Shown: piece after piece, positions 1-64,000 of the stretch
Numbering within the stretch: the first letter of the stretch is position 1
Layout: each line of letters begins with the position of its first letter
Source of the DNA: Pseudomonas marginalis
GTDB lineage: Bacteria > Pseudomonadota > Gammaproteobacteria > Pseudomonadales > Pseudomonadaceae
Assembly (NCBI RefSeq): GCF_008692035.1
Contig: NZ_VTFG01000001.1
Coordinates: 1,302,001-1,366,000 of the forward strand
Length of the DNA: 64,000 nt
Reading direction: 5' to 3'
Position numbers and translations under genes: made by a program
Notes under the pieces: generated by a model
What the model was told of the DNA's origin: nothing
What the model saw: the letters and a program-made list of their open reading frames with translations, nothing else
Databases searched by the model: none

Positions 1-130
1 AGTGAGCCGCTGTAAGAGCGGAACCATAGGCAGCCGTTACCGCAGCAACGGATATGTACTCGGTCAAAGCCAACGACATGGTCGGCCCGAAGGCCGCCAC
101 GGGGGCAAGCCCCACATCTGGCTATGCGGC
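1..130 (+). repeat. SIM repeat copy 1 (3' tail only)
   Basis: This is the right-hand end of a structured intergenic module (SIM) found nine times in the window. Visible parts are the small hairpin CCGCT-GTAAG-AGCGG, the arms CCGTT/AACGG, and the terminal GGATATGTACTC ending at 61. After it comes a 60-bp tail (TGGTCGGCCCGAAGGCCGCC) shared with copy 2. The rest of the module lies outside the window. Confidence 0.85.
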
Positions 131-312
131 CAGGCGAGAAATATCATCAGATATACGCATCATAAATAAAAATTAACTGCATATCTTTAATAATGAGCAT
201 ATAACAAAACAGACTTTTACGAACGTCTTTCCTATCCATATTGTTATGTCCAGCACCGACCCCTGACCAGGTGGAGGCCTTGCCTGAACCACCACTTTCT
301 CAGGGACCTACC
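131..312 (+). promoter_or_regulatory. A+T-rich leader upstream of the first TonB-dependent receptor
   Basis: This stretch is far richer in A+T than its surroundings, notably at 140-235, as expected of a promoter region. AATAATGAGCATAT near 189-202 vaguely resembles half a Fur site but does not match well enough to call. No terminator or other gene was seen. An in-frame TTG at 241 could extend the receptor, but the signal peptide begins at the ATG at 313. Confidence 0.35.
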
Positions 313-2433
313 ATGAGCCACATCGCCGCGCCCAATCGCCTCACCCTTGCTGTCTCCCTCGCCCTGTTCGGCGCGTACGCCCACGCCGATGACGCCGCGC
401 TGCCGGTGGTCAATGTCACGGCCGAGCACCGCAGTGAAGACTTGCAGAAAACCCCGCTGGCGATTTCCGCCTTCGACGAGAAGAGCCTCGACGACAAGCA
501 GATCCGCAGCGTGCGCGATCTGTCGGGCCAGGTGCCGAACCTGACACTCAGCCGCCAGTCGATCTCCTACAGCGCCCAGACCTATGGCATTCGCGGCATC
601 GGTGAAACCGACCCGATCCAGGAAGCCGCCGTGGCGGTGTACGCCGACGACTTGTACATCCCACGGGCGATTTCCTCGATGCTCGACTTCAATGACGTCG
701 AGCGCGTCGAAGTGCTGCGCGGCCCCCAGGGCACCCTGTACGGGCGCAACAGCAGCGCCGGGGCGATCCGCGTGATCACCCGCGACCCCAACCAGGAAAC
801 CCGTGGTTTCGTCGAGCTCGGTGCCGGCAACTACAATGCGCAGAACGGCCGTTTCCTGATCAGCGGCCCGCTGGTGGACAACGCGTTGTTCGGCAGCTTT
901 TCGGCGCTCCGCCTGAGCCGCGACGGCACGGTGTCCAACCCGACCCGGGGCAAGGATGTGAACAACGTCGATATCCAGTCCTATCGCGGCAAGCTGCGCT
1001 ACAAGCCCGAGGATTCACCCTGGGATGTGCAGTTGACCCTGGCCGGCACCTTTGACCGTGGCGACACCACCAGCTACTCGCCGTTCGACGCCAACGGCCG
1101 TTTCGACAAGTTCAAGAGCTACAGCAGCCTCGACCCGAAAAACCGCCTTGACCAGGGCAGTTCGGTGTTGCGCGCGATCTATGCGATCAACGATCACTTG
1201 AATGTCAAATCGGTCACTGCCTGGTCGTCCTTCAACCAGCCGGTGGACTACGACAACTCGGGGCAGGCCGCGCTGATCCAGAACAACCTGATCCTCTACA
1301 AGCAGAACTACGCCACCCAGGAATTCCAGCTCAACGGCGACTATGACGATTTCAGCTTCAGCACCGGCCTGTACCTGTACCGCGAACGCTTCGATGCCGA
1401 CCGCGACAACCTCACCTACTCCATCGCACGCAACCGGGTGATCGGCCAGGGCCAGTACAGCACCACCAACACCGAAAGCTACGCGCTGTATGGCCAGGGC
1501 ACCTACAAGATCACCCCGCAGCTGTCGCTGATCGCCGGCCTGCGCTTTACCCGCGAACACAAGAACTTCGAGTTCACCAATTACGCGATCAATACCGACC
1601 GGCAGATTACCGGCACCAACTTCGCGGCCGAGTCGAGCAAATCCTGGCAGTCCACCAGCCCGAAAATCGGCTTCGAATATGCCTGGACGCCGCACCTCAA
1701 CCAGTACGCCTACGTCGCCAAGGGCTTCAAGGCCGGCGGATACGACAACCGTGCGCCGACCCGCGCCGCCGCCGAGCAGGCGTTTTCGCCGGAAGACGTG
1801 ACCACCTGGGAAACCGGCTTCAAGGGCGACTTCTTCGACCAGCGCCTGCGGGCCAACGTCGCGCTGTTCTACAACGACTACAAAGACCTGCAGACCAACG
1901 CCTACGACCCGGCGCTGGGGGTGAGCCTGCGCACCAACGTCGGCCAGGCCCACACCTACGGTGTCGAGTTGGAAACCCTCACCGCCCTGAGCCGCGACCT
2001 GCAACTGAGCGCCAACCTCGGCTACCTGGAGAGCCAGTACGACGACTTCCAGAACGCCAGCGGTGCCGGGGTCGATGCCAATGGCAAGCAACTGGTGTTC
2101 TCGCCGCGCTGGAACGCCAGTGTCGGCCTGAACTACACCATTCCCGCAGGCCTGCCGGGCACCTGGCTGGCGGGCACGGATGCGCAGTTCCAGACCAAGT
2201 CCTACGCCAACGCGCTGAACGACGACATCCAGGAAGTGCCGCAGCAAACCTTCTGGAACGCCAACACTCGCTACATCAGCGGCGACGGCCACTGGACCAC
2301 CACCCTGGCGGTGAAAAACCTGCTGGACCGCGCTTACCCGCAATCGGTGGGCTATGTGCCGTCCAGCGGCGCCCGTTATTACTCGGTCAACGATCCGCGC
2401 ACGCTGTTGCTGTCGGTGCGCTATGACCTCTGA
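313..2433 (+). CDS. TonB-dependent outer-membrane receptor, ligand unknown
   Basis: A 706-residue outer-membrane receptor. Residues 1-25 form a signal peptide ending AHA, followed by a TonB-box-like LPVVNVTA at about 30-37. The plug domain carries the usual blocks (VERVEVLRGPQGTLYGRNS, then GAIRVITR) and is followed by a beta-barrel. The protein ends in SVRYDL rather than a terminal phenylalanine. The ATG at 313 was chosen because it puts the signal peptide at the N-terminus and follows CAGGGA. The gene ends 5 bp from the convergent tonB gene, so it may use that TonB system, but it is not in the phytase operon. The substrate cannot be told from sequence. Confidence 0.9.
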   Translation: MSHIAAPNRLTLAVSLALFGAYAHADDAALPVVNVTAEHRSEDLQKTPLAISAFDEKSLDDKQIRSVRDLSGQVPNLTLSRQSISYSAQTYGIRGIGETDPIQEAAVAVYADDLYIPRAISSMLDFNDVERVEVLRGPQGTLYGRNSSAGAIRVITRDPNQETRGFVELGAGNYNAQNGRFLISGPLVDNALFGSFSALRLSRDGTVSNPTRGKDVNNVDIQSYRGKLRYKPEDSPWDVQLTLAGTFDRGDTTSYSPFDANGRFDKFKSYSSLDPKNRLDQGSSVLRAIYAINDHLNVKSVTAWSSFNQPVDYDNSGQAALIQNNLILYKQNYATQEFQLNGDYDDFSFSTGLYLYRERFDADRDNLTYSIARNRVIGQGQYSTTNTESYALYGQGTYKITPQLSLIAGLRFTREHKNFEFTNYAINTDRQITGTNFAAESSKSWQSTSPKIGFEYAWTPHLNQYAYVAKGFKAGGYDNRAPTRAAAEQAFSPEDVTTWETGFKGDFFDQRLRANVALFYNDYKDLQTNAYDPALGVSLRTNVGQAHTYGVELETLTALSRDLQLSANLGYLESQYDDFQNASGAGVDANGKQLVFSPRWNASVGLNYTIPAGLPGTWLAGTDAQFQTKSYANALNDDIQEVPQQTFWNANTRYISGDGHWTTTLAVKNLLDRAYPQSVGYVPSSGARYYSVNDPRTLLLSVRYDL

Positions 2434-2438
2434 GTGCG

Positions 2439-3209
2439 TTACTTGATGCGGTAGTGGAAGGTATTGCGCACCGCCGGTACGGCCACGGCCTTGCCGTCAA
2501 CGATCCTCGGCTGGTAGCGAAAGGTGTTCGCCGCCGCCAGTGAAGGCCGGATAAACAACGGGTGGCAGCCGTCCAGCACCTTGGGATTTTCCACGCGGCC
2601 TTGGGTGTTGACGCTGTACTCCAAGGTGCAGTCGCCCTCGATGTTCTTGTCCAGGGCGCGCTCGGGATAGTCCGGTGCCTCCTTGCTCAGGGGTTGGTAT
2701 TGGCGGCTGTCGAAGGCCGGCGCCGGGGCTGGCCCGGGGGTGGCTGCCCGGGCTTTTTCAGCGGCCAGGCGTTGCTGATCGAGGCGTTGTTGTTCCAGCT
2801 CGCGGTTGCGTTGTTCGCTGGCCAGGCGTTCCTGCTGCTCGATTTTCTTGTCTTCGACGCGTTTACGCGCCAGGGCGGCTTTCTCGAGTTTCTGCGCCTG
2901 GACCTGCGGGTCGACCACGGGCTTTGCCGGCACCGGCACCGGTATCACCACCGGTTCCGGCGGTGCGGGGGCAGCCACCACCGGTTCAGGCTCGGGTGCT
3001 GGCGCCGGTGGCAGCATGACCAACTGCGTGTGCATCACCCGAGGGGCATCCACCACGGGCTTCTCCGTCGACCAGCCCAGCATCAACGCGGCCAGCACGC
3101 CGACGTGCAGGGCCACCGCCAGGCTGGCGGCGAGGCTGTTTCTCCAAAACCCGGAAGCATCCCGGGGCGCCATCGTCAGGGTGGGACTGTGCATGATCAT
3201 CGCCGTCAT
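2439..3209 (-). CDS. tonB: TonB energy-transducing protein
   Basis: A 256-residue TonB. One N-terminal membrane anchor (about 27-48) is followed by a Pro/Glu/Val-rich spacer, a charged Lys/Glu/Gln-rich helix (about 100-150) and a C-terminal TonB domain with YPERALDKNIEG and a terminal beta-strand TFHYRIK. It passes proton-motive energy from ExbB-ExbD to outer-membrane receptors. Its ATG overlaps the exbD stop by 4 bp, so translation is probably coupled. It is last in the operon receptor-phytase-exbB-exbD-tonB, which argues for a TonB dedicated to the phytase-linked receptor. Confidence 0.9.
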   Translation of the reverse strand: MTAMIMHSPTLTMAPRDASGFWRNSLAASLAVALHVGVLAALMLGWSTEKPVVDAPRVMHTQLVMLPPAPAPEPEPVVAAPAPPEPVVIPVPVPAKPVVDPQVQAQKLEKAALARKRVEDKKIEQQERLASEQRNRELEQQRLDQQRLAAEKARAATPGPAPAPAFDSRQYQPLSKEAPDYPERALDKNIEGDCTLEYSVNTQGRVENPKVLDGCHPLFIRPSLAAANTFRYQPRIVDGKAVAVPAVRNTFHYRIK

Positions 3210-3652
3210 TGCGGGGCCTCGGTCACCAGCCCCAGGTTACTGACTCCACCCTTCTGTAACACCGCCATGGCCGCGACCACACGGCCGTAACCGGCGTTGT
3301 CGTCGGCGCGGATATAGACCTGGGTGTCGCTGCGCGCCGCCACCACCTGCATGACCTTGGCGCCCATTTCATCCAGGCTCACGGCGCTGTCGGTCTGGTG
3401 CTGGGTATCGAGTTCGCCGCCGAGGTTCCAGTAGTAGCCGCCGTCGGCCTTTACCGACAGCGTGAGGATCTGCTGGCGGGTGTCGGTGGCCAACGCCTCG
3501 GCGGCGACTTTGGGCAGGTCGATCTTCACGCCCTGGGTCAGCATCGGCGCGGTGACCATGAAGATCACCAGCAGCACCAGCATCACGTCGATATACGGCA
3601 CCACGTTCATCTCGGCCTTGGGCCCGTGCTTGCGTTGCGGCCTGACTAACAT
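3206..3652 (-). CDS. exbD: ExbD/TolR-type biopolymer transport protein
   Basis: A 148-residue ExbD-family protein: a short cytoplasmic N-terminus, one membrane helix (about 20-40) with the conserved aspartate in PYIDVMLVLLVIF, and a periplasmic domain. With ExbB it forms the proton-driven motor for TonB. It lies 14 bp after exbB and overlaps tonB by 4 bp. The family also includes TolR, but the neighbouring tonB gene and the lack of tolA, tolB and pal make a TonB role more likely. Confidence 0.88.
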   Translation of the reverse strand: MLVRPQRKHGPKAEMNVVPYIDVMLVLLVIFMVTAPMLTQGVKIDLPKVAAEALATDTRQQILTLSVKADGGYYWNLGGELDTQHQTDSAVSLDEMGAKVMQVVAARSDTQVYIRADDNAGYGRVVAAMAVLQKGGVSNLGLVTEAPQ

Positions 3653-3666
3653 GGGAGTTGCTCCTT

Positions 3667-4359
3667 TCAGGCGGCGACGGCCAGGTTGATCGACGTACCG
3701 CGCAGGGTGCGGTGCAGGCGTACCTGCAGCTCATTGCCAAACGCGTAGTAACGGGTGAGCAGGGTCTGGCCGCGCGCCGCGAAGCGGTTATAGGCGATCA
3801 CCGCCGGGATCGCCGCAAACAGGCCGATGGCCGTGGCGATCAAGGCTTCGGCAATGCCCGGCGCTACGGTGGACAACGTCGCCTGTTGCACCTGGGACAA
3901 GCCGATAAAGGAATTCATGATGCCCCACACCGTGCCGAACAGGCCGATGTACGGGCTGACCGAACCCACGGTCGCGAGAAATTGCAGGCCCTTTTCCAGT
4001 TCGATTTCCTGCTCGGTGATCGCCACCTGCAAGGCCCGCTCCACGCCTTCGAGCACCGCCGGGTCATGGCTGTGCAGGTGCTGGTATTCCTGGACCCCGG
4101 CGATAAAGATCGGCGCAATGCCGCCCTCGCCCGCCTGCTGGACCTCACGGGACAGTGCCTGCAGATCCGGCGCGGCGCGAAAGCGCTGCACAAACGTATT
4201 CAACTGCCGCTCCAGGCGGCGCAGCACACTGCCGCGCTGGATAATCAGGTACCAGCTGAGCAAGGACGCCAACAGCAAGGTGAGCATGACAGCCTTGACC
4301 AACAGGCTGGCGTCGCTGATCAAACCCCAGATCGTCATATGTTCCATCGTCGCGTGCAT
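3667..4359 (-). CDS. exbB: ExbB/TolQ-type proton channel protein
   Basis: A 230-residue MotA/TolQ/ExbB-family protein with three membrane helices: about 15-38, then 133-155 and 170-195 around the conserved GLFGTVWGIMNSF and AEALIATAIGLFAAIPAV blocks. It is about the length of TolQ, so automated pipelines may name it that, but its partners are exbD and tonB. It starts 47 bp after the phytase gene with the ribosome site GGGAGA. It should be the channel subunit of the operon's TonB motor. Confidence 0.88.
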   Translation of the reverse strand: MHATMEHMTIWGLISDASLLVKAVMLTLLLASLLSWYLIIQRGSVLRRLERQLNTFVQRFRAAPDLQALSREVQQAGEGGIAPIFIAGVQEYQHLHSHDPAVLEGVERALQVAITEQEIELEKGLQFLATVGSVSPYIGLFGTVWGIMNSFIGLSQVQQATLSTVAPGIAEALIATAIGLFAAIPAVIAYNRFAARGQTLLTRYYAFGNELQVRLHRTLRGTSINLAVAA

Positions 4360-4406
4360 AGTGAATCTCCCATTCGATTAAAAAGTGATGACCGGTTGAT
4401 GACGGT

Positions 4407-6272
4407 TCACGGCAATTTCAATGCGCGGGTGACCTCGGCCCAGGGCACGAACTTGAAGTTCTGGGTCTGCTCGGGCATGCGCTTGCGCCCGTCCTGCACC
4501 ACCAGCATGCCTTGGCTCCATGGCCCGCCGAGGTTGATGGCGGTGACTTCCAGGCCATCGGTTTCCGACGCACCGTCGATACCGGCGGCGGCGTTCAAGC
4601 CGACGCGGAAGCCGCCGTGCACGGCAAACGGCGGTTCGGCATCCACCACCAGGTAGCTGTCATTGCCTTGGCTGGAGATCACCAGGTAGTCATGTTTATC
4701 GCTTTGGTACAGCGCCAGGCCCTCGACATCCGCATGCAATTGCGCGCCGACCTTGATCACGCTGGTCAACGTCGCCGGTTGATCGGCGCGCGCATCCACC
4801 GCCCACACGCCGACGTCTTCCTCACCGATAAACAGGCGCTGGCGCTGGTCGTCGGCGACACAGCCTTCGGGTTGGCTGTCGACCTTGAACTGGCGCACCA
4901 GCTCGCCGTGTACACGGCCGTCCGGCGCACTGAGGCGGTATTGCAGGAAGGTGCCGTCCTTGCCGTTGGCAATCGCGTAGATCTCGCCGCTGGCGGGCTG
5001 GAACAGGCAGATGCCATAGATTTCCTTTAGCGGCGTGGGCACTTCACCGGCCTCACGCAGCTCGCCGCTCTGGCGGTCGATGCTGAACAGGCTCAGGCTG
5101 TTGTGATCGCGATTGCTCGCCACGGCCAGGTCCACCGTTTGCGCGCCAAGCTTGAAGTTGGGGCGTACATCGACGTTATTCAGGCGGCCCACCGCCAGTT
5201 CCTGCAACAGCTTGCCGTCGAGGTCGTAGGCGAGCAGGCCCTGTTTCTTGTTGGTGCCAAGCACACGGCTGTTGGCCGGGGTTTGCGGGTGAATCCAGAT
5301 CGCCGGGTCATCCGCCGCGTCGCCCTGGCGGCCGACCGGGTCGCTCTGGCGCAAGGCCGCGACTTCCGGCAGCACTGCAGCCGCCGCCACAGGTGTGGCC
5401 TGCCAGTCGAGCCTGGCCTGGTAGAGCGTGCCGCTGTCATCATCGCGCACCAGCAACTGGCGGCCATTGAGCGCCAATTGCTCCGGCTCTTTCAGGCCCG
5501 GCAGGCCCAGGCTCGATTGCTCCACCCAGCGCTCGCCGGTGTGCTGGAACAGGTGTAACCGGGCGGTCTTCGGGTCCAGCGCAACCAGGCCACCGGGTAC
5601 CAGCGCCATGGCCCCGGCTTCGCGCCTGGGAGTGTCGAACAGCGCCACCGGCGTGCGTTTCACCTCGGCTTCCGGGTGCGCCGGGTAGGCCCACCAGCCG
5701 ACATTCTCTTCATTCACCAGCAACTGCTGGGTGGCATCGTCCACCTGGCAGAACTGCGCCGACGGTGGCAGCGGCAGACCCCGTACACGCTGCGGGTCGG
5801 TGAGCAGCGTCGAGCCGTTGCCCACCAGCCATTGCTCGCCCTTGCCCTCTTCGCCCACCAGGAACACAAACAGGTTGGCCGCTGCATCGCGGTACAGGCA
5901 CAGGCCATTTACCGGGTAGTCGCGGGTCGGCAGGTACAGCGGTTTGCCCCAGCTTTTGCCGGCGCTGTCCAGGCTGATCAGCAACGCCTGCTGGCGCTCG
6001 TTGTCGAGGCTGGCGACCAGCACCTGGGCCCCTGCGGCGCGGGTGTCGAGGCTGCTGAAGTTACCCTTGAAACGCGCCAGCTCGGCGCCCTGGCTGTCGA
6101 GCAGTTGCAGGCCGTCGCGGGTGCTGGCGGCCAGGCGCTCGGTGGTGTTGGGCAGGAAGCCCACGGCTTCGGCCTTCAGGCTGGGTGCCCACGGGGTCAG
6201 CGCCAGGTCGGCGGCGAACGCATGGCCGCTGGTGACCAGGGCAATCAGCAGGTACAGCTTGGAAATTCTCAT
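4407..6272 (-). CDS. Beta-propeller phytase with two propeller-like halves, exported
   Basis: A 621-residue secreted phytase (signal peptide ending HAFA). The C-terminal half has family hallmarks: DDPAIWIHP near 320, DVRPNF, GEEDVGVWAVDA, HADVEGLALY and SQGNDSYLVVD. These acidic loops bind the calcium ions used to remove phosphates from phytate. The N-terminal half repeats the fold weakly: VNEENVGWWAYP matches GEEDVGVWAVDA, so this is a dual-domain enzyme with a degenerate first domain. GAAGGA sits 5 nt before an in-frame TTG at 6278 and 11 nt before the ATG at 6272, so either start is possible. It follows a TonB-dependent receptor gene and precedes exbB-exbD-tonB. Confidence 0.9.
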   Translation of the reverse strand: MRISKLYLLIALVTSGHAFAADLALTPWAPSLKAEAVGFLPNTTERLAASTRDGLQLLDSQGAELARFKGNFSSLDTRAAGAQVLVASLDNERQQALLISLDSAGKSWGKPLYLPTRDYPVNGLCLYRDAAANLFVFLVGEEGKGEQWLVGNGSTLLTDPQRVRGLPLPPSAQFCQVDDATQQLLVNEENVGWWAYPAHPEAEVKRTPVALFDTPRREAGAMALVPGGLVALDPKTARLHLFQHTGERWVEQSSLGLPGLKEPEQLALNGRQLLVRDDDSGTLYQARLDWQATPVAAAAVLPEVAALRQSDPVGRQGDAADDPAIWIHPQTPANSRVLGTNKKQGLLAYDLDGKLLQELAVGRLNNVDVRPNFKLGAQTVDLAVASNRDHNSLSLFSIDRQSGELREAGEVPTPLKEIYGICLFQPASGEIYAIANGKDGTFLQYRLSAPDGRVHGELVRQFKVDSQPEGCVADDQRQRLFIGEEDVGVWAVDARADQPATLTSVIKVGAQLHADVEGLALYQSDKHDYLVISSQGNDSYLVVDAEPPFAVHGGFRVGLNAAAGIDGASETDGLEVTAINLGGPWSQGMLVVQDGRKRMPEQTQNFKFVPWAEVTRALKLP

Positions 6273-6318
6273 GGACAAGCAAATCCTTCAAAAACAATGG
6301 AGATCAAATGTGTTGAAT

Positions 6319-8832
6319 TCAAAAATGGGTGAAGGTCAGGCCCACTTTGTAGGTGGGGCCGTACTCTTCGTATTGGCCGTTGTAGCTGCGGTGGCCGGTG
6401 TAGACGAAGTACGACTCATCGGTGAGGTTCTGGGCTTCGAAGCTGACTTGCAGGTTCTTGGTCAGCGAGTAACGCGCGCTGAAGTCGACGAAGGTCTGCG
6501 CGTCGACGTGCAGGTCGTGGGCCTTGTCGTTGATCGAGGCCAGTTCATACAGGTAGGCCGACTTGTAGTTGGCCGACAGGCGCAGGCTGAGCTTGTCGTC
6601 CTCCCAGCCGAGCATCAGGTTGCCGACGGTGTCCGACTGGTTGGGCAGGCTGATGTTGCGCTTGCGATTCGTGCCGCTGGCGGCGTCGAAGCCTTCGATA
6701 TCGGCGCTGGAGCGGCTGAAGGTGCTGTTGGCGCCGATCAGCAAACCGTTCCACGGTGCGGGCAGCCAGTCGAACTTCTGTGAGTAGGCCAGTTCCAGGC
6801 CATAGAGCTTGGCGCTGTCGCCGTTGGCGTAGGTGTGAGCCTCGGAAAAATTGGTCCAGGCGCCGGTACCGGCAAGGTCGGTGTTGTAGACGAAATTCTT
6901 GATGTCCTTGTAGAACACGAATGCCGACACGGTCCCGGCGCGGCCCATGAAGTGCTCGATACCCAGGTCAAGGTTGCTCGATTCCAGGGGCTTGAGGTCC
7001 GGGTTGCCGAAGGTGGCTTCGTCATCGTCGATCACAAAACCCGGCGCCAGCTGGCCGAACGTCGGGCGCACCACCGACTTGGTCCAGGCCGCGCGCACCT
7101 GGGTGTTCTTGTCGATCTGGTAGCGCGCATGCAGGCCCGGCAACCAATGGTGATAGCGGCGCTGGATCTCGGTGGGCGTGAACACGCCATCGGTGGCGCC
7201 GGTGCCCTTGGCTTCGAACTCGGTGCCCTCGTAGCGCAGCCCGGCGATAAAGCGCCAGTCGTCGATGTCGAGGGTGTTCATCAGGTAGCCGGCGTTGATG
7301 TCCTCGCGGATGGTGAAGTCGTTGACCCGCGATTCGGTCTCGTCATAGAAATCCGCCGGGTTGAGGCTGCCGATCAGCTGCTTGATGGCGCTGGGGCTGA
7401 TGCCGGGGCCGTAGTTGCCCAGGCGATAGTCGACGCTGCCCTTCTGGAACCGGGTGAGGTTGAGTTGGTCGGCGCTGAAACCGAGGGTGTCGAAGTCTTC
7501 GTAGACCCAGGCCTCCAGGTCGTTGTCCTTGTTGCGGCGGCTGACCTTGCCGCCGAACTTGACCTGGGACGCATAGCCGCTCAGGTCATAGTCGCGGGCC
7601 AGGTCCAGGCGCAGGTTTTTCTCGGTGTCCTGGGTGTTCTGTTTTTCCCAGTCGACCTTGTCGAGACTGAAGTTGCTGGCGTTGTAGAAGCCGCTGCCGA
7701 TGATCGGGCGGGGTTTGTCCTTGTCGTAGAAACCGCTGTTGGCAAAGTCACCGCCGTCGAAGGTGGCGCCGGCGATATGCGCCGGGCTGTCTTCGCTGGA
7801 CTGGCTGTAGCCGGCCTGGCCGCTTAAGGTCCACAGGCCGAGCATGCGTTCGCCGCCGAATACATAGGATTGGATTTCCTGGGTTTCCTCACGGTTTTTC
7901 AGCTTGCGCTTGCCCTCGGCATCACCCAGTTGGCCCGGGGCCTGGGGGTCGGCAAACTCGATGCTGGTGGAGTTGCGGGTTTCGGTGTCGGTGTAGCGGC
8001 TGTAGAGGGTGCGCAGGTAGTAGCTGCTGAGGTCGTCGGGCTTGTAGTCGAAGTTCAGGCCACCGCCGGCACGCTCGCGGCTGATGTCGTAGTCGCGCTG
8101 TTCGAACTCGTTGAGCCGGGCGCCGTCGGTGAAGTCCCAGGCGCCGCCGGTTTCGACGTTGTCCGAGCCGAAATCGCGCTTTTGCCAGCTCAGCGCCGCA
8201 GCGACGCCGAAGTTGTCGATGCCGTCGCCGAGGCTGAAACGGTTACTGGCGGCGCCGGAGAATTTCGGGCTGGTCTGGTGGGTATTCTTGTCGTAGCTGG
8301 CTTCGCTGCTGCCGGTGTAGAACAAACCTTTATGGTCGAAGGCCGAGAGGCTTTGCACATCGACGGTGCCGCCGAGGGAATTGGCGTCCATGTCCGGGGT
8401 TAGGGTCTTGATCACCGACAGCGACTGCACCAGTTCCGAGGGCAGCACATCGAGGGCCACGGCGCGGCGCGCGCTTTCCGGGGCGGGCACCAGGGTGCCG
8501 TTGATGGTGACGCTGTTGAGGTCCGGGCCCAGGCCGCGCACGCTGACAAAACGCCCTTCGCCCTGGTCGCGCTCCACACTGATGCCCGGCAGGCGCTGCG
8601 CCGCTTCGGCGACGTTCTGATCCGGCAACTGGGCCACGCCGTCGGCATGCACCACGCTCTTGATGCTGTCTGCGCTGCGTTGCTCCTTGAGCGCCTGGTC
8701 GATGGCGGCCGCCTGGCCGACCACCTCGACGTGCTCGGTGGCGCTCGCTTCGGCGGCGCTCAACCGTTCACTGGCCATCGCCAGGGCCAAGGCGGTAAGC
8801 GTAAAGCTGACGAGCCCGGTGCGCTTGTACAT
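6319..8832 (-). CDS. TonB-dependent receptor of the phytase operon
   Basis: An 837-residue outer-membrane receptor. A signal peptide (about 1-27) is followed by a TonB-box-like EHVEVVGQA, a plug (LPDQNVAEAAQRLPGISVERD, VRGLGPDLNSVTING) and a long barrel ending in the classical terminal phenylalanine (GLTFTHF). It is the first gene of the operon; the phytase gene follows after about 40 bp. A Pho box lies 74 bp upstream of the start, and GGGAGGA precedes the ATG. Context suggests it takes up phytate, lower inositol phosphates or metal-phytate complexes. The ligand is an inference. Confidence 0.9.
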   Translation of the reverse strand: MYKRTGLVSFTLTALALAMASERLSAAEASATEHVEVVGQAAAIDQALKEQRSADSIKSVVHADGVAQLPDQNVAEAAQRLPGISVERDQGEGRFVSVRGLGPDLNSVTINGTLVPAPESARRAVALDVLPSELVQSLSVIKTLTPDMDANSLGGTVDVQSLSAFDHKGLFYTGSSEASYDKNTHQTSPKFSGAASNRFSLGDGIDNFGVAAALSWQKRDFGSDNVETGGAWDFTDGARLNEFEQRDYDISRERAGGGLNFDYKPDDLSSYYLRTLYSRYTDTETRNSTSIEFADPQAPGQLGDAEGKRKLKNREETQEIQSYVFGGERMLGLWTLSGQAGYSQSSEDSPAHIAGATFDGGDFANSGFYDKDKPRPIIGSGFYNASNFSLDKVDWEKQNTQDTEKNLRLDLARDYDLSGYASQVKFGGKVSRRNKDNDLEAWVYEDFDTLGFSADQLNLTRFQKGSVDYRLGNYGPGISPSAIKQLIGSLNPADFYDETESRVNDFTIREDINAGYLMNTLDIDDWRFIAGLRYEGTEFEAKGTGATDGVFTPTEIQRRYHHWLPGLHARYQIDKNTQVRAAWTKSVVRPTFGQLAPGFVIDDDEATFGNPDLKPLESSNLDLGIEHFMGRAGTVSAFVFYKDIKNFVYNTDLAGTGAWTNFSEAHTYANGDSAKLYGLELAYSQKFDWLPAPWNGLLIGANSTFSRSSADIEGFDAASGTNRKRNISLPNQSDTVGNLMLGWEDDKLSLRLSANYKSAYLYELASINDKAHDLHVDAQTFVDFSARYSLTKNLQVSFEAQNLTDESYFVYTGHRSYNGQYEEYGPTYKVGLTFTHF

Positions 8833-8905
8833 GCAATCCTCCCCAAGAATCCGTTGGCGCCAGGCAAGGGGCCCGGCAACTGGGAGGGCACGCTAGGGGT
8901 GGGGG

Positions 8906-8923
8906 ATGACGGTTCTGTGACAG
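8906..8923 (-). promoter_or_regulatory. Pho box (PhoB-binding site) upstream of receptor-phytase operon
   Basis: Read on the minus strand the site is CTGTCACAGAACCGTCAT. It matches the PhoB consensus CTGTCATAAATCTGTCAC at about 15 of 18 positions, including two TGTCA-type direct repeats 11 bp apart. It ends 74 bp before the receptor start codon, which suits a promoter activated by phosphate starvation. Confidence 0.7.
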
Positions 8924-9005
8924 TAGGTCTGTGGCAGGCCCATAAACCGGGGGGTTTAGCCGATTTCCGGTTTGAAATGAGCTGAAATGACCTCAGTAGA
9001 TCGAA

Positions 9006-9165
9006 TGTGGGAGGGGGCTTGCTGTGGTGAAGGGGCTTGTCCCCCGACGGGTTCACTGAGGATACGGGGGGCCTGCTTCGCAGACCAGCGCGGGGCAAGC
9101 CCGCTCACCACAGCAAGCCTGCTCACCACAGCTAGCCTGCTCACCACAGCAAGCTCCTCCCACAT
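9006..9165. repeat. REP cluster with an expanded 18-bp tandem arm
   Basis: An inverted REP pair: GTGGGAGGGGGCTTGCTGTGG at the left and its approximate complement at the right. The right arm holds three head-to-tail 18-bp units of the form CCTGCTCACCACAGCAAG (9100-9153). No gene is seen from 8833 to 9283 apart from the Pho box and this repeat. Confidence 0.85.
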
Positions 9166-9283
9166 TTTTTGATCGCCAGTGTGTTTGAGCTGAGCTGATT
9201 CGACCCTCCTCCACCGTCATCCAACGGTCACATCCATCTGCTGTGCTGGCGCCCACCACTCATTTGCCCAAGGACCTGCGGCC

Positions 9284-10198
9284 ATGTTTTCCGTGCTCAA
9301 GCCCCACCGCTGGAAACTCTCGTTGCTGCTGATCGCGGCCAACCTCGGGCTGATCCTGCACCTGGCCTGCGGCGAGTTGAAAAGCGTCAGCGAATGGGTG
9401 TGGCTGGATATCTTCGGCGAAGGCGGTTCCGCCCTGCTCGCCCTGGTATGGCTGGGCCTGGTGCTCAAGAGCCGCCCCGCCGGGCGCGTCACCAATTACC
9501 TGGCGCTGGGCCTGTCGTGCATCTTTTTCTCCTGGTGGATCGACAGCCTCGACGAATTTATCCGCCTGCCCGACAGCATCACCTGGGACCATTGGCTCGA
9601 GTCCGGGCCGATGCCGGTGGGCATGATCCTGCTGACCATCGGCATCTACCACTGGCACCGCGAACAACTGGCGATCAGCGCACAGATGGAAAAGCGCGAG
9701 CGCTTGTTCCGTGAACATCGACTGTTCGACAAACTCACGCCGCTGGCCGGCGCCGACTACCTCAAGCGCCAGCTGGCCGACAGCCTGCAGGACAGCCGCG
9801 AGCAGCAACAACCGCTGTCGCTGCTGGCCCTGGACCTGGACAACTTCGCCGCCATCAACCAGGCCTACGGGCATGCCGAAGGCGACGCGGTGTTGCAGGC
9901 CCTCAGCCATTTGCTGCTGCTCAACCTGCGCCGCCAGGACCTGGTGTGCCGCCTGGCCGGCGACCGTTTTGTGGTGCTGCTGCCCAACACCGGCGAACGC
10001 CAGGCCAAGGAGCTGGCGCTGGAGTTGCAGCAAGCGGTGCGCGGCCTGGCCCACAAGACCCGGCAACAGGGCGAACGCCTGCAACTGGCGGCGACCACCG
10101 CCGTGGTCATGGCCCTTGAAGAACCGCCCCAGGATTTGCTCAAGCGCCTGAACCTGGCCTTGGCCAGGGCCAAGCAACCCCTTGCGAAAAGTGCCTGA
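9284..10198 (+). CDS. Membrane protein with degenerate GGDEF domain
   Basis: A 304-residue protein with several N-terminal hydrophobic segments (about 10-115) and a C-terminal GGDEF-type domain (about 145-295). The fold is recognisable from LLALDLDNFAAINQAYGHAEGD, but the GGDEF signature itself reads AGDRF. Loss of the signature glycine and acidic residue makes cyclic di-GMP synthesis unlikely, so the domain may bind nucleotide or serve in protein contacts. AAGGA precedes the ATG. It ends 1 bp before the downstream AraC regulator, so the two are probably co-transcribed. Confidence 0.82.
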   Translation: MFSVLKPHRWKLSLLLIAANLGLILHLACGELKSVSEWVWLDIFGEGGSALLALVWLGLVLKSRPAGRVTNYLALGLSCIFFSWWIDSLDEFIRLPDSITWDHWLESGPMPVGMILLTIGIYHWHREQLAISAQMEKRERLFREHRLFDKLTPLAGADYLKRQLADSLQDSREQQQPLSLLALDLDNFAAINQAYGHAEGDAVLQALSHLLLLNLRRQDLVCRLAGDRFVVLLPNTGERQAKELALELQQAVRGLAHKTRQQGERLQLAATTAVVMALEEPPQDLLKRLNLALARAKQPLAKSA

Positions 10199-10199
10199 G

Positions 10200-11237
10200 A
10201 TGGCCGTCAAAACCAGCTGGTATGAAGCCGACAGCCGCTTCATTCCAGGGCATTACCAACCCGCCACGCTGATCGACCTGGCCTTGTCCCGCGACATCGA
10301 CAGCCATCGCCTGCTGCGCGGCACCGGGCTGTTTCACGAGGACATCCTGGCCGGCACCGCGCACTTGAGCCCGCAGCAGTTTTTCGGCTTGATCGGCAAC
10401 AGCCGCAAGTTACTGGACGCCGACGACAGCAGTTTCCTGTTTGGCCAGCGCCTGCTACCGGGCTATTACGGTGCCGCCAGCCACGCCCTTGGCCATGCGC
10501 AGAACCTGCACCAGGCCCTGGAGATCCTGATCCAGCAACAGGTGCTGCTCAGCCCGTTGGCCAGCCTGCAACTGGAGCTGGATGAGCACCACGCCTACCT
10601 GTACTGGCTGGACAGTTGCGGCGCCGGCGAGCACTGGCGTTTCCTGCTGGAAGCCAGCATGACCTCGCTGGTTGCCATGAGCCAATGGCTCAGCGGCGAG
10701 CGCCTGCCGTGGGCGTGCAGTTTCAGCCATGCCGAACCGCGCTACATCGAACAGTACTGGGTGCACCTGGGCGAGGACACGCGCTTCGAGCGCCCGCTGG
10801 ACATGATGACGATCCCGCGCGAATACCTCACCCGCACCTGGCCGGGCGCCTCGGCCACGGCCGGCCAGGTGGCGCGCCGCCAAGCCCGCGAGCAGATCGA
10901 GCAGCTGGGCTTTGCCGGCAGCTTTCTCGACTGCCTCTACGAGTACCTGCGCGACCAGGTGCGCCAGCCGCCCAGCCTGGAACAGGCGGCCCAGGCCTTC
11001 GCCATGAGCCCGGCGACCCTCAAGCGCAAGCTGCACAAGCACGACACCGGTTTTCAACAGCAGGTGGACCGGGTGCGCAAGCAGGTGGCGTTGCACCTTT
11101 ACCAGGTCAAGGGCTACAGCAATGATGAGGTGGCGGCGTACCTGAATTTCAACGATGCGGCGAACTTCCGGCGCTCATTCAAGCGCTGGACCGGCAGCAC
11201 GCCGAACCTGATCCGCCAGCTGTTCAACAGCCGCTAG
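10200..11237 (+). CDS. AraC-family transcriptional regulator
   Basis: A 345-residue regulator with an N-terminal ligand-binding domain of the kind found in OruR/ArgR-type AraC proteins and a C-terminal double helix-turn-helix (FAMSPATLKRKLHKHDTGFQQQVDRV, then GYSNDEVAAYLNFNDAANFRRSFKRWTG). The ATG at 10200, one base after the previous stop, was preferred to a TTG at 10182 inside the upstream gene. Its 3' end overlaps the convergent LysR gene by 14 bp. The target genes are unknown. Confidence 0.87.
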   Translation: MAVKTSWYEADSRFIPGHYQPATLIDLALSRDIDSHRLLRGTGLFHEDILAGTAHLSPQQFFGLIGNSRKLLDADDSSFLFGQRLLPGYYGAASHALGHAQNLHQALEILIQQQVLLSPLASLQLELDEHHAYLYWLDSCGAGEHWRFLLEASMTSLVAMSQWLSGERLPWACSFSHAEPRYIEQYWVHLGEDTRFERPLDMMTIPREYLTRTWPGASATAGQVARRQAREQIEQLGFAGSFLDCLYEYLRDQVRQPPSLEQAAQAFAMSPATLKRKLHKHDTGFQQQVDRVRKQVALHLYQVKGYSNDEVAAYLNFNDAANFRRSFKRWTGSTPNLIRQLFNSR

Positions 11238-12105
11238 CCAGGCGTTCGCGCAGAAACTCCACCAGCGCCTGCACCGGCCGTGAGCTTTGCCGGTGCTGGG
11301 GATACACCGCCGACAGGGTCAGGGCTTCGGGGGCAAAATCATCGAGGAGCGTGACCAGCCGGCCGTCCTTCAACGCGTCGCCGACGATGAAGGTCGGCAG
11401 GTAGGTGACGCCCAGGCCGGCGACGGCGGTATCGCGCAGCAACTCGCCGTTATTCACGCGCATACGGCCGGTGACATTCAGTGCTTGCAGCTTGCCTTTG
11501 AAGCGCCATTGCACCTGGCGGCCATGGCCGTAGGGCAGGCAGTCGTGTTCGGCGAGGTCTTCGGGTTTAAGCGGCGTACCGCGCAGTGCCAGGTACTCGG
11601 GGCTGGCGCAATACACGCGCTCGATGCTGGCGATACGCCGAGCGATGAGGGTGGAATCTTCCAGGGTGCCGATGCGCAGCACCAGGTCGTAGCCCTCACC
11701 GATGAGGTCCACCGGGCGGTCGCTGAGGTCAACTTCCACCGACACCTGGGGATGGCGCTGCAGGAACAACGGCAACAGGCAACCCAGGTGCGCCATGGCG
11801 AACGACAACGGCGCACTCAGGCGAATGGTGCCGCGCGGTTCACTGTTCTGGCCGGCGATGCCCTGCTCCACTTGCTCGACGTCACCGAGCAGGCGCAAGG
11901 CGGACTCGTAGTAACTCTGGCCCAGGGGCGTGACATCCAGGCGGCGCGTGGAGCGGTTGAGCAGGCGCACGCCAAGGCGATCTTCCAGCTGGATCAGGCG
12001 GCGGCTGACGAATTGCTTGGACAGGCCCAATTGTTCGGCGGCGGCGGTGAAGCTGCCGGATTCCATGACCTGGCAGAACAGGCGCATGTCTTCGAAGGGG
12101 TTCAT
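11224..12105 (-). CDS. LysR-family transcriptional regulator
   Basis: A 293-residue LysR-type regulator. The N-terminal winged helix (MNPFEDMRLFCQVMESGSFTAAAEQLG...) is followed by a linker helix and an effector-binding domain. It belongs to the common AaeR/DmlR-like subgroup (SRRLIQLEDRLGVRLLNRSTRRLDVT is typical). The ATG at 12105 begins the HTH; the longer reading frame runs back into REP sequence and is not real coding. It could control the neighbouring YcaC/amidohydrolase/monooxygenase operon, but nothing in the sequence proves this. Confidence 0.88.
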   Translation of the reverse strand: MNPFEDMRLFCQVMESGSFTAAAEQLGLSKQFVSRRLIQLEDRLGVRLLNRSTRRLDVTPLGQSYYESALRLLGDVEQVEQGIAGQNSEPRGTIRLSAPLSFAMAHLGCLLPLFLQRHPQVSVEVDLSDRPVDLIGEGYDLVLRIGTLEDSTLIARRIASIERVYCASPEYLALRGTPLKPEDLAEHDCLPYGHGRQVQWRFKGKLQALNVTGRMRVNNGELLRDTAVAGLGVTYLPTFIVGDALKDGRLVTLLDDFAPEALTLSAVYPQHRQSSRPVQALVEFLRERLASGC

Positions 12106-12169
12106 TGTCGCTTCTCGGTAGACGATGGGCTGTTTTATAACTGGATGGTCGCCACACCACAAATCAAAT

Positions 12170-12294
12170 GTGGGAGGGGGCTTGCTGTGGTGAGCGGGCT
12201 TGTCCCGCGCTGGTCTGCGAAGCAGACCCACCGGATTCCTCAGTGAACCCATCGGGGGACAAGCCCCCTCACCACAGCAAGCCCCCTCCCACAG
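12170..12294. repeat. REPIN (inverted REP pair)
   Basis: Two REP sequences face each other: GTGGGAGGGGGCTTGCTGTGG at the left and CCACAGCAAGCCCCCTCCCAC at the right, enclosing a less symmetric centre. It fills the gap between the LysR gene and the YcaC-like gene and could act as a terminator or mRNA-stabilising hairpin. Confidence 0.85.
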
Positions 12295-12321
12295 GGGATT
12301 ACCGACAGGCTTGAAAACCGG

Positions 12322-12939
12322 TTACTTGGCCGTAAACGCCGAGTAGCTGTTCATCAGGTTGCGGTAGTTGGGGATGCGCGGCGACAGCAGGTTGGCCAGG
12401 CCTTCCATGTCGTTGCGCCAGTCCACTTGCAGCTCGCAGGCCACGGCGAACCAGTTGACCAGTTGGGCACCGGCGGCGGTCATACGGGCCCAGGCGGCTT
12501 GTTGCACAGTTTCGTTGAAGGTGCCGGAGGCGTCGGTGACCACGAACACCTCGAAGCCTTCGTCGAGGGCGCACAGGGTCGGGAACGCTACGCACACGTC
12601 CGTCACCACACCGGCAATGATGATCTGCTTGCGGCCGGTAGCCTTGACCGCCTTGACGAAATCTTCGTTGTCCCAGGCGTTGATCTGGCCAGGACGGGCG
12701 ATGTACGGCGCGTCCGGGAACAGTGCCTTGAGTTCCGGCACCAGTGGGCCGTTGGGACCGCCTTCAAAACTGGTGGTGAGGATGGTCGGCAGGTTGAAGA
12801 ACTTCGCCACATCGGCCAGGGCCAGTACGTTGTTCTTGAATTCGTTGGGGGAGAAATCCTGCACCAGGGAGATCAGGCCGGTCTGGTGATCCACCAACAG
12901 CACCACGGCGTCATCTTTGTTCAAGCGCTTGTAAGTCAT
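12322..12939 (-). CDS. YcaC-like isochorismatase-superfamily hydrolase
   Basis: A 205-residue cysteine hydrolase of the YcaC group. The superfamily triad appears as Asp in LLVDHQTGL (about 17), a Lys near 85 and the nucleophile Cys in AGVVTDVCVAF (about 118). YcaC proteins form octameric rings; their physiological substrate is unknown. AAAGGAG lies 7 nt before the ATG. The gene is third in a minus-strand operon after the monooxygenase-like gene and the amidohydrolase gene. Confidence 0.87.
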   Translation of the reverse strand: MTYKRLNKDDAVVLLVDHQTGLISLVQDFSPNEFKNNVLALADVAKFFNLPTILTTSFEGGPNGPLVPELKALFPDAPYIARPGQINAWDNEDFVKAVKATGRKQIIIAGVVTDVCVAFPTLCALDEGFEVFVVTDASGTFNETVQQAAWARMTAAGAQLVNWFAVACELQVDWRNDMEGLANLLSPRIPNYRNLMNSYSAFTAK

Positions 12940-12966
12940 GGGTTAACTCCTTTGTGGGTTTAGGTA

Positions 12967-14805
12967 TCAGAACGCAAAGCACGAGCAGCCAAACGCCCCC
13001 CAGAAACCCTGGAAGTCGCTGACCGGCACGCTGGAAAGGCGCGCCTTTTCGTGGCTGTGGGAATGCACGCCGCACGGGCCGCTGCATTGGTGTACTTGAG
13101 CCTGCACAGGCGAACTCGGGCGCCAGTGCCCCGGCACCTTGACCACCGGCGACCAGTCCGGCAGCACCGGTACGCGTGGCGGTGCAAAGTCTTCGAAGTC
13201 GCCGGCGCCGTAGACCACCTTGCCGCCAACCACGGTGAGCACCGATTCGATCCACTTGATGGCTTCTTCATCGACGCTGAAAAAGTCCGCCGACAGCGCC
13301 GCCACGTCCGCCAGTTGGCCGACCTTGATCTGGCCTTTCTTGCCCTGCTCGGACGAGAACCAGGCGCTGCCATGGGTGAACAGTTCCAGCGCGGTCAGGC
13401 GCGGCAGGCCTTCGGCGTGCAGCTCCAGGCCACCGACGGTGCGGCCGCTGACCATCCAGTACAGCGAAGTCCACGGGTTGTAGCTCGACACCCGCGTGGC
13501 ATCGGTGCCCGCCCCTACCGGCACGCCTTCGGCCAGCATGCGCTTGATCGGTGGCGTGGCTTCGGCGGCCTTGGCACCGTAGCGCTCGACAAAGTATTCG
13601 CCCTGGAACGCCATGCGGTCCTGGATCGCGATACCACCCCCGAGGGCGCGGACTCGCTCGATATTCTTCGGCGTGATGGTTTCGGCATGGTCGAAGAACC
13701 ACGGCAAGCCATTGAACGGGATGTCGCGGTTGACCTTCTCGAACACGTCAAGCATGCGCGAGATGGACTCGTCATAGGTGGCATGCAGGCGGAACGGCCA
13801 GCGCTGCTCCACCAGGTGACGCACCACCGGTTCCAGCTCCTGCTCCATGGTCAGCGGCAGGTCGGGACGGGGTTCGAGGAAGTCTTCGAAGTCGGCGGCC
13901 GAGAACACCAGCATTTCACCGGCGCCGTTGTGGCGCAGGTAGTCATCGCCCTGATGCAGGGTGACGCTGCCGGTCCAGTTCTTGAAGTCGCTGAGTTCTT
14001 CCTTGGGCTTCTGGGTGAACAGGTTGTAGGCGATGCGTACCGTCAGTTGCTCATCCTTGGCCAGTTGCTCGATCACCGCGTAGTCATCGGGGTAGTTCTG
14101 GAAACCACCGCCGGCATCGATGGCGCTGGTCAGGCCGAGACGATTGAGTTCACGCATGAACTGGCGGGTGGAGTTGACCTGGTATTCCAGCGGCAGTTTC
14201 GGGCCTTTGGCCAGGGTCGAGTAGAGGATCATCGCGTTGGGTCGCGCCACCAGCATGCCGGTGGGGTTGCCGTGGCTGTCGCGCACGATCTCGCCGCCCG
14301 GCGGGTTCGGCGTGTCCTTGGTGTAGCCGGCCACGCGCAAGGCGGCGCGGTTGAGCAAGGCACGGTCATACAGGTGCAGCACGAACACCGGGGTGTCCGG
14401 TGCGGCCTGGTTGAGTTCTTCCAGGGTCGGCATGCGTTTTTCGGCGAACTGGAATTCGTTCCAGCCACCGACCACCCGCACCCATTGCGGCGTCGGGGTA
14501 CGGTCGGCCTGCTCCTTGAGCATGCGCAGGGCATCGGCCAGGGACGGCACGCCTTCCCAGCGCAGCTCGAGGTTGTAGTTCAGCCCGCCACGGATCAGGT
14601 GCAGGTGCGAGTCATTGAGACCGGGGATCACGGTGCGGCCCTTGAGGTCGATGACCTGGGTGCCGCTGCCACGCAGGGCCATGGCCTCGCCATCGGTGCC
14701 GACGGCAACGAAGCGCCCCTCGCGGATGGCAACGGCGGTTGCCCGCGGGTTTTCCCGGTCCACGGTGTGGAACTGGCCATTGAACAGAATCAGATCGGCG
14801 TTCAT
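12967..14805 (-). CDS. YtcJ-type metal-dependent amidohydrolase
   Basis: A 612-residue amidohydrolase. GRTVIPGLNDSHLHLIRGG (about 56-74) supplies the N-terminal metal-binding H-x-H, and FDHAETITP (about 375) lies in the catalytic barrel; the C-terminal strand set QLADVAALSADFFSV is typical of YtcJ-like exoenzymes. The last 50 or so residues are unusual, with HQCSGPCGVHSHSHEK and a final GCSCFAF, so cysteine- and histidine-rich. The start overlaps the stop of the upstream monooxygenase-like gene by 4 bp. The substrate is unknown. Confidence 0.85.
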   Translation of the reverse strand: MNADLILFNGQFHTVDRENPRATAVAIREGRFVAVGTDGEAMALRGSGTQVIDLKGRTVIPGLNDSHLHLIRGGLNYNLELRWEGVPSLADALRMLKEQADRTPTPQWVRVVGGWNEFQFAEKRMPTLEELNQAAPDTPVFVLHLYDRALLNRAALRVAGYTKDTPNPPGGEIVRDSHGNPTGMLVARPNAMILYSTLAKGPKLPLEYQVNSTRQFMRELNRLGLTSAIDAGGGFQNYPDDYAVIEQLAKDEQLTVRIAYNLFTQKPKEELSDFKNWTGSVTLHQGDDYLRHNGAGEMLVFSAADFEDFLEPRPDLPLTMEQELEPVVRHLVEQRWPFRLHATYDESISRMLDVFEKVNRDIPFNGLPWFFDHAETITPKNIERVRALGGGIAIQDRMAFQGEYFVERYGAKAAEATPPIKRMLAEGVPVGAGTDATRVSSYNPWTSLYWMVSGRTVGGLELHAEGLPRLTALELFTHGSAWFSSEQGKKGQIKVGQLADVAALSADFFSVDEEAIKWIESVLTVVGGKVVYGAGDFEDFAPPRVPVLPDWSPVVKVPGHWRPSSPVQAQVHQCSGPCGVHSHSHEKARLSSVPVSDFQGFWGAFGCSCFAF

Positions 14806-15392
14806 AGGGTTTCCTTTACAGAGGCTTCAAGCCAGGGAGCGAACAGGCGGGTGGCGGCCGGCATCAGCAGGTAGACCACCAGCAGGACGATGGTCACGGT
14901 GACCAGGAAGGTCGCGACCACGTAGTTGGAGAGAAACGGGTGCAGGCCGAGGATCGGGGCCCACACGATCGGCACCAGCAGGGTCAGCGGCAGGATCACG
15001 CACAGGGTCACCACCGCCTGTTTCCAGCGCGGCGGCTTGGCGGCGCTGTCGGCCAGGGGCGTGAACCAGAACTCGTTGAGCGCACCGATTTCGGTCTTGT
15101 CGCCGTCGGCCAGCATCGGCGCGGCTTCGGCGATCAGGGTGTTGCGCTCGGGGGAATTGAGCCAGGTTTCCAGGTCATCGGTAGAGCGGTAGCGCAATAC
15201 GCAGGTGAACAGCGCCAGGCCGCTCTGTTTGCTGCGCACCACATCCACACCGAGGTGGCCGGGACGCTCGCCGGCGATGCGTACGGTGCGGCGCAGCCAG
15301 GCTTCGTAGTCGGCTTCGCGGCCTGGCTTGATCAGGTGTTTGACGACCAGGGTGACGACTTCGTCGGGCCCTGTCTGTGGTGCTGGGTCCAT
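14802..15392 (-). CDS. Membrane-anchored antibiotic-biosynthesis-monooxygenase (ABM) domain protein
   Basis: A 196-residue protein. The N-terminal 100 residues form an ABM-type ferredoxin-like domain (VVTLVVKHLIKPGREADYEAWL). Two C-terminal membrane helices follow (about 122-143 and 155-175). Such proteins are common in Pseudomonas; a catalytic role is not established. It is the first gene of the operon with the amidohydrolase and YcaC-like genes (4-bp overlap with the former), which suggests a shared, unidentified catabolic or detoxification task. Confidence 0.82.
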   Translation of the reverse strand: MDPAPQTGPDEVVTLVVKHLIKPGREADYEAWLRRTVRIAGERPGHLGVDVVRSKQSGLALFTCVLRYRSTDDLETWLNSPERNTLIAEAAPMLADGDKTEIGALNEFWFTPLADSAAKPPRWKQAVVTLCVILPLTLLVPIVWAPILGLHPFLSNYVVATFLVTVTIVLLVVYLLMPAATRLFAPWLEASVKETL

Positions 15393-15498
15393 GGGATGCC
15401 CCTCTGCCTTGAAATGTCAGCGATGAGGGGAGTTTGCCGAGGACAGCGTCAGGAAAATTGCATGTACGTGCTGTTTAAGGGGGATGGCTGGAAAGGGC

Positions 15499-16086
15499 TC
15501 ACCAGCCTTCTTTCAACATGCGCAACTCCAGGTGCTGCAACAGCATGATGGTCTTGCCGTCGGCGATCTCGCCGCTCTGCACCATGGCCAGTGCCTGCTC
15601 GAAACCCAGCTCCAGCACCTCGATGTCCTCGCCCTCCTCTTCCAGGCCGCCGCCATGGCCGACCCGGTCCCCCGGCTGGTACTCGCCGAGAAAAAAGTGA
15701 ATCCGCTCGGTGACCGACCCCGGGCTCATGAACGCCGCATAGATCTTCTCTACATGGCCGACGCGGTAGCCGGTCTCTTCCTCGGCCTCCAGGCGAATGC
15801 GCTCTTCGGGGCTGGCGTTGTCCAGCAACCCCGCCGCCGCTTCAATCAGATAGCCGTGGTAGTCATTGACGAAGGTGGGCATGCGGAACTGGCGAATCAG
15901 CAACACGGTGCGTTGCTCGCGGTTGTACAACAGGATGGTCGCGCCATTGCCGCGGTCATACACCTCGCGGGTCTGGGCTTGCCAACTGCCGTCGCGGCGA
16001 CGCAGGTCGAAGCTGTATTTTTTCAGCAGGTACCAGTTGTCCGAGAGGGTTTCTTCGGCGGTGATGCGAACGGGGCTGTTGTCCAT
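15499..16086 (-). CDS. nudK: NudK-like Nudix hydrolase
   Basis: A 195-residue Nudix pyrophosphatase. The Nudix box reads [20 protein letters not shown]; its spacing matches the NudK/ADP-ribose pyrophosphatase group, as does [11 protein letters not shown] downstream. NudK hydrolyses GDP-mannose and related nucleotide sugars; the substrate here is inferred from the family. The ATG at 16086 was chosen because AAAGG lies at proper distance and the length (195) agrees with E. coli NudK (191). Confidence 0.8.
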
Positions 16087-16250
16087 GGTCAGGCCTTTGC
16101 TCAAAAGAGCACGAGCATGTCGCGCTGGCATCAATGGCGTCAAATGCTGTAACACTTTGCAAGCAATCCCCCTGCGCGGCCGTCGAATTTATACCTGCCT
16201 GTGCAGGCCATCTGGTAAAACCCCAGCTTCACCTTTGTCCTGGAATCTCC

Positions 16251-17177
16251 ATGCCCTCTCGTTTTCTATCGCGCCTGAGCCTGCGCTGGTTTCCCCTGCT
16301 GTGCATGGCACTGTTGATCGTCGGCCTGCCCGTGGGCTGCGCGGTGCTGCAACACAAGGAGCGCGAACTGGTGTTTCGCATCGAACCCGGCACCGCCAGT
16401 TGGTACAGCGGCTTGCCCAAGGCGGTGCAGGAATTCGAGCTCAAGCCCGCCAGTTTCAAATCGGGGCAGAACATTCATGGCTGGTGGTACCCGGCAGCCA
16501 ACAAGGACGCACCGGCGATCCTCTACCTGCATGGCGTACGCTGGAACCTCACCGGGCAGCTGTTTCGCATCGAGCAGTTGCACGCCCTGGGTTACTCGGT
16601 GCTGGCCATCGACTATCGCGGTTTTGGCCAGAGCCACGGCGAGCTGCCCTCGGAAACCACGGTCTACGAAGACGCGCGCATCGCCTGGGAACGCTTCCAG
16701 GTGCTGCAGCCGGACCCCGGCAAGCGCCTGATCTACGGGCACTCCCTCGGCGGCGCGGTAGCCATCGACCTGGCCGCCGAACTGGGCAAGCAAACGCCAC
16801 TGCCGGTACGTGGGCTGGTGATCGAGTCCACCTTCACCTCCCTGGCCGATGTGGCCACGGCGGTGGCCAACACCTCGCTGCCGGTGCGTTGGTTGCTGTC
16901 GCAGAAGTTCGACTCCATCGACAAGATCGCCGATATCCATATGCCATTGCTGGTGGTGCATGGCCTGGATGATCGCTATGTGCCGCCCCGTTTCAGCGAG
17001 CAACTATTTGAAGCGGCCCGGCAACCCAAGCGCCTCTTGTTGGTGCCGGGTGCCAGCCACAACAACAGCATGAGCCTGGCCGGTCGCAGCTATCGCCAGG
17101 CACTCGACAACCTGATGCAAGCGAAGATGCCCGCCCAGGTTGTCACCCACACAACCGGCCGTGACAACGAGTCATAA
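16251..17177 (+). CDS. Membrane-anchored alpha/beta hydrolase
   Basis: A 308-residue serine hydrolase with an N-terminal membrane anchor (about 13-33). The fold is intact: LYLHGVRWNL near the oxyanion region, nucleophile Ser in YGHSLGGAVA, acid Asp in VVHGLDDRYVPP and His in VPGASHNNS. A cysteine in GLPVGCAV follows the anchor, but proline at -3 makes it a poor lipobox. The family (BEM46/YfhR-like) has no settled substrate. The ATG at 16251 begins the anchor. A likely terminator follows at 17322. Confidence 0.85.
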   Translation: MPSRFLSRLSLRWFPLLCMALLIVGLPVGCAVLQHKERELVFRIEPGTASWYSGLPKAVQEFELKPASFKSGQNIHGWWYPAANKDAPAILYLHGVRWNLTGQLFRIEQLHALGYSVLAIDYRGFGQSHGELPSETTVYEDARIAWERFQVLQPDPGKRLIYGHSLGGAVAIDLAAELGKQTPLPVRGLVIESTFTSLADVATAVANTSLPVRWLLSQKFDSIDKIADIHMPLLVVHGLDDRYVPPRFSEQLFEAARQPKRLLLVPGASHNNSMSLAGRSYRQALDNLMQAKMPAQVVTHTTGRDNES

Positions 17178-17261
17178 ATCCGTTTTTCGGCACTGGGTTC
17201 GCGCTTGGCTGTCAAGCGCAAACCCTGCCCATACTGGCCCTCGCCGGCAGTTGATCAAATA

Positions 17262-17276
17262 TTAACCTTTGGTTAA
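17262..17276. promoter_or_regulatory. Perfect inverted repeat TTAACC-TTT-GGTTAA
   Basis: A 15-bp perfect inverted repeat in the A+T-rich gap between the convergent hydrolase and LldD-like genes. Its form suits a dimeric regulator, but no promoter is expected between convergent genes, so it may have no regulatory role. Confidence 0.3.
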
Positions 17277-17321
17277 ATCGCCAACCCTGCCGGGCGTTCG
17301 CAAAGTTATCCACAGAGATAC

Positions 17322-17356
17322 CCACGGTTTTCGTGGACAACTCTTTTTATTTTTTT
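17322..17356 (+). terminator. Likely Rho-independent terminator of the alpha/beta hydrolase gene
   Basis: A 5-bp stem CCACG/CGTGG with loop GTTTT is followed by a T-rich stretch (CTCTTTTTATTTTTTT). A perfect DnaA-box-like TTATCCACA lies just before it at 17306-17314, and TGGACAA lies inside the 3' flank. Confidence 0.55.
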
Positions 17357-17372
17357 ACGATTTTTTTGCTGA

Positions 17373-18530
17373 TTAAACGGTTTCTGGAAATGTACCCGGC
17401 AGCAGAATCTCGCGATTCACATCGCGTATATCGTTATAGCCACACAGCGCCATCGACACGTCCAATTCACGGGCGATGATCTCGAGTGCCTTGGTCACCC
17501 CTGCTTCGCCCATCGCGCCCAGACCATACAAATGCGGGCGACCGATCATGGTGCCCTTGGCGCCGAGTGCCATCGCCTTGAGCACGTCCTGGCCGGAGCG
17601 AATGCCGCCATCGAGCCACACCTCAATGCGTTCGCCCACCGCTTCGACAATCGCCGGCAACTGGCTGATGCTCGACGGCGCACCATCCAACTGGCGGCCA
17701 CCGTGGTTGCTCACCACCAGTGCATCGGCACCGGAATTGGCGGCCAGGCGCGCGTCTTCCACATCGAGGATGCCCTTGATGATCAGCTTGCCGCCCCAGC
17801 ACTGCTTGATCCATTCCACATCGTCCCAGCTCAGGCGCGGGTCGAATTGCTGGGCGGTCCACGACGACAGCGACCGCATGTCCGCGACGCCCTTCACATG
17901 CCCGACGATATTGCCGAAGCCACGCCGTTGGGTGCCAAGCATGCCCATCACCCAGCGCGGCTTGGTGGCCATGTTGAGGAGGTTCGGCAAGGTCAGCCTG
18001 GGCGGTGCCGACAGGCCGTTGATCAAGTCCTTGTGGCGTTGCCCGAGGATCTGCAGGTCCAGGGTCAGCACCAGTGCATCCACGCCGGCCGCCTTGGCAC
18101 GTTCGATCAATTGCTCGACAAAGCCACGGTCGCGCATCACATACAGCTGGAACCAGAACGGCTTCCCGACCTGTTCGGCGATGTCCTCCAGCGAACAGAT
18201 ACTCATGGTCGACAAGGTATAGCGCAGGCCAAACGCGGCGGCGGCGCGGGCGGTAAGAATCTCGCCATCGGCATGCTGCATGCCCGCCAGGCCGGTGGGG
18301 GCCAAGGCAACGGGCATGGCCATGTCCTGGCCGAGCATGGTGGCGCGGATCGAACGTTCATCGATATTGCGCGCCACGCGCTGGCGGAATTTGATCCGGG
18401 CAAAATCGCTTTCATTGGCGCGGTAGGTGCTTTCAGTCCAGGACCCGGAATCGGCGTAATCGTAGAACATCCGTGGCACCCGCTTTTGCGCCAGCTTGCG
18501 TAAATCTTCGATGGTTGTAATCAACGACAT
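17373..18530 (-). CDS. lldD: FMN-dependent alpha-hydroxy-acid dehydrogenase, LldD-like
   Basis: A 385-residue FMN enzyme of the L-lactate dehydrogenase/glycolate oxidase family. Family motifs include YADSGSWTE, the FMN-binding PTGLAGMQHADGE, the catalytic histidine in VVSNHGGRQLDG and LDGGIRSGQDVLKA. Such enzymes oxidise L-lactate or related acids and pass electrons to the respiratory chain. The usual lldP/lldR neighbours are absent and a DeoR-type regulator is divergent, so the true substrate may be another 2-hydroxy acid. Confidence 0.85.
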   Translation of the reverse strand: MSLITTIEDLRKLAQKRVPRMFYDYADSGSWTESTYRANESDFARIKFRQRVARNIDERSIRATMLGQDMAMPVALAPTGLAGMQHADGEILTARAAAAFGLRYTLSTMSICSLEDIAEQVGKPFWFQLYVMRDRGFVEQLIERAKAAGVDALVLTLDLQILGQRHKDLINGLSAPPRLTLPNLLNMATKPRWVMGMLGTQRRGFGNIVGHVKGVADMRSLSSWTAQQFDPRLSWDDVEWIKQCWGGKLIIKGILDVEDARLAANSGADALVVSNHGGRQLDGAPSSISQLPAIVEAVGERIEVWLDGGIRSGQDVLKAMALGAKGTMIGRPHLYGLGAMGEAGVTKALEIIARELDVSMALCGYNDIRDVNREILLPGTFPETV

Positions 18531-18651
18531 CTAGGTCACCTCTCCCTGAACTGAGCGCAGAGAGTAACCGCCCCACGGGTGGGCAACCAGCCATTGCGTT
18601 TATATCGACTGCAGATTAATCTCGCACAAACCCGCAAAAAAGCGCACAAAC

Positions 18652-19437
18652 ATGCACAACACCCATCACGCTATCGACCTGCCTTCCCTGCGCAAACAAA
18701 AGATCCTGTTACTGCTGGAACGCGACGGCAAAGTCACTGCCTCGGAGCTGGTGGACCACTTCGCCGTGTCCCAGGACACCATCCGCCGCGACCTCGGCGA
18801 ACTCGCCGCCGCCGGCCTGTTGCAGCGCGTGCACGGTGGCGCCCTGCCCCGGCCCAAGGACACCGGCAAGGACTTCTTCACCCGCGTCGGCGAGACCAAT
18901 GAAGCCAAGCGTCAACTTGCGCAACTCGCCGCCGGCCAGGTGCAAGACGGCCAGATCGTGCTGTTCGATTCCGGCTCCACCACCTTGCAGATCGCCCAGT
19001 CATTACCGCACTCGATCCGCCTCACGGTGGTCACGCCATCACCGATGATCGCCATCGCCCTGGCCGACCACCGCGATGTAAAAGTGATACTTGCCGGCGG
19101 CCAACTCAACCCGGCCACCTTGTCCACCAGCGGTCACGAGGCGGTGCGCCTGATCCAGGGCATCAAGGCCGACCTGCTGTTTACCGGGGTGTGCGCACTG
19201 CATCCGCAAGTGGGCATCAGCTCGCTGCATTTTGATGAAGTCGCGGTCAAGCAGGCCCTGCTCGACAGCGCCTCCCATGTGGTGGCGGTGACCATGGCCG
19301 ACAAACTGGGTGCGGTGGAACCGTTTGTGGTGGCGCCGTGCAACCGTATTCACACGTTGATCACCGAGTGGCATGTGCCGAGTGTGGAGGCGTATGAGCA
19401 GTTAGGGTTGGAGGTGTTGCGGGTGGAGGTCGAGTAA
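18652..19437 (+). CDS. DeoR/GlpR-family transcriptional regulator
   Basis: A 261-residue regulator with an N-terminal DeoR helix-turn-helix (RKQKILLLLERDGKVTASEL...VSQDTIRRDLGELAAAGLLQRVHGGAL) and a C-terminal sugar-phosphate sensor domain (DSGSTTLQIAQ, AGGQLNPATLSTSG). Family members respond to phosphorylated sugars or similar metabolites. It is transcribed away from the LldD-like gene (121-bp gap) and may control it. Confidence 0.87.
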   Translation: MHNTHHAIDLPSLRKQKILLLLERDGKVTASELVDHFAVSQDTIRRDLGELAAAGLLQRVHGGALPRPKDTGKDFFTRVGETNEAKRQLAQLAAGQVQDGQIVLFDSGSTTLQIAQSLPHSIRLTVVTPSPMIAIALADHRDVKVILAGGQLNPATLSTSGHEAVRLIQGIKADLLFTGVCALHPQVGISSLHFDEVAVKQALLDSASHVVAVTMADKLGAVEPFVVAPCNRIHTLITEWHVPSVEAYEQLGLEVLRVEVE

Positions 19438-19488
19438 GTACCGGGCATCAAATGGCGGTGTGGCTGGCAGGCTTTGTTGTGGCCCGCG

Positions 19489-19792
19489 GACTTTTTGTGG
19501 TGGGCAAGCTTTTTTTTATGGTGAGCGGGCTTGTTGTGGTGAGCAGGCTTTTTGTGGTGAGCGGGCTTGCTGTGGTGAGCGGGCTTGCCCCGCGCTGGGG
19601 CGCGTAGCGGCCCCTCATAAGGCCACCGCCATTATCCTGCCTGCCTGAACGCGGTGACTGGTTTTAGGGCCGCTTCGCAGCCCAGCGCGGGGCAAGCCCG
19701 CTCACCACAAAAAGCCTGCTCACTACAAAAAAAGCTTGCTCACCACAACAAGCTCACTAGCCACAACAAGCCCGCTCACCACGACAGCACCT
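19489..19792. repeat. REP cluster with expanded arms
   Basis: Several head-to-tail units like GTGGTGAGCGGGCTTG (about 19497-19590) face inverted units CCCGCTCACCACAA (about 19690-19790) across GCCCCGCGCTGGGGCGC. The unit period is about 18-19 bp with small variations. The whole block could form a hairpin of about 100 bp per arm. It occupies the gap 19438-19775 and overlaps the end of the HhH gene. Confidence 0.85.
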
Positions 19793-20210
19793 TGGCCGCA
19801 TCGCGCATGAAAATCTCGATGGTCTTGGGCCCCACGCCGTCAAATTCACCCAGGCGCTGTTCGAACGCCTGGCGGTTTTCGCTGGCACTGCGGATATGGC
19901 TGATCTTGCCGGCGTATTCGGCGTTCAGCTTGGCACTCAGGTCCAGCAGGCGCTGTGCGGTGCTTTCGTCGTACCGCACGTAGTGGGCACGCCCCAACAT
20001 CGCCACCAATTCCTTGGAGGTGCAATGTTGCAGCTTGCGCGCCGTATCGCGCCCCTCTTCTTCAACGATCACCTTGTAGGCCTGGGCGGCAATCGGTGCC
20101 TGGATGCGCTTGCCCATCAGGAAGCTGGCGACAAGCCACTTGAACAGGCTGGCGTCATCCCCAGGCTTGAGATCGATGCCCAGTTCAGCCGCTGAAATAG
20201 CCTTGGCCAT
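19776..20210 (-). CDS. Helix-hairpin-helix protein (short HhH-GPD-like)
   Basis: A 144-residue protein. The C-terminal FDGVGPKTIEIFMRDAA is a helix-hairpin-helix motif like those of endonuclease III-type glycosylases. The protein is too short for a full glycosylase, and no iron-sulfur cysteine cluster is present. It may bind DNA without a known catalytic role. Its ATG follows the stop of a 29-codon ORF by 2 bp. The 3' end runs into REP sequence. Confidence 0.7.
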   Translation of the reverse strand: MAKAISAAELGIDLKPGDDASLFKWLVASFLMGKRIQAPIAAQAYKVIVEEEGRDTARKLQHCTSKELVAMLGRAHYVRYDESTAQRLLDLSAKLNAEYAGKISHIRSASENRQAFEQRLGEFDGVGPKTIEIFMRDAAKVLSW

Positions 20211-20212
20211 GC

Positions 20213-20302
20213 TCAGTGCCCCAGCTTGCGCTCGGCATCATCCGCCCGTTCGTTGATGGCGTCGGCCTGGCGTTCGGTGTCCTTGATCGAGGTGGCGGTC
20301 AC
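20213..20302 (-). CDS. Candidate small protein, 29 residues
   Basis: A GTG-started ORF coding for 29 charged residues (starts MTATSIKDTERQADAINERA, ends RKLGH), with AGGAG 8 nt upstream. Its stop lies 2 bp before the ATG of the HhH gene, suggesting translational coupling. An AlgU-type promoter lies further upstream. It could be a real peptide or a leader that controls the downstream gene. Confidence 0.5.
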   Translation of the reverse strand: MTATSIKDTERQADAINERADDAERKLGH

Positions 20303-20354
20303 AGTGAAATCTCCTGGCAGTTGAAGGCCCGCGAAAGCGCCGGGCACTTATGCA

Positions 20355-20381
20355 GCAGAGGCCGGTGAGTTTCGATAGTTC
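20355..20381 (-). promoter_or_regulatory. AlgU/RpoE-type promoter candidate
   Basis: On the minus strand GAACTA is followed by 16 nt and TCTGC, close to the envelope-stress sigma consensus GAACTT-N16-TCTGA. It points at the small ORF and HhH gene. It agrees with the stress-type neighbours, but a match by chance is possible. Confidence 0.45.
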
Positions 20382-20506
20382 AAGGAAATTGCCCGCACCA
20401 ACCGCCCACGAAAAAAGCGCAAATTAATTTAAACCTTTGCCGCCCGGACTCGATCCACTCTCCCATATCGCCGCTTCAATCATCCCCCCTCAGGAGACAC
20501 TCGATC

Positions 20507-21067
20507 ATGAGCTCACACCTTAACGGCAAGAAGATTCTGGTCATCACCTCCAACACCGGCATTGAGCGCGACGAACTGCTCAAGCCCCTGGAAGCACTGC
20601 GCGGCCATGGCGCCACGGTGACCCACGCGTCCAGCAAAGGCGGCTCCACCCAGACCTTTGTCGGCGACACCGAGAAGGACAAAACCGTGGAATCCGACGT
20701 GCAGCTGTCGGACGTGGCCAGCAGCGACTTTGACGCCCTTGTAATCCCTGGCGGTACCGTCAATGCCGATACCCTGCGCCAGGACGCGGCGGCGCTGCGC
20801 CTGATCAAGGACTTTGCCCAAGCCGGTAAAACCATCGCGGCGATCTGTCACGGCCCATGGACGCTGATCGACGCCGGCGTGATCAAGGGCAAGACCCTGA
20901 CCTCGTATAAAAGCGTGCGCATCGACCTGGAAAACGCTGGCGCGGCCGGGTGGGTCGATACCGAAGTCAAGCAATGCCAGGCCAATGGCTGGACCTTGAT
21001 CACCTCGCGTACACCGGACGATCTGCCTGCTTTCAACGAGGCGATTGCCCAGGCTGTCGCTGGTTGA
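20507..21067 (+). CDS. DJ-1/PfpI-family protein
   Basis: A 186-residue type 1 glutamine-amidotransferase-like protein of the PfpI/YhbO group. The nucleophile elbow is IAAICHGPWTL (Cys about 113-114), preceded by LVIPGG. Related proteins act as stress proteins and have been described as proteases or deglycases; the activity here is not known. AGGAG lies before the ATG. A strong hairpin follows the stop. Confidence 0.87.
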   Translation: MSSHLNGKKILVITSNTGIERDELLKPLEALRGHGATVTHASSKGGSTQTFVGDTEKDKTVESDVQLSDVASSDFDALVIPGGTVNADTLRQDAAALRLIKDFAQAGKTIAAICHGPWTLIDAGVIKGKTLTSYKSVRIDLENAGAAGWVDTEVKQCQANGWTLITSRTPDDLPAFNEAIAQAVAG

Positions 21068-21080
21068 ACCGCCAACGTTG

Positions 21081-21118
21081 AACGCAAAACAGGCGCCTTT
21101 CGGCGCCTGTTTTGCGTT
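21081..21118. terminator. Strong bidirectional terminator
   Basis: A perfect 17-bp stem (AACGCAAAACAGGCGCC and its complement) closes on a TTTC loop. The A-rich outer left arm pairs with a T-rich right arm, so it can end transcription of the PfpI gene and of the convergent PLDc_N gene. Confidence 0.8.
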
Positions 21119-21129
21119 ACCCCTGCCAC

Positions 21130-21336
21130 TCAGCTTTTACGCTGTTCCGGCATCTCCCGCTTGGGTCCGAACATGGCCCATGCAATCAAGCCCACCAGCG
21201 GTACGAAGATCAGGATCACCAGCCATAAGCCCTTGGTCTCCCAGCCACTGGTGCTGCGCAATACGATATTGATCGCCCACAATTCCAACAGCAGCAGAAT
21301 CACCGCCAACGCAATCCAGATATATTGAATTTCCAT
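21130..21336 (-). CDS. Small PLDc_N-domain membrane protein
   Basis: A 68-residue protein with two membrane helices (about 5-27 and 35-57) and the motif GLWLVILIFVPLVGLIAWAMFGP typical of the cardiolipin-synthase N-terminal (PLDc_N) family. Stand-alone members are common in Pseudomonas and have no known function. AGGAGG lies 6 nt before the ATG. Confidence 0.82.
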   Translation of the reverse strand: MEIQYIWIALAVILLLLELWAINIVLRSTSGWETKGLWLVILIFVPLVGLIAWAMFGPKREMPEQRKS

Positions 21337-21592
21337 GCTTCACCTCCTAGGTCGTATACGTTAGTTCAAGCATCGGCCGCGAGGGTTCATTTAAATTTTC
21401 CTGGGTGGTGGAATGCAACGTGGTCCCAGGCCGACCATGCAACCTGCACGACAGGCGCTCTCTGCAATCCTCTTCAACCAATTGAATTGAAAGGCCAATT
21501 TAAAAACACTCAAGTTGGTACGCCTGATGCACCACTGCACGGGACGAGGCGTGCATATCGACGCGCCCTGAGTTTCCCGTGAGGTGTCACCG

Positions 21593-22069
21593 ATGAATGC
21601 CATTGACCTGCTCAAAGCCGACCACGAACGCGTAAAGGCCCTGTTGACTCAATTGAGTGAGTCCACCGAACGCGGGGTGAAAAAGCGCACCGAGCTGCTG
21701 GCCAAGCTGGAAGCGGAAATCAGCCTGCACACCAGGCTGGAAGAAGAAATCCTCTACCCGGCGTTCAGAAAGGCCGGCGGCAAGGAACAGGACATCATGT
21801 ACCACGAGGCCAAGGAAGAGCACCGCACCGTTGACGCCCTGGTGCTGCCCGACCTGAAGCAAACCGAACCTTCGACCACCGAGTTTTCCGGCCGCGTCAA
21901 AGTGGTCAAGGAACTGCTGGAGCACCATATCGAAGAAGAGGAAACCGAGATGTTCCCCCAGGCCAAAAAGCTGCTGGGCAAGGCATTGCTTGAAGAGTTG
22001 GGCGCCGAAATGGAAGCCATGAAAGCGGCGCATAAAAAGTCGCAATCGAGCAAGCCGATGGCGGCTTGA
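21593..22069 (+). CDS. Hemerythrin-domain protein
   Basis: A 158-residue HHE-domain protein. Likely iron ligands are His in KADHERVK, His and Glu in LHTRLEEEILYPAF, His in EAKEEHRTV, and the C-terminal HHIEEEETEMFPQA. Such proteins bind a di-iron centre and may sense or store oxygen, NO or iron. GAGGTG lies 6 nt before the ATG at 21593, which was preferred to GTG at 21584. Confidence 0.87.
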   Translation: MNAIDLLKADHERVKALLTQLSESTERGVKKRTELLAKLEAEISLHTRLEEEILYPAFRKAGGKEQDIMYHEAKEEHRTVDALVLPDLKQTEPSTTEFSGRVKVVKELLEHHIEEEETEMFPQAKKLLGKALLEELGAEMEAMKAAHKKSQSSKPMAA

Positions 22070-22137
22070 TCGAGGCAGGACCGGAGCCTGGAATTCATCC
22101 AGGCTCCTGATACATCCACACGATAGGGGATAGCGTC

Positions 22138-22416
22138 ATGAAGACCAGATCGTCCCAACGGATTGTGCTTATCGTCGGCCTGTCGGCCCTGCTCGCCGGC
22201 CCCGCCCTCGCCGCCTTTGGCGATAACCCGGAACCTGCCGCCAACGCCTTGAGTGGCGACAGCGCCGCCGGCTCCGCCCTGCCACCGGGGACTTACCCCA
22301 GCAGCCCCTCGGACAGCGACAAAAAAACCAAGGACACCGCCAAACCGCCGAGCAAACCCGCCAGGCCGGCTGACACCCCTAAAGACGGCAAGGAAAAACC
22401 CCGCTCAGGCAGCTGA
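22138..22416 (+). CDS. Hypothetical exported protein
   Basis: A 92-residue protein with a clear signal peptide (cleavage after ALA, about residue 25). The mature part is low-complexity, rich in Pro, Lys, Ser and Asp (KDTAKPPSKPARPADTPKD), and probably unstructured. No domain is recognised. A good start context lies 68 bp after the hemerythrin gene. It overlaps the 3' end of the convergent DUF3079 gene by 12 bp. Confidence 0.65.
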   Translation: MKTRSSQRIVLIVGLSALLAGPALAAFGDNPEPAANALSGDSAAGSALPPGTYPSSPSDSDKKTKDTAKPPSKPARPADTPKDGKEKPRSGS

Positions 22417-22614
22417 GGGCTCATCCGCCACCGGCGGCTCGGGCGCCAGCCCCCAGTCGCCATGCTCGTACCAGTCATCCCCGATCATCTCGGCCGGGTG
22501 CATGGTGCGGTCGGCGCCATTGCCGCACGCTAGGTCGGCGGCCGCGCAGTAGCGGTCACAGCCCCAACAGATACGTTCGGGATGCTTGGGGTGCAGCGGG
22601 AAAGGCTTGGCCAT
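22405..22614 (-). CDS. DUF3079 family protein
   Basis: A 69-residue protein with the family pattern MAKPFPLHPKHPERICWGCD, four cysteines (CWGCDRYC, ACGNG) and MIGDDWYEHGDW. The cysteines suggest a small metal- or cluster-binding protein; the function is unknown. AGGGAG lies 7 nt before the ATG at 22614; upstream in-frame sequence does not look coding. Confidence 0.82.
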   Translation of the reverse strand: MAKPFPLHPKHPERICWGCDRYCAAADLACGNGADRTMHPAEMIGDDWYEHGDWGLAPEPPVADEPSAA

Positions 22615-22674
22615 GAGTCGACTCCCTGGCGACGAACACTCCCTGCAACCTACCCCCATACAGCCTGTACAACC

Positions 22675-22688
22675 TTGACCGGCATCAA
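22675..22688 (+). promoter_or_regulatory. Candidate Anr/FNR box upstream of ftrA
   Basis: TTGACCGGCATCAA matches TTGAT-N4-ATCAA at 9 of 10 fixed positions. It lies 106 bp before ftrA. Induction at low oxygen would suit a ferrous-iron importer. The distance to a recognisable -10 (TATCCT, 22706) is shorter than at the other Anr sites in the window. Confidence 0.5.
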
Positions 22689-22719
22689 GCCTGGCCAAGA
22701 TGAAATATCCTCGGAACTT

Positions 22720-22739
22720 GACAAGAATCATTATTATTT
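22720..22739 (+). promoter_or_regulatory. Possible Fur box upstream of ftrA
   Basis: GACAAGAATCATTATTATTT contains AATCATTAT, a perfect right half of the Fur consensus GATAATGATAATCATTATC; the left half is poor. Position and target (iron uptake) support the call. Confidence 0.45.
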
Positions 22740-22793
22740 ACTGCTGACCTTCCTAGACTCGGGTTCTCTCTCCACACCCCTCAGGAAGCCTCC

Positions 22794-23324
22794 ATGCGTA
22801 CCCCTTCTTTGCTGTGCCTTGCCCTGCTGCTGAGTACCTCCGTGGCAGTTGCCAAGGAGTACCCCATCGGCGAACCGCAACACTGTCCGGGCCTGGAAAT
22901 CGGCGCGGTGTACCTGCAACCGATCGAGATGGCACCCGCCGGCATGATGCGCGCCACGGCGGATTCCGATGTGCACCTGGAAGCCGATGTGCGCGCCACG
23001 GCGGACAACGCCCAAGGGTTTCAGGAAGGCAGTTTCGTGCCCTACCTCAACCTGTCTTTCACCCTGAAGAAAACAGGCAGCGACACCCCCATCAGCGGCG
23101 ACTTCCACGCCATGGTCGCCAACGACGGGCCGCACTACGGCGATAACGTCAAGCTGCAAGGCCCCGGCAAATACACCCTCACCTTCAGCGTATTGCCGCC
23201 CACCGGCCACCACTCCCTGGGCCGTCATACCGACAAGGAAACCGGGGTCGCCCCGTGGTTCGAACGCTGCGACGTGCACTATGAATTCGTCTACGCCGGC
23301 ATCGGCAAAAAAGGCGGCTATTGA
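22794..23324 (+). CDS. ftrA: Periplasmic iron-binding protein FtrA (P19 family)
   Basis: A 176-residue exported protein (signal peptide ending VAVA). It belongs to the P19/Tpd family, whose Cu- and Fe-binding His/Met/Glu residues match PIEMAPAGMM, ADSDVHLEADV and MVANDGPHYGDNVKL. In FtrABCD systems of Bordetella and Brucella this protein captures ferrous iron for the permease. Its stop overlaps the next start (ATGA). Confidence 0.87.
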   Translation: MRTPSLLCLALLLSTSVAVAKEYPIGEPQHCPGLEIGAVYLQPIEMAPAGMMRATADSDVHLEADVRATADNAQGFQEGSFVPYLNLSFTLKKTGSDTPISGDFHAMVANDGPHYGDNVKLQGPGKYTLTFSVLPPTGHHSLGRHTDKETGVAPWFERCDVHYEFVYAGIGKKGGY

Positions 23325-23518
23325 TGCGCCGCGCTCTGTTGCTGGGCGGCCTGCTGCTAAGCGGCGCGGCAGTGGCGGCGCCGTTGCCCACCTATGCGTT
23401 GAGCCTGCAGGACGGCCACTTCGACCCGCCACAACTGGTGGTCAAGGCCGATGAGCGCTTCAAGATCGTGCTCAAGAACATCGGCCAAGGCCCGGCCGAA
23501 TTCGAAAGCACGCCGTAG
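23324..23518 (+). pseudogene. ftrB: Truncated cupredoxin FtrB
   Basis: The frame codes for only 64 residues: a signal peptide (MRRALLLGGLLLSGAAVAA), then the first half of a cupredoxin (LSLQDGHFDPPQLVVKADERFKIVLKNIGQGPAEFES), stopping right after FESTP. Family members continue for about 40 residues with the second half of the domain. A trace of the normal end, ATC-CTC-GCC-GAA-TAG (ILAE-stop), survives in another frame at 23520-23534. This points to an internal deletion that also shifted the frame. FtrB is thought to oxidise Fe(II) during uptake, so the system may be impaired or work without it. Confidence 0.75.
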
Positions 23519-23543
23519 CATCCTCGCCGAATAGGAGCCGTTG

Positions 23544-24383
23544 ATGAATCAATCGATGTTTATTGTCTGGCGTGAAAGCGTCGAGGCCCTGCTGGTGATC
23601 GGTATCCTGCAGGCCTGGATCAGCCGCCAGGCCGGCCATGTGCAGCTGGCCCGTTTCCTCTGGGCCGGGGTGGTGCTGGGGTTGCTGTGTTCGACCGGGC
23701 TGGCCGGTTTGATGCTGTGGGCCGGCGACGCCATGACCGGCCCACAGGGCGAGTGGCTGCAAGCGGCGCTGACCCTGTTGGCCAGCGGCTTGATGGTGCA
23801 GATGGTGTTCTGGATGCACCGCAACGCGGCCACGCTCAAACACAGCCTGGTACGCGAGGCCGACGAGCGCCTGGCGCGCCAGGGCGGCTGGGGCGTGTTG
23901 TTACTGGCGCTGCTGGCGGTGAGCCGCGAAGGCAGTGAAACCGTGGTGTTTTTGTATGGCGCCGGGGCGCGCCTGCACGATGAGGCGCAAGGCCTGTTCG
24001 CCGTCGGCGGCCTGCTCGGCCTGGCACTGGCGGGGCTCACGGTCCTGGTGTTGCGCGGCAGTCGGCGCTTTATCTCCTGGTCACTGTTTTTCGCCCTCAG
24101 CGAGGCGCTGCTGTTGCTGCTTGGCGGGGCCTTGCTGATCGCGGCAGTGGACCGCATCAGCGGGCAACTGCTGGACATGGACATGCCCGAGTGGGTCTAC
24201 GCCGCCTTCGGTGAAAGCCGCTGGGACAGCAGCGCACTGCTCAGTGACAGCCATGGCCTCGGCGCACTGCTGGCCGACTTTACCGGCTACCGCGCGGCCC
24301 CCAGCCTTATCACCGTGTTGGTACTGCTCGGCTACTGGCTGTGGGTGGGCAACGGCTTGCGTCGCGCCCGGCACGCGGCATGA
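23544..24383 (+). CDS. ftrC: FTR1-family high-affinity iron permease FtrC
   Basis: A 279-residue polytopic permease. It has two R-E-x-x-E iron-binding motifs, RESVE (10-14) and REGSE (about 128-132), in separate helices, as in yeast Ftr1 and bacterial EfeU/FtrC. Both glutamate motifs are intact. The ATG at 23544 follows AGGAG and the ftrB remnant; its stop overlaps ftrD (ATGA). Confidence 0.9.
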   Translation: MNQSMFIVWRESVEALLVIGILQAWISRQAGHVQLARFLWAGVVLGLLCSTGLAGLMLWAGDAMTGPQGEWLQAALTLLASGLMVQMVFWMHRNAATLKHSLVREADERLARQGGWGVLLLALLAVSREGSETVVFLYGAGARLHDEAQGLFAVGGLLGLALAGLTVLVLRGSRRFISWSLFFALSEALLLLLGGALLIAAVDRISGQLLDMDMPEWVYAAFGESRWDSSALLSDSHGLGALLADFTGYRAAPSLITVLVLLGYWLWVGNGLRRARHAA

Positions 24384-25735
24384 GCTGGCTGCAGCAACTG
24401 GGCGATGGCATGCGCCGCCATGCCCGGCTGATCCGTGCCATGCAATGGGCGGTGGTGCTGGCGTATGCCGTGCTGCTGGTACTGCCCGCCGCGCTGCCGT
24501 TGCCGGATAGCCAGGCGCGCATGGTGAACAACCTGACGCTGCTGGCGCAATTTATCTTCTGGGGGATCTGGTGGCCGTTCGTGTTGCTGTCGATGGTGCT
24601 GTTCGGGCGCCTGTGGTGTGGCGTGCTGTGCCCGGAGGGTTCGCTGAGCGAGTGGGCCAGCCAGCACGGGCGTGGCCTGGGCATACCGCGCTGGCTGCGT
24701 TGGGGCGGCTGGCCGACCCTGGGCTTTTGCCTCACCACGCTCTACGGCCAATTGATCAGCGTGTACGACTACGCCCAGGCAGCATTGCTGATCCTCGGCG
24801 GCTCGACGTTGGCGGCGGTGGCGGTCGGCCTGTTGTTCGTGCGCGGCAAGCGCGTGTGGTGCCGCTACCTGTGTCCGGTCAGCGGCGTGTTCGCCCTGCT
24901 CGCCCGCCTGGCGCCGGTGCATTTCGCCGTGGATGAACAACGCTGGAAAGCCAACCACGCCCCGCGCCTGCCGCTGCCCAACTGCGCGCCACTCCTGGAC
25001 ATCCGCCGCCTGCAGGGCGCCAGCGACTGCCACGCCTGTGGCCGTTGCAGCGGGCAACGCGGCGCGGTGCAACTGATCGCCCGCTCCTGCAACCAGGAGA
25101 TTCTCCAGGCGCCGCGTCAACCCGGCTCGCCGTGGGATGCGCGCCTGCTGCTGTTTGGCGTGATCGGCCTGGCCATGGGCGCGTTCCAATGGACCTTGAG
25201 CCCGTGGTTTATCGCGCTGAAACAGACACTCGCCGAATGGCTGGTGAGCCGCGACTGGCTGTGGCCGTTGCAAGACAACGCGCCGTGGTGGCTGCTCACC
25301 CACTACCCGCCACTCAACGACAGCTTCAGCTGGCTCGATGGCCTGTGCATCCTGCTGTACCTGGCTGGCAGCGCACTGCTGCTCGGCGGTGGCTGCTGGC
25401 TGCTGCTGCGCCTGGCCGCGTCTGTGGCCGGCGATCGCGCACTGTTTCGGCCCCTGGCGCTGACACTCACGCCCCTGGGTGGTGCAGGGCTGTTCCTGGG
25501 GCTGTCGGCGACGACGGTGAAGTTGTTGCGCTATGAAGGGTTGGCATTGGCGTGGGTGCAACCGGCTCGTGCACTGGTGTTGAGCGCGGCGATTGGCTGG
25601 TGCTTGTGGTTGGGGTGGCGACAGCTCCAGGGGCTTGGAATCCGGCGCCGTTGCCTCGGGTGGTTGTGCGTACTGCTGAGCAACGGCCTGGTGGGCTATG
25701 GCTGGTGGTTGCAGTTCTGGGGATGGGCTGGCTGA
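24380..25735 (+). CDS. ftrD: Polyferredoxin-type membrane protein FtrD
   Basis: A 451-residue membrane protein resembling NapH/CcoG-type ferredoxins. Cys motifs occur at CGVLCPEGS (about 75), CRYLCPVSG (about 165), CHACGRCSGQ (about 228) and ARSCNQE. About eight hydrophobic segments surround them. In FtrABCD it is proposed to accept or return electrons during iron import. It is translationally coupled to ftrC by a 4-bp overlap and is last in the operon; a REPIN follows. Confidence 0.87.
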   Translation: MSWLQQLGDGMRRHARLIRAMQWAVVLAYAVLLVLPAALPLPDSQARMVNNLTLLAQFIFWGIWWPFVLLSMVLFGRLWCGVLCPEGSLSEWASQHGRGLGIPRWLRWGGWPTLGFCLTTLYGQLISVYDYAQAALLILGGSTLAAVAVGLLFVRGKRVWCRYLCPVSGVFALLARLAPVHFAVDEQRWKANHAPRLPLPNCAPLLDIRRLQGASDCHACGRCSGQRGAVQLIARSCNQEILQAPRQPGSPWDARLLLFGVIGLAMGAFQWTLSPWFIALKQTLAEWLVSRDWLWPLQDNAPWWLLTHYPPLNDSFSWLDGLCILLYLAGSALLLGGGCWLLLRLAASVAGDRALFRPLALTLTPLGGAGLFLGLSATTVKLLRYEGLALAWVQPARALVLSAAIGWCLWLGWRQLQGLGIRRRCLGWLCVLLSNGLVGYGWWLQFWGWAG

Positions 25736-25749
25736 TGCACACCGATCCA

Positions 25750-25845
25750 AATGTGGGAGGGGGCTTGCCCCCGATGAGGGTGGGTCAGTGATACTTGGGT
25801 TGACTGACTCACCGCTATCGGGGGCAAGCCCCCTCCCACATTTTT
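25750..25845. repeat. REPIN
   Basis: Two inverted REP sequences (GTGGGAGGGGGCTTGCCCCCGAT and its complement) enclose a short inner palindrome-like stretch (GGTGGGTCAGTG...TTGACTGACTCACC). It immediately precedes SIM copy 2. Confidence 0.9.
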
Positions 25846-25849
25846 AACC

Positions 25850-26130
25850 CAGTACACCAGACACAACTCCGGTCGGCTCTAAGGCCGCCGCGCTTTGGCT
25901 TTTGATCTCAAATCGCCCCGTCAAACACGCTGGCCAAAGCCGGAGTGAGGGCACACCGAGCCTAGGCGAGGTGCCGAGTGTTGGGGCGAAGCGTTTTTTG
26001 GTTACTTTTGGCGCTCTTCCAAAAGTGACCCGCTGTAAGAGCGGAACCCTAAGTGGCCGTGACCGCAGCAACGGATATGTACTCAATCAAATCCAACGAC
26101 ATGGTCGGCCCGAAGGCCGCCACGGAAACA
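25850..26130 (+). repeat. SIM repeat copy 2 (type A, three-way-junction core deleted)
   Basis: It begins at CAGTACACCAGACACAACTCC and ends at GGATATGTACTC (26084), then the 45-bp tail shared with copy 1. The 89-bp junction core is missing: CTGGCC is joined directly to AAAGCCGGAGTGAGG. The GGTTACTTTTGG/CCAAAAGTGACC hairpin and the CCGCT/AGCGG hairpin are intact. Confidence 0.85.
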
Positions 26131-26155
26131 AGCCCCCTGACCGCACCAGCCGAAG

Positions 26156-27775
26156 TTACACCTTGAACCGCGCCACCGTCTGATGCAGCGTCCCCGCCAT
26201 CCCGGCCAGGTCGTGCCCGGCCGTCTCGGTGTGTATCGCGCCCTGCAACACCTGCTGGGACAAGTTGCGAATGCCCACCAGGTTGCGATCCACTTCCCGC
26301 GCCACCAGCGCCTGCTCTTCGGTGGCGCTGGCAATCATCATATTGCGTTCGTTGATCTGCGAGATCGACCGGGTGATCTCGTCCAGCGCTTCTCCCGAAC
26401 GTTGCGCCACGCTCAAGGTCGCCTGTACCCGCTCGCTGCTGCTGTGCATGGCGGCCACGGCGTGTTCGGTGTCCTGGCGGATATTGCCGATCATCTGCTC
26501 GATCTCCTGGGTCGAGACCTGGGTGCGATGGGCCAACGCGCGCACTTCATCGGCGACCACCGCAAACCCGCGTCCGGCTTCCCCGGCGCGGGCCGCTTCG
26601 ATGGCCGCGTTCAACGCCAGCAGGTTGGTCTGGTCGGCAATGCTGCGGATCACTTCGAGCACGCTGCTGATGTCTTGCACACGGCCGGCCAACTGCTGGA
26701 TACGCTCCGAGGTTTCCACCACACCGGTGGCCAAGGTATTGATCGACGCCACGGTTTCCTGCACCTGCGCCTGTCCACGCTGGGCGGTCTGCTCCGACAG
26801 GCGCGAGGCTTCGCTGGTGCTCACGGCATTGCGTGCCACCTCGTCGACGGCGGCGGTCATTTCGTTCACCGCCGTGGCGGCCTGTTCGATTTCCTGGCCC
26901 TGCAACTGCAGGCTGCTGCTGGTCTGGCCGCTGACCGCGCTCAACTCTTCCGACGAGCTGGCAACGCCGTCCACCGACGCGGCGATATGGCGGACCATCT
27001 GGTTGAGGCTCTGCTGCATCTGGTGCAGATTGCGCATCACACTGCCGTCGATACTGTTGCCCAACGGCACCTCGAGGGTCAGGTCGCCCTCGGCGATATG
27101 GCTCAACACCCGCGCCACTTCATCCGGCTCGCCGCCCAGCGGGCGGGTAACGCTGCGCGTGACGATCACCGCCGCCACCACCACCAGGGCCAGGCACAGC
27201 AGGAACAACCCGAGCATGGTGCGTCGTGCCTCGTCATACAGGGTTTGCGCCGCCTGCTGACGCTCGGCGAACAACCGCCCCTGCATGGCCATCAGCGCAT
27301 CCAGGCTCTTGAACACCTCAAGCTCGGCCGGGATCACCTGCTGTTTGAGCTGGGCCAGGCCCTGCTCGCGCGCGCCTTGCCGGATCAGCGCCTGCACCTG
27401 GGTGAAGGCCGCCACGTAGGCTTCGCGGTGGGTTTTCAAGGTGGCATAGGCGGCCTTGCCTTCGGCGGTGTCGAGCAGCGGTTCGAGGGTGGCGAACGCC
27501 TGGGTGATGCGCTCGCGCGTGGTGCCGATGGAGGCCTGGGCCTGTTGGTTGTCCTGGTCGATCAGCAGGTCGCGGGTGTTGCGCCCGTTATCGCGCACCC
27601 CGGTGGCGATCACCATGATCGGCGCAATTCTGGGCCAGTCCTGCTGCACGATCTGCTCGGACTGCTGCTTGAGGGTCGCCAGGTCGTGAAGGGCGTAAAA
27701 CACCAAGCCGACCAGCGCCAGCGGCGCAATCGCGAAGCCGATGACAATGCGTTGTGCCGTGGTTAATTGCTTCAT
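26156..27775 (-). CDS. Methyl-accepting chemotaxis protein
   Basis: A 539-residue chemoreceptor: membrane helix 1 (about 10-30), a periplasmic four-helix-type sensor (about 31-187), helix 2 (about 188-210), a HAMP domain and the cytoplasmic signalling hairpin with the tip [20 protein letters not shown]. It signals to CheA/CheW; the ligand is unknown. The ATG at 27775 follows AGGGA at 8 nt and begins the first helix. It is separated from nrdG by 69 bp on the same strand. Confidence 0.9.
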
Positions 27776-27844
27776 TGTGATAGTCCCTGATGAACACCTG
27801 CCCGTCATGGGCAGCATCTATAAAAATCCGCTTGAGGGCGCCGA

Positions 27845-28540
27845 TCACCCTCGCAATACAAAGGCAGGAAACAACTCGCGCAATCGGCTCCATAACTCCG
27901 GCAAGGCAGCCTGTGGCGGAGAACTCGACAATTGCGCATCGAGCATGCTGGCCGTGCGCACCATTTGCACCGCAAAGCGTTGCACGCCATTCGCTTGCAA
28001 ACGCTGGGCCAGCAACAGCAACCGAGGCGGGTCGATCAAATGCCAATGCACCGTGGTGCGGCACTCGTACTCGACGCCGCTGGCCAACAGGGTGTCGAGG
28101 CTGCGCCAGTTGGCGGCACCGCTGTTCCTGACCTGGGTAATCGACTGGCAATCCTCGGCCAGCGCCTTGACGTCAAAGCCGACCCAATCGGCATGCCGCA
28201 ACGCATTGGCAAACCCTGCCGGCTTGATCCCGGCGCTGTGCAGGCCGACACGAAAGCCCATCGCCCGCACTTCATCCATGGCCGCCGGCAAGCCTTCCTG
28301 CAAGGTCGGCTCGCCGCCGCTGAACACCACGGCGTCGAGCAAGTCCTTGCGCCGCTGCAAGAACAGCAACACCCGGCGCCAATCCACCTCCGTGCTACCG
28401 CGCGGCGGGATCAGGTCCGGGTTGTGGCAGTAACGACAGCGCCAGGCACAGCCCTGGCAAAACAGCACACAGGCGAGCATGCCGGGGTAGTCGAGGGTGG
28501 TCAGGGGCACCAGGCCCCCGACCCGTAGCGCTCGACTCAT
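27845..28540 (-). CDS. nrdG: Anaerobic ribonucleotide reductase activating protein NrdG
   Basis: A 231-residue radical-SAM activase. The cluster motif CAWRCRYC (C-x3-C-x2-C) lies near residue 31-38, followed by a GGEP motif (FSGGEPTLQ). It makes the glycyl radical on class III reductase. Its start overlaps the stop of the separate glycyl-radical gene (ATGA), so activase and radical-bearing peptide are translated as a pair. Confidence 0.9.
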   Translation of the reverse strand: MSRALRVGGLVPLTTLDYPGMLACVLFCQGCAWRCRYCHNPDLIPPRGSTEVDWRRVLLFLQRRKDLLDAVVFSGGEPTLQEGLPAAMDEVRAMGFRVGLHSAGIKPAGFANALRHADWVGFDVKALAEDCQSITQVRNSGAANWRSLDTLLASGVEYECRTTVHWHLIDPPRLLLLAQRLQANGVQRFAVQMVRTASMLDAQLSSSPPQAALPELWSRLRELFPAFVLRG

Positions 28541-28692
28541 TGGCGCCCGGCCACGGCGGCCGTTTCAGTGAAATGCACCCGCTCCTTGTGCTCGGATTGT
28601 TTGCCGGGATTGAACGCCGACACGGGCCGGTGATAGCCCATCACCCGGGTCCAGACTTCGCAGCGCTGACGTTGTGGCTGGGATGCTTGCAT
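28537..28692 (-). CDS. nrdD: Free-standing glycyl-radical domain of class III reductase
   Basis: A 51-residue protein holding RCEVWTRVMGYHRPVSAFNP and GKQSEHKER. RV-x-GY is the glycyl-radical loop that in most NrdD proteins is the C-terminus of the large chain; here the large chain stops before it. This is not a sequencing frameshift: AAGGAG sits exactly 7 nt before its own ATG, and the stop overlaps nrdG. The large nrdD gene lies 31 bp upstream in a different frame. The peptide probably docks into the large subunit to form the active enzyme. Confidence 0.85.
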   Translation of the reverse strand: MQASQPQRQRCEVWTRVMGYHRPVSAFNPGKQSEHKERVHFTETAAVAGRQ

Positions 28693-28723
28693 GGTGAATC
28701 TCCTTGCGGGTTGGAAGATCGGT

Positions 28724-30724
28724 TCAGTGCGCAGCGGCAAGGGCCAGCACTTCATCGCACTTGGGACAGAACTCATGCTCACCGGCGAGGTAACCGTGCA
28801 CCGGGCAGATCGAGAACGTCGGGGTGATCGTCAGGTACGGCAGGCGGAAACGTCCCAACGCCTTGCGCACCAGCTGCTTGCAGGCCTGGGCCGAGGAAAT
28901 CTGCTCGGCCATGTACAGGTGCAACACGGTGCCGCCTGTGTATTTGCATTGCAGTTCGTCTTGCAGCTCCAGGGCTTCGAAGGGGTCCTGGGTAAAGCCC
29001 ACCGGCAGTTGCGAGGAGTTGGTGTAGTACGGCGCGACGTCGCTGCCGGCCTGCAGGATGTCCGGGTAGCGCTTGCGGTCTTCCTTGGCGAAGCGGTAGG
29101 TGGTGCCTTCCGCCGGGGTGGCTTCGAGGTTGTAGAGGTGGCCGGTGTCTTCCTGGAAGCGCAGCAAAGTGGCACGCACATGGTCGAGCAACTTGAGGGC
29201 AAATGCGCGGCCTTCCTCGGTGTGCATGCCCTGCTCGTCGCCGGTGAAATTGCGCAGCATCTCGTGCATGCCGTTGAGGCCGATGGTGGAGAAGTGATTG
29301 CGCAGGGTGCCGAGGTAACGCTTGGTGTAGGGGTACAAGCCGGCGTCCATATGGTGCTGGATCACCTTGCGCTTGACCTCCAGGCTTTCCATGGCCATGT
29401 CCATCAGGCTGTCCAGGCGTTGCAACAGGCCCGAGGTGTCGCCCTTGAACAGGTAACCGAGGCGCGCGCAGTTGATCGTCACCACGCCGAGGCTGCCGGT
29501 CTGCTCCGCCGAACCGAACAACCCACCGCCGCGCTTGAGCAGCTCGCGCACGTCCAGTTGCAGGCGGCAGCACATCGAGCGCACCTGGTTGGGTTGCATA
29601 TCGGAATTGAGGAAGTTCTGGAAATACGGCAGGCCGTAGCGCGCGGTCATCTCGAACAGACGGTCGGCGTTCTCGCTGTCCCAGGGGAAATCGTGGGTGA
29701 TGTTGTAGGTGGGAATCGGGAAGGTGAAGACCCGGCCCTTGGCATCGCCGGCCTGCATCACTTCGATATAGGCGCGGTTGATCAGCTCCATTTCCGCTTG
29801 CAGGTCGCCATAGGCAAACGGCATTTCCTCACCGCCGATCACCGGTACCTGCTCGCGCAGATCTTCCGGGCACACCCAGTCGAAGGTCAGGTTGGTAAAC
29901 GGCGTCTGGGTGCCCCAGCGCGACGGCACGTTGAGGTTGTAGATGAACTCCTGCACCGCCTGGCGCACCTCGGCGTAACTCAGTTGATCCTTGCGCACAT
30001 AGGGCGCCAGGTAGGTATCGAACGAGCTGAACGCCTGGGCGCCGGCCCATTCGTTTTGCAGGGTGCCGAGGAAATTGACCATCTGCCCCAGGGCGCTGCT
30101 CAAGTGCTTGGGCGGCCCGGCTTCGACACGGCCCGGCACGCCATTGAGGCCTTCGTGCAACAGCGACCGCAGCGACCAGCCGGCGCAATACCCGGCGAGC
30201 ATGTCCAGGTCATGGATATGCAGATCCGCCTCACGGTGCGCACGGCCGATCTGCTGGCTGTAGACCTCGTCGAGCCAATAGTTGGCGGTGACCTTGCCCG
30301 ACACGTTCAACACCAGCCCGCCCAGGGAATAGCCCTGGTTGGCATTGGCTTGCACACGCCAGTCTTCGCGGTCGAGGTATTCGTTCATCGAGGTGGCGAC
30401 TTCCACCAGGGTCTTGCGGTCGCGGCGCAGGCGGCCGTGTTGTTCGCGGTAGACGATATAGGCGCGCATGGAGAGGAAGTAGCCGGCGTCCATCAGCACG
30501 CGTTCGACGCTGTCCTGGATTTGTTCGACGTCCAGGTGTTCGATGCCCCTCAGGCGGGCCAGGACAGCGCCCAGTAACAGGTCGACGTCGGCCTCCTGGT
30601 ACTCGCCGGTGGCGGTACCGGCGGCGGTCAGGGCGTGGTGGATTTTTTCGGCGTTGAAGGGGACCAGGCTGCCGTCGCGTTTGTGTAGGCGGGTGCTGAC
30701 CAGCGGGGTGAGCGTGTTTTGCAT
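28724..30724 (-). CDS. nrdD: Class III anaerobic ribonucleotide reductase, large chain lacking glycyl loop
   Basis: A 666-residue chain with an N-terminal ATP-cone (about 10-100, TRLHKRDGSLVPFNAEKIHHAL), the ten-stranded barrel core (VRSMCCRLQLDVREL, GSLGVVTINCARLGYL) and a C-terminal cysteine knot (CPVHGYLAGEHEFCPKC) ending 10 residues later. The glycyl-radical loop normally found after that knot is on the next gene. It reduces ribonucleoside triphosphates under anoxia. The ATG at 30724 has GGAG at 8 nt. Anr and NrdR boxes lie upstream. Confidence 0.9.
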   Translation of the reverse strand: MQNTLTPLVSTRLHKRDGSLVPFNAEKIHHALTAAGTATGEYQEADVDLLLGAVLARLRGIEHLDVEQIQDSVERVLMDAGYFLSMRAYIVYREQHGRLRRDRKTLVEVATSMNEYLDREDWRVQANANQGYSLGGLVLNVSGKVTANYWLDEVYSQQIGRAHREADLHIHDLDMLAGYCAGWSLRSLLHEGLNGVPGRVEAGPPKHLSSALGQMVNFLGTLQNEWAGAQAFSSFDTYLAPYVRKDQLSYAEVRQAVQEFIYNLNVPSRWGTQTPFTNLTFDWVCPEDLREQVPVIGGEEMPFAYGDLQAEMELINRAYIEVMQAGDAKGRVFTFPIPTYNITHDFPWDSENADRLFEMTARYGLPYFQNFLNSDMQPNQVRSMCCRLQLDVRELLKRGGGLFGSAEQTGSLGVVTINCARLGYLFKGDTSGLLQRLDSLMDMAMESLEVKRKVIQHHMDAGLYPYTKRYLGTLRNHFSTIGLNGMHEMLRNFTGDEQGMHTEEGRAFALKLLDHVRATLLRFQEDTGHLYNLEATPAEGTTYRFAKEDRKRYPDILQAGSDVAPYYTNSSQLPVGFTQDPFEALELQDELQCKYTGGTVLHLYMAEQISSAQACKQLVRKALGRFRLPYLTITPTFSICPVHGYLAGEHEFCPKCDEVLALAAAH

Positions 30725-30738
30725 TTTCCGGGCTCCAG

Positions 30739-30754
30739 GCACTACATGTAGATA
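30739..30754 (-). promoter_or_regulatory. NrdR box, promoter-proximal copy (weak)
   Basis: GCACTACATGTAGATA matches the NrdR consensus ACACWATATATWGTGT at about 10 of 16 positions. Its centre is 31 bp (three helical turns) from the better box, the arrangement expected of paired NrdR sites. Confidence 0.45.
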
Positions 30755-30769
30755 TTTTTAGGTTTACAG

Positions 30770-30785
30770 ACACAATATGCAGTGA
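30770..30785 (-). promoter_or_regulatory. NrdR box, promoter-distal copy
   Basis: ACACAATATGCAGTGA matches ACACWATATATWGTGT at 13 of 16 positions. It overlaps the predicted -10 (TAACCT, minus strand, 30785-30790) and start of nrdD transcription, as expected of a repressor site. Confidence 0.65.
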
Positions 30786-30812
30786 GGTTACGGAGAATGG
30801 GGTGGGGGTCCC

Positions 30813-30826
30813 TTGATCGGGGTCAA
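30813..30826 (-). promoter_or_regulatory. Anr box of nrdD
   Basis: TTGATCGGGGTCAA matches the Anr/FNR consensus at 9 of 10 fixed positions. Its centre is about 32 bp from the TAACCT -10 element, the geometry of an FNR-type class II promoter. Confidence 0.7.
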
Positions 30827-30838
30827 GGTTTTTTGATT

Positions 30839-31125
30839 GGGTACATATCCGTTATTTAGGTAACGGCGGCTTAGGGTTCCGCCCTTACGGCGGGTCACTT
30901 TTGGAAAAGAGCCCCAAAAGTAACCAAAAGGGCTCTTGCCCCAACACTCGGCACCTCGCCTAGGCTCGGTGTGCCCTCACTCCGGCTTGAATCCGTGGGC
31001 CGCCGTCATGGGCCATCCTTGGCCCAGGACGGCTAACCCGGCGTCCTGCCGGGTTACCCACGGATTCAAGCCTGCGTTCGGCCAGCGTGTTTGACGGGGC
31101 GCCTAGGATCAAGATCAAAAGCCAG
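30839..31125 (-). repeat. SIM repeat copy 3 (type B, reverse)
   Basis: The left half of composite element CE1 (30839-31597). It begins GGGTACATATCCG, the complement of the SIM 3' end, and contains every SIM hairpin, including the complete 89-bp core at 30984-31072. The type-B 5' end is marked by GATCAAGATCAAAAGCCAGAGC. Confidence 0.88.
30984..31072 (-). other. 89-bp three-way-junction core, type B
   Basis: A 16-bp closing stem (GGCTTGAATCCGTGGG and its complement) encloses a 9-bp hairpin TAACCCGGC/GCCGGGTTA and a second hairpin GCCGTC-c-TGGGCCA/TGGCCCA-t-GACGGC. All pairs are intact. Confidence 0.85.
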
Positions 31126-31177
31126 AGCAAAAGCAGAGCAAAAGCAGACCGAGTTCTAGCTGATATGTGGAGATCCA

Positions 31178-31271
31178 AATGTGGGAGGGGGCTAGCCCCC
31201 GATGAGGGAGTGTCAGTTGATGGATTTGGTACTGACCCACTGCAATCGGGGGCAAGCCCCCTCCCACATTT
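31178..31271. repeat. REPIN inside composite element CE1
   Basis: REP arms GTGGGAGGGGGCTAGCCCCCGAT and its complement flank a 47-bp interior (31201-31247) that reads GATGAGGGAGTGTCAG... The same interior occurs in CE3 in this orientation and in CE2 inverted. Confidence 0.9.
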
Positions 31272-31274
31272 ACC

Positions 31275-31597
31275 GAGTACACCAGACCCAACTCCGGTCG
31301 GCTCTAAGGCCGCCGCGCTTTGGCTCTTGATCTAAAATCGCCCCGTCAAACACGCTGGCCGAACGCAGGCTTTGGAGCGTGGGTAACCCGGCAGGACGCC
31401 GGGTTAGCCGCGCTGGGCCATGGATGGCCCATCGCGGCGGCCCACGCTCCAAAGCCTTCGTTCGGGCACACCGAGCCTAGGCGAGGTGCCGAGTGTTGGG
31501 GCGAGGACCTTTTGGTTACTTTTGGGTCCCTCCAAAAGTGAGCCGCTGTAAGAGCGGAACCCTAAGCCGCCGTTACCGAAGAAACGGATATGTACTC
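31275..31597 (+). repeat. SIM repeat copy 4 (type A, forward)
   Basis: The right half of CE1, from GAGTACACCAGACCCAACTCC to GGATATGTACTC. It carries a complete type-A core at 31368-31456. After the module comes a C/A-rich low-complexity stretch (31600-31655) running into the end of moaA. No gene is seen between 30725 and 31640. Confidence 0.9.
31368..31456 (+). other. 89-bp three-way-junction core, type A
   Basis: The closing stem is GGCTTTGGAGCGTGGG with its exact complement; the second hairpin is GCCGCG-c-TGGGCCA/TGGCCCA-t-CGCGGC with loop TGGA. Five stem pairs differ from type B in the closing stem and two in the second hairpin, all compensated. Confidence 0.85.
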
Positions 31598-31640
31598 AAT
31601 ACCACACCACCCCACACACCCCACACACCCCTCACCCCCC

Positions 31641-32627
31641 TCACCCCCCACTCATATTCATAAACCGCACCACCTGCACCTCCCCCTCCCCACTGAAATC
31701 ATGCCGCAACGGCTTGCCCTTCAACCCCCTGTGCAACGCCTCGACCAACGGCCCATCCTCCAGCGGATAGCGCCGTAACAACGCGCGAAAATCCAGCGCA
31801 TCCTCCTGCCCCAGGCACAACAGCAACTGCCCTTCCACCGTCATCCGTACCCGATTACAACCGCCACAGAAATTATGGGAATTTGGCGAAATAAACCCCA
31901 CCCGCGTCCCAGGATGCCCGGCCAACCGCACATACCGCGCCGGCCCGCCGCTGTTCTCGGTGCTATCGATCAGCCCATGCTCACGGGCAATCACCGCGCG
32001 TACTTCATCGCTGGAGCAGAACGTCTCGCCCCGCGATCGCCCCACGTCCCCCAGGGGCATTTCCTCGATAAAACTGATGTCGACACCCTGGTCGATGGCG
32101 TACCGCACCAACGCCGGCACCTCGTCGAAGTTGCGCCCTTTCATCACCACGCAGTTGAGCTTGACCCGCTCGAACCCCGCATCCCGCGCGGCCTCGATAC
32201 CGTCCAGCACCTGGCGCAGGTCTCCGTTACGGGTAATCCCGCGAAAGCGTTGCGCATCCAGGCTGTCGAGGCTGATGTTCATGCGCTTGACCCCCGCCTC
32301 CACCAATGGCCGCGCCAGTCGCGCCAACTGCGAGCCATTGCTGGTCATCACCAGTTCACGCAAGCCCGGCAGTGCCGCGATGTTGCGGCACAGCCCGACA
32401 ATGCCCGGGCGAATCAGCGGTTCGCCCCCGGTGAGGCGGATCTTGCGCACGCCCTGCCCCACGAACAGCGCGGCCAGGCGTTGCAGTTCTTCCAGGGTCA
32501 ACACCTGCTGGCGCGGCAGGAATGTCATGTTTTTCGCCATGCAGTACACACAACGAAAATCGCAACGGTCGGTCACCGACAAACGCAGGTAATCGATCGA
32601 ACGGCCCACCCCATCCACCAGGCTCAT
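31641..32627 (-). CDS. moaA: GTP 3',8-cyclase MoaA
   Basis: A 328-residue radical-SAM enzyme for the first step of molybdenum-cofactor synthesis. The N-terminal cluster CDFRCVYC (about 20-27), the C-terminal cluster [18 protein letters not shown] and the essential C-terminal double glycine (SGG) are all present. It starts 1 bp after the ppi gene at the end of the nar operon and would supply cofactor for NarG. Confidence 0.92.
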
Positions 32628-32628
32628 G

Positions 32629-33555
32629 TCACTGCACCAACGGTGAGTCGGCGCCCTGCAGCGCGATGCCGCGGATGTCCGCCGCGCCGATCAGGGTTTG
32701 CAGGTACTGCACCAATGCCTTCTGCCACACCCCTTGCTGCAACTGGGTGCGAATCGCGACGGCTACCGCTTCATACGGCAACGGCTGGCCTTCGATACGC
32801 TGGTCGACACTGATCACATGCCAGCCGTAGCGGCTCTCCAGCGGTTTGGCGGCCAAACCTGGGGCCAGGGTGAACAACTGGCGCTCCAACTCCGGCACGG
32901 TCTGGCCTTTGCTCACCTGGCCCAGCGAACCACCCTGTGCCTTGGACGGGCAGGCCGAGTACTTGAGCGCCAGTTCGGCAAACTGGCCCGGATGTTCTTC
33001 CAGCGTCAGCAGCAGGACTTCGGCCTGGGTGTGCGCCAGGTGGCGCGCCTCGGCGTCGTCCGGCGCGCACTCGAGCAGGATATGCCGCACCGCCAGCAAC
33101 GGCGCGCTGTGAAAGCGCCCACGGTTGTTCTCGAAGTAGCGCACGCAGGTGGCTTCGTCGCAGTCGGGCACCGTCACCTCAAGCTCCAGCAGCAGGCGCG
33201 TGGCGGCTTCTTCTTCGTTCTCGCCGGCGGCGATTTCCACCGCCAGGCCCAGCTCGGCGATCCGCTGTTGCAACAGCTCGCGGATCACCAGCGCGCGGGC
33301 GGCCAGGTACACCGCTTCCTCGCGGCTGGCGGCCGGGTGGTATTGCAACTCCAGGGCCATGGCCTCGGGCGTGACCGCCACGCCGTTGACGCTGATGATC
33401 GGCCATTCCTGTTCACTGCTGGCGATCAATTCCGGCGCCTTGATCTCCTCGAAAGAGGCCTGGGCCACAGCCTCGGCCATCACCGGTTCCTTGGCCGACG
33501 AGCCGCAACCACCGCTGCCGCCGTTACCGCCACCACATCCGCATCCTGTAGTCAT
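32629..33555 (-). CDS. NifM/PpiC-type peptidyl-prolyl isomerase
   Basis: A 308-residue parvulin-type isomerase. The N-terminus is an unusual Cys/Gly-rich stretch ([19 protein letters not shown]); the parvulin domain spans about 170-285 ([33 protein letters not shown]). It lacks a signal peptide and so is cytoplasmic. Its place between narI and moaA implies a folding role in nitrate reductase maturation. The ATG at 33555 was chosen because upstream frame overlaps narI. Confidence 0.87.
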
Positions 33556-33565
33556 GACGTTCTCC

Positions 33566-34246
33566 TCAATACTTCTGCCGCACGATTTGATAACGACGCC
33601 CCAGGTACCAGATCGGCGCGCTGACCATATGCACCAGGCGGGTAAACGGGAACAGCACAAACAGGGTCAAGCCCAGCGCCACGTGGGCCTTGTAGATCAG
33701 CGACACCGGCGCAATCGACTCGGCCGCTTCCACCGGCCGCAACAGCACCACGTTCTGCGCCCAGTCGGCGAGCATCACCATCACCGAGCCGTCCATATGC
33801 CCGGTGGAGGCGACGATGGTCAGCAGGCCCAGCAGCAACTGCGCGAGCAACACCAGCAGGATCAGGATGTCCGACGGGCTCGAGGTCGCCCGCACGCGCG
33901 GATCGCCCAGGCGACGCTTGACCAGCATCAGCAGGCCCACCAGGCACAGCAGGCCAAAGAAGCCGCCCGAGACCATCGCCAGCAACTGCTTGTGCTCAGT
34001 GCTGATCACATGGTGGTAGACCGACGCCGGGGTCAGCAGGCCGACAAAATGCCCGGCCAGCACGAACAGCACGCCGATGTGGAAAAAGTTGCTCGCCACG
34101 CGCATGCCACGGTTGTTGAGCATCTGGCTGGAACCGGCCTTCCAGGTGTACTGCGACAGGTCGAACCGTGCCCAACTGCCCAACAGGCAGATCGCCAGGG
34201 CCACATAGGGGTACACCCCGAATACCAGCAAATTCCACTTAGACAT
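33566..34246 (-). CDS. narI: Nitrate reductase gamma subunit NarI
   Basis: A 226-residue cytochrome b subunit with five membrane helices that oxidises quinol and passes electrons to NarH. The N-terminus MSKWNLLVFGVYPYVALAIC and the haem-binding histidine regions (FHIGVLFVLAGHFVGL, KAHVALGLTLFVLFPFTRLVH) are typical. The start overlaps the narJ stop by 8 bp. Confidence 0.92.
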   Translation of the reverse strand: MSKWNLLVFGVYPYVALAICLLGSWARFDLSQYTWKAGSSQMLNNRGMRVASNFFHIGVLFVLAGHFVGLLTPASVYHHVISTEHKQLLAMVSGGFFGLLCLVGLLMLVKRRLGDPRVRATSSPSDILILLVLLAQLLLGLLTIVASTGHMDGSVMVMLADWAQNVVLLRPVEAAESIAPVSLIYKAHVALGLTLFVLFPFTRLVHMVSAPIWYLGRRYQIVRQKY

Positions 34247-34994
34247 TACCCACCTCCCCGGCGGGCACTGCGGCCCGGCCTTCTTGCTGAAAATCCACCC
34301 AGTGCAACGGCACCGCGCTTTCTTCGCGGGCCTTGCCCGGACTGCTCGGCATCGAGCTGCAGCGGTCCTGTTGCTCAGCCTGCATAAAGTCCACCGCTTC
34401 CTCTTCCCAGATTTTGTCCAGGGCTTCGAGGGAGTCGTCGCGCGGTTCGGCGGCGACCTGGGCACGCAGTTCGGCCACGGCCTGGTGCGGCTCGGCGCCG
34501 GCAATCTGCAACAGCGCACGGAAGCAACTGGCATAGCCGCTCTCACGCTCGTCGAGACGCGCAGCGAGCAAGGCCAACAGGTGCGCCACATCCGCCAGGC
34601 CCTCCCGGGCCTCGATGTCTTCGCGGGTGGACAGGAACTCCAGGTACAACGGGATGTAGTCCGGCAGCTCCTTGACGCCGATGGCAAAGCCGGCTTCTTC
34701 GTACTGGGCCATCATGTCGACCATGGCCTGGCCACGGTCGCGGGACTCGCCGTGCACGTGTTCGAACAACAACAGCGACAGCGAACGGCCCCGGCCAAAC
34801 AGCGCGCCGTAGTGTTCCTGGCCGTCCATCAGGTCATTGGCGCAGATCAGTTCCAGCAGCTCGAACAACGCACCGCGCTGCTTGGGGCTGATTTCCCGGG
34901 ATTCGAGAATCGCCTGTTCCAGTTCGTCGCGGCCGTTCACCAAGGTTTCAGTGGGGTAGTCCAGCAGCAACGAAATCACTTTAAGAATGCGCAT
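34239..34994 (-). CDS. narJ: Nitrate reductase assembly chaperone NarJ
   Basis: A 251-residue cytoplasmic chaperone of the TorD/NarJ family (MRILKVISLLLDYPTETL; LPDYIPLYLEFLS). It holds NarG during insertion of the molybdenum cofactor and iron-sulfur cluster. It starts 3 bp after the narH stop and overlaps narI. Confidence 0.92.
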   Translation of the reverse strand: MRILKVISLLLDYPTETLVNGRDELEQAILESREISPKQRGALFELLELICANDLMDGQEHYGALFGRGRSLSLLLFEHVHGESRDRGQAMVDMMAQYEEAGFAIGVKELPDYIPLYLEFLSTREDIEAREGLADVAHLLALLAARLDERESGYASCFRALLQIAGAEPHQAVAELRAQVAAEPRDDSLEALDKIWEEEAVDFMQAEQQDRCSSMPSSPGKAREESAVPLHWVDFQQEGRAAVPAGEVGNV

Positions 34995-34997
34995 GGC

Positions 34998-36536
34998 TCA
35001 GTCCTCCCAGATCTGGACGGTTTTCAGCACGTCACGGCGGTTGGCTTTCTTGGCGCCGAACATGTTGGTGTCGGAGCTGCCGCTGCAACCGCTGCCGAAG
35101 CTGAAACCACAGCCGGAGCGTTCGGCGAACGCGTCGCTCATGGCGTCTTCACGGTGGGCGCTCGGTACCACGAAGCGGTCTTCGTAGTTGGCGATGGCCA
35201 GGTAGCGGTACATCTCTTCCACCTGTTCAACGCTCAGGCCGACGTCTTCGAGCACTTGCAGGTCCTGTACGCCATCGACTTGCTGGGAGCGTTTGTAGGC
35301 GCGCATCGCCAACAAGCGCTTGAGTGCACGCTTGACCGGTTTTTCATCGCCGGCGGTGAGCATGTTCGCCAGGTAACGCAGCGGAATACGCAGGCTGTCC
35401 ACATCCGGGATCACCCCGTTCATGCCCACGGTGCCGGCCGCGGCGGCGTTCTGGATCGGTGACAGCGGCGGCACGTACCAGACCATCGGCAAGGTGCGGT
35501 ATTCCGGGTGCAGCGGCAGCGCCAGCTTCCAGTCGACGGCCATTTTGTACACCGGCGAACGCTGGGCCGAGTCGATCACCGACTGCGGCACGCCATCGGC
35601 CAGGGCCTGGCGAATCACCGCCGGGTCATTCGGGTCGAGGAAGATCTCCAGTTGCTTCTCGTACAGGTCCTGCTCGTTGGCGGTGCTGGCCACTTCGCTG
35701 ATACGGTCGGCGTCGTACAGCAACACACCGAGGTAGCGAATCCGACCCACGCAGGTTTCGGCGCACACGGTCGGCATACCGGCTTCGATACGCGGGTAGC
35801 AGAAGATGCACTTCTCGGATTTGCCGCTCTTCCAGTTGAAGTAGATTTTCTTGTACGGGCAACCGCTGATGCACATGCGCCAGCCCCGGCACTTCTCCTG
35901 GTCGATCAGCACGATGCCGTCTTCTTCACGCTTGTAGATCGCACCGCTCGGGCAGGATGCCGCACACGCCGGGTTGAGGCAGTGCTCGCACAGGCGCGGC
36001 AGGTACATCATGAAGGTGTTTTCGTACTCGCCATAAATGTCGGCCTGGATCTGGTCGAAGTTCTTGTCCTTGCGACGCTTGGCGAATTCGGTACCGAGGA
36101 TTTCCTCCCAGTTCGGGCCCCACTCGATCTTTTCCATGCGCTTGCCGGACACCAGCGAACGCGGGCGCGCGGTCGGCTGGTGCTCGCCCAATGGCGCGGT
36201 GTGCAAGTGCTGATAGTCGAAGTCGAACGGCTCGTAGTAGTCGTCCAGGCTTGGCAGGTCGGGGTTGGCGAAGATGTTCGCCAACACGCGGAACTTGCCG
36301 CCGATGCGGGGGTTGATCGAGCCGTTGGCGTTGCGTACCCAGCCGCCCTTCCACTTGTCCTGGTTCTCCCACTCCTTGGGGTAGCCGATGCCGGGCTTGG
36401 ACTCGACGTTGTTGAACCAGGCGTATTCCATGCCTTCACGGCTGGTCCACACGTTTTTGCAGGTGATGGAACAGGTGTGGCAGCCGATGCATTTGTCCAG
36501 GTTGAGGACCATGCCGATCTGTGAGCGAATTTTCAT
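34998..36536 (-). CDS. narH: Nitrate reductase beta subunit NarH
   Basis: A 512-residue iron-sulfur subunit. Four ferredoxin-like cysteine groups are visible: CIGCHTCSITC (16-26), CEHCLNPACAASC, CRGWRMCISGC (with the Trp-containing variant that binds the 3Fe-4S cluster) and CIFCYPRIEAGMPTVCAETC. It carries electrons from NarI to NarG. The length equals that of known NarH. The start lies 1 bp from the narG stop. Confidence 0.94.
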   Translation of the reverse strand: MKIRSQIGMVLNLDKCIGCHTCSITCKNVWTSREGMEYAWFNNVESKPGIGYPKEWENQDKWKGGWVRNANGSINPRIGGKFRVLANIFANPDLPSLDDYYEPFDFDYQHLHTAPLGEHQPTARPRSLVSGKRMEKIEWGPNWEEILGTEFAKRRKDKNFDQIQADIYGEYENTFMMYLPRLCEHCLNPACAASCPSGAIYKREEDGIVLIDQEKCRGWRMCISGCPYKKIYFNWKSGKSEKCIFCYPRIEAGMPTVCAETCVGRIRYLGVLLYDADRISEVASTANEQDLYEKQLEIFLDPNDPAVIRQALADGVPQSVIDSAQRSPVYKMAVDWKLALPLHPEYRTLPMVWYVPPLSPIQNAAAAGTVGMNGVIPDVDSLRIPLRYLANMLTAGDEKPVKRALKRLLAMRAYKRSQQVDGVQDLQVLEDVGLSVEQVEEMYRYLAIANYEDRFVVPSAHREDAMSDAFAERSGCGFSFGSGCSGSSDTNMFGAKKANRRDVLKTVQIWED

Positions 36537-36537
36537 C

Positions 36538-39500
36538 TCAGTTCTCCTCGATGTCAGTCGGCAATGGGCGCGGCAAATCATCACCGCTGGAGCCATCGAG
36601 CCAGTCGACCTTGGCCATCTTGCGCACCACGACAAACTCATCGCGGTTGCAACCGACCGTGCCGTAGTAGTTGAAACCGTAGGCCTGCTGGGCATAGCCG
36701 CCGATCATGTGGGTCGGCTTGAGCACCACGCGGGTCACCGAGTTGTGGTGGCCGCCCCGGGTCTTGGTGGTTTCCGAACCCGGCACGTTCACGATGCGTT
36801 CCTGGGCGTGGTACATCATCACCATGCCTTCCTTGACGCGCTGGCTGACCACCGCACGGGCGGTCAATGCGCCGTTGACGTTGAAGCATTCGATCCAGTC
36901 GTTGTCTTCGATGCCGGCGCGCTTGGCGTCGATTTCCGAGAGCCACACGATCGGTCCGCCACGGCTCAGGGTGAGCATCAGCAGGTTGTCGCTGTAGGTG
37001 CTGTGGATGCCCCACTTCTGGTGCGGGGTGATCCAGTTCAGCACGATCTCGGTCTCGCCATTGCTGCGCTTGCCCTTCACCCCTTCGATGGTGCGGGTGT
37101 TGACCGGTGGCCGGTAGCTCATCAGCTGCTCGCCGAACGCCTGCATCCACGGGTGATCCTGGTAGAACTGCTGGCGGCCGGTGATGGTGCGCCATGGGAT
37201 GTTTTCATGCACGTTGGTGTAGCCGGCGTTGTAGCTCACATGCTCGTCTTCCAGGCCTGACCAGGTCGGGCTGGAGATGATCTTGCGCGGCTGCGCCTGG
37301 ATGTCGCGAAAGCGAATCGCTTCGTGGGCCTTGGAGATCGCCAAGTGACTGTGGTCGATGCCGGTGAATTCCGACAGCGCGGCCCAGGCTTTCAAGGCGA
37401 CCTTGCCGTTGGTTTCCGGGGCCAGGGACAGGATCACTTCGGCGGCGTCGATGGCCGTGTCGATTTTCGGCCGGCCGTGGCTGATGCCCGCAGCGCTTTC
37501 GTGATGGTTCAGCTCGCCGAGGAACTCGACTTCTTCATCGGTGTTCCAGTTGATGCCCTTGCCGCCGTTGCCGAGTTTTTCCAGCATCGGGCCCAGGGAC
37601 GAGAACTGCTTGTAGATGTTCGGGTAGTCGCGTTCCACCACCGCCATGTTCGGCGCGTTCTTGCCCGGAACCGGCGCCACACCGGCGCTTTTCCAGTCGG
37701 TGCCGCCAAACGGCTGGGCCAGTTCGCCGACGCTGTCGTGCATCAACGGTACCGTGACCAGGTCTTGCTCCACGCCCAGGTGGCCGACCGACATGGCCGA
37801 GAACGCCTTGGCGATGCCCTTGTAGATTTCCCAGTCGGAGCGCGACTCCCACGCCGGGTCGATGGCCGCCGACAACGGGTGAATGAACGGGTGCATGTCC
37901 GAGGTGTTCATGTCGTCTTTTTCGTACCAGGTGGCAGTCGGCAAGACGATGTCGGAATACACGCAGGTGGAGGACATGCGGAAGTCGAGGGTGGTCACCA
38001 GGTCAAGCTTGCCGATGGCGCCGTCTTCGACCCATTCGGCCTCGGTGGGCTTGCATTCGGTGCTGTGGCCGATGTCTTCGTTCATCACGCCGTTCTTGGT
38101 GCCCAACAGGTACTTGAGCATGTACTCATGGCCCTTGCCCGAGGAACCGAGCAGGTTGGAGCGCCAGATAAACATGTTGCGCGGGAAGTTCACCGGGCTG
38201 TCCGGCTGTTCGCAGGCGAAGCGCAGGCTGCCGTCCTGCCAGGATTTGACCACGTAGTCTTTCGGCGTCATGCCGGCTGCAGCGGCGTCACGGCAAATGT
38301 GCAGCGGGTTGGTGTTGAGCTGTGGGGCACTGGGCAACCAGCCGGCGCGTTCGGCGCGGATGTTGTAGTCCAGGGCGTGTTCCGGGAATTGCGACTTGTC
38401 GGCCAGCGGCGAGAGCACGTCGTGCATGCTCATCTTCTCGTGGCGCCATTGCGAGCTGTGGCCGTAGAAGAAGCTGGTGCCGTTCATCTGGCGTGGCGGG
38501 CGGTTCCAGTCGAGGCCGAAGGCCAGGGGCAGCCAGCCGCATTGCGGGCGCAGTTTTTCCTGGCCGACGTAGTGGGCCCAGCCGCCGCCGGTCTGGCCGA
38601 CACAACCGCAGAGCATGAGCATATTGATCAGCCCGCGATAGTTCATGTCCATGTGGTACCAGTGGTTCATCGCCGCGCCGACGATGATCATCGAACGGCC
38701 CTTGGTCTTGTCGGCGTTGTCGGCGAACTCACGGGCGATCTGGATGGCTTTCTCGCGGCTGACACCGGTGATCGCTTCCTGCCACGCCGGGGTGCCCGGC
38801 ACGCTGGCGTCGTCGTAGTCCCTGGCCACGTTCTGGCCGCCCAGGCCACGGTCGATGGCCAGGTTGGCGGCGGACAGGTCGAACACCGTCGCCACTTTGG
38901 CCACGCTGCCGTCAGCCAGGGTCACGCTGTGCACCGGCACGCGGCGGAACTGCACGGCATCGCCGGCCACGTGCTGGAAGTGCTCGTGGGCTTCGCCGGC
39001 AAAATACGGGAAGGCCACTTCGGCGATGTCGTCGCCGATCAAGCTGAGTTTCAGGTCGATGGCACGGCCTTCACCGCCCTCCTTGGCGAGGATGTTCCAC
39101 TTGCCCTTCTCGCCCCAGCGGTAGCCGATGGAGCCTTGTGGCGACACCAGTTCACCGCTTTCGTCGAGGGCGATGGTTTTCCATTCCGGGTTGTTGTCCT
39201 GGCCGAGGTTGCCGGTGAGGTCCGAGGCACGCAGGAAGCGGTCGGGCTGGAAGCCGGCGCCGGGCGCGAACCCGGTCATCGGCTTGAGCATCACCAGCAC
39301 CGGCAAGTCGGTAAAGCGCTTGGCGTAGTCGGTGAAGTAGGCGCTCGGTTTATCCAGGTGAAATTCCTTGAAGATCACATGGTTGAAGGCCTGGGCCAAC
39401 GCGGCGTCGGTGCCCTGCTTGGGGTTGAGCCACAGGTCGGTGAGCTTGGCCACTTCCGAATAGTCCGGGGTGATGGCCACGGTCTTGGTGCCCTTGTAGC

Positions 39501-40311
39501 GCACCTCGGTGAAGAAGTGCGCGTCCGGGGTACGGGTCTGCGGGACGTTGGAACCCCAGGCGATGATGTAGTTGGAGTTGTACCAGTCGGCCGATTCGGG
39601 CACGTCGGTCTGCTCGCCCCACACCATCGGCGAGGCCGGTGGCAGGTCGCAGTACCAGTCGTAGAAGCTCAGGCACACGCCGCCGAGCAGCGACAGGTAA
39701 CGCGAACCCGCCGCGTAGCTGACCATCGACATGGCCGGGATCGGCGAGAAGCCGACGATGCGGTCCGGGCCGTATTGCTTGATGGTGTAGACGTTGGAGG
39801 CGGCGATGATCTCGTTGACCTCCTCCCAGTTCGAGCGAATGAAACCGCCCATGCCGCGCTTGCTCTTGTACGAGTCGGCCTTGACCTTGTCCTCGACGAT
39901 GCTCGCCCACGCCTCCACCGGCGACAGGGTCTGGCGCGCCTCACGCCACAGCTTGAGCAGTGGCTTGCGGATCTTCGGGTACTTGAGGCGGTTGGCGCTG
40001 TAGATGTACCAGCTGTAGCTGGCACCCCGTGGGCAGCCGCGCGGCTCATGGTTGGGCAGGTCGTTGCGGGTGCGCGGGTAGTCGGTCTGCTGGGTTTCCC
40101 AGGTGATCAGGCCGTTCTTCACGTAGATCTTCCACGAGCACGAGCCGGTGCAGTTCACGCCGTGGGTGGAGCGCACGATCTTGTCGTACTGCCAGCGCGA
40201 ACGGTAGACGTTTTCCCAGTCGCGGGACTCCTTGCGGGTCTCGCCGTGACCGTCGGAGAATTCGTTTTGCTTGCGGTTGAAGAACCGCAGTTGATCCAGT
40301 AAGTGACTCAT
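36538..40311 (-). CDS. narG: Nitrate reductase alpha subunit NarG
   Basis: A 1257-residue catalytic subunit that reduces nitrate at a molybdenum bis-MGD centre on the cytoplasmic side. His50, Cys54, Cys58 and Cys93 (HGVNCTGSCSW, GCPRG) form the FS0 cluster, exactly as in E. coli. The long antisense frames over this gene are artefacts of high G+C. The gene sits between narK2 and narH. Confidence 0.95.
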   Translation of the reverse strand: MSHLLDQLRFFNRKQNEFSDGHGETRKESRDWENVYRSRWQYDKIVRSTHGVNCTGSCSWKIYVKNGLITWETQQTDYPRTRNDLPNHEPRGCPRGASYSWYIYSANRLKYPKIRKPLLKLWREARQTLSPVEAWASIVEDKVKADSYKSKRGMGGFIRSNWEEVNEIIAASNVYTIKQYGPDRIVGFSPIPAMSMVSYAAGSRYLSLLGGVCLSFYDWYCDLPPASPMVWGEQTDVPESADWYNSNYIIAWGSNVPQTRTPDAHFFTEVRYKGTKTVAITPDYSEVAKLTDLWLNPKQGTDAALAQAFNHVIFKEFHLDKPSAYFTDYAKRFTDLPVLVMLKPMTGFAPGAGFQPDRFLRASDLTGNLGQDNNPEWKTIALDESGELVSPQGSIGYRWGEKGKWNILAKEGGEGRAIDLKLSLIGDDIAEVAFPYFAGEAHEHFQHVAGDAVQFRRVPVHSVTLADGSVAKVATVFDLSAANLAIDRGLGGQNVARDYDDASVPGTPAWQEAITGVSREKAIQIAREFADNADKTKGRSMIIVGAAMNHWYHMDMNYRGLINMLMLCGCVGQTGGGWAHYVGQEKLRPQCGWLPLAFGLDWNRPPRQMNGTSFFYGHSSQWRHEKMSMHDVLSPLADKSQFPEHALDYNIRAERAGWLPSAPQLNTNPLHICRDAAAAGMTPKDYVVKSWQDGSLRFACEQPDSPVNFPRNMFIWRSNLLGSSGKGHEYMLKYLLGTKNGVMNEDIGHSTECKPTEAEWVEDGAIGKLDLVTTLDFRMSSTCVYSDIVLPTATWYEKDDMNTSDMHPFIHPLSAAIDPAWESRSDWEIYKGIAKAFSAMSVGHLGVEQDLVTVPLMHDSVGELAQPFGGTDWKSAGVAPVPGKNAPNMAVVERDYPNIYKQFSSLGPMLEKLGNGGKGINWNTDEEVEFLGELNHHESAAGISHGRPKIDTAIDAAEVILSLAPETNGKVALKAWAALSEFTGIDHSHLAISKAHEAIRFRDIQAQPRKIISSPTWSGLEDEHVSYNAGYTNVHENIPWRTITGRQQFYQDHPWMQAFGEQLMSYRPPVNTRTIEGVKGKRSNGETEIVLNWITPHQKWGIHSTYSDNLLMLTLSRGGPIVWLSEIDAKRAGIEDNDWIECFNVNGALTARAVVSQRVKEGMVMMYHAQERIVNVPGSETTKTRGGHHNSVTRVVLKPTHMIGGYAQQAYGFNYYGTVGCNRDEFVVVRKMAKVDWLDGSSGDDLPRPLPTDIEEN

Positions 40312-40368
40312 GATGCTTTCCTCATCAGGCGTGCCGTGGGGTGCGTTGCCCCGCGAATTCGTGGTCGA

Positions 40369-41766
40369 TCAGCAGGGTGTGGCGCAGCCTTTGCGGGCGT
40401 ACCACCACCAGGTCACGACGATGCAGCTCAGGTAGAAACCGACAAACATGTAGAAGGCCATCGCCGGGCTGCCAGTGGCGGCCATGGACGTGCCGAAGGA
40501 CTTGGGAATGAAGAACGCACCGAAGGCGCCCATGGCCGAACTGAAGCCCAGCACCGCGGCGGATTCCTTACCGGCATCCTTGATCGCCTGCTCGCGCTCG
40601 GCGGCGGACTTACCGGCACTGGCCTTCTCGTGCTGGGTGCGGAAGATCACCGGGATCATGCGGAAGGTGGAGCCGTTGCCGACGCCGGTGGTGATGAACA
40701 GCAGCATGAACATACCGAGGAAGCCGTAGAAGCTGCCGCCCTGCCCGTTCTGCGGCAAAAAGTGCAGCACGCCGAACACCATCACGATCATCAGCACGAA
40801 GTTCCACAAGGTCACCCGTGCGCCGCCCAGCTTGTCCGCCAGCCAGCCGCCGAGTGGGCGCACCAGGGCACCGACCAGCGGGCCGAGGAAGGCGAATTTC
40901 AGCGCCACCACATCGGGGAACGAGGTCTTGATCAGCAGCGGGAACGCCGCCGAAAAGCCGATGAATGAGCCGAAAGTCGCCAGGTACAACCAGCACATCA
41001 GCCAGTTGTGCTTGCGCTTGAAGATCACCGCCTGCTCGCTGAACGAAGCGCGGGCGCTGGACAGGTCATTCATGCCGAACCAGGCCGCCACGGTGACGGT
41101 GAGGATAAACGGCACCCAGATGAAACCGGCGTTCTGCAGCCAGAGTTGACTGCCATCCGCCAAGGTCTGCGGTTGGCCGCCCACCAGGCCGAACACGCCG
41201 AACGTGATCACCAGCGGCACGCAGAACTGCATCACCGACACCCCCAGGTTGCCGAGGCCGGCGTTCAGGCCCAGGGCCGTGCCTTGCTGCGACTTGGGGT
41301 AGAAGAAGCTGATGTTGGACATGCTCGAGGCGAAGTTGCCGCCGCCGAAACCGCACAGCAGTGCGATCAGTACAAACACGCTGTAGGGGGTGCTGGGGTC
41401 TTGCACCGCAAAGCCCATCCACAGCGACGGCAGCAACAGCGACGCGGTGCTCAGGGCGGTCCAGCGGCGGCCGCCGAAGATCGGCACCATGAACGAGTAG
41501 AACACCCGCAAGGTGGCACCGGACAGGCCCGGCAACGCCGCCAGCCAGAACAACTGGTCGGTGGTGAACGTAAAGCCGATGGCGTTCAGGCGCACGATCA
41601 CCGTGCTCCACACCATCCACACGGCGAAGGCCAGCAACAGCGCAGGGATCGAGATCCACAGGTTGCGGGTTGCGGTCTTCTTGCCGCTGGCGCCCCAGAA
41701 CGCCGGGTCTTCAGGGCGCCAGTCGTGGATCACCGGCCCCGAGCCGGGCTTTTGCGCGATGGACAT
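40369..41766 (-). CDS. narK2: Nitrate/nitrite transporter NarK2
   Basis: A 465-residue major-facilitator protein of the nitrate/nitrite porter family with 12 helices. Nitrate signatures appear as GGGNFASSMSNISFFYPKSQQG in the first half and GVGNGSTFRMIPVIF in the second. AAGGAG lies 7 nt before the ATG at 41766, which is preferred to the ATG 6 bp earlier. It follows narK1 and precedes narG. Of the two carriers in Pseudomonas, NarK2 is usually the nitrate/nitrite antiporter. Confidence 0.88.
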   Translation of the reverse strand: MSIAQKPGSGPVIHDWRPEDPAFWGASGKKTATRNLWISIPALLLAFAVWMVWSTVIVRLNAIGFTFTTDQLFWLAALPGLSGATLRVFYSFMVPIFGGRRWTALSTASLLLPSLWMGFAVQDPSTPYSVFVLIALLCGFGGGNFASSMSNISFFYPKSQQGTALGLNAGLGNLGVSVMQFCVPLVITFGVFGLVGGQPQTLADGSQLWLQNAGFIWVPFILTVTVAAWFGMNDLSSARASFSEQAVIFKRKHNWLMCWLYLATFGSFIGFSAAFPLLIKTSFPDVVALKFAFLGPLVGALVRPLGGWLADKLGGARVTLWNFVLMIVMVFGVLHFLPQNGQGGSFYGFLGMFMLLFITTGVGNGSTFRMIPVIFRTQHEKASAGKSAAEREQAIKDAGKESAAVLGFSSAMGAFGAFFIPKSFGTSMAATGSPAMAFYMFVGFYLSCIVVTWWWYARKGCATPC

Positions 41767-41768
41767 GT

Positions 41769-43025
41769 TCATTCTCCTTGGAGAGGTTGGGCGGTTTTGC
41801 CCAACAGCGGTTGCTTGCGCATTTCGCTGAAGTACATCCAGGTCAGGGACACCCAGACCACGCCGTACATCAACATGAAGCAGGACGAGCGCACGCCGGT
41901 GAGGTCCACCAGGGCGCCAAACAGGATCGGCAGCACAAAGCCGCCCAGGCCACCGGCCAGGCCGACGATGCCGGACACCGCGCCCATGTTCTGTGGGTAG
42001 TCATTGGCGATGTACTTGAACACCGAGGCCTTGCCGAACGCGAAGGCGATGCCCATCACGAACAGCAGTACGGTGAACAGGGTGGCGTTGAGGCCGATGT
42101 GGAAGTCCAGGGGACCGTTGACGGTCTGCACCTGCAATTGGGTCTGCGGGTAGCTGAGCAGGAACAGGCAGATCCAGCTCACCCACAGCACCCACCAGGT
42201 CACGCTCTGGGCGCCCCAACGGTCGGACATCCAGCCGCCCACCGCGCGCAGCACGCCGCCGGGCAGGGAGAAACACGCGGCCAGCAACGCGGCGCTTTGC
42301 AGGCTGAAGCCGTATTCCTGCACGTAGTACTTGGTCATCCACAGCGCCAGGGCCACATAGCCGCCGAACACAATCGAGTAGTACTGGCAGTAGCGCCACA
42401 CGGCCGGGTCTTTCAGGCACAGCAGCTGCTGGCGCAGGGTGGCGCCGCCGGCACTGCGGTGGGCCTTGTTCTCGCTGGTGAGGAACCAGAACAGTAGCGC
42501 GGTGATAAACAGGATCGCGCCGAACACCTTGGGCACCAGGTGCCAGGTGCCGAGGGCGATCAGCGCCGGGGCCAGGAACTTGGTGACGGCGGCGCCCGCG
42601 TTGCCGGCGCCGAACACGCCCATGGCAAAGCCCTGGTTGTCTTTGTCGAACCACTTGGCCACGTAGGCGATGCCCACCGAAAACGAACCGCCGGCCAGGC
42701 CGACGAACAGGCCCAGCACCAGGAACTGCCAATAGGCGGTGGCGTAGGTGATCAGGTACAGCGGCAGCACACAGGCGAGCATCAACAGGAAGAACACGAT
42801 GCGCCCGCCGAAGCGGTCAGTCAGCAGGCCCAGGGGCAGGCGTACCAGGGAGCCGGTCAATACCGGGGTAGCGGCCAGCAGGCCGAACTGGGTTTCGTTG
42901 AGTTGCAACAGCTCTTTGATGGGTACGCCCAGCACGGCGAACATCATCCACACCATAAAGCAGACGGTGAAGGCGAGTGTGCTCATGCCCAGCACCAGGC
43001 CTTGTCTTATACGGGGTTGAGTCAC
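41769..43025 (-). CDS. narK1: Nitrate transporter NarK1
   Basis: A 418-residue major-facilitator protein (first half GLAGGSFSVGIAYVAKWF, GAGNAGAAVTKFLAPAL). The start was placed at GTG 43025 because GGAG lies 8 nt upstream and the Anr-box geometry predicts transcription from about 43051, which leaves no leader for the ATG at 43052. It is the first gene of the nar operon and divergent from narX. NarK1-type proteins are usually regarded as nitrate-proton symporters. Confidence 0.87.
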   Translation of the reverse strand: MTQPRIRQGLVLGMSTLAFTVCFMVWMMFAVLGVPIKELLQLNETQFGLLAATPVLTGSLVRLPLGLLTDRFGGRIVFFLLMLACVLPLYLITYATAYWQFLVLGLFVGLAGGSFSVGIAYVAKWFDKDNQGFAMGVFGAGNAGAAVTKFLAPALIALGTWHLVPKVFGAILFITALLFWFLTSENKAHRSAGGATLRQQLLCLKDPAVWRYCQYYSIVFGGYVALALWMTKYYVQEYGFSLQSAALLAACFSLPGGVLRAVGGWMSDRWGAQSVTWWVLWVSWICLFLLSYPQTQLQVQTVNGPLDFHIGLNATLFTVLLFVMGIAFAFGKASVFKYIANDYPQNMGAVSGIVGLAGGLGGFVLPILFGALVDLTGVRSSCFMLMYGVVWVSLTWMYFSEMRKQPLLGKTAQPLQGE

Positions 43026-43085
43026 GGTATGCGCTCCAGAAAGTGATTCCATGGGCGCAGGTTAGGGGCGACACCCCCGTGGAAC

Positions 43086-43099
43086 TTGACCCAGGTCAA
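43086..43099 (-). promoter_or_regulatory. Anr box of narK1
   Basis: TTGACCCAGGTCAA is a perfect palindrome that matches the FNR-type consensus at 8 of 10 fixed positions. Its centre is 31 bp from TAACCT (43059-43064), the same -10 form and spacing as at nrdD. Confidence 0.7.
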
Positions 43100-43137
43100 C
43101 GTCCGCCTGGGGGGTATGGGGCTATGCTGGCCCCACA

Positions 43138-43153
43138 TACCTCTAAGGAGGTA
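43138..43153. promoter_or_regulatory. NarL-type 7-2-7 site between narK1 and narX
   Basis: TACCTCT-AA-GGAGGTA consists of two inverted NarL heptamers (consensus TACYYMT) spaced by 2 bp. It lies about 95 bp upstream of the predicted narK1 start. A further half site, AGAGGTA, is at 43244-43250. Nothing else was recognised in the 310-bp gap 43026-43335 apart from the Anr box. Confidence 0.65.
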
Positions 43154-43335
43154 GTCCTAACAACAAGAGAAAGTCTTTATTTATCAATGGATTGGTCTCT
43201 TGTGCCGGCGTTTTCCCGTGGGAGGGTTTGCCGGCAACTCTTTAGAGGTAGTGCGCCAGGGATTGCGGTTTTTCAGCCCTTTTCCCTTTGCAGGTGCCGC
43301 CATGCAGGCTTCCAACCCCCTTCGCTTACGCCGCC

Positions 43336-45138
43336 ATGTTTAACTGGCTGCGCAGCTCCCTGCCCGCTCGCGCCGGGCTGGCGGTGATCCTGATCGCCAT
43401 CCTCGCCCTCGCCAGTTCCTTGAGCGCCGGCCTGATCGCCTGGTTCAGCCAGGGCGACGCGGCCGCCATCAACACCGCCGGTTCGGTGCGCATGGAGACC
43501 TACCACCTGAGCTGGAAACTGGCGGCCGGCGCGCCTGCCGACGAGATCGACGCCATCACCCACAGCCTGCAAGGGCGCCTCGACAGCCAATCGCTCAAGG
43601 CGGTGCTTGAAGACGGCCCGCGCAGTGCCCTGCTGCAGAGCTACCAACAGATCCAGCAGCGCTGGGACACCGATCTGCGCCCGGCGCTGGCCCGTGGCGA
43701 CGCGATGCTGTTCCAGGCCAGCGCACCGGGGTTCGTCGAGCAATTGAACCAATTCGTCAGCCTCCTGCAACAACACAGCGAACAGAAACAGGGCTGGCAG
43801 CAAAGCATCCAGGGCCTGGCTCTGTTCAGTACGCTGATCATCCTGCTGATCGGCCTGTATGAATTGCAGTACGGCGTGGTCAACCCCCTGGAAGAGCTGG
43901 TGCACGCGACCCGGCGCTTTCGTGATGGCGACTTCAAGACCCGGGTCAATCACCGCTCCGAAGACGAGTTGGGGCAACTCGCCCTGAGCTTCAACACCAT
44001 GGCCGAAACCATTGAACACTCCCACCGCACCCTCGAGAGCCAGGTGCGGCAGAAAACCCTCAACCTGCAACAAGCCAACGCTGCCCTGGAGCTGCTTTAC
44101 CAGAGCAGCCGCAGCCTGGCCACGCGCCTGGCGAACGCCGAGGGCCTGGATGAACTGATCCGGCGCTTCCAGAAACGCCTGCCGGGGCTGCGCCTGTCGC
44201 TGTGCCTGCAAGGGCACTTCCTGGCGCCGGCCCAGCAGATGCTCTCCCTGAATGGAGGGGATAGCCGCAACGTCTGCGCCATCGGTGATTGCGCAACGTG
44301 CCAAAAACAGAAAGTGGCGCTCCCCCAGGTATTCAGCATCAGCAACCAGGGCTCGGAACTGGGCGAACTCAAGGCGCACTTCCTCGACGGCCATGCGCCC
44401 CAGGACTGGGAGAAACAGTTGATCCAGGCCCTGGCCAACCTGATCGGCACCTCGCTGTCGCTCAAGCGCCAGCGCGAACAGGACCACCGCCTGCTGCTGC
44501 TCGACGAACGCACCATCATCGCCCGGGAACTGCACGATTCCCTGGCCCAGGCGCTGTCCTACATGAAGCTGCAGGTCAGCCGCATGCAAACCCTGATCCG
44601 CCGTGGCGAACCGGTGGAAACCCTGGCCACCGTCACCGCCGAACTGCGCGACGGCCTGAACAACGCCTACCGCCAACTGCGCGAATTGCTCACCACCTTC
44701 CGCCTGCAAATCCACGATGCCGGGCTGGTGCAGGAGCTGCAGGACACCGCCGAGGAGTTCTCGCGGCGTGGCGAGTTCCAGGTGCACCTGCATGTGGACG
44801 CCCTGGCCTTCCAACTGTCGGCCAGCGAACAGATCCACTTGTTGCAGGTCACCCGCGAGGCCCTGTCCAATTGCCTGCGCCATGCCCATGCGCAAAACGC
44901 CTGGCTGCAACTGCGCCAGGAAGGCGAGACCGTGAGCCTGAGCATCGAGGACGACGGCCGGGGCTTCTGCGGTGAGGTCGACACCCGCGAACACCACGGC
45001 CTGACCATCATGGACGAGCGCGCCCGCAGCCTGCATGGCCACCTCGACATCAGCCCCCGCGAGCCCCAAGGCACCCGCGTGCAATTGCGTTTCCAACCGG
45101 AATTTCTCGGCCACTCCCTACAAGGCACCGCCTCATGA
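43336..45138 (+). CDS. narX: Nitrate/nitrite sensor kinase NarX
   Basis: A 600-residue sensor kinase: helix 1 (about 12-37), a periplasmic sensor with the P-box INTAGSVRMETYHLSWKL (about 45-62), helix 2, HAMP, a central region with a cysteine cluster (CAIGDCATCQK), a HisKA_3 dimer domain with phospho-acceptor His400 (ARELHDSLAQ) and an ATPase domain (NCLRHAHAQN, DDGRGF). The ATG at 43336 begins the first helix; no clear ribosome site is seen. It overlaps narL by 4 bp. Confidence 0.9.
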   Translation: MFNWLRSSLPARAGLAVILIAILALASSLSAGLIAWFSQGDAAAINTAGSVRMETYHLSWKLAAGAPADEIDAITHSLQGRLDSQSLKAVLEDGPRSALLQSYQQIQQRWDTDLRPALARGDAMLFQASAPGFVEQLNQFVSLLQQHSEQKQGWQQSIQGLALFSTLIILLIGLYELQYGVVNPLEELVHATRRFRDGDFKTRVNHRSEDELGQLALSFNTMAETIEHSHRTLESQVRQKTLNLQQANAALELLYQSSRSLATRLANAEGLDELIRRFQKRLPGLRLSLCLQGHFLAPAQQMLSLNGGDSRNVCAIGDCATCQKQKVALPQVFSISNQGSELGELKAHFLDGHAPQDWEKQLIQALANLIGTSLSLKRQREQDHRLLLLDERTIIARELHDSLAQALSYMKLQVSRMQTLIRRGEPVETLATVTAELRDGLNNAYRQLRELLTTFRLQIHDAGLVQELQDTAEEFSRRGEFQVHLHVDALAFQLSASEQIHLLQVTREALSNCLRHAHAQNAWLQLRQEGETVSLSIEDDGRGFCGEVDTREHHGLTIMDERARSLHGHLDISPREPQGTRVQLRFQPEFLGHSLQGTAS

Positions 45139-45782
45139 ACACCCTCACCCGCCACCGTATCCTGCTGGTCGACGATCACCCGATGATGCGCCACGGCATG
45201 CGCCAGATGCTTGAACTGGAAGACGACCTGCAAGTGGTCGGCGAAGCCGGCAACGGCCAGGAAGCCCTGGACCAGATCGACGCGCTGCAACCGGACCTGG
45301 TGCTGCTGGACAACAACATGCCGCACATGAACGGCCTGGAAACCCTGCGCCGCCTGCGGGCCATGAACTATGCCGGCAAGGTGTTGCTGTTCACCGTGTC
45401 CGACGCCGAGGACGACATCCGCGACGCGCTGCGCCTGGATACCAATGGCTATCTGCTCAAGGACATGGAGCCGGAGTTGTTGATCCAGTACATCCGTGAT
45501 GCGTTGCATGGCGCGTTGGTCATCAGCCCCGGCCTGACCCGCGTCCTGGCCCAGGCCCTGCGCTCGCCACAGCCCCATGCGGCAGTGGAATTGACCGAGC
45601 GCGAGCGCCAGGTGCTGAGGACGATTGCCAGTGGGCACAGCAACAAGGTGATCGGGCACAAACTGGGGATTACCGAGGGCACGGTGAAGGTGCATGTGAA
45701 GAATCTGCTGCATAAGCTGGGGTTGCGGTCGCGGGTGGAGGCGGCGGTCTGGGCGATGGAGCATTTGCGGCAGGCGGGGTGA
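45135..45782 (+). CDS. narL: Nitrate response regulator NarL
   Basis: A 215-residue response regulator. The receiver has DDHPMMR, the phosphorylated Asp59 (VLLDNNMPHMNG) and the conserved Thr/Lys; the C-terminal LuxR-type HTH reads LTERERQVLRTIASGHSNKV and GTVKVHVKNLLHKL. It binds TACYYMT heptamers. It is coupled to narX. Confidence 0.92.
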   Translation: MNTLTRHRILLVDDHPMMRHGMRQMLELEDDLQVVGEAGNGQEALDQIDALQPDLVLLDNNMPHMNGLETLRRLRAMNYAGKVLLFTVSDAEDDIRDALRLDTNGYLLKDMEPELLIQYIRDALHGALVISPGLTRVLAQALRSPQPHAAVELTERERQVLRTIASGHSNKVIGHKLGITEGTVKVHVKNLLHKLGLRSRVEAAVWAMEHLRQAG

Positions 45783-45818
45783 GGCTGTTTGAGGCTGAAC
45801 GCGCGGCAGATAGGGCTG

Positions 45819-46045
45819 TTGTGGTGAGCGGGCTTGTCCCGCGCTGGGCTGCGTAGCAGCCCCAGTCCAGAAGAATGCGGTGTATCAGACACTCTGTAGA
45901 CACTGGTTTTGGGGCTGCTACGCAGCCCAGCGCGGGACAAGCCCGCTCACCACAAAAAGCCCGCTCACCACAGGGAGATTTGTCAGGGGCTGAAAGGTTG
46001 TGTAGATACTCATGCTCATCGGGGGGCAAGCCCCCTCCCACATTG
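45819..46045. repeat. Long perfect inverted repeat with REP units
   Basis: Two 46-bp arms (45819-45864 and 45910-45955) are exact complements (GTGGTGAGCGGGCTTGTCCC... ...GGGACAAGCCCGCTCACCAC) around a 45-bp spacer. Extra REP units follow at 45955-45980 and a half-REP (GGGGGGCAAGCCCCCTCCCAC) at 46020. It lies between narL and the dnrE-like gene; no other feature is seen in 45783-46134. Confidence 0.9.
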
Positions 46046-46134
46046 TTTACACAAACCCCGCAAGAGGTACCCCCACAGAGGCATATCAACCCCGCCCCAA
46101 GCCTTCTACGCTAGCCCATTGCGGAGGCCCAACC

Positions 46135-46815
46135 ATGCTCACCCATCCCCACATCGTGCTCACCCTGCGTCGCCATCACCTGTTCAGCCAGCTCCCGGAA
46201 AAAACCTTCCAGGACGTCTGCACCCTGGCCAATCTCAAGCGCCTGCCCGGCCATGCGCCGTTGATGCACCAGGGCGACGCGGCCGAGCGTTTTTTCCTGC
46301 TGGTCAGCGGCCAGATCAAGCTGCACCGGGTCACGGGCGAAGGCCAGGAACACCTGGTGGAAATCATCCAGCCCGGCCAGACCTTTGCCGAAGCGCTGCT
46401 GTTTACCCAGGCCAAGGCCTATCCGGTGAGCGCCACCGCGCTCAAGGACAGTGTGCTGGTCAGCATCGAAGGCCAGCACTACCGCCGGGCCCTGGAAAAC
46501 CAGCCGAAAATCTGCCTGGCGATCCTGGCCAGCATGAGCATCCACCTGCATCAGCGCCTCAAGGACATTGACACCCTGACCCTGGCCAACGCCAGCCGTC
46601 GGGTGATCAACTTCCTGTTCCAGGAGCGCGATGCGCTGAGTGGCGAGGTGGTGCTGCAAGTGCCCAAGCGCCTGGTGGCGTCGAAGCTGGGGATCCAGCC
46701 GGAGACCTTTTCAAGGATCCTGCACCGGCTGGTGGAAGGCGGGTTGATCGAGGTGCAGCGGCGCACCATTCGAATCCTCTGCGAAGAACAGTTGATGGGC
46801 TATCAGGCCGGCTGA
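46135..46815 (+). CDS. dnrE: Crp/Fnr-family regulator, DnrE-like
   Basis: A 226-residue regulator with a cyclic-nucleotide-type sensor domain, a dimer helix and a C-terminal HTH whose recognition segment IQPETFSRILHRL shares the E..SR pattern of Anr/Dnr proteins. The N-terminal cysteine set of FNR/Anr is absent, so it does not carry their oxygen-sensing cluster. GGAGG lies 7 nt before the ATG. Location behind narXL resembles dnrE of P. stutzeri; the name rests on that analogy. Confidence 0.8.
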   Translation: MLTHPHIVLTLRRHHLFSQLPEKTFQDVCTLANLKRLPGHAPLMHQGDAAERFFLLVSGQIKLHRVTGEGQEHLVEIIQPGQTFAEALLFTQAKAYPVSATALKDSVLVSIEGQHYRRALENQPKICLAILASMSIHLHQRLKDIDTLTLANASRRVINFLFQERDALSGEVVLQVPKRLVASKLGIQPETFSRILHRLVEGGLIEVQRRTIRILCEEQLMGYQAG

Positions 46816-47295
46816 TCAGTGCCCGCTGTGGACCGCTGACGCCCGCCCCGCCCGCTCCAGATTCCGCCACAACCAGGGCGGCAACACATCCGGGTCCAAA
46901 CTGTCGATCAGATTCTTCAACCCCAGCCCCAATTCCGTATCCCCCTCGATCACCAACCGGCGGCGAAAGAACAACGTATCCGGATCTTCCTGGCGGCTGG
47001 CCAGCAACAGAAACTCCCGCCAATTACCACTGATGCTAACCTGCGCCTCAGCCTTTTGCGCAATCCGCAACCCATCCCGCCCCAGGGTCAGGTACCAGCA
47101 CAACCCCAGGTCAGGAATACGCAAACACAGCCAACGCCCGCGCAGCAGGTCAAACCCACCGTCGCGCAGGGGTTCGGCCAGGCAGCGGTTGAGGGCTTGC
47201 TGCAAGGCCAGGCGCTGTACGCCAAACGGCACGCGGCGGATCAACGGCAACAACCGGTCGGCACCCTTGAGCAGCCATGGTTTACGACTCAGCAC
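46816..47295 (-). CDS. ubiT: UbiT, SCP2-domain factor for anaerobic ubiquinone synthesis
   Basis: A 159-residue SCP2-type lipid-binding protein (WYLTLGRDGLRIAQK, DTLFFRRRLVIEGDTELGLGLKN). UbiT with UbiU and UbiV makes ubiquinone without oxygen in proteobacteria. It starts at GTG 47295 with GGAGG at 7 nt inside the end of ubiV (7-bp overlap). It abuts the convergent dnrE-like gene. Confidence 0.88.
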   Translation of the reverse strand: MLSRKPWLLKGADRLLPLIRRVPFGVQRLALQQALNRCLAEPLRDGGFDLLRGRWLCLRIPDLGLCWYLTLGRDGLRIAQKAEAQVSISGNWREFLLLASRQEDPDTLFFRRRLVIEGDTELGLGLKNLIDSLDPDVLPPWLWRNLERAGRASAVHSGH

Positions 47296-48179
47296 AGGCC
47301 CACCTCCTCAACCCGCAACATGCCCGCCTGGCCGTGCCAGTAGCCGTTGCAGCCTTCGACATACAGCGGCGGCGTAGCGCCCTGGCGTACCTGGTCGTAG
47401 GCACGCACCACCTCGACCATGCCCTCGGCCCGGGGGCTCAGGCGCAACAGGTTGGCGCCGCTGGACACCAGGCCGGGGTAATCGGCCAGCAGGTTGGTAA
47501 CGTCGGCCGACATGGTCTGGATGCCGTTCAAGGTGAACAACGCCTGCCCTTCCTGGCTGGTCAGTGGCATGCCATCGGGGTAGTTGATGCAGCAGAACTG
47601 GCAATCGTCCTTCGGGCGGTTTTCCGCGCGGGCGGTGAAGCAACGCGCCGAGTAGGCCAGGGGCAAATGGCCGTAGGCGAAGATCTCCACTTCGGGCAAC
47701 GGCCGGCCCAATTCGCGCACCTGTTCCAGCACGTCGGCGATCAGGCCCTGGGAGCACTCCACCGGCGGCACCCAGCGCTGCATGCCGGCGTCGAGCAGTT
47801 GCACCAGGGCGTGACCGTTGTAGAGGTTGAGCGCCGGGCCGCCGACAAAGGGCAGTTTGCGCTCGATCAGCATCTGCACCGCGCCCATGTCGTTGGCCTC
47901 CACCAGCCACTCGCCGTTGTCGCACAGGCGGCGCAGGCTCGAGAGTTCGGAGGCGGCTTCGATCAAGGTCAGGCTCGACAACACGATCTGCGCCGGGCTG
48001 CAGGTTTGCAGTTCCCGGCCCAGGCCCAACCAACGGTCCAGGGAAAACGCGCGGCGCTTGGCGCACACGGTTTCGCCCAGGTAAATCACGTCCAGGGGCA
48101 AGCCGGCCATGTCCGAGTAGAAGCGCCCCAGGTGTTCCTTATCCCAATAAAACAGCACCGGTCCCAGGCTGAGTTTCAT
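47289..48179 (-). CDS. ubiV: UbiV, oxygen-independent ubiquinone hydroxylation
   Basis: A 296-residue U32-peptidase-like protein (MKLSLGPVLFYWD; EIFAYGHLPLAYSARCFTAR; DDCQFCCINYPDG). The cysteines match the 4Fe-4S ligands of UbiV. It works with UbiU in oxygen-independent ring hydroxylation during nitrate respiration. The ATG at 48179 gives the family N-terminus. Confidence 0.9.
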   Translation of the reverse strand: MKLSLGPVLFYWDKEHLGRFYSDMAGLPLDVIYLGETVCAKRRAFSLDRWLGLGRELQTCSPAQIVLSSLTLIEAASELSSLRRLCDNGEWLVEANDMGAVQMLIERKLPFVGGPALNLYNGHALVQLLDAGMQRWVPPVECSQGLIADVLEQVRELGRPLPEVEIFAYGHLPLAYSARCFTARAENRPKDDCQFCCINYPDGMPLTSQEGQALFTLNGIQTMSADVTNLLADYPGLVSSGANLLRLSPRAEGMVEVVRAYDQVRQGATPPLYVEGCNGYWHGQAGMLRVEEVGLC

Positions 48180-48189
48180 CTGTGTCTCC

Positions 48190-49185
48190 TCACTGCCATG
48201 CACGATGGTAGGCGCCGAGTGTGGTCTGGCTGCCTTCGGATAACCCGGCCAGCACCTGGCGCCATTGGTCCTTGACCACAAAGCTGGCCGGTGCGCTGCG
48301 GTGGGCGTCGAGCGCGGCGCGCCAGACCCGGGTGACTTGTTCCACATACGCCGGGCTGCGTTGGCGGCCTTCGATCTTGACCGCTTCGACGCCGATGGCG
48401 CTGAGCTCCGGCAGCAGGTCGAGGGTGTCGAGGCTGGTGGGTTCTTCGAGGGCATGGAAGCGTTTGCCGCCGACCAGGAAGCGGCCCTTGCACAGGGTCG
48501 GGTAACCGGCGGGTTCGTCGGCGGTATAGCGGTCGATAAGTACTTCGCTCAGGCGCGCACTCAAGCCCTCGGCATCTTCGCTCCAGCGCACCGCCTTGGC
48601 CGGCGAGCACACGCCGCACAGGTTCGGCGACTCGCCGGTGATATAGGAAGACAGGTGGCAACGCCCCTCGGCCATGATGCACAGGCTGCCGAAACCGAAC
48701 ACTTCGATGGGCACCGGGCTGCTCGCAGCCACCTGCTTGACCTGGGCCAGGGACAGCACACGGGGCAATACCGCGCGGCGAATGCCGTAGCGCTCGGCAT
48801 AGAACTTCAGCGCCGCCGCGTGGGTGGCCGAGCCCTGTACCGACAGGTGCAAGGCCATGTGCGGATGCTGGCGGCTGGCGTAGTCGAGCACGCCGGGGTC
48901 GGCGGCGATCAGGGCGTCCACGCCGTGGTCCGCCGCGCGGTCGACGGCGCGTTGCCAACGCGCCCAGATCTTCGGTTGCGGGTAGGTATTGACCGCCACG
49001 TAAAGCTTGCGCTGGTGCTGGCGAATAAAGGCGACGGCACCGTCGAACTGTTTGTCGTCCATGTTCAACCCGGCAAAGTGCCGGGCATTGGTGTCATCGC
49101 GAAAACCGACATACACCGCATCGGCGCCTTGGCGCACCGCGGCTTTAAGCGCAGGCAGGTTGCCTGCCGGGCAGACCAGTTGCAT
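48190..49185 (-). CDS. ubiU: UbiU, oxygen-independent ubiquinone hydroxylation
   Basis: A 331-residue U32-family protein (MQLVCPAGNLPALKAAVRQG; FGFGSLCIMAEGRCHLSSYI; NLCGVCSPAKAVRW; VKIEGRQRSPAYV). The cysteines form the 4Fe-4S cluster site of UbiU. The gene follows moeA by 9 bp and precedes ubiV by 10 bp. GAGGAG lies before the ATG. Confidence 0.92.
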   Translation of the reverse strand: MQLVCPAGNLPALKAAVRQGADAVYVGFRDDTNARHFAGLNMDDKQFDGAVAFIRQHQRKLYVAVNTYPQPKIWARWQRAVDRAADHGVDALIAADPGVLDYASRQHPHMALHLSVQGSATHAAALKFYAERYGIRRAVLPRVLSLAQVKQVAASSPVPIEVFGFGSLCIMAEGRCHLSSYITGESPNLCGVCSPAKAVRWSEDAEGLSARLSEVLIDRYTADEPAGYPTLCKGRFLVGGKRFHALEEPTSLDTLDLLPELSAIGVEAVKIEGRQRSPAYVEQVTRVWRAALDAHRSAPASFVVKDQWRQVLAGLSEGSQTTLGAYHRAWQ

Positions 49186-49194
49186 GGGGGCTCC

Positions 49195-50427
49195 TCAGAG
49201 AAATTCAGCGAAAGACACAAACGGCACCGGTTCATCCTTGAGCACCTGGTGCTCACGCTCGACGATCACCAGGCCATCGGCCCAACAGGCGGCGGTGAGC
49301 ATCGCCGAGCTTTGCTGGGGGTGCAGCACGGCGCGCAATTGCCCGTCCTCGCCAGGGCTCAGGCGTGCACGCAGGTACTGGCGGCGCTTGTTGGGCTTGA
49401 GCCATTCGAATGCGGCCGGCACCTGGATCGGCACCGGCAACACCCGCTCCACTCCTTGGGCGCGCAGCAGGAACGGACGCACCACCACCAGCGCGGTGAT
49501 CAACGCCGCCGACGGGTTACCGGGCAGGCCCAGCCACGGCTTGCCCGCCACGTCGCCAAATGCCAGGGGTTTGCCGGGCTGGATCGCCAGGCGCCAGAAG
49601 TCCACGCGGCCGAGCGCCTCGATGGCCTGCTTGAGATGGTCCTCCTCACCCACCGACACCCCCGCCGAGGTCAGCAACAGGTCGCATTCAGACGAGGCCA
49701 GGGCCAGCGCATCACGGCTGGCGGCCAGTTCATCCGCCATCACGCCGTAGTCGTGCACGTCCACGCCCCAGCCACGCAACAAGGCAGCCAGGGCATAGCG
49801 GTTGCTGTTGTAGATCTGCCCCGGCACCAGCGCTTCGCCCGGGTCACGCAGCTCGTTGCCGCTGCTGAGCAGGCACACCCGCAACGGGCGATAGACTTTC
49901 AACCGAGGGATGCCGGCCGAGGCCAGCAAGCCGATGTCCTGGGCGCGCAGGCGCTTGCCGACGGCGATCAGGGTCTGCCCACGCTGCAACTCTTCACCCT
50001 GCTTGCGCACATGCTCGCCGAGACGTACCGGCGGGCACCAGATGCGCTGGCCGTACAGGCGACAACGCTCCTGGGGCACCACCGTGTCGGCGCCGGGCGG
50101 TAGCGGCGCACCGGTAAAGATGCGCACGGCCTGCCCGGCCTGCACCCTCACCTTGCTGTGCTGCCCCGCCGCAATGCGCCCGGCGAGCATCAGGTAGCCG
50201 CCTTCGGCCGGTACGTCCTCGGCGCGCAGGGCGTAGCCGTCCATGGCGCTGTTGTCGAAGCCGGGCAAATCCAGGGGTGAGAACAGTTCTTCGGCGACCA
50301 CCCGCCCCAGCGCCTGCTCCAGGCCAATCACCTGGGTGCTCGGCGGCGGCGGCGCCTGGGCCAGCAGCGCGGCGATGGCCTCGTCCACCGGCATCAGGTG
50401 GCCGCTGTCACACACCGAGACACTCAT
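49195..50427 (-). CDS. moeA: Molybdopterin molybdenumtransferase MoeA
   Basis: A 410-residue MoeA that inserts molybdate into adenylylated molybdopterin. Typical segments are LPGFDNSAMDGYALRAEDV, IFTGAPLPPGADTVV, SSGNELRDPGE, TSAGVSVGEEDHLK and GLPGNPSAAL. Its start overlaps the moaB stop by 4 bp. It is a second, denitrification-linked copy by location. Confidence 0.92.
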   Translation of the reverse strand: MSVSVCDSGHLMPVDEAIAALLAQAPPPPSTQVIGLEQALGRVVAEELFSPLDLPGFDNSAMDGYALRAEDVPAEGGYLMLAGRIAAGQHSKVRVQAGQAVRIFTGAPLPPGADTVVPQERCRLYGQRIWCPPVRLGEHVRKQGEELQRGQTLIAVGKRLRAQDIGLLASAGIPRLKVYRPLRVCLLSSGNELRDPGEALVPGQIYNSNRYALAALLRGWGVDVHDYGVMADELAASRDALALASSECDLLLTSAGVSVGEEDHLKQAIEALGRVDFWRLAIQPGKPLAFGDVAGKPWLGLPGNPSAALITALVVVRPFLLRAQGVERVLPVPIQVPAAFEWLKPNKRRQYLRARLSPGEDGQLRAVLHPQQSSAMLTAACWADGLVIVEREHQVLKDEPVPFVSFAEFL

Positions 50428-50978
50428 GAACGCGACTCGCAGGCTTGCAGGATTTGCTCAGGCTGAGGCTTGAGGTGCGGCACGAAGTTGCACGGGCCGG
50501 TGCGGCTGTCCAACTGTTCCGCCAGGATCCTGTCCCAGCCGGTGCGGCATGCGCCCGGCGAGCCCGGCATGCAGCACACCAGCACGCCGTTGCTGATGCC
50601 GGCCAGGGCGCGGGACTGCAAGGTGGAAGTGCCGATTTCGGCCAAGGACACCTGGCGGAACAGCTCACCGAAGCCTTCGACATGTTTGTCCAGCAACGGC
50701 AGCACCGCCTGGGGCGTGTTGTCGCGGGCGGTGAAACCGGTACCGCCGGTCATCAGCACCACTTGCACCTCGGGGTCGGCGATCCACAGGGACACCTGCG
50801 CACGAATCTGGTAGATATCGTCGATCACCAGGCCACGGTCGATAAGCACATGCCCGGCACTTTCGAGGCGGTCCACCAGGGTCTGGCCGGAGGTGTCGGT
50901 GTCGAGGGTACGGGTGTCACTGATGGTCAGCACGGCGATGTTCAGGGGCACGAACGTGCGTTGTTTCAAATGGGCCAT
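50424..50978 (-). CDS. moaB: Molybdopterin adenylyltransferase-type protein MoaB
   Basis: A 184-residue MoaB/Mog-family protein (IAVLTISDTRTLDTDTSGQ; LMTGGTGFTARDNTPQAV; GSPGACRTGWDRILAEQLD). It prepares molybdopterin for metal insertion by MoeA. The ATG at 50978 is preferred to longer frames that run into the control region. A NarL-type palindrome lies about 70 bp upstream. Confidence 0.9.
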   Translation of the reverse strand: MAHLKQRTFVPLNIAVLTISDTRTLDTDTSGQTLVDRLESAGHVLIDRGLVIDDIYQIRAQVSLWIADPEVQVVLMTGGTGFTARDNTPQAVLPLLDKHVEGFGELFRQVSLAEIGTSTLQSRALAGISNGVLVCCMPGSPGACRTGWDRILAEQLDSRTGPCNFVPHLKPQPEQILQACESRS

Positions 50979-51041
50979 GATCAAGGCTCCAGGCGTCAAG
51001 AAAGTTGCCGTCAGCCTGCGCCGCAACGGGCGCAGGGCCTA

Positions 51042-51057
51042 TTCCTCCAAGGAGGTA
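51042..51057. promoter_or_regulatory. NarL-type palindrome upstream of moaB
   Basis: TTCCTCC-AA-GGAGGTA is an inverted pair of heptamers spaced by 2 bp, close to the NarL 7-2-7 form. The half GGAGGTA is identical to that of the narK1-narX site. A neighbouring hairpin (CCTGCGCC/GGCGCAGG, about 51015-51038) may act in the leader. Confidence 0.5.
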
Positions 51058-51063
51058 TCTCGT

Positions 51064-51711
51064 TCAGGGGGCCAGGCGCGTGCGCTGCCAAATGCCCCCG
51101 TGCAGGCGGTAGTCGAGACGGTCATGCAGACGGTCGGGCCGGCCCTGCCAGAACTCGATGCGCTGCGGTTGCAGGCGGTAACCGCCCCAATGCTCGGGCC
51201 GTGGTGGTTGCTGCCCGGCGAAACGCTCGGTGACGTCACGCAGGCGGCTTTCCAACTCGCTGCGATGGCCAAGGGGCTGGCTTTGCGGCGACGCCCAGGC
51301 GCCCAACTGGCTGGCGGCCGGTCGCGCATCGAAATAATCGTCCGACAGCTGCGCATCCGCTCGAACCACCGGGCCTTCGATACGCACCTGACGCTCCAGC
51401 CCCGGCCAGAAAAACGTCATGGCCGCATGGGGATTGCTCGCCAACTCCTGGCCCTTGGCACTCTGGTAATGGCCGAAAAAGAAAAAACCCTCGGCACTGA
51501 AACCCTTGAGCAGCAGGATGCGACAGTGGGCATGCCCATCATGATCGACCGTAGCCAAGGCCATGCTATTGGCCTCGGCCGGCGGCACCTCGGTTTTACG
51601 CGCCTGATCCAGCCACTGGCCGAACAGCACCAAGGGATCGTCCTGCACCAAGTCATCACGCAGGCCATAAAGGGTGTAGTTGCGGCGCAATTGCGCAAGA
51701 GACAGGGGCAT
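51064..51711 (-). CDS. pdxH: Pyridoxamine 5'-phosphate oxidase, PdxH-type
   Basis: A 215-residue FMN oxidase ([78 protein letters not shown]-terminal [17 protein letters not shown]). It makes pyridoxal phosphate. GGAGGA lies 7 nt before the ATG at 51711. An Anr/Dnr-type box lies 56 bp upstream, so this looks like a second pdxH tied to denitrification. PdxH normally uses oxygen, so its value under anoxia is unclear. Confidence 0.88.
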
Positions 51712-51766
51712 GGCGCAGTCCTCCAGAAAGTTCGCCACAGTGTGGGAACTACCACGAAGTTATCCC

Positions 51767-51780
51767 TTGACCGCGATCAA
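51767..51780 (-). promoter_or_regulatory. Anr/Dnr box of pdxH
   Basis: On the plus strand the site reads TTGACCGCGATCAA; it matches the TTGAT-N4-ATCAA consensus at 9 of 10 fixed positions. It is followed by pdxH, moaB, moeA and ubiUVT on the minus strand. Confidence 0.65.
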
Positions 51781-51834
51781 CATTCGCCCGTGGCATGACG
51801 CCGCATGTGATTGCTTGAGGTGTGGGGGGCTACA

Positions 51835-52163
51835 CAACGGATCGCGTTGCTGTTGCTGTTGCTCTGGCTGTTGCTCTGGCTCTGCTTTTGATCTTGATCT
51901 CAGGCGCCCCGTCAAACACGCTGGCCGAACGCAGGCTTGAATCCGTGGGTAACCCGGCAGGACGCCGGGTTAGCCGTCCTGGGCCAGGGATGGCCCATGA
52001 CGGCGGCCCACGGATTCAAGCCGGAGTGAGGGCACACCGAGCCTAGGCGAGGTGCCGAGTGTTGGGGCGAGGACCTTTTGCTTACTTTTGGGTCCCTCCA
52101 AAAGTGAGCCGCTGTAAGAGCGGAACCATAGGTGGCCGTTACCGTAGCAACGGATATGTACTC
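51835..52163 (+). repeat. SIM repeat copy 5 (type B, forward, solo)
   Basis: The 5' end is a CTGTTGCTCTGG-like short-repeat stretch, then GATCTTGATCTCAGGCGCCCCG, the 89-bp core at 51934-52022, the GGCACACCGAGCCTAGGC block, the TTACTTTTGG hairpin and the end GGATATGTACTC. It is not paired with a type-A copy. No gene is seen between 51712 and 52288 other than this and the adjoining REP. Confidence 0.9.
51934..52022 (+). other. 89-bp three-way-junction core, type B
   Basis: The closing stem GGCTTGAATCCGTGGG pairs perfectly with 52007-52022. The hairpins TAACCCGGC/GCCGGGTTA and GCCGTC...GACGGC (inner loop GGGA) are intact. Confidence 0.85.
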
Positions 52164-52195
52164 GGCCTGATCCAACATCCTGGTCGGCTGTCAGG

Positions 52196-52245
52196 CCGCC
52201 ATCGGGGGCAAGTCGAATCGTCGCACCGCCCCTCCCACATTTGAT
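52196..52245. repeat. REP variant
   Basis: ATCGGGGGCAAGTCGAATCG followed by TCGCACCGCCCCTCCCACATTTG. The same variant closes the SIM pairs around norB/norD (57010 and 57883). Confidence 0.85.
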
Positions 52246-52270
52246 CTCCATACAGTCAGGTAGATACTAG

Positions 52271-52372
52271 TCTGCTCTGGATCTCACTCCATTACCGCAG
52301 CAACACCCGCGCGACCACATCCGCCTGGAGAACGACCTGTTGTTTACCAGGGCGCTCAGTCCGCCTGCCTGA
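52271..52372 (+). pseudogene. 3' relic of a dnrN/ytfE-type iron-sulfur repair gene
   Basis: An open stretch without a start codon translates to ...PRDHIRLENDLLFTRALSPPA followed by a stop. It closely resembles the C-terminus of E. coli YtfE (DHISLENNVLFPRALAGE), including the iron-ligand histidine and the LEN motif. Upstream the similarity ends at REP/SIM sequence. The gene family repairs NO-damaged clusters and often lies near nnrS, so a deletion or repeat insertion seems to have removed the rest. Confidence 0.6.
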
Positions 52373-52804
52373 TCAACGCAACATCAGCTTGGCCACGATC
52401 ACGATCACGACCATATGCACCAGGATGCTGCGACGAATCCACGTCGCACGCCGGGGGCTCAAGCGCTGGTGACTCAGCAGGTACGCCAGCCACAGGTAAT
52501 GGCCGATGATGCTCAGGGCCAGCAGGATTTTCAGGCTCAGCAGCGCGGCGAAGTGGCTGGCCCAGGGCACCGCCAACAGCCCGCGATAGTGCCAGGCCAG
52601 GCCGATGCCCGCGCCGTACAGCAGCACCACCACGCCGTGCAGTACCTGGCGCGAACGCCGTGCAATGGCATGGTCGGAGGTGAACTGCGCCGACCAGGCC
52701 AGTTCCTCGCGGGCGCTGTACCAGATCACTACTTCGAAAAACAGCGTGCCGATAAACGCAATCGCTGCCAGCAGATGCACGATCAACAAGGTGGAATAGA
52801 GCAT
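52373..52804 (-). CDS. CopD-like four-helix membrane protein
   Basis: A 143-residue membrane protein with four helices and histidines at HLLAAIAF, HGVVVLLY, HFAALLSL and HMVVIVIV, like CopD/haem-type small membrane proteins found beside nnrS. Its function is unknown; it may bind haem or metal. AGGAGG lies 5 nt before the ATG. It follows nnrS by 9 bp and is probably co-transcribed. Confidence 0.8.
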   Translation of the reverse strand: MLYSTLLIVHLLAAIAFIGTLFFEVVIWYSAREELAWSAQFTSDHAIARRSRQVLHGVVVLLYGAGIGLAWHYRGLLAVPWASHFAALLSLKILLALSIIGHYLWLAYLLSHQRLSPRRATWIRRSILVHMVVIVIVAKLMLR

Positions 52805-52813
52805 GACGTCCTC

Positions 52814-54004
52814 CTAGCCCGGATGCCCATCGACCCGTGCCTGCCACAGCATCGGGCCATACCGCCACAGGTACAGGCCGAGCCCGAGGGTCCAGCACAC
52901 CCCCGCCAGCCACAACGCGGCCATCGGCAACAGCAGGACCAGCACCACCCGGCACACACACGCCAGGTTCAGCAGCCCAAAGGCCAGGGTCATCCCTGCG
53001 GGCGGCTGCAACGGGCGGCCGGTGTGGCCCAGGCTGACGCGGGCGATCATGGCCAGGATCAGCCCGGCCATGGCGCCGATGGTCAATGCATGCACGGCCA
53101 GGCTGGGATTGAGCGGCGCGCCGAAGTGCCACAGCGCCATGCCCAGGCAGGCCACGGCCAGCCAGGCATACGCCAGGTGCAATGACCACAGCAACGGCAC
53201 GCGCCACAGGCCACGATCATGCCAGCGGACCAGGCGCACCAGGTGCCCCAGCCCGAGGGCGGCGAACAGCAGGCCGATCCACAGGTTGGCGCCCAACGCG
53301 GGCCCTGCGGCATACAGCACGGCGATCAGCAGCGAGCCGCCAAGCAATATAAGGTCCAGCCACGCCCAGGGTTTGACCGCTTCGACCCGACCCAAACCGC
53401 GCTGGGTGAAAAACGGAATCACCCGTCCGCCGATCAGGCCCATCATCGCCGCCACCAGCCACAGGCCGGTGAGCACCGCCTGGCGCTGCAGCCCGGAGTC
53501 ATTGCGCAGCAAGCCATACAGCGACAGCGCATCAGCCACGGTCAGCAGCGCCAGCACCAGCACAATCGGGTAATTACGCGTCTGTCTTACCTGCCAGAGG
53601 GTCCAGCCCATCACCGCGGCGACGGCCAAGGGAAAGGTCAGTTCCAGCACCGCCAGCAGCGGCCAGTGCAGGTTGAACAACCAGCCCAGGCGCGCCGCCA
53701 GCCACACGCCGGCAAGCAGCGCCAGGGCATTGCCGCTGATGCCTGGGCGGCCGGTCCAGGTCTGCACTGCCGTGAGCAGGAACCCGGCGATGATCGCCAC
53801 GCCAAAGCCGAACAGCAGCTCATGGCGATGCCAGGCCAGCCAGCCGCCGGCGGGTTGCCAACTGCCGAGGTGCCCGCCCAGGGCCAGCAGCCACAGGGGG
53901 ATTGCCAGCGCCGCCAACACACAGGCGCCGAGAAAGAATGGCCGGAAGGCCAGGCGAAACAACGGGGTAATCGACATGGCCTTGCGCCGATCGAGCACTT
54001 GCAT
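52814..54004 (-). CDS. nnrS: NnrS family protein
   Basis: A 396-residue, roughly 12-helix membrane protein of the NnrS family (LFRLAFRPFFLGACVLAALAI; WHRHELLFGFGVAIIAGFLL; GGRVIPFFTQRG; MIARVSLGHTGR). NnrS binds haem and copper and lowers nitrosative stress, often under NO-responsive control. AGGGAG lies 8 nt before the ATG at 54004. A half-perfect Anr/Dnr box lies 57 bp upstream. Confidence 0.9.
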   Translation of the reverse strand: MQVLDRRKAMSITPLFRLAFRPFFLGACVLAALAIPLWLLALGGHLGSWQPAGGWLAWHRHELLFGFGVAIIAGFLLTAVQTWTGRPGISGNALALLAGVWLAARLGWLFNLHWPLLAVLELTFPLAVAAVMGWTLWQVRQTRNYPIVLVLALLTVADALSLYGLLRNDSGLQRQAVLTGLWLVAAMMGLIGGRVIPFFTQRGLGRVEAVKPWAWLDLILLGGSLLIAVLYAAGPALGANLWIGLLFAALGLGHLVRLVRWHDRGLWRVPLLWSLHLAYAWLAVACLGMALWHFGAPLNPSLAVHALTIGAMAGLILAMIARVSLGHTGRPLQPPAGMTLAFGLLNLACVCRVVLVLLLPMAALWLAGVCWTLGLGLYLWRYGPMLWQARVDGHPG

Positions 54005-54060
54005 GACACGGTCTCCCTTCAGGACTGCGGCAATCTTGCGCCGATACCTGCGTATTGCCC

Positions 54061-54074
54061 TTGTCGTAGATCAA
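54061..54074 (-). promoter_or_regulatory. Candidate Anr/Dnr box between nnrS and dnr
   Basis: The plus strand reads TTGTCGTAGATCAA (TTGATCTACGACAA on the minus strand): one perfect half site and 8 of 10 matches in total. It is placed to serve nnrS and perhaps the divergent small ORF and dnr. Confidence 0.5.
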
Positions 54075-54136
54075 GTCGCTATCGGGGCCAAGGGATTACC
54101 CTCGCGCCTATATCCACACCGCACCCCGGAGCCATG

Positions 54137-54226
54137 ATGAAAAACGCCTATGTCCCCCTCGCCTGGTTTGTGATCCTCGGCTCCATGCTGGCCGCCGCCA
54201 GCGGGCTCTCGCTGGTGCTGGTGTGA
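54137..54226 (+). CDS. Candidate 29-residue membrane peptide upstream of dnr
   Basis: A short ORF (MKNAYVPLAWFVILGSMLAA...SLVLV) that is almost entirely one membrane helix. GGAG lies 5 nt before the ATG at 54137; another ATG precedes it by 3 bp. Its stop overlaps a GTG that could start a longer dnr frame. It resembles other tiny membrane proteins of respiratory loci but no family was recognised. Confidence 0.5.
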   Translation: MKNAYVPLAWFVILGSMLAAASGLSLVLV

Positions 54227-54255
54227 ACGCCCCGCTGCTGTTCAAGGAACCGGGC

Positions 54256-54939
54256 ATGGTGCTGCATCGCGTGCACCACCAGATCCTGCGCAGCCATCAC
54301 CTGTTCGAACCGCTGAACGACGAAGAACTCGACGAGCTGATGGGCAACAGCCAGTTGCTGAGCATCGACAAAGGCGAGCCGCTGTTCCGCCAGGGCGAAT
54401 CGGCCGAGGCGTTTTACTTTGTGATCGCCGGTGCGGTGAAGGTCTACCGTTTGACCCCCGACGGCCAGGAGAAAGTCTTCGAAGTAATCGGCGAGCGCCA
54501 GACCTTCGCCGAGGCCATGATGCTGATGGACACCCCCAACTACGTGGCCTGCGCCGAAGCGGTGTGCCCCACCCAGTTGTACCGTTTGTCCAACGCCACC
54601 TACATGCGCCTGCTGCACAGCAACAGCCGCCTGACCTTCGCCCTGCTCGGCACGTTGTGCGTGCGCCTGCACCAGCGGGTCAACGAGATCGAGACCCTGT
54701 CGCTGAAAAACGCCACCCACCGCGTGGTGCGCTACCTGCTGACCCAACTGATGCGCCTGCACAGCACCGACGCCACCTTCGAACTGCCCATGGCCAAGCA
54801 GTTGATTGCCGGGCATCTGTCGATCCAGCCGGAGACCTTTTCGCGGATTATCCGGCGCCTGATCGACGAAAAGATCATCACCCAGGACGGACGTCAGATC
54901 GCCATTCTGGACCGGCTGCGCCTGGAGCAATTCGAGTGA
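54256..54939 (+). CDS. dnr: NO-responsive denitrification regulator Dnr
   Basis: A 227-residue Crp/Fnr-family regulator that closely follows P. aeruginosa Dnr (HRVHHQILRSHHLFEPL; FRQGESAEAFYFVIAGAVKV; ETLSLKNATHRVVRYLLT; LSIQPETFSRIIRRL). Dnr binds haem and activates nir, nor and nos genes in response to NO. AAGGAA lies 6 nt before the ATG at 54256, which gives the same length as P. aeruginosa Dnr; a GTG at 54223 is the alternative. The stop overlaps dnrP by 3 bases. Confidence 0.92.
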   Translation: MVLHRVHHQILRSHHLFEPLNDEELDELMGNSQLLSIDKGEPLFRQGESAEAFYFVIAGAVKVYRLTPDGQEKVFEVIGERQTFAEAMMLMDTPNYVACAEAVCPTQLYRLSNATYMRLLHSNSRLTFALLGTLCVRLHQRVNEIETLSLKNATHRVVRYLLTQLMRLHSTDATFELPMAKQLIAGHLSIQPETFSRIIRRLIDEKIITQDGRQIAILDRLRLEQFE

Positions 54940-55127
54940 AAACCTGCCTGTATTGCCAGCAGCGCAATGCCGACGTGCGCGAGGCATGCGCCGGCTGCGG
55001 AACGTCCCTGCCCGCCGCGGATGCCAGCCTGCAAGCGCGGCGGCTACGGCGTTTCCAGTGGTTCTGCCTGGGCCTGGCGCTGTTTTGCATCGCGATGTTC
55101 TTCTGGTTGCCCCGCGACTTCTACTGA
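54936..55127 (+). CDS. dnrP: DnrP, small zinc-ribbon membrane protein
   Basis: A GTG-started 63-residue protein with two C-x2-C pairs at the N-terminus (CLYCQQRNADVREACAGCG) and one C-terminal membrane helix (FQWFCLGLALFCIAMFFW). It corresponds to DnrP found next to dnr genes in P. stutzeri and relatives; the function is unknown. It overlaps the dnr stop and ends 7 bp inside the 3' end of the convergent norD. Confidence 0.82.
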   Translation: MKTCLYCQQRNADVREACAGCGTSLPAADASLQARRLRRFQWFCLGLALFCIAMFFWLPRDFY

Positions 55128-56962
55128 CCCTCGGTCAGTTGCCGGTACAGCTGGGGCAACCGCAGCGGCAACTGCTCCGGCTGGCGGATCAGGGTGTAGC
55201 CATGGGCACCGAACATATAGGGCAAATAGTCCCCGGCCTGTCTGTCGATGGTGATGCAGAACGGAATCAGGCCCTGGCGCCGCGCCTCGACCACTGCCTG
55301 GCGGGTGTCTTCGACCCCGTAGCGGCCCTCATACAGATCCAGGTCATTGGGCTTGCCATCGGTCAGTAGCAACAACAACTTGCGCCGCTGTTTGCACGCG
55401 CCCATCAACTGGGTGGCCTGGCGAATCGCGGCGCCCATGCGCGTGTAGTACCCCGGTTTGAGGGCCTGGATACAGCCACGCGTGCGGTCGTCATAGACTT
55501 GCTCGAAGGTCTTGAGCTGGTGCAGGCGCACCTGATGGCGGCGCAGGGACGAGAAGCCATACAGTGCAAACGCATCCCCCAGCCCGTCCAGGCTTTCGCC
55601 GAACAGCAACAGGCTGTCGCGGATCACGTCGATGACCTTTTGCTCGTCGTTCAAATGCGCGTCGGTGGACATCGACAGGTCCGCCAGCAGCAGGCATGCC
55701 AGGTCGCGTCGGGTGTGACGTTGCTCCTGGTACAAGCCGCGTTCGGTGCAGGCGCCGTGTTGGCGTTGCGCGTAGAAATCCACCCAGGCTTGCAGGTCCA
55801 GCTCCGCGCCCTGGGGTTGCCGGCGCAGCCATTGGCGGTCGGTGCGCAGTTGCTGGAATTGACGGCGCAGGCGCTGGGCCGGGCCGAGTAATCGGGCCGG
55901 TAACGGTTGCGGTGCATCGGCACGTGGCTGCATCAGCTGCAGATTGACGAAACCGGGTCGAAGGCATTGTTGGCGGTAGTCCCACTCGGGCAGCTTGATG
56001 CCCTCGCCGAGGGGGATGTCATCCACATCGGCGGGCGGCAGGTCGAGGTGCAGCTTCAAGCCGCCACTCTTGCGCACGCGCTGGCGCGACAGGCTCAACT
56101 GGTCGAGGTCTTCGGCGACGCGGGCGGCGTCCGGGTCCTCACTGTCGTCGGCCCAGCGATCGAGGTCGACGTGCTCGGTCCAGCTGAACAGGTTTTCCAG
56201 GCGCACCACCAGCAGGCCGCCATCACGGCCGTGATCATCCACACGGCTGGCACGTTTGGGCGCGCCCTGCTGCTCCCCGGACGGGGTGGCGAGGTCGTCG
56301 CCGTCGTCTTCAAGATCGAGGGCCTGGGGCGTGTCCAGGTGCAACGGCGGGTACAGCCATAAGGGCAACGGCCAGGCAGCGCGTTCGCTGCGGGGCAGAT
56401 GGCGCACGCTGCCGGGCTCGCGCAGGGCCTTGCGCAGGGCTTTTTCCAGGGCGGCTTCAGCGGGACTCAGTCTGGCCGGGTCGGGGCGCAGCGTAATATG
56501 GGCGTCCACCAGGCGCTGGTAGCTGGGCAACAGCGCCGGGTAGCGTTGCAGCAGCAGCCAGGTCCAGCGCTGGTTGTCCCGGGCCCAATGGGTCATGGGG
56601 CCTGCATGGGCGGCCAGCAGCGCCAGCCAGCGGTACAGCTCCCGGTTCAAGGCGACGGTGGGGTACACCGCCAGGCTCGACGGCAGGCGTAGACGGTTGC
56701 CATCGCAGGAGGCCAGGGGTGCATGCTTGCAGGTGCCGGCGATGCGCATCAACAGGTTGCGGCGCAGCAGCAGGTCGCGTTCGCTGGCGGCTTCGAGGGC
56801 GATCCCGCTGGCACCGCCCAGGGCGCGAAACAATACGGCGAGGCTGCGCTGGCGGTCGACCAGATCGACCCGCGCGTGCGGAAAATCGACACTGGCGCGG
56901 CGGGTGATAAAGCGGTGCCAGGCACTGCCGACCCATTCTTCCAATTCAAGGGTAAAGGCCAT
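55121..56962 (-). CDS. norD: NorD, activator of nitric oxide reductase
   Basis: A 613-residue protein with a long alpha-helical N-terminal part and a C-terminal von Willebrand A domain whose metal site appears as LLADLSMSTD (about 430) and LLLLTDGKPNDLD. It works with the AAA+ protein NirQ/NorQ to mature NorCB. The ATG at 56962 has GGAG at 8 nt. In most Pseudomonas norD follows norB directly; here 978 bp of repeats lie between. Confidence 0.92.
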   Translation of the reverse strand: MAFTLELEEWVGSAWHRFITRRASVDFPHARVDLVDRQRSLAVLFRALGGASGIALEAASERDLLLRRNLLMRIAGTCKHAPLASCDGNRLRLPSSLAVYPTVALNRELYRWLALLAAHAGPMTHWARDNQRWTWLLLQRYPALLPSYQRLVDAHITLRPDPARLSPAEAALEKALRKALREPGSVRHLPRSERAAWPLPLWLYPPLHLDTPQALDLEDDGDDLATPSGEQQGAPKRASRVDDHGRDGGLLVVRLENLFSWTEHVDLDRWADDSEDPDAARVAEDLDQLSLSRQRVRKSGGLKLHLDLPPADVDDIPLGEGIKLPEWDYRQQCLRPGFVNLQLMQPRADAPQPLPARLLGPAQRLRRQFQQLRTDRQWLRRQPQGAELDLQAWVDFYAQRQHGACTERGLYQEQRHTRRDLACLLLADLSMSTDAHLNDEQKVIDVIRDSLLLFGESLDGLGDAFALYGFSSLRRHQVRLHQLKTFEQVYDDRTRGCIQALKPGYYTRMGAAIRQATQLMGACKQRRKLLLLLTDGKPNDLDLYEGRYGVEDTRQAVVEARRQGLIPFCITIDRQAGDYLPYMFGAHGYTLIRQPEQLPLRLPQLYRQLTEGQ

Positions 56963-57009
56963 GGGATGGGCTCCAACTGTTTGATGTTTGACAGGCACAC
57001 TGCAGTCAA

Positions 57010-57045
57010 AATGTGGGAGGGGCGGTGCGACGATTCGACTTGCTC
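57010..57045. repeat. REP variant upstream of norD
   Basis: GTGGGAGGGGCGGTGCGACG followed by ATTCGACTTGCTCCCGAT, the same variant as at 52196 and 57883 but in opposite orientation. Confidence 0.85.
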
Positions 57046-57087
57046 CCGATGGCGGCCTCTGGGCCGACCATTTTTTTGGATTGGACC

Positions 57088-57400
57088 GAGTGCATATCCA
57101 TTGCTGCGGTAACGGCCACTTAGGGTTCCGCTCTTACAGCGGGTCACTTTTGGAAAAGAGCCCCAAAAGTAACCAAAAGGGCTCTTGCCCCAACACTCGG
57201 CACCTCGCCTAGGCTCGGTGTGCCCTCACTCCGGCTTGAATCCGTGGGCCGCCGTCATGGGCCATCCTTGGCCCAGGACGGCTAACCCGGCGTCCTGCCG
57301 GGTTACCCACGGATTCCAGCCTGCGTTCGGCCAGCGTGTTTGACGGGGCGCCTAGGATCAAGATCAAAAGCCAGAGCAAAAGCAGACCGAGGTCCAGCTG
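57088..57400 (-). repeat. SIM repeat copy 6 (type B, reverse)
   Basis: The left half of composite element CE2 (57088-57852), starting GAGTGCATATCC. It has a complete type-B core at 57233-57321 with one mismatch in the closing stem (GGATTCCAGCC). Confidence 0.9.
57233..57321 (-). other. 89-bp three-way-junction core, type B
   Basis: Same architecture as the other type-B cores. A single A-to-C change near the outer end of the closing stem breaks one of 16 pairs. Confidence 0.82.
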
Positions 57401-57414
57401 ATATATGGAGATCC

Positions 57415-57525
57415 AAATGTGGGAGGGGCGGTGCGACGATTCGACTTGCCCCCGATTGCAGTGGGTCAGTACCAAATCCACCAACTGACACTCCCTCATC
57501 GGGGGCAAGCCCCCTCCCACATTTA
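57415..57525. repeat. REPIN inside CE2, interior inverted
   Basis: The interior 57454-57500 (GATTGCAGTGGGTCAG...) is the reverse complement, with one substitution, of the 47-bp interior in CE1 (31201-31247) and CE3 (60271-60317). Confidence 0.9.
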
Positions 57526-57527
57526 CC

Positions 57528-57852
57528 GAGTACACCAGGCACAACTCCGGTCGGCTCTAAGGCCGCCGCGCTTTGGCTTTTGATCTCAAATCGCCCCGTC
57601 AAACACGCTGGCCGAACGCAGGCTTTGGAGCGTGGGTAACCCGGCAGGACGCCGGGTTAGCCGCGCTGGGCCAAGGATGGCCCATCGCGGCGGCCCACGC
57701 TCCAAAGCCTTCGTTCGGGCACACCGAGCCTAGGCGAGGTGCCGAGTGTTGGGGCAAGAGCCCTTTTGGTTACTTTTGGCGCTCTTCCAAAAGTGACCCG
57801 CTGTAAGAGCGGAACCCTAAGCAGCCGTTACCGCAGCAACGGATATGTACTC
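57528..57852 (+). repeat. SIM repeat copy 7 (type A, forward)
   Basis: The right half of CE2: GAGTACACCAGGCACAACTCC to GGATATGTACTC, core at 57621-57709. A 30-bp tail and a REP variant (57883-57928) separate it from the norB stop. The whole gap 56963-57940 holds only repeats. Confidence 0.92.
57621..57709 (+). other. 89-bp three-way-junction core, type A
   Basis: Closing stem 57621-57636 with 57694-57709 (16 perfect pairs); hairpin 1 57637-57659; hairpin 2 57660-57691 (loop AGGA); 2-base linker GG. Outside it CCGAAC/GTTCGG extends the stem across an internal loop. Confidence 0.87.
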
Positions 57853-57882
57853 CCCCCCAAAAAGCGGTCGGCCCACAGGCCG

Positions 57883-57928
57883 CCATCGGGGGCAAGTCGA
57901 ATCGTCGCACCGCCCCTCCCACATTTGG
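57883..57928. repeat. REP variant downstream of norB
   Basis: ATCGGGGGCAAGTCGAATCG then TCGCACCGCCCCTCCCACATTTG, identical to the variant after SIM copy 5. Confidence 0.85.
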
Positions 57929-57940
57929 ACCGCGTTACCT

Positions 57941-59365
<1,425 letters not shown>

Positions 59366-59806
59366 TCAGCCCTCCTTGTTCGGTGGCCAGTTGTTGGTAT
59401 TGATCTTCGAGCTCCATTTGAGGAACTCGGCCATATCGTCCACCTCCTGGTCGCTGAGATTGAATTGCGGCATGGCCCGTCGCCCCGGTACACCCAGGGG
59501 CTGCATTTTCATCCAGGCATGCAGGAACGGCTTGAACCCTTCTTCGCCGCCCCGGCGCTTGAACACATTGCCCAGCTCCGGCGCGAAATAAGCGCCCTCG
59601 CCCAGCAAGGTGTGGCAGCCGACGCAGTTGTTGCGCTCCCAGACGCCTTTGCCGCGCACGACAGATTCGGTGAGTTGGTCGACGTTGCTGCGGGCGGGAA
59701 AGGTTTGTTCGGTGTGGTAGGTCAGGGCCAGGAAAATCAGGAAGAAGAACACGCTTCCTCCGAAATAGATATTCCTGGCCATGCCCTTGGTGAAGGTCTC
59801 TGACAT
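59366..59806 (-). CDS. norC: Nitric oxide reductase cytochrome c subunit NorC
   Basis: A 146-residue membrane-anchored cytochrome c: an N-terminal helix (about 14-31), haem motif CVGCH (61-65) and axial methionine in RRAMPQF. It passes electrons to NorB. GAGGAA lies before the ATG. A perfect Anr/Dnr box and a TATCAT -10 lie upstream. Confidence 0.95.
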   Translation of the reverse strand: MSETFTKGMARNIYFGGSVFFFLIFLALTYHTEQTFPARSNVDQLTESVVRGKGVWERNNCVGCHTLLGEGAYFAPELGNVFKRRGGEEGFKPFLHAWMKMQPLGVPGRRAMPQFNLSDQEVDDMAEFLKWSSKINTNNWPPNKEG

Positions 59807-59834
59807 GGTCGCTTCCTCATGGCTTGGCCAGGGA

Positions 59835-59840
59835 ATGATA
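59835..59840 (-). promoter_or_regulatory. -10 element of norC
   Basis: TATCAT on the minus strand lies 33 bp from the centre of the Dnr box, the spacing of an FNR-type class II promoter. The predicted transcription start near 59829 leaves a leader of about 22 nt. Confidence 0.6.
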
Positions 59841-59863
59841 GGGAGGTGGGGGGTGGAAACTGC

Positions 59864-59877
59864 TTGATGGCGATCAA
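59864..59877 (-). promoter_or_regulatory. Perfect Anr/Dnr box of norC
   Basis: TTGATGGCGATCAA matches TTGAT-N4-ATCAA at all 10 fixed positions. It lies 58 bp from the norC start. By analogy with P. aeruginosa it is probably read by Dnr in the presence of NO. Confidence 0.82.
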
Positions 59878-59932
59878 GAATTGTTGATGGTTTTGGTGGG
59901 GTATTTTTTTGGGGGTTGGGTTGGGTACATAT

Positions 59933-60238
59933 CCGTTATTTAGGTAACGGCGGCCTATGGTTCCGCTCTTACAGCGGGTCACTTTGGAAAAGAGCCCCAA
60001 AGTAACCAAAGGGCTCTTGCCCCAACACTCGGTGCCTCGCCTAGGCTCGGCATGCCCTCACTCCGGCTTGAATCCGTGGGCCGCCGTCATGGGCCATCCT
60101 TGGCCCAGGACGGCTAACCCGGCGTCCTGCCGGGTTACCCACGGATTCAAGCCTGCGTTCGGCCAGCGTGTTTGACGGGGCGCCCAGGATCAAGATCAAA
60201 AGCCAGAGCAAAAGCAGGCTGAGGCCTGCCTGCTGGAT
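59933..60238 (-). repeat. SIM repeat copy 8 (type B, reverse)
   Basis: The left half of composite element CE3 (59933-60465). Core at 60065-60153. In the TTACTTTTGG hairpin (59977-60007) one T:A pair has been lost from both arms at once (GGTCACTTTGG and CCAAAGTAACC). Confidence 0.9.
60065..60153 (-). other. 89-bp three-way-junction core, type B
   Basis: Closing stem GGCTTGAATCCGTGGG with a perfect complement, both inner hairpins intact, length 89 bp as in all other copies. Confidence 0.85.
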
Positions 60239-60248
60239 GGAGATCCAA

Positions 60249-60342
60249 ATGTGGGAGGGGGCTTGCCCCCGATGAGGGAGTGTCAGTTGATGGATTTGGT
60301 ACTGACCCACTGCAATCGGGGGCAAGCCCCCTCCCACATTTT
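60249..60342. repeat. REPIN inside CE3
   Basis: GTGGGAGGGGGCTTGCCCCCGAT and its complement around a 47-bp interior (60271-60317) identical to that of CE1. Confidence 0.9.
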
Positions 60343-60347
60343 TAACC

Positions 60348-60465
60348 GAGTACACCAGACCCAACACCGGTCGGCTCTAAGGCCGCCGCGGCTTGGCTTT
60401 TGATCTGGAGTGAGGGCATACCGAGCCTCGTAAGCAGCCGCTACGCAAATAACGGATATGTACTC
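60348..60465 (+). repeat. SIM repeat copy 9 (type A, large deletion)
   Basis: The right half of CE3: GAGTACACCAGACCCAACACC to GGATATGTACTC in only 118 bp. The core and the TTACTTTTGG hairpin are deleted (GATCT joined to GGAGTGAGGGC, then CCGAGCCTCG joined to TAAGCAGCCG). No gene is seen in 59807-60440 besides the norC control region and CE3. Confidence 0.85.
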
Positions 60466-60683
60466 AGTAAAGCGACCACAACCACCCCCCACCCCAGCAT
60501 CAAAAATCTCCACAACACTGGCCCGCGCCGCAACGCCATAAACCCATCCACAATCACCCACCCCTTGACCACCGCCAGCAGCAACACCGCCCACCACAAC
60601 CCGGACGCCCCCGTCAGCACAGTGCCAACGCTCAGCACCACCAACATCAGCCAACACAGGATCAGCGTCCGGGAACCCGTCAT
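60441..60683 (-). CDS. nirP: NirP/NorF-type small membrane protein
   Basis: An 80-residue protein with three hydrophobic segments, of the cytochrome-oxidase-subunit-IV/NorF type (WWAVLLLAVVKGWVIVDGFM). It accompanies the subunit III-like NirO/NorE and probably aids NO reductase function or assembly. The ATG at 60683 has GAGG at 5 nt. It starts 7 bp after the nirO stop. Confidence 0.82.
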   Translation of the reverse strand: MTGSRTLILCWLMLVVLSVGTVLTGASGLWWAVLLLAVVKGWVIVDGFMALRRGPVLWRFLMLGWGVVVVALLSTYPLFA

Positions 60684-60690
60684 ACACACC

Positions 60691-61254
60691 TCAGCGAATC
60701 ACATAGACCAGCGGAAACAACACCACCCACACCAGATCCACCATGTGCCAATACAGCACCCCCGACTCCAGCCCGCCGACCGACAGCCCGCCGCGCCAGC
60801 AGCCCAGCGCCAGCCACCCGAGAATCACCATCCCCAGCAGCACATGCAGGAAATGAAACCCCGTGAGTATCCAGTACAAGGTAAAAAACGTGCCGTGCTC
60901 CAGGCCCAGTCCGGCAGCGCCCAGGTGGGCGTACTCGCCAAGCTTGATCCCCACATACACCAGCGCCACCAACAACGCCGCGACGAACAAACCGGCGCCG
61001 CGTCGCCAGCACTGCAATCGCACCTGCTGCACCGCCAACGCGGCCAACAAGCCTGCGGTCAGCAGGCTCAAGGTCATCGCCAACCCGGTCGAGGTATCCA
61101 GCTGTGCGCGCCCGGCGGCAAACAGCTCGGGCTTGAGCGCCTGGGTCACGGCAAACGTGAGGATCAGAATCGCGAACACCAACAGCTCGGCGAGGATAAA
61201 AAACCACATCGCCAGGTCGCCTGGCAGCCGGCGCGGTTCAGGCAAAGTGCACAT
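60691..61254 (-). CDS. nirO: NirO/NorE, cytochrome c oxidase subunit III-like protein
   Basis: A 187-residue protein with five membrane helices resembling haem-copper oxidase subunit III (LAMWFFILAELLVFAILIL; HGTFFTLYWILTGFHFLHVLLGM; YWHMVDLVWVVLFPLVYV). It lies in the order nirQ-nirO-nirP known from P. aeruginosa. Its start overlaps nirQ by 17 bp. Confidence 0.88.
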   Translation of the reverse strand: MCTLPEPRRLPGDLAMWFFILAELLVFAILILTFAVTQALKPELFAAGRAQLDTSTGLAMTLSLLTAGLLAALAVQQVRLQCWRRGAGLFVAALLVALVYVGIKLGEYAHLGAAGLGLEHGTFFTLYWILTGFHFLHVLLGMVILGWLALGCWRGGLSVGGLESGVLYWHMVDLVWVVLFPLVYVIR

Positions 61255-62014
61255 CCACCACGTCCATCAGCGCGGCGACGGTCTGCGGGTCGTCGCTCAG
61301 CGGTTCGGCCAGGCAGGCCAGGCAGGCTTCGCGTGGGCTCATGCCGGCGCCGATCAGGCGGGCGGTGAAGATCAGCAGCCGGGTGGAGGCCACCTCCTCC
61401 AGGTCATGCTGGTCAAGCCGACGCAGCGCCTGGCCCAGGCGCACGACCTGGGCGGCCAGCGCCACATCCACACCGGCCTCGCGGGCGACGATGCGTTCTT
61501 CGTCGGCCACCGGCGGGTAACCAAACCGCATCGCCACGAAGCGCTGGCGGGTGCTGGGTTTCATGCCCTTGAGCAGGTTCTGGTAGCCGGGGTTGTACGA
61601 CACCACCAGCATGAACGACGACGGCGCCTTGAGCACTTCGCCGGTGCGTTCCAGGAACAGTTCGCGGCGTTCATCGGCAATCGGGTGCAGCACCACGGCG
61701 GTGTCCTGGCGCGCTTCCACCACTTCGTCGAGGTAGCAGATCCCGCCTTCGCGCACGGCGCGGGTCAGTGGGCCGTCCTGCCACCAGGTGCCGTCGGTGC
61801 CGATCAGGTGGCGGCCGAGCAGGTCGGCGGCGCTGAGGTCGTCGTGGCAGGCCACGGTGTACAGAGGCAGGTTCAGGCGGTGCGCCATGTGCTGCACGAA
61901 GCGCGTCTTGCCACAGCCCGTGGGGCCTTTGATCAGCACCGGCAGGTGGTGGCGCCAGGCGTGTTCGAACAGCTGCTGTTCGTTATCCAGCGGTTGGTAG
62001 AAGGGCTCGGTCAT
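61238..62014 (-). CDS. nirQ: NirQ, MoxR-type AAA+ ATPase
   Basis: A 258-residue ATPase with Walker A GPTGCGKT (30-37) and Walker B ICYLDEVVEA. Together with NorD it activates NO reductase after assembly and was first linked to nitrite reductase regulation. The ATG at 62014 was chosen over a longer frame that runs into the nirS control region. It is divergent from nirS (195-bp gap). Confidence 0.92.
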   Translation of the reverse strand: MTEPFYQPLDNEQQLFEHAWRHHLPVLIKGPTGCGKTRFVQHMAHRLNLPLYTVACHDDLSAADLLGRHLIGTDGTWWQDGPLTRAVREGGICYLDEVVEARQDTAVVLHPIADERRELFLERTGEVLKAPSSFMLVVSYNPGYQNLLKGMKPSTRQRFVAMRFGYPPVADEERIVAREAGVDVALAAQVVRLGQALRRLDQHDLEEVASTRLLIFTARLIGAGMSPREACLACLAEPLSDDPQTVAALMDVVDVHFA

Positions 62015-62091
62015 CACGCGTACTCGCAACGGGTTCGGCCCCCACGCTAAGGGCCCCTGCGACAACCTGGCAAGCACGTACAACGGCAAAC

Positions 62092-62105
62092 TTGATCGCC
62101 GTCAA
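62092..62105 (+). promoter_or_regulatory. Anr/Dnr box of nirS (and possibly nirQ)
   Basis: TTGATCGCCGTCAA matches the consensus at 9 of 10 fixed positions. It lies 31 bp before CATAGT (62127-62132), a plausible -10, placing transcription start near 62139. It may also serve the divergent nirQ. Confidence 0.75.
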
Positions 62106-62131
62106 GCGAGCCTTGCGCGACTGCAACATAG

Positions 62132-63883
<1,752 letters not shown>

Positions 63884-63907
63884 GCCCCATCAACACGAGG
63901 TCACCGA

Positions 63908-64000
63908 ATGAAAAATATGCTCCTCGCACTGCTGGCATCCGCCGCTGCGCTCAGCCTGCAACCGGTGTTGGCACAAGACGGCCCGGGGTTGTTCAACAGC
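63908..64000 (+). CDS. nirM: NirM, cytochrome c-551 (cut by window end)
   Basis: Only the first 31 codons are present: a signal peptide (MKNMLLALLASAAALSLQPV, cleavage after LA) and the first mature residues (QDGPGLFNS). GAGGT lies 6 nt before the ATG. A cytochrome c-551 gene is usual directly after nirS and would supply electrons to NirS; nirC is the alternative, as the haem motif is outside the window. Confidence 0.75.
   Translation, partial: MKNMLLALLASAAALSLQPVLAQDGPGLFNS

Follow-up and report, generated by a model that had tools for sequence, protein, structure and literature searches.

The REPIN at 57.4 kb of the window, the 64,000-nucleotide stretch of DNA analysed here (G000:C1:1302001-1366000, part of a 6.94-Mb Pseudomonas genome, G000), occupies a fixed central slot of a palindromic repeat and carries its interior in the opposite direction to other copies of the same slot. 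This interior flip inside fixed flanks is supported by direct comparison of the copies, and two such interiors recur in both orientations across slots and genomes.

The element is a REPIN, its two inverted REP arms separated by a 47-bp spacer, and is held in the fixed central slot of a ~900-bp REP-bounded palindromic repeat. The palindrome at 57.0-57.9 kb carries long-form REP arms at its ends, two inverted halves of ~195 nt and the REPIN at its center. Specifically, and on the plus strand unless stated, the outer boundaries at 57002-57079 and 57856-57933, each with a long-form REP arm, are inverted copies of one another (91%), while the left outer half (57156-57350) is an inverted copy of the right outer half (57592-57786; 195 nt, 89% complementary). 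Between the halves, a left slot marker (57375-57414) and a right slot marker (57525-57569), which are non-identical to each other, enclose the REPIN itself (57415-57524). The 932 nt from 57005 to 57936 fold as a single hairpin at -475 kcal/mol (z -41, 20 shuffles). Other copies of the composite, full or partial, lie at 0, 25.8, 31, 52 and 60 kb of the window and elsewhere in the genome, and the outer halves are 84-96% complementary within and between window composites (longest pairs).

Three properties place the central element among the REPINs. It contains two inverted REP sequences with a spacer; the single-stranded DNA hairpins of three REPINs fold at -34.2, -36.9 and -40.5 kcal/mol (z -6.3 to -9.9), with 57415-57524 giving -34.2 kcal/mol and z -6.3; and copies are dispersed, with at least 86 G000 matches to an 88-nt query of REPIN plus flank, several of them single arms (40 of 460 candidates scored). 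In addition, G000 contains two Y1_Tnp (PF01797) genes, which are candidate RAYTs, one of them (C1:1665653-1665859) located ~90 bp from a REPIN. In its inverted GGGGGCTTGCCCCC-type REPs, short spacer, hairpin and the presence of RAYT-like genes in the genome, the element resembles the GI-type REPIN of Pseudomonas fluorescens SBW25 as far as the description in PMC3116915 goes; unlike the REPIN described there, it is fixed within a larger palindrome, has arms that are sometimes asymmetric and occurs in both orientations. The short-armed slot REPINs measure 89 bp, from TGTGGG to CCCACA, the length given for the R0 repeat family of SBW25 with its 24-bp inverted repeats (Silby 2009, PMC2718517), a likeness of description and not of sequence. 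A second palindromic repeat family, with arms GTGGTGAGCGGGCTTG...CAAGCCCGCTCACCAC, is found in the window at 9011-9154, 12174-12288, 19529-19727 and 45808-45972.

The outer halves match the TwoAYGGAY RNA family (RF01731), with six hits in the window at 46.5-61 bits against a gathering score of 43: 30977-31079, 31353-31471, 51927-52029, 57226-57328 (left half, minus strand, 46.5 bits), 57606-57724 (right half, plus strand, 58.7 bits) and 60058-60160. An inverted pair is present in each of the two complete window composites, and a further 20 hits fall in eight of nine additional loci searched, the ninth (L320) having none. The GGCCANGGAYGGCC hairpin occurs in all six RF01731 halves (six window matches against 0.01 expected), and each of the three halves folded takes a Y shape with two GGA loops. 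The CANGGAYG loops resemble the RsmA/RsmE site. Unlike plain TwoAYGGAY RNA, the pair here is inverted around a REPIN in a REP-bounded repeat, and the findings suggest that the family in these genomes is part of a REP-linked repeat. TwoAYGGAY is presented in the available text of PMC4333381 as known from Clostridia and proposed to bind CsrA. The outer halves are accordingly described here as a candidate CsrA/RsmA-binding RNA multiplied within the repeat. The composites lie among apparent denitrification genes (55121-63883), including genes for a VWA-domain protein and a cytochrome D1 protein; moaA (31641-32627) and an anaerobic ribonucleotide reductase (28724-30742) are also nearby. The VWA-domain protein at 55121-56998, which we take to be NorD, has its closest relatives among the matches listed (96%) in P. 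grimontii DSM 17515, Pseudomonas sp. JAI120 and Pseudomonas sp. MIACH.

Interior A denotes the 47-bp spacer, with '+' defined as the orientation at 31201-31247 and 60271-60317. As the initial annotation had described, these two copies are identical (47/47), 57454-57500 matches their reverse complement at all but one of the 47 positions and so lies on the minus strand, and both slot flanks around the 57k REPIN keep the orientation that they have in other composites. The 46/47 match is far from chance, since the next-best ungapped 47-base match in the window reaches 29/47 forward and 28/47 reversed. Near-symmetry of the element does not explain the flip either, because interior A is only 0.64 identical to its own reverse complement. 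Across the whole of G000, a 40-base interior-A pattern (up to 3 mismatches) has four matches, three '+' and one '-', the sole '-' match being 57454-57493. All four lie in slots (31k +, 57k -, 60k +, 1460.8k +), and a search of the whole genome at the same threshold found no dispersed interior-A donor outside them.

The arms add a second asymmetry. Slot states are written as interior, orientation and arms, so that the REPINs in S31 (31177-31271) and S60 (60247-60341), with both arms short, are A+ss; A-Ls, with a long left arm, is the state of S57, and A+sR has a long right arm. The left arm of the 57k REPIN (57415-57456) is a long variant in which a 16-nt tag, CGGTGCGACGATTCGA (57429-57444), replaces one G; it is not present in the 31k and 60k copies. 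When reverse-complemented, the whole 57k REPIN matches the 60k copy without a difference over 43 bases until the single substitution is reached, and beyond it the far arms differ in length. In the copy at 1460.8k of the contig, interior A is reversed relative to 57k and the tag sits in the right arm instead of the left. The tag travels with the interior more widely: A-Ls is found at 57.4k and in G282-S60, and A+sR at 1460.8k and in G282-1567k. This exchange of sides by tag and interior between 57.4k and 1460.8k is as expected of a tip-to-tip flip of the whole REPIN, and what turned was probably the entire REPIN and not its 47-bp interior. The earlier reading of an inverted REPIN centre thus holds for a flip within fixed flanks but is not supported for a turn of the interior alone, as the tag moves with it. 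The 31k and 60k copies are short on both arms and therefore need an added event, either arm exchange or tag loss. The state A+Ls, with tag left and interior '+', is found at G279-1369k and in a chimeric copy (G101-C43); these copies would need an inner flip or arm exchange.

Both orientations recur among 26 slots tabulated from four genomes (G000, G282, G279 and G101), taken from fetched loci with markers on at least one side and omitting REPINs without markers and truncated slots. Two of the truncated slots so omitted, both in G101 (L247 at 16.7 kb and L255 at 5.2 kb), read '-' and have the left arm in its long form. Interiors A, B or C fill 22 of the 26. Interior A is '+' in eight and '-' in two; interior B is represented by seven exact copies across the four genomes, three '+' and four '-', all in whole or partial slots; and interior C is '-' in all five of its slots. 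The orthologous S25.7 site provides a same-site comparison, with B+ in G000 (REPIN at 25749-25843) and B- in G279, whose 51-base cores show 0 mismatches as reverse complements and 17 when compared forward. This site has been rearranged too, because its composite (25640-26180 in G000; L243:10430-11110; L240:18160-19060) lacks the left half in G000 and the right half in G279, both being present in G282. In G000 the left half is missing between two direct REP copies and the joint lies in a REP, so that REP arms seem to have acted as endpoints of deletions as well. A further interior in G234 is '+' at two places, one of them with the right marker only, and '-' at one, the flip between L315 and L337 scoring 0.89 reversed and 0.70 forward. 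For the best opposite-orientation pair, S31 and S57, the flanks are only 0.93 alike per side. Orientation varies among the genomes seen and the flanks are shared between slots, the opposite of the fixed orientation and the independent insertions with distinct flanks by which the initial annotation would have been refuted.

Slot contents are shuffled between composites. Identical flanks (40 nt left, 45 nt right) hold A+ss in G101-C6, A+sR in G282-1567k and B-ss in G101-C15, and a collapsed 34-nt REPIN at G279-C5-375k sits in flanks with a single right-side difference from these. Together with the restriction of interior A to slots in G000, this supports the exchange or gene conversion among composites that had been proposed for the element. 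Each orientation of B is found with each of the two left-flank haplotypes, so orientation also moves by exchange and the number of copies does not give the number of events. In G282, listed as the same species as G000, five of the eight G000 slots were paired (S226, S1460 and S1833 were not), and contents agree in none of the five: S1301 holds B+ss in G000 and C-Ls in G282, S25.7 B+ss and a hybrid, S31 A+ss and B-sR, S57 A-Ls and a lost REPIN, and S60 A+ss and A-Ls. Among the orthologous slots paired in G282, G279 and G101, only S31 in G101 still holds A+ss as in G000. Where G000 has the 57k composite, G279 (L245, C1, from ~1480) has an interior-C REPIN followed by tandem ~165-bp units with REP arms. 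The S60 centre of G282, together with its markers (L242:13452-13561), has the opposite chromosomal orientation to that in G000, and G282-S60 shares the private substitution and the left flank type of G000-S57.

REPINs outside slots kept their content more often. Within 471 kb of G000 and 480 kb of G282, 28 G000 REPINs comprise six in slots and 22 elsewhere; the S57 row of this site comparison mapped to a different composite and was excluded. For the 22, flanks are unmapped in six, G282 has no REPIN in six, interiors are unrelated or ambiguous in three and the same in seven. Interior and direction are therefore kept at 7/10 comparable non-slot sites, against 0/5 slots (Fisher P = 0.026), although the non-slot sites are not all single-copy, 1710519 (among the seven) and 1709972 (among the three) lying in a small tandem array. 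No flip is found among the seven non-slot REPINs with related interiors in the two genomes. One of the three sites with unrelated or ambiguous interiors was called 'FLIP' by script, at scores of -6.5 and -4.0, and was discounted. Widening the search by 400 kb per side added two further REPINs, both with unmapped flanks.

The initial annotation regarded the 57k copy as the inverted one, and comparison with other slots points to the opposite polarity. Sixteen REPINs in slots or slot-like settings served as comparators: one is an array from G282 and the remaining 15 belong to different species or genomes. Same-locus repeats and REPINs of other arm types were omitted; some comparators share a genome (three in G234, two in G017, two in G031), and L321 and L351 have the right marker only. 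Relative to A, 12 of the 16 are nearer '-', the 57k orientation, two are within 0.02 and two, both from G234, are nearer '+'. Moreover, two half-slot A copies with matching surroundings, one in G282 and one in G101, are A- with the same long left arm as 57k. Because 12/16 comparators and the two half-slot relatives read like 57k, the orientation at 31k and 60k is probably derived; the 57k copy would then hold the ancestral orientation and arm arrangement, with the 31k, 60k and 1460.8k copies derived. The call for an ancestral '-' is weaker when B (11/16 nearer '-', three ties, two nearer '+') or C (10/16 nearer '-', two ties, four nearer '+') serves as reference.

We lean, at a little better than even confidence, towards a rare turn of the REPIN in place by way of its own two arms, with ectopic gene conversion afterwards carrying the result between composites. 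The two orientations and the exchange are read directly from the aligned copies, and from them we infer the inversion in place. The whole REPIN would turn over rarely, its inverted arms, which have 14-bp outer tips and form a hairpin stem of ~24 bp, undergoing strand exchange or a template switch during replication. Within this clade, interiors A and B would each have turned at least once, and a further turn would be called for in G234. The composites have outer halves of ~200 nt in common, and gene conversion among them would then have spread both the turned and the unturned REPINs across the slots. Inversion of hairpin loops by replication template switching has a precedent in rRNA, bacterial examples included, in the available account (PMC8794818); there too the hairpin loop is reversed while the stem stays, but the loops it gives are typically 4 and up to 7-8 nt, compared with 47 bp here. 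Several observations stand against this reading: the seven non-slot sites, a small sample in which arm-driven inversion should act too, contain no flip; interior C is never '+' (5/5 '-'); and the weaker polarity with B or C as reference, the movement of B orientation by exchange, the imperfect flank match of S31 and S57, the rearrangement at S25.7 and the A+Ls copies count on the same side. Recombination between the outer halves is ruled out as the cause of the 57k flip, since the slot markers of S57 are unturned; whole-centre inversion does occur elsewhere, in G282-S60.

An alternative that is possible, if rather doubtful, dispenses with the in-place turn and has the REPIN copied between palindromic composites paired in opposite register, within a conversion tract that does not reach beyond the REPIN itself, so that the donor interior would come in reversed. 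Its products would be the same as those of in-place inversion, and several features speak for it: REPIN-bounded exchange is real, the identical 40-nt and 45-nt flanks carrying A+ or B-; the outer halves have the complementarity noted above both within and between window composites; and the whole S60 centre of G282, markers included, is inverted relative to G000. However, the tract would have to stay below ~100 nt and be anchored by ~24-bp arms between markers that are heterologous on either side, and the in-place turn is simpler for S25.7, where the same exact interior occupies the same site in both orientations.

That a RAYT transposase excised REPINs and reinserted them reversed, or that independent REPINs entered the slot, is unlikely. 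The two Y1_Tnp genes of G000, one of them ~90 bp from a REPIN, would be compatible with it, as would the REPIN excision reads in SBW25 that Bertels and Rainey report (2011; PMC3116915, in the text available). Nevertheless, the REPIN starts after GATCC in 26/26 slots and is followed by the right marker, mostly with T-tract differences only; these constant slot boundaries, partly a matter of construction because slots were found by tip patterns, argue against reinsertion, as does the restriction of interior A in G000 to slots (4/4). Misassembly at a short inverted repeat is the least credible explanation of the reversed centre: a 47-bp loop between near-identical arms within repeats is hard for short reads, and G101 and G279 are in ~60 and ~20 contigs, but G000 has nine contigs (C1 of 4.2 Mb) and G282 four, both orientations are present inside G000 and differ there in their arm tags, and G282-S60 repeats the private substitution of S57.

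A reversible DNA switch, in which the REPIN between opposed TwoAYGGAY units would turn repeatedly, perhaps aided by RAYT, and choose the strand whose hairpins become RNA beside the denitrification genes, is a speculation to which we give very little credence. In the available literature on REPIN/REP orientation, inversion, gene conversion and RAYT, no report of REPIN orientation switching was found; REPINs are treated there as populations of mobile units, and the direction of a REPIN at its site was not met as evidence. In the slots described here, the arm tag and the non-palindromic interior are two asymmetries that expose inversion and exchange, and whether REPINs invert in place or are converted becomes directly testable with the slots as a set and the orthologous site S25.7. 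Collectively, these asymmetries point to the REP arms as joints for inversion, swapping and deletion.
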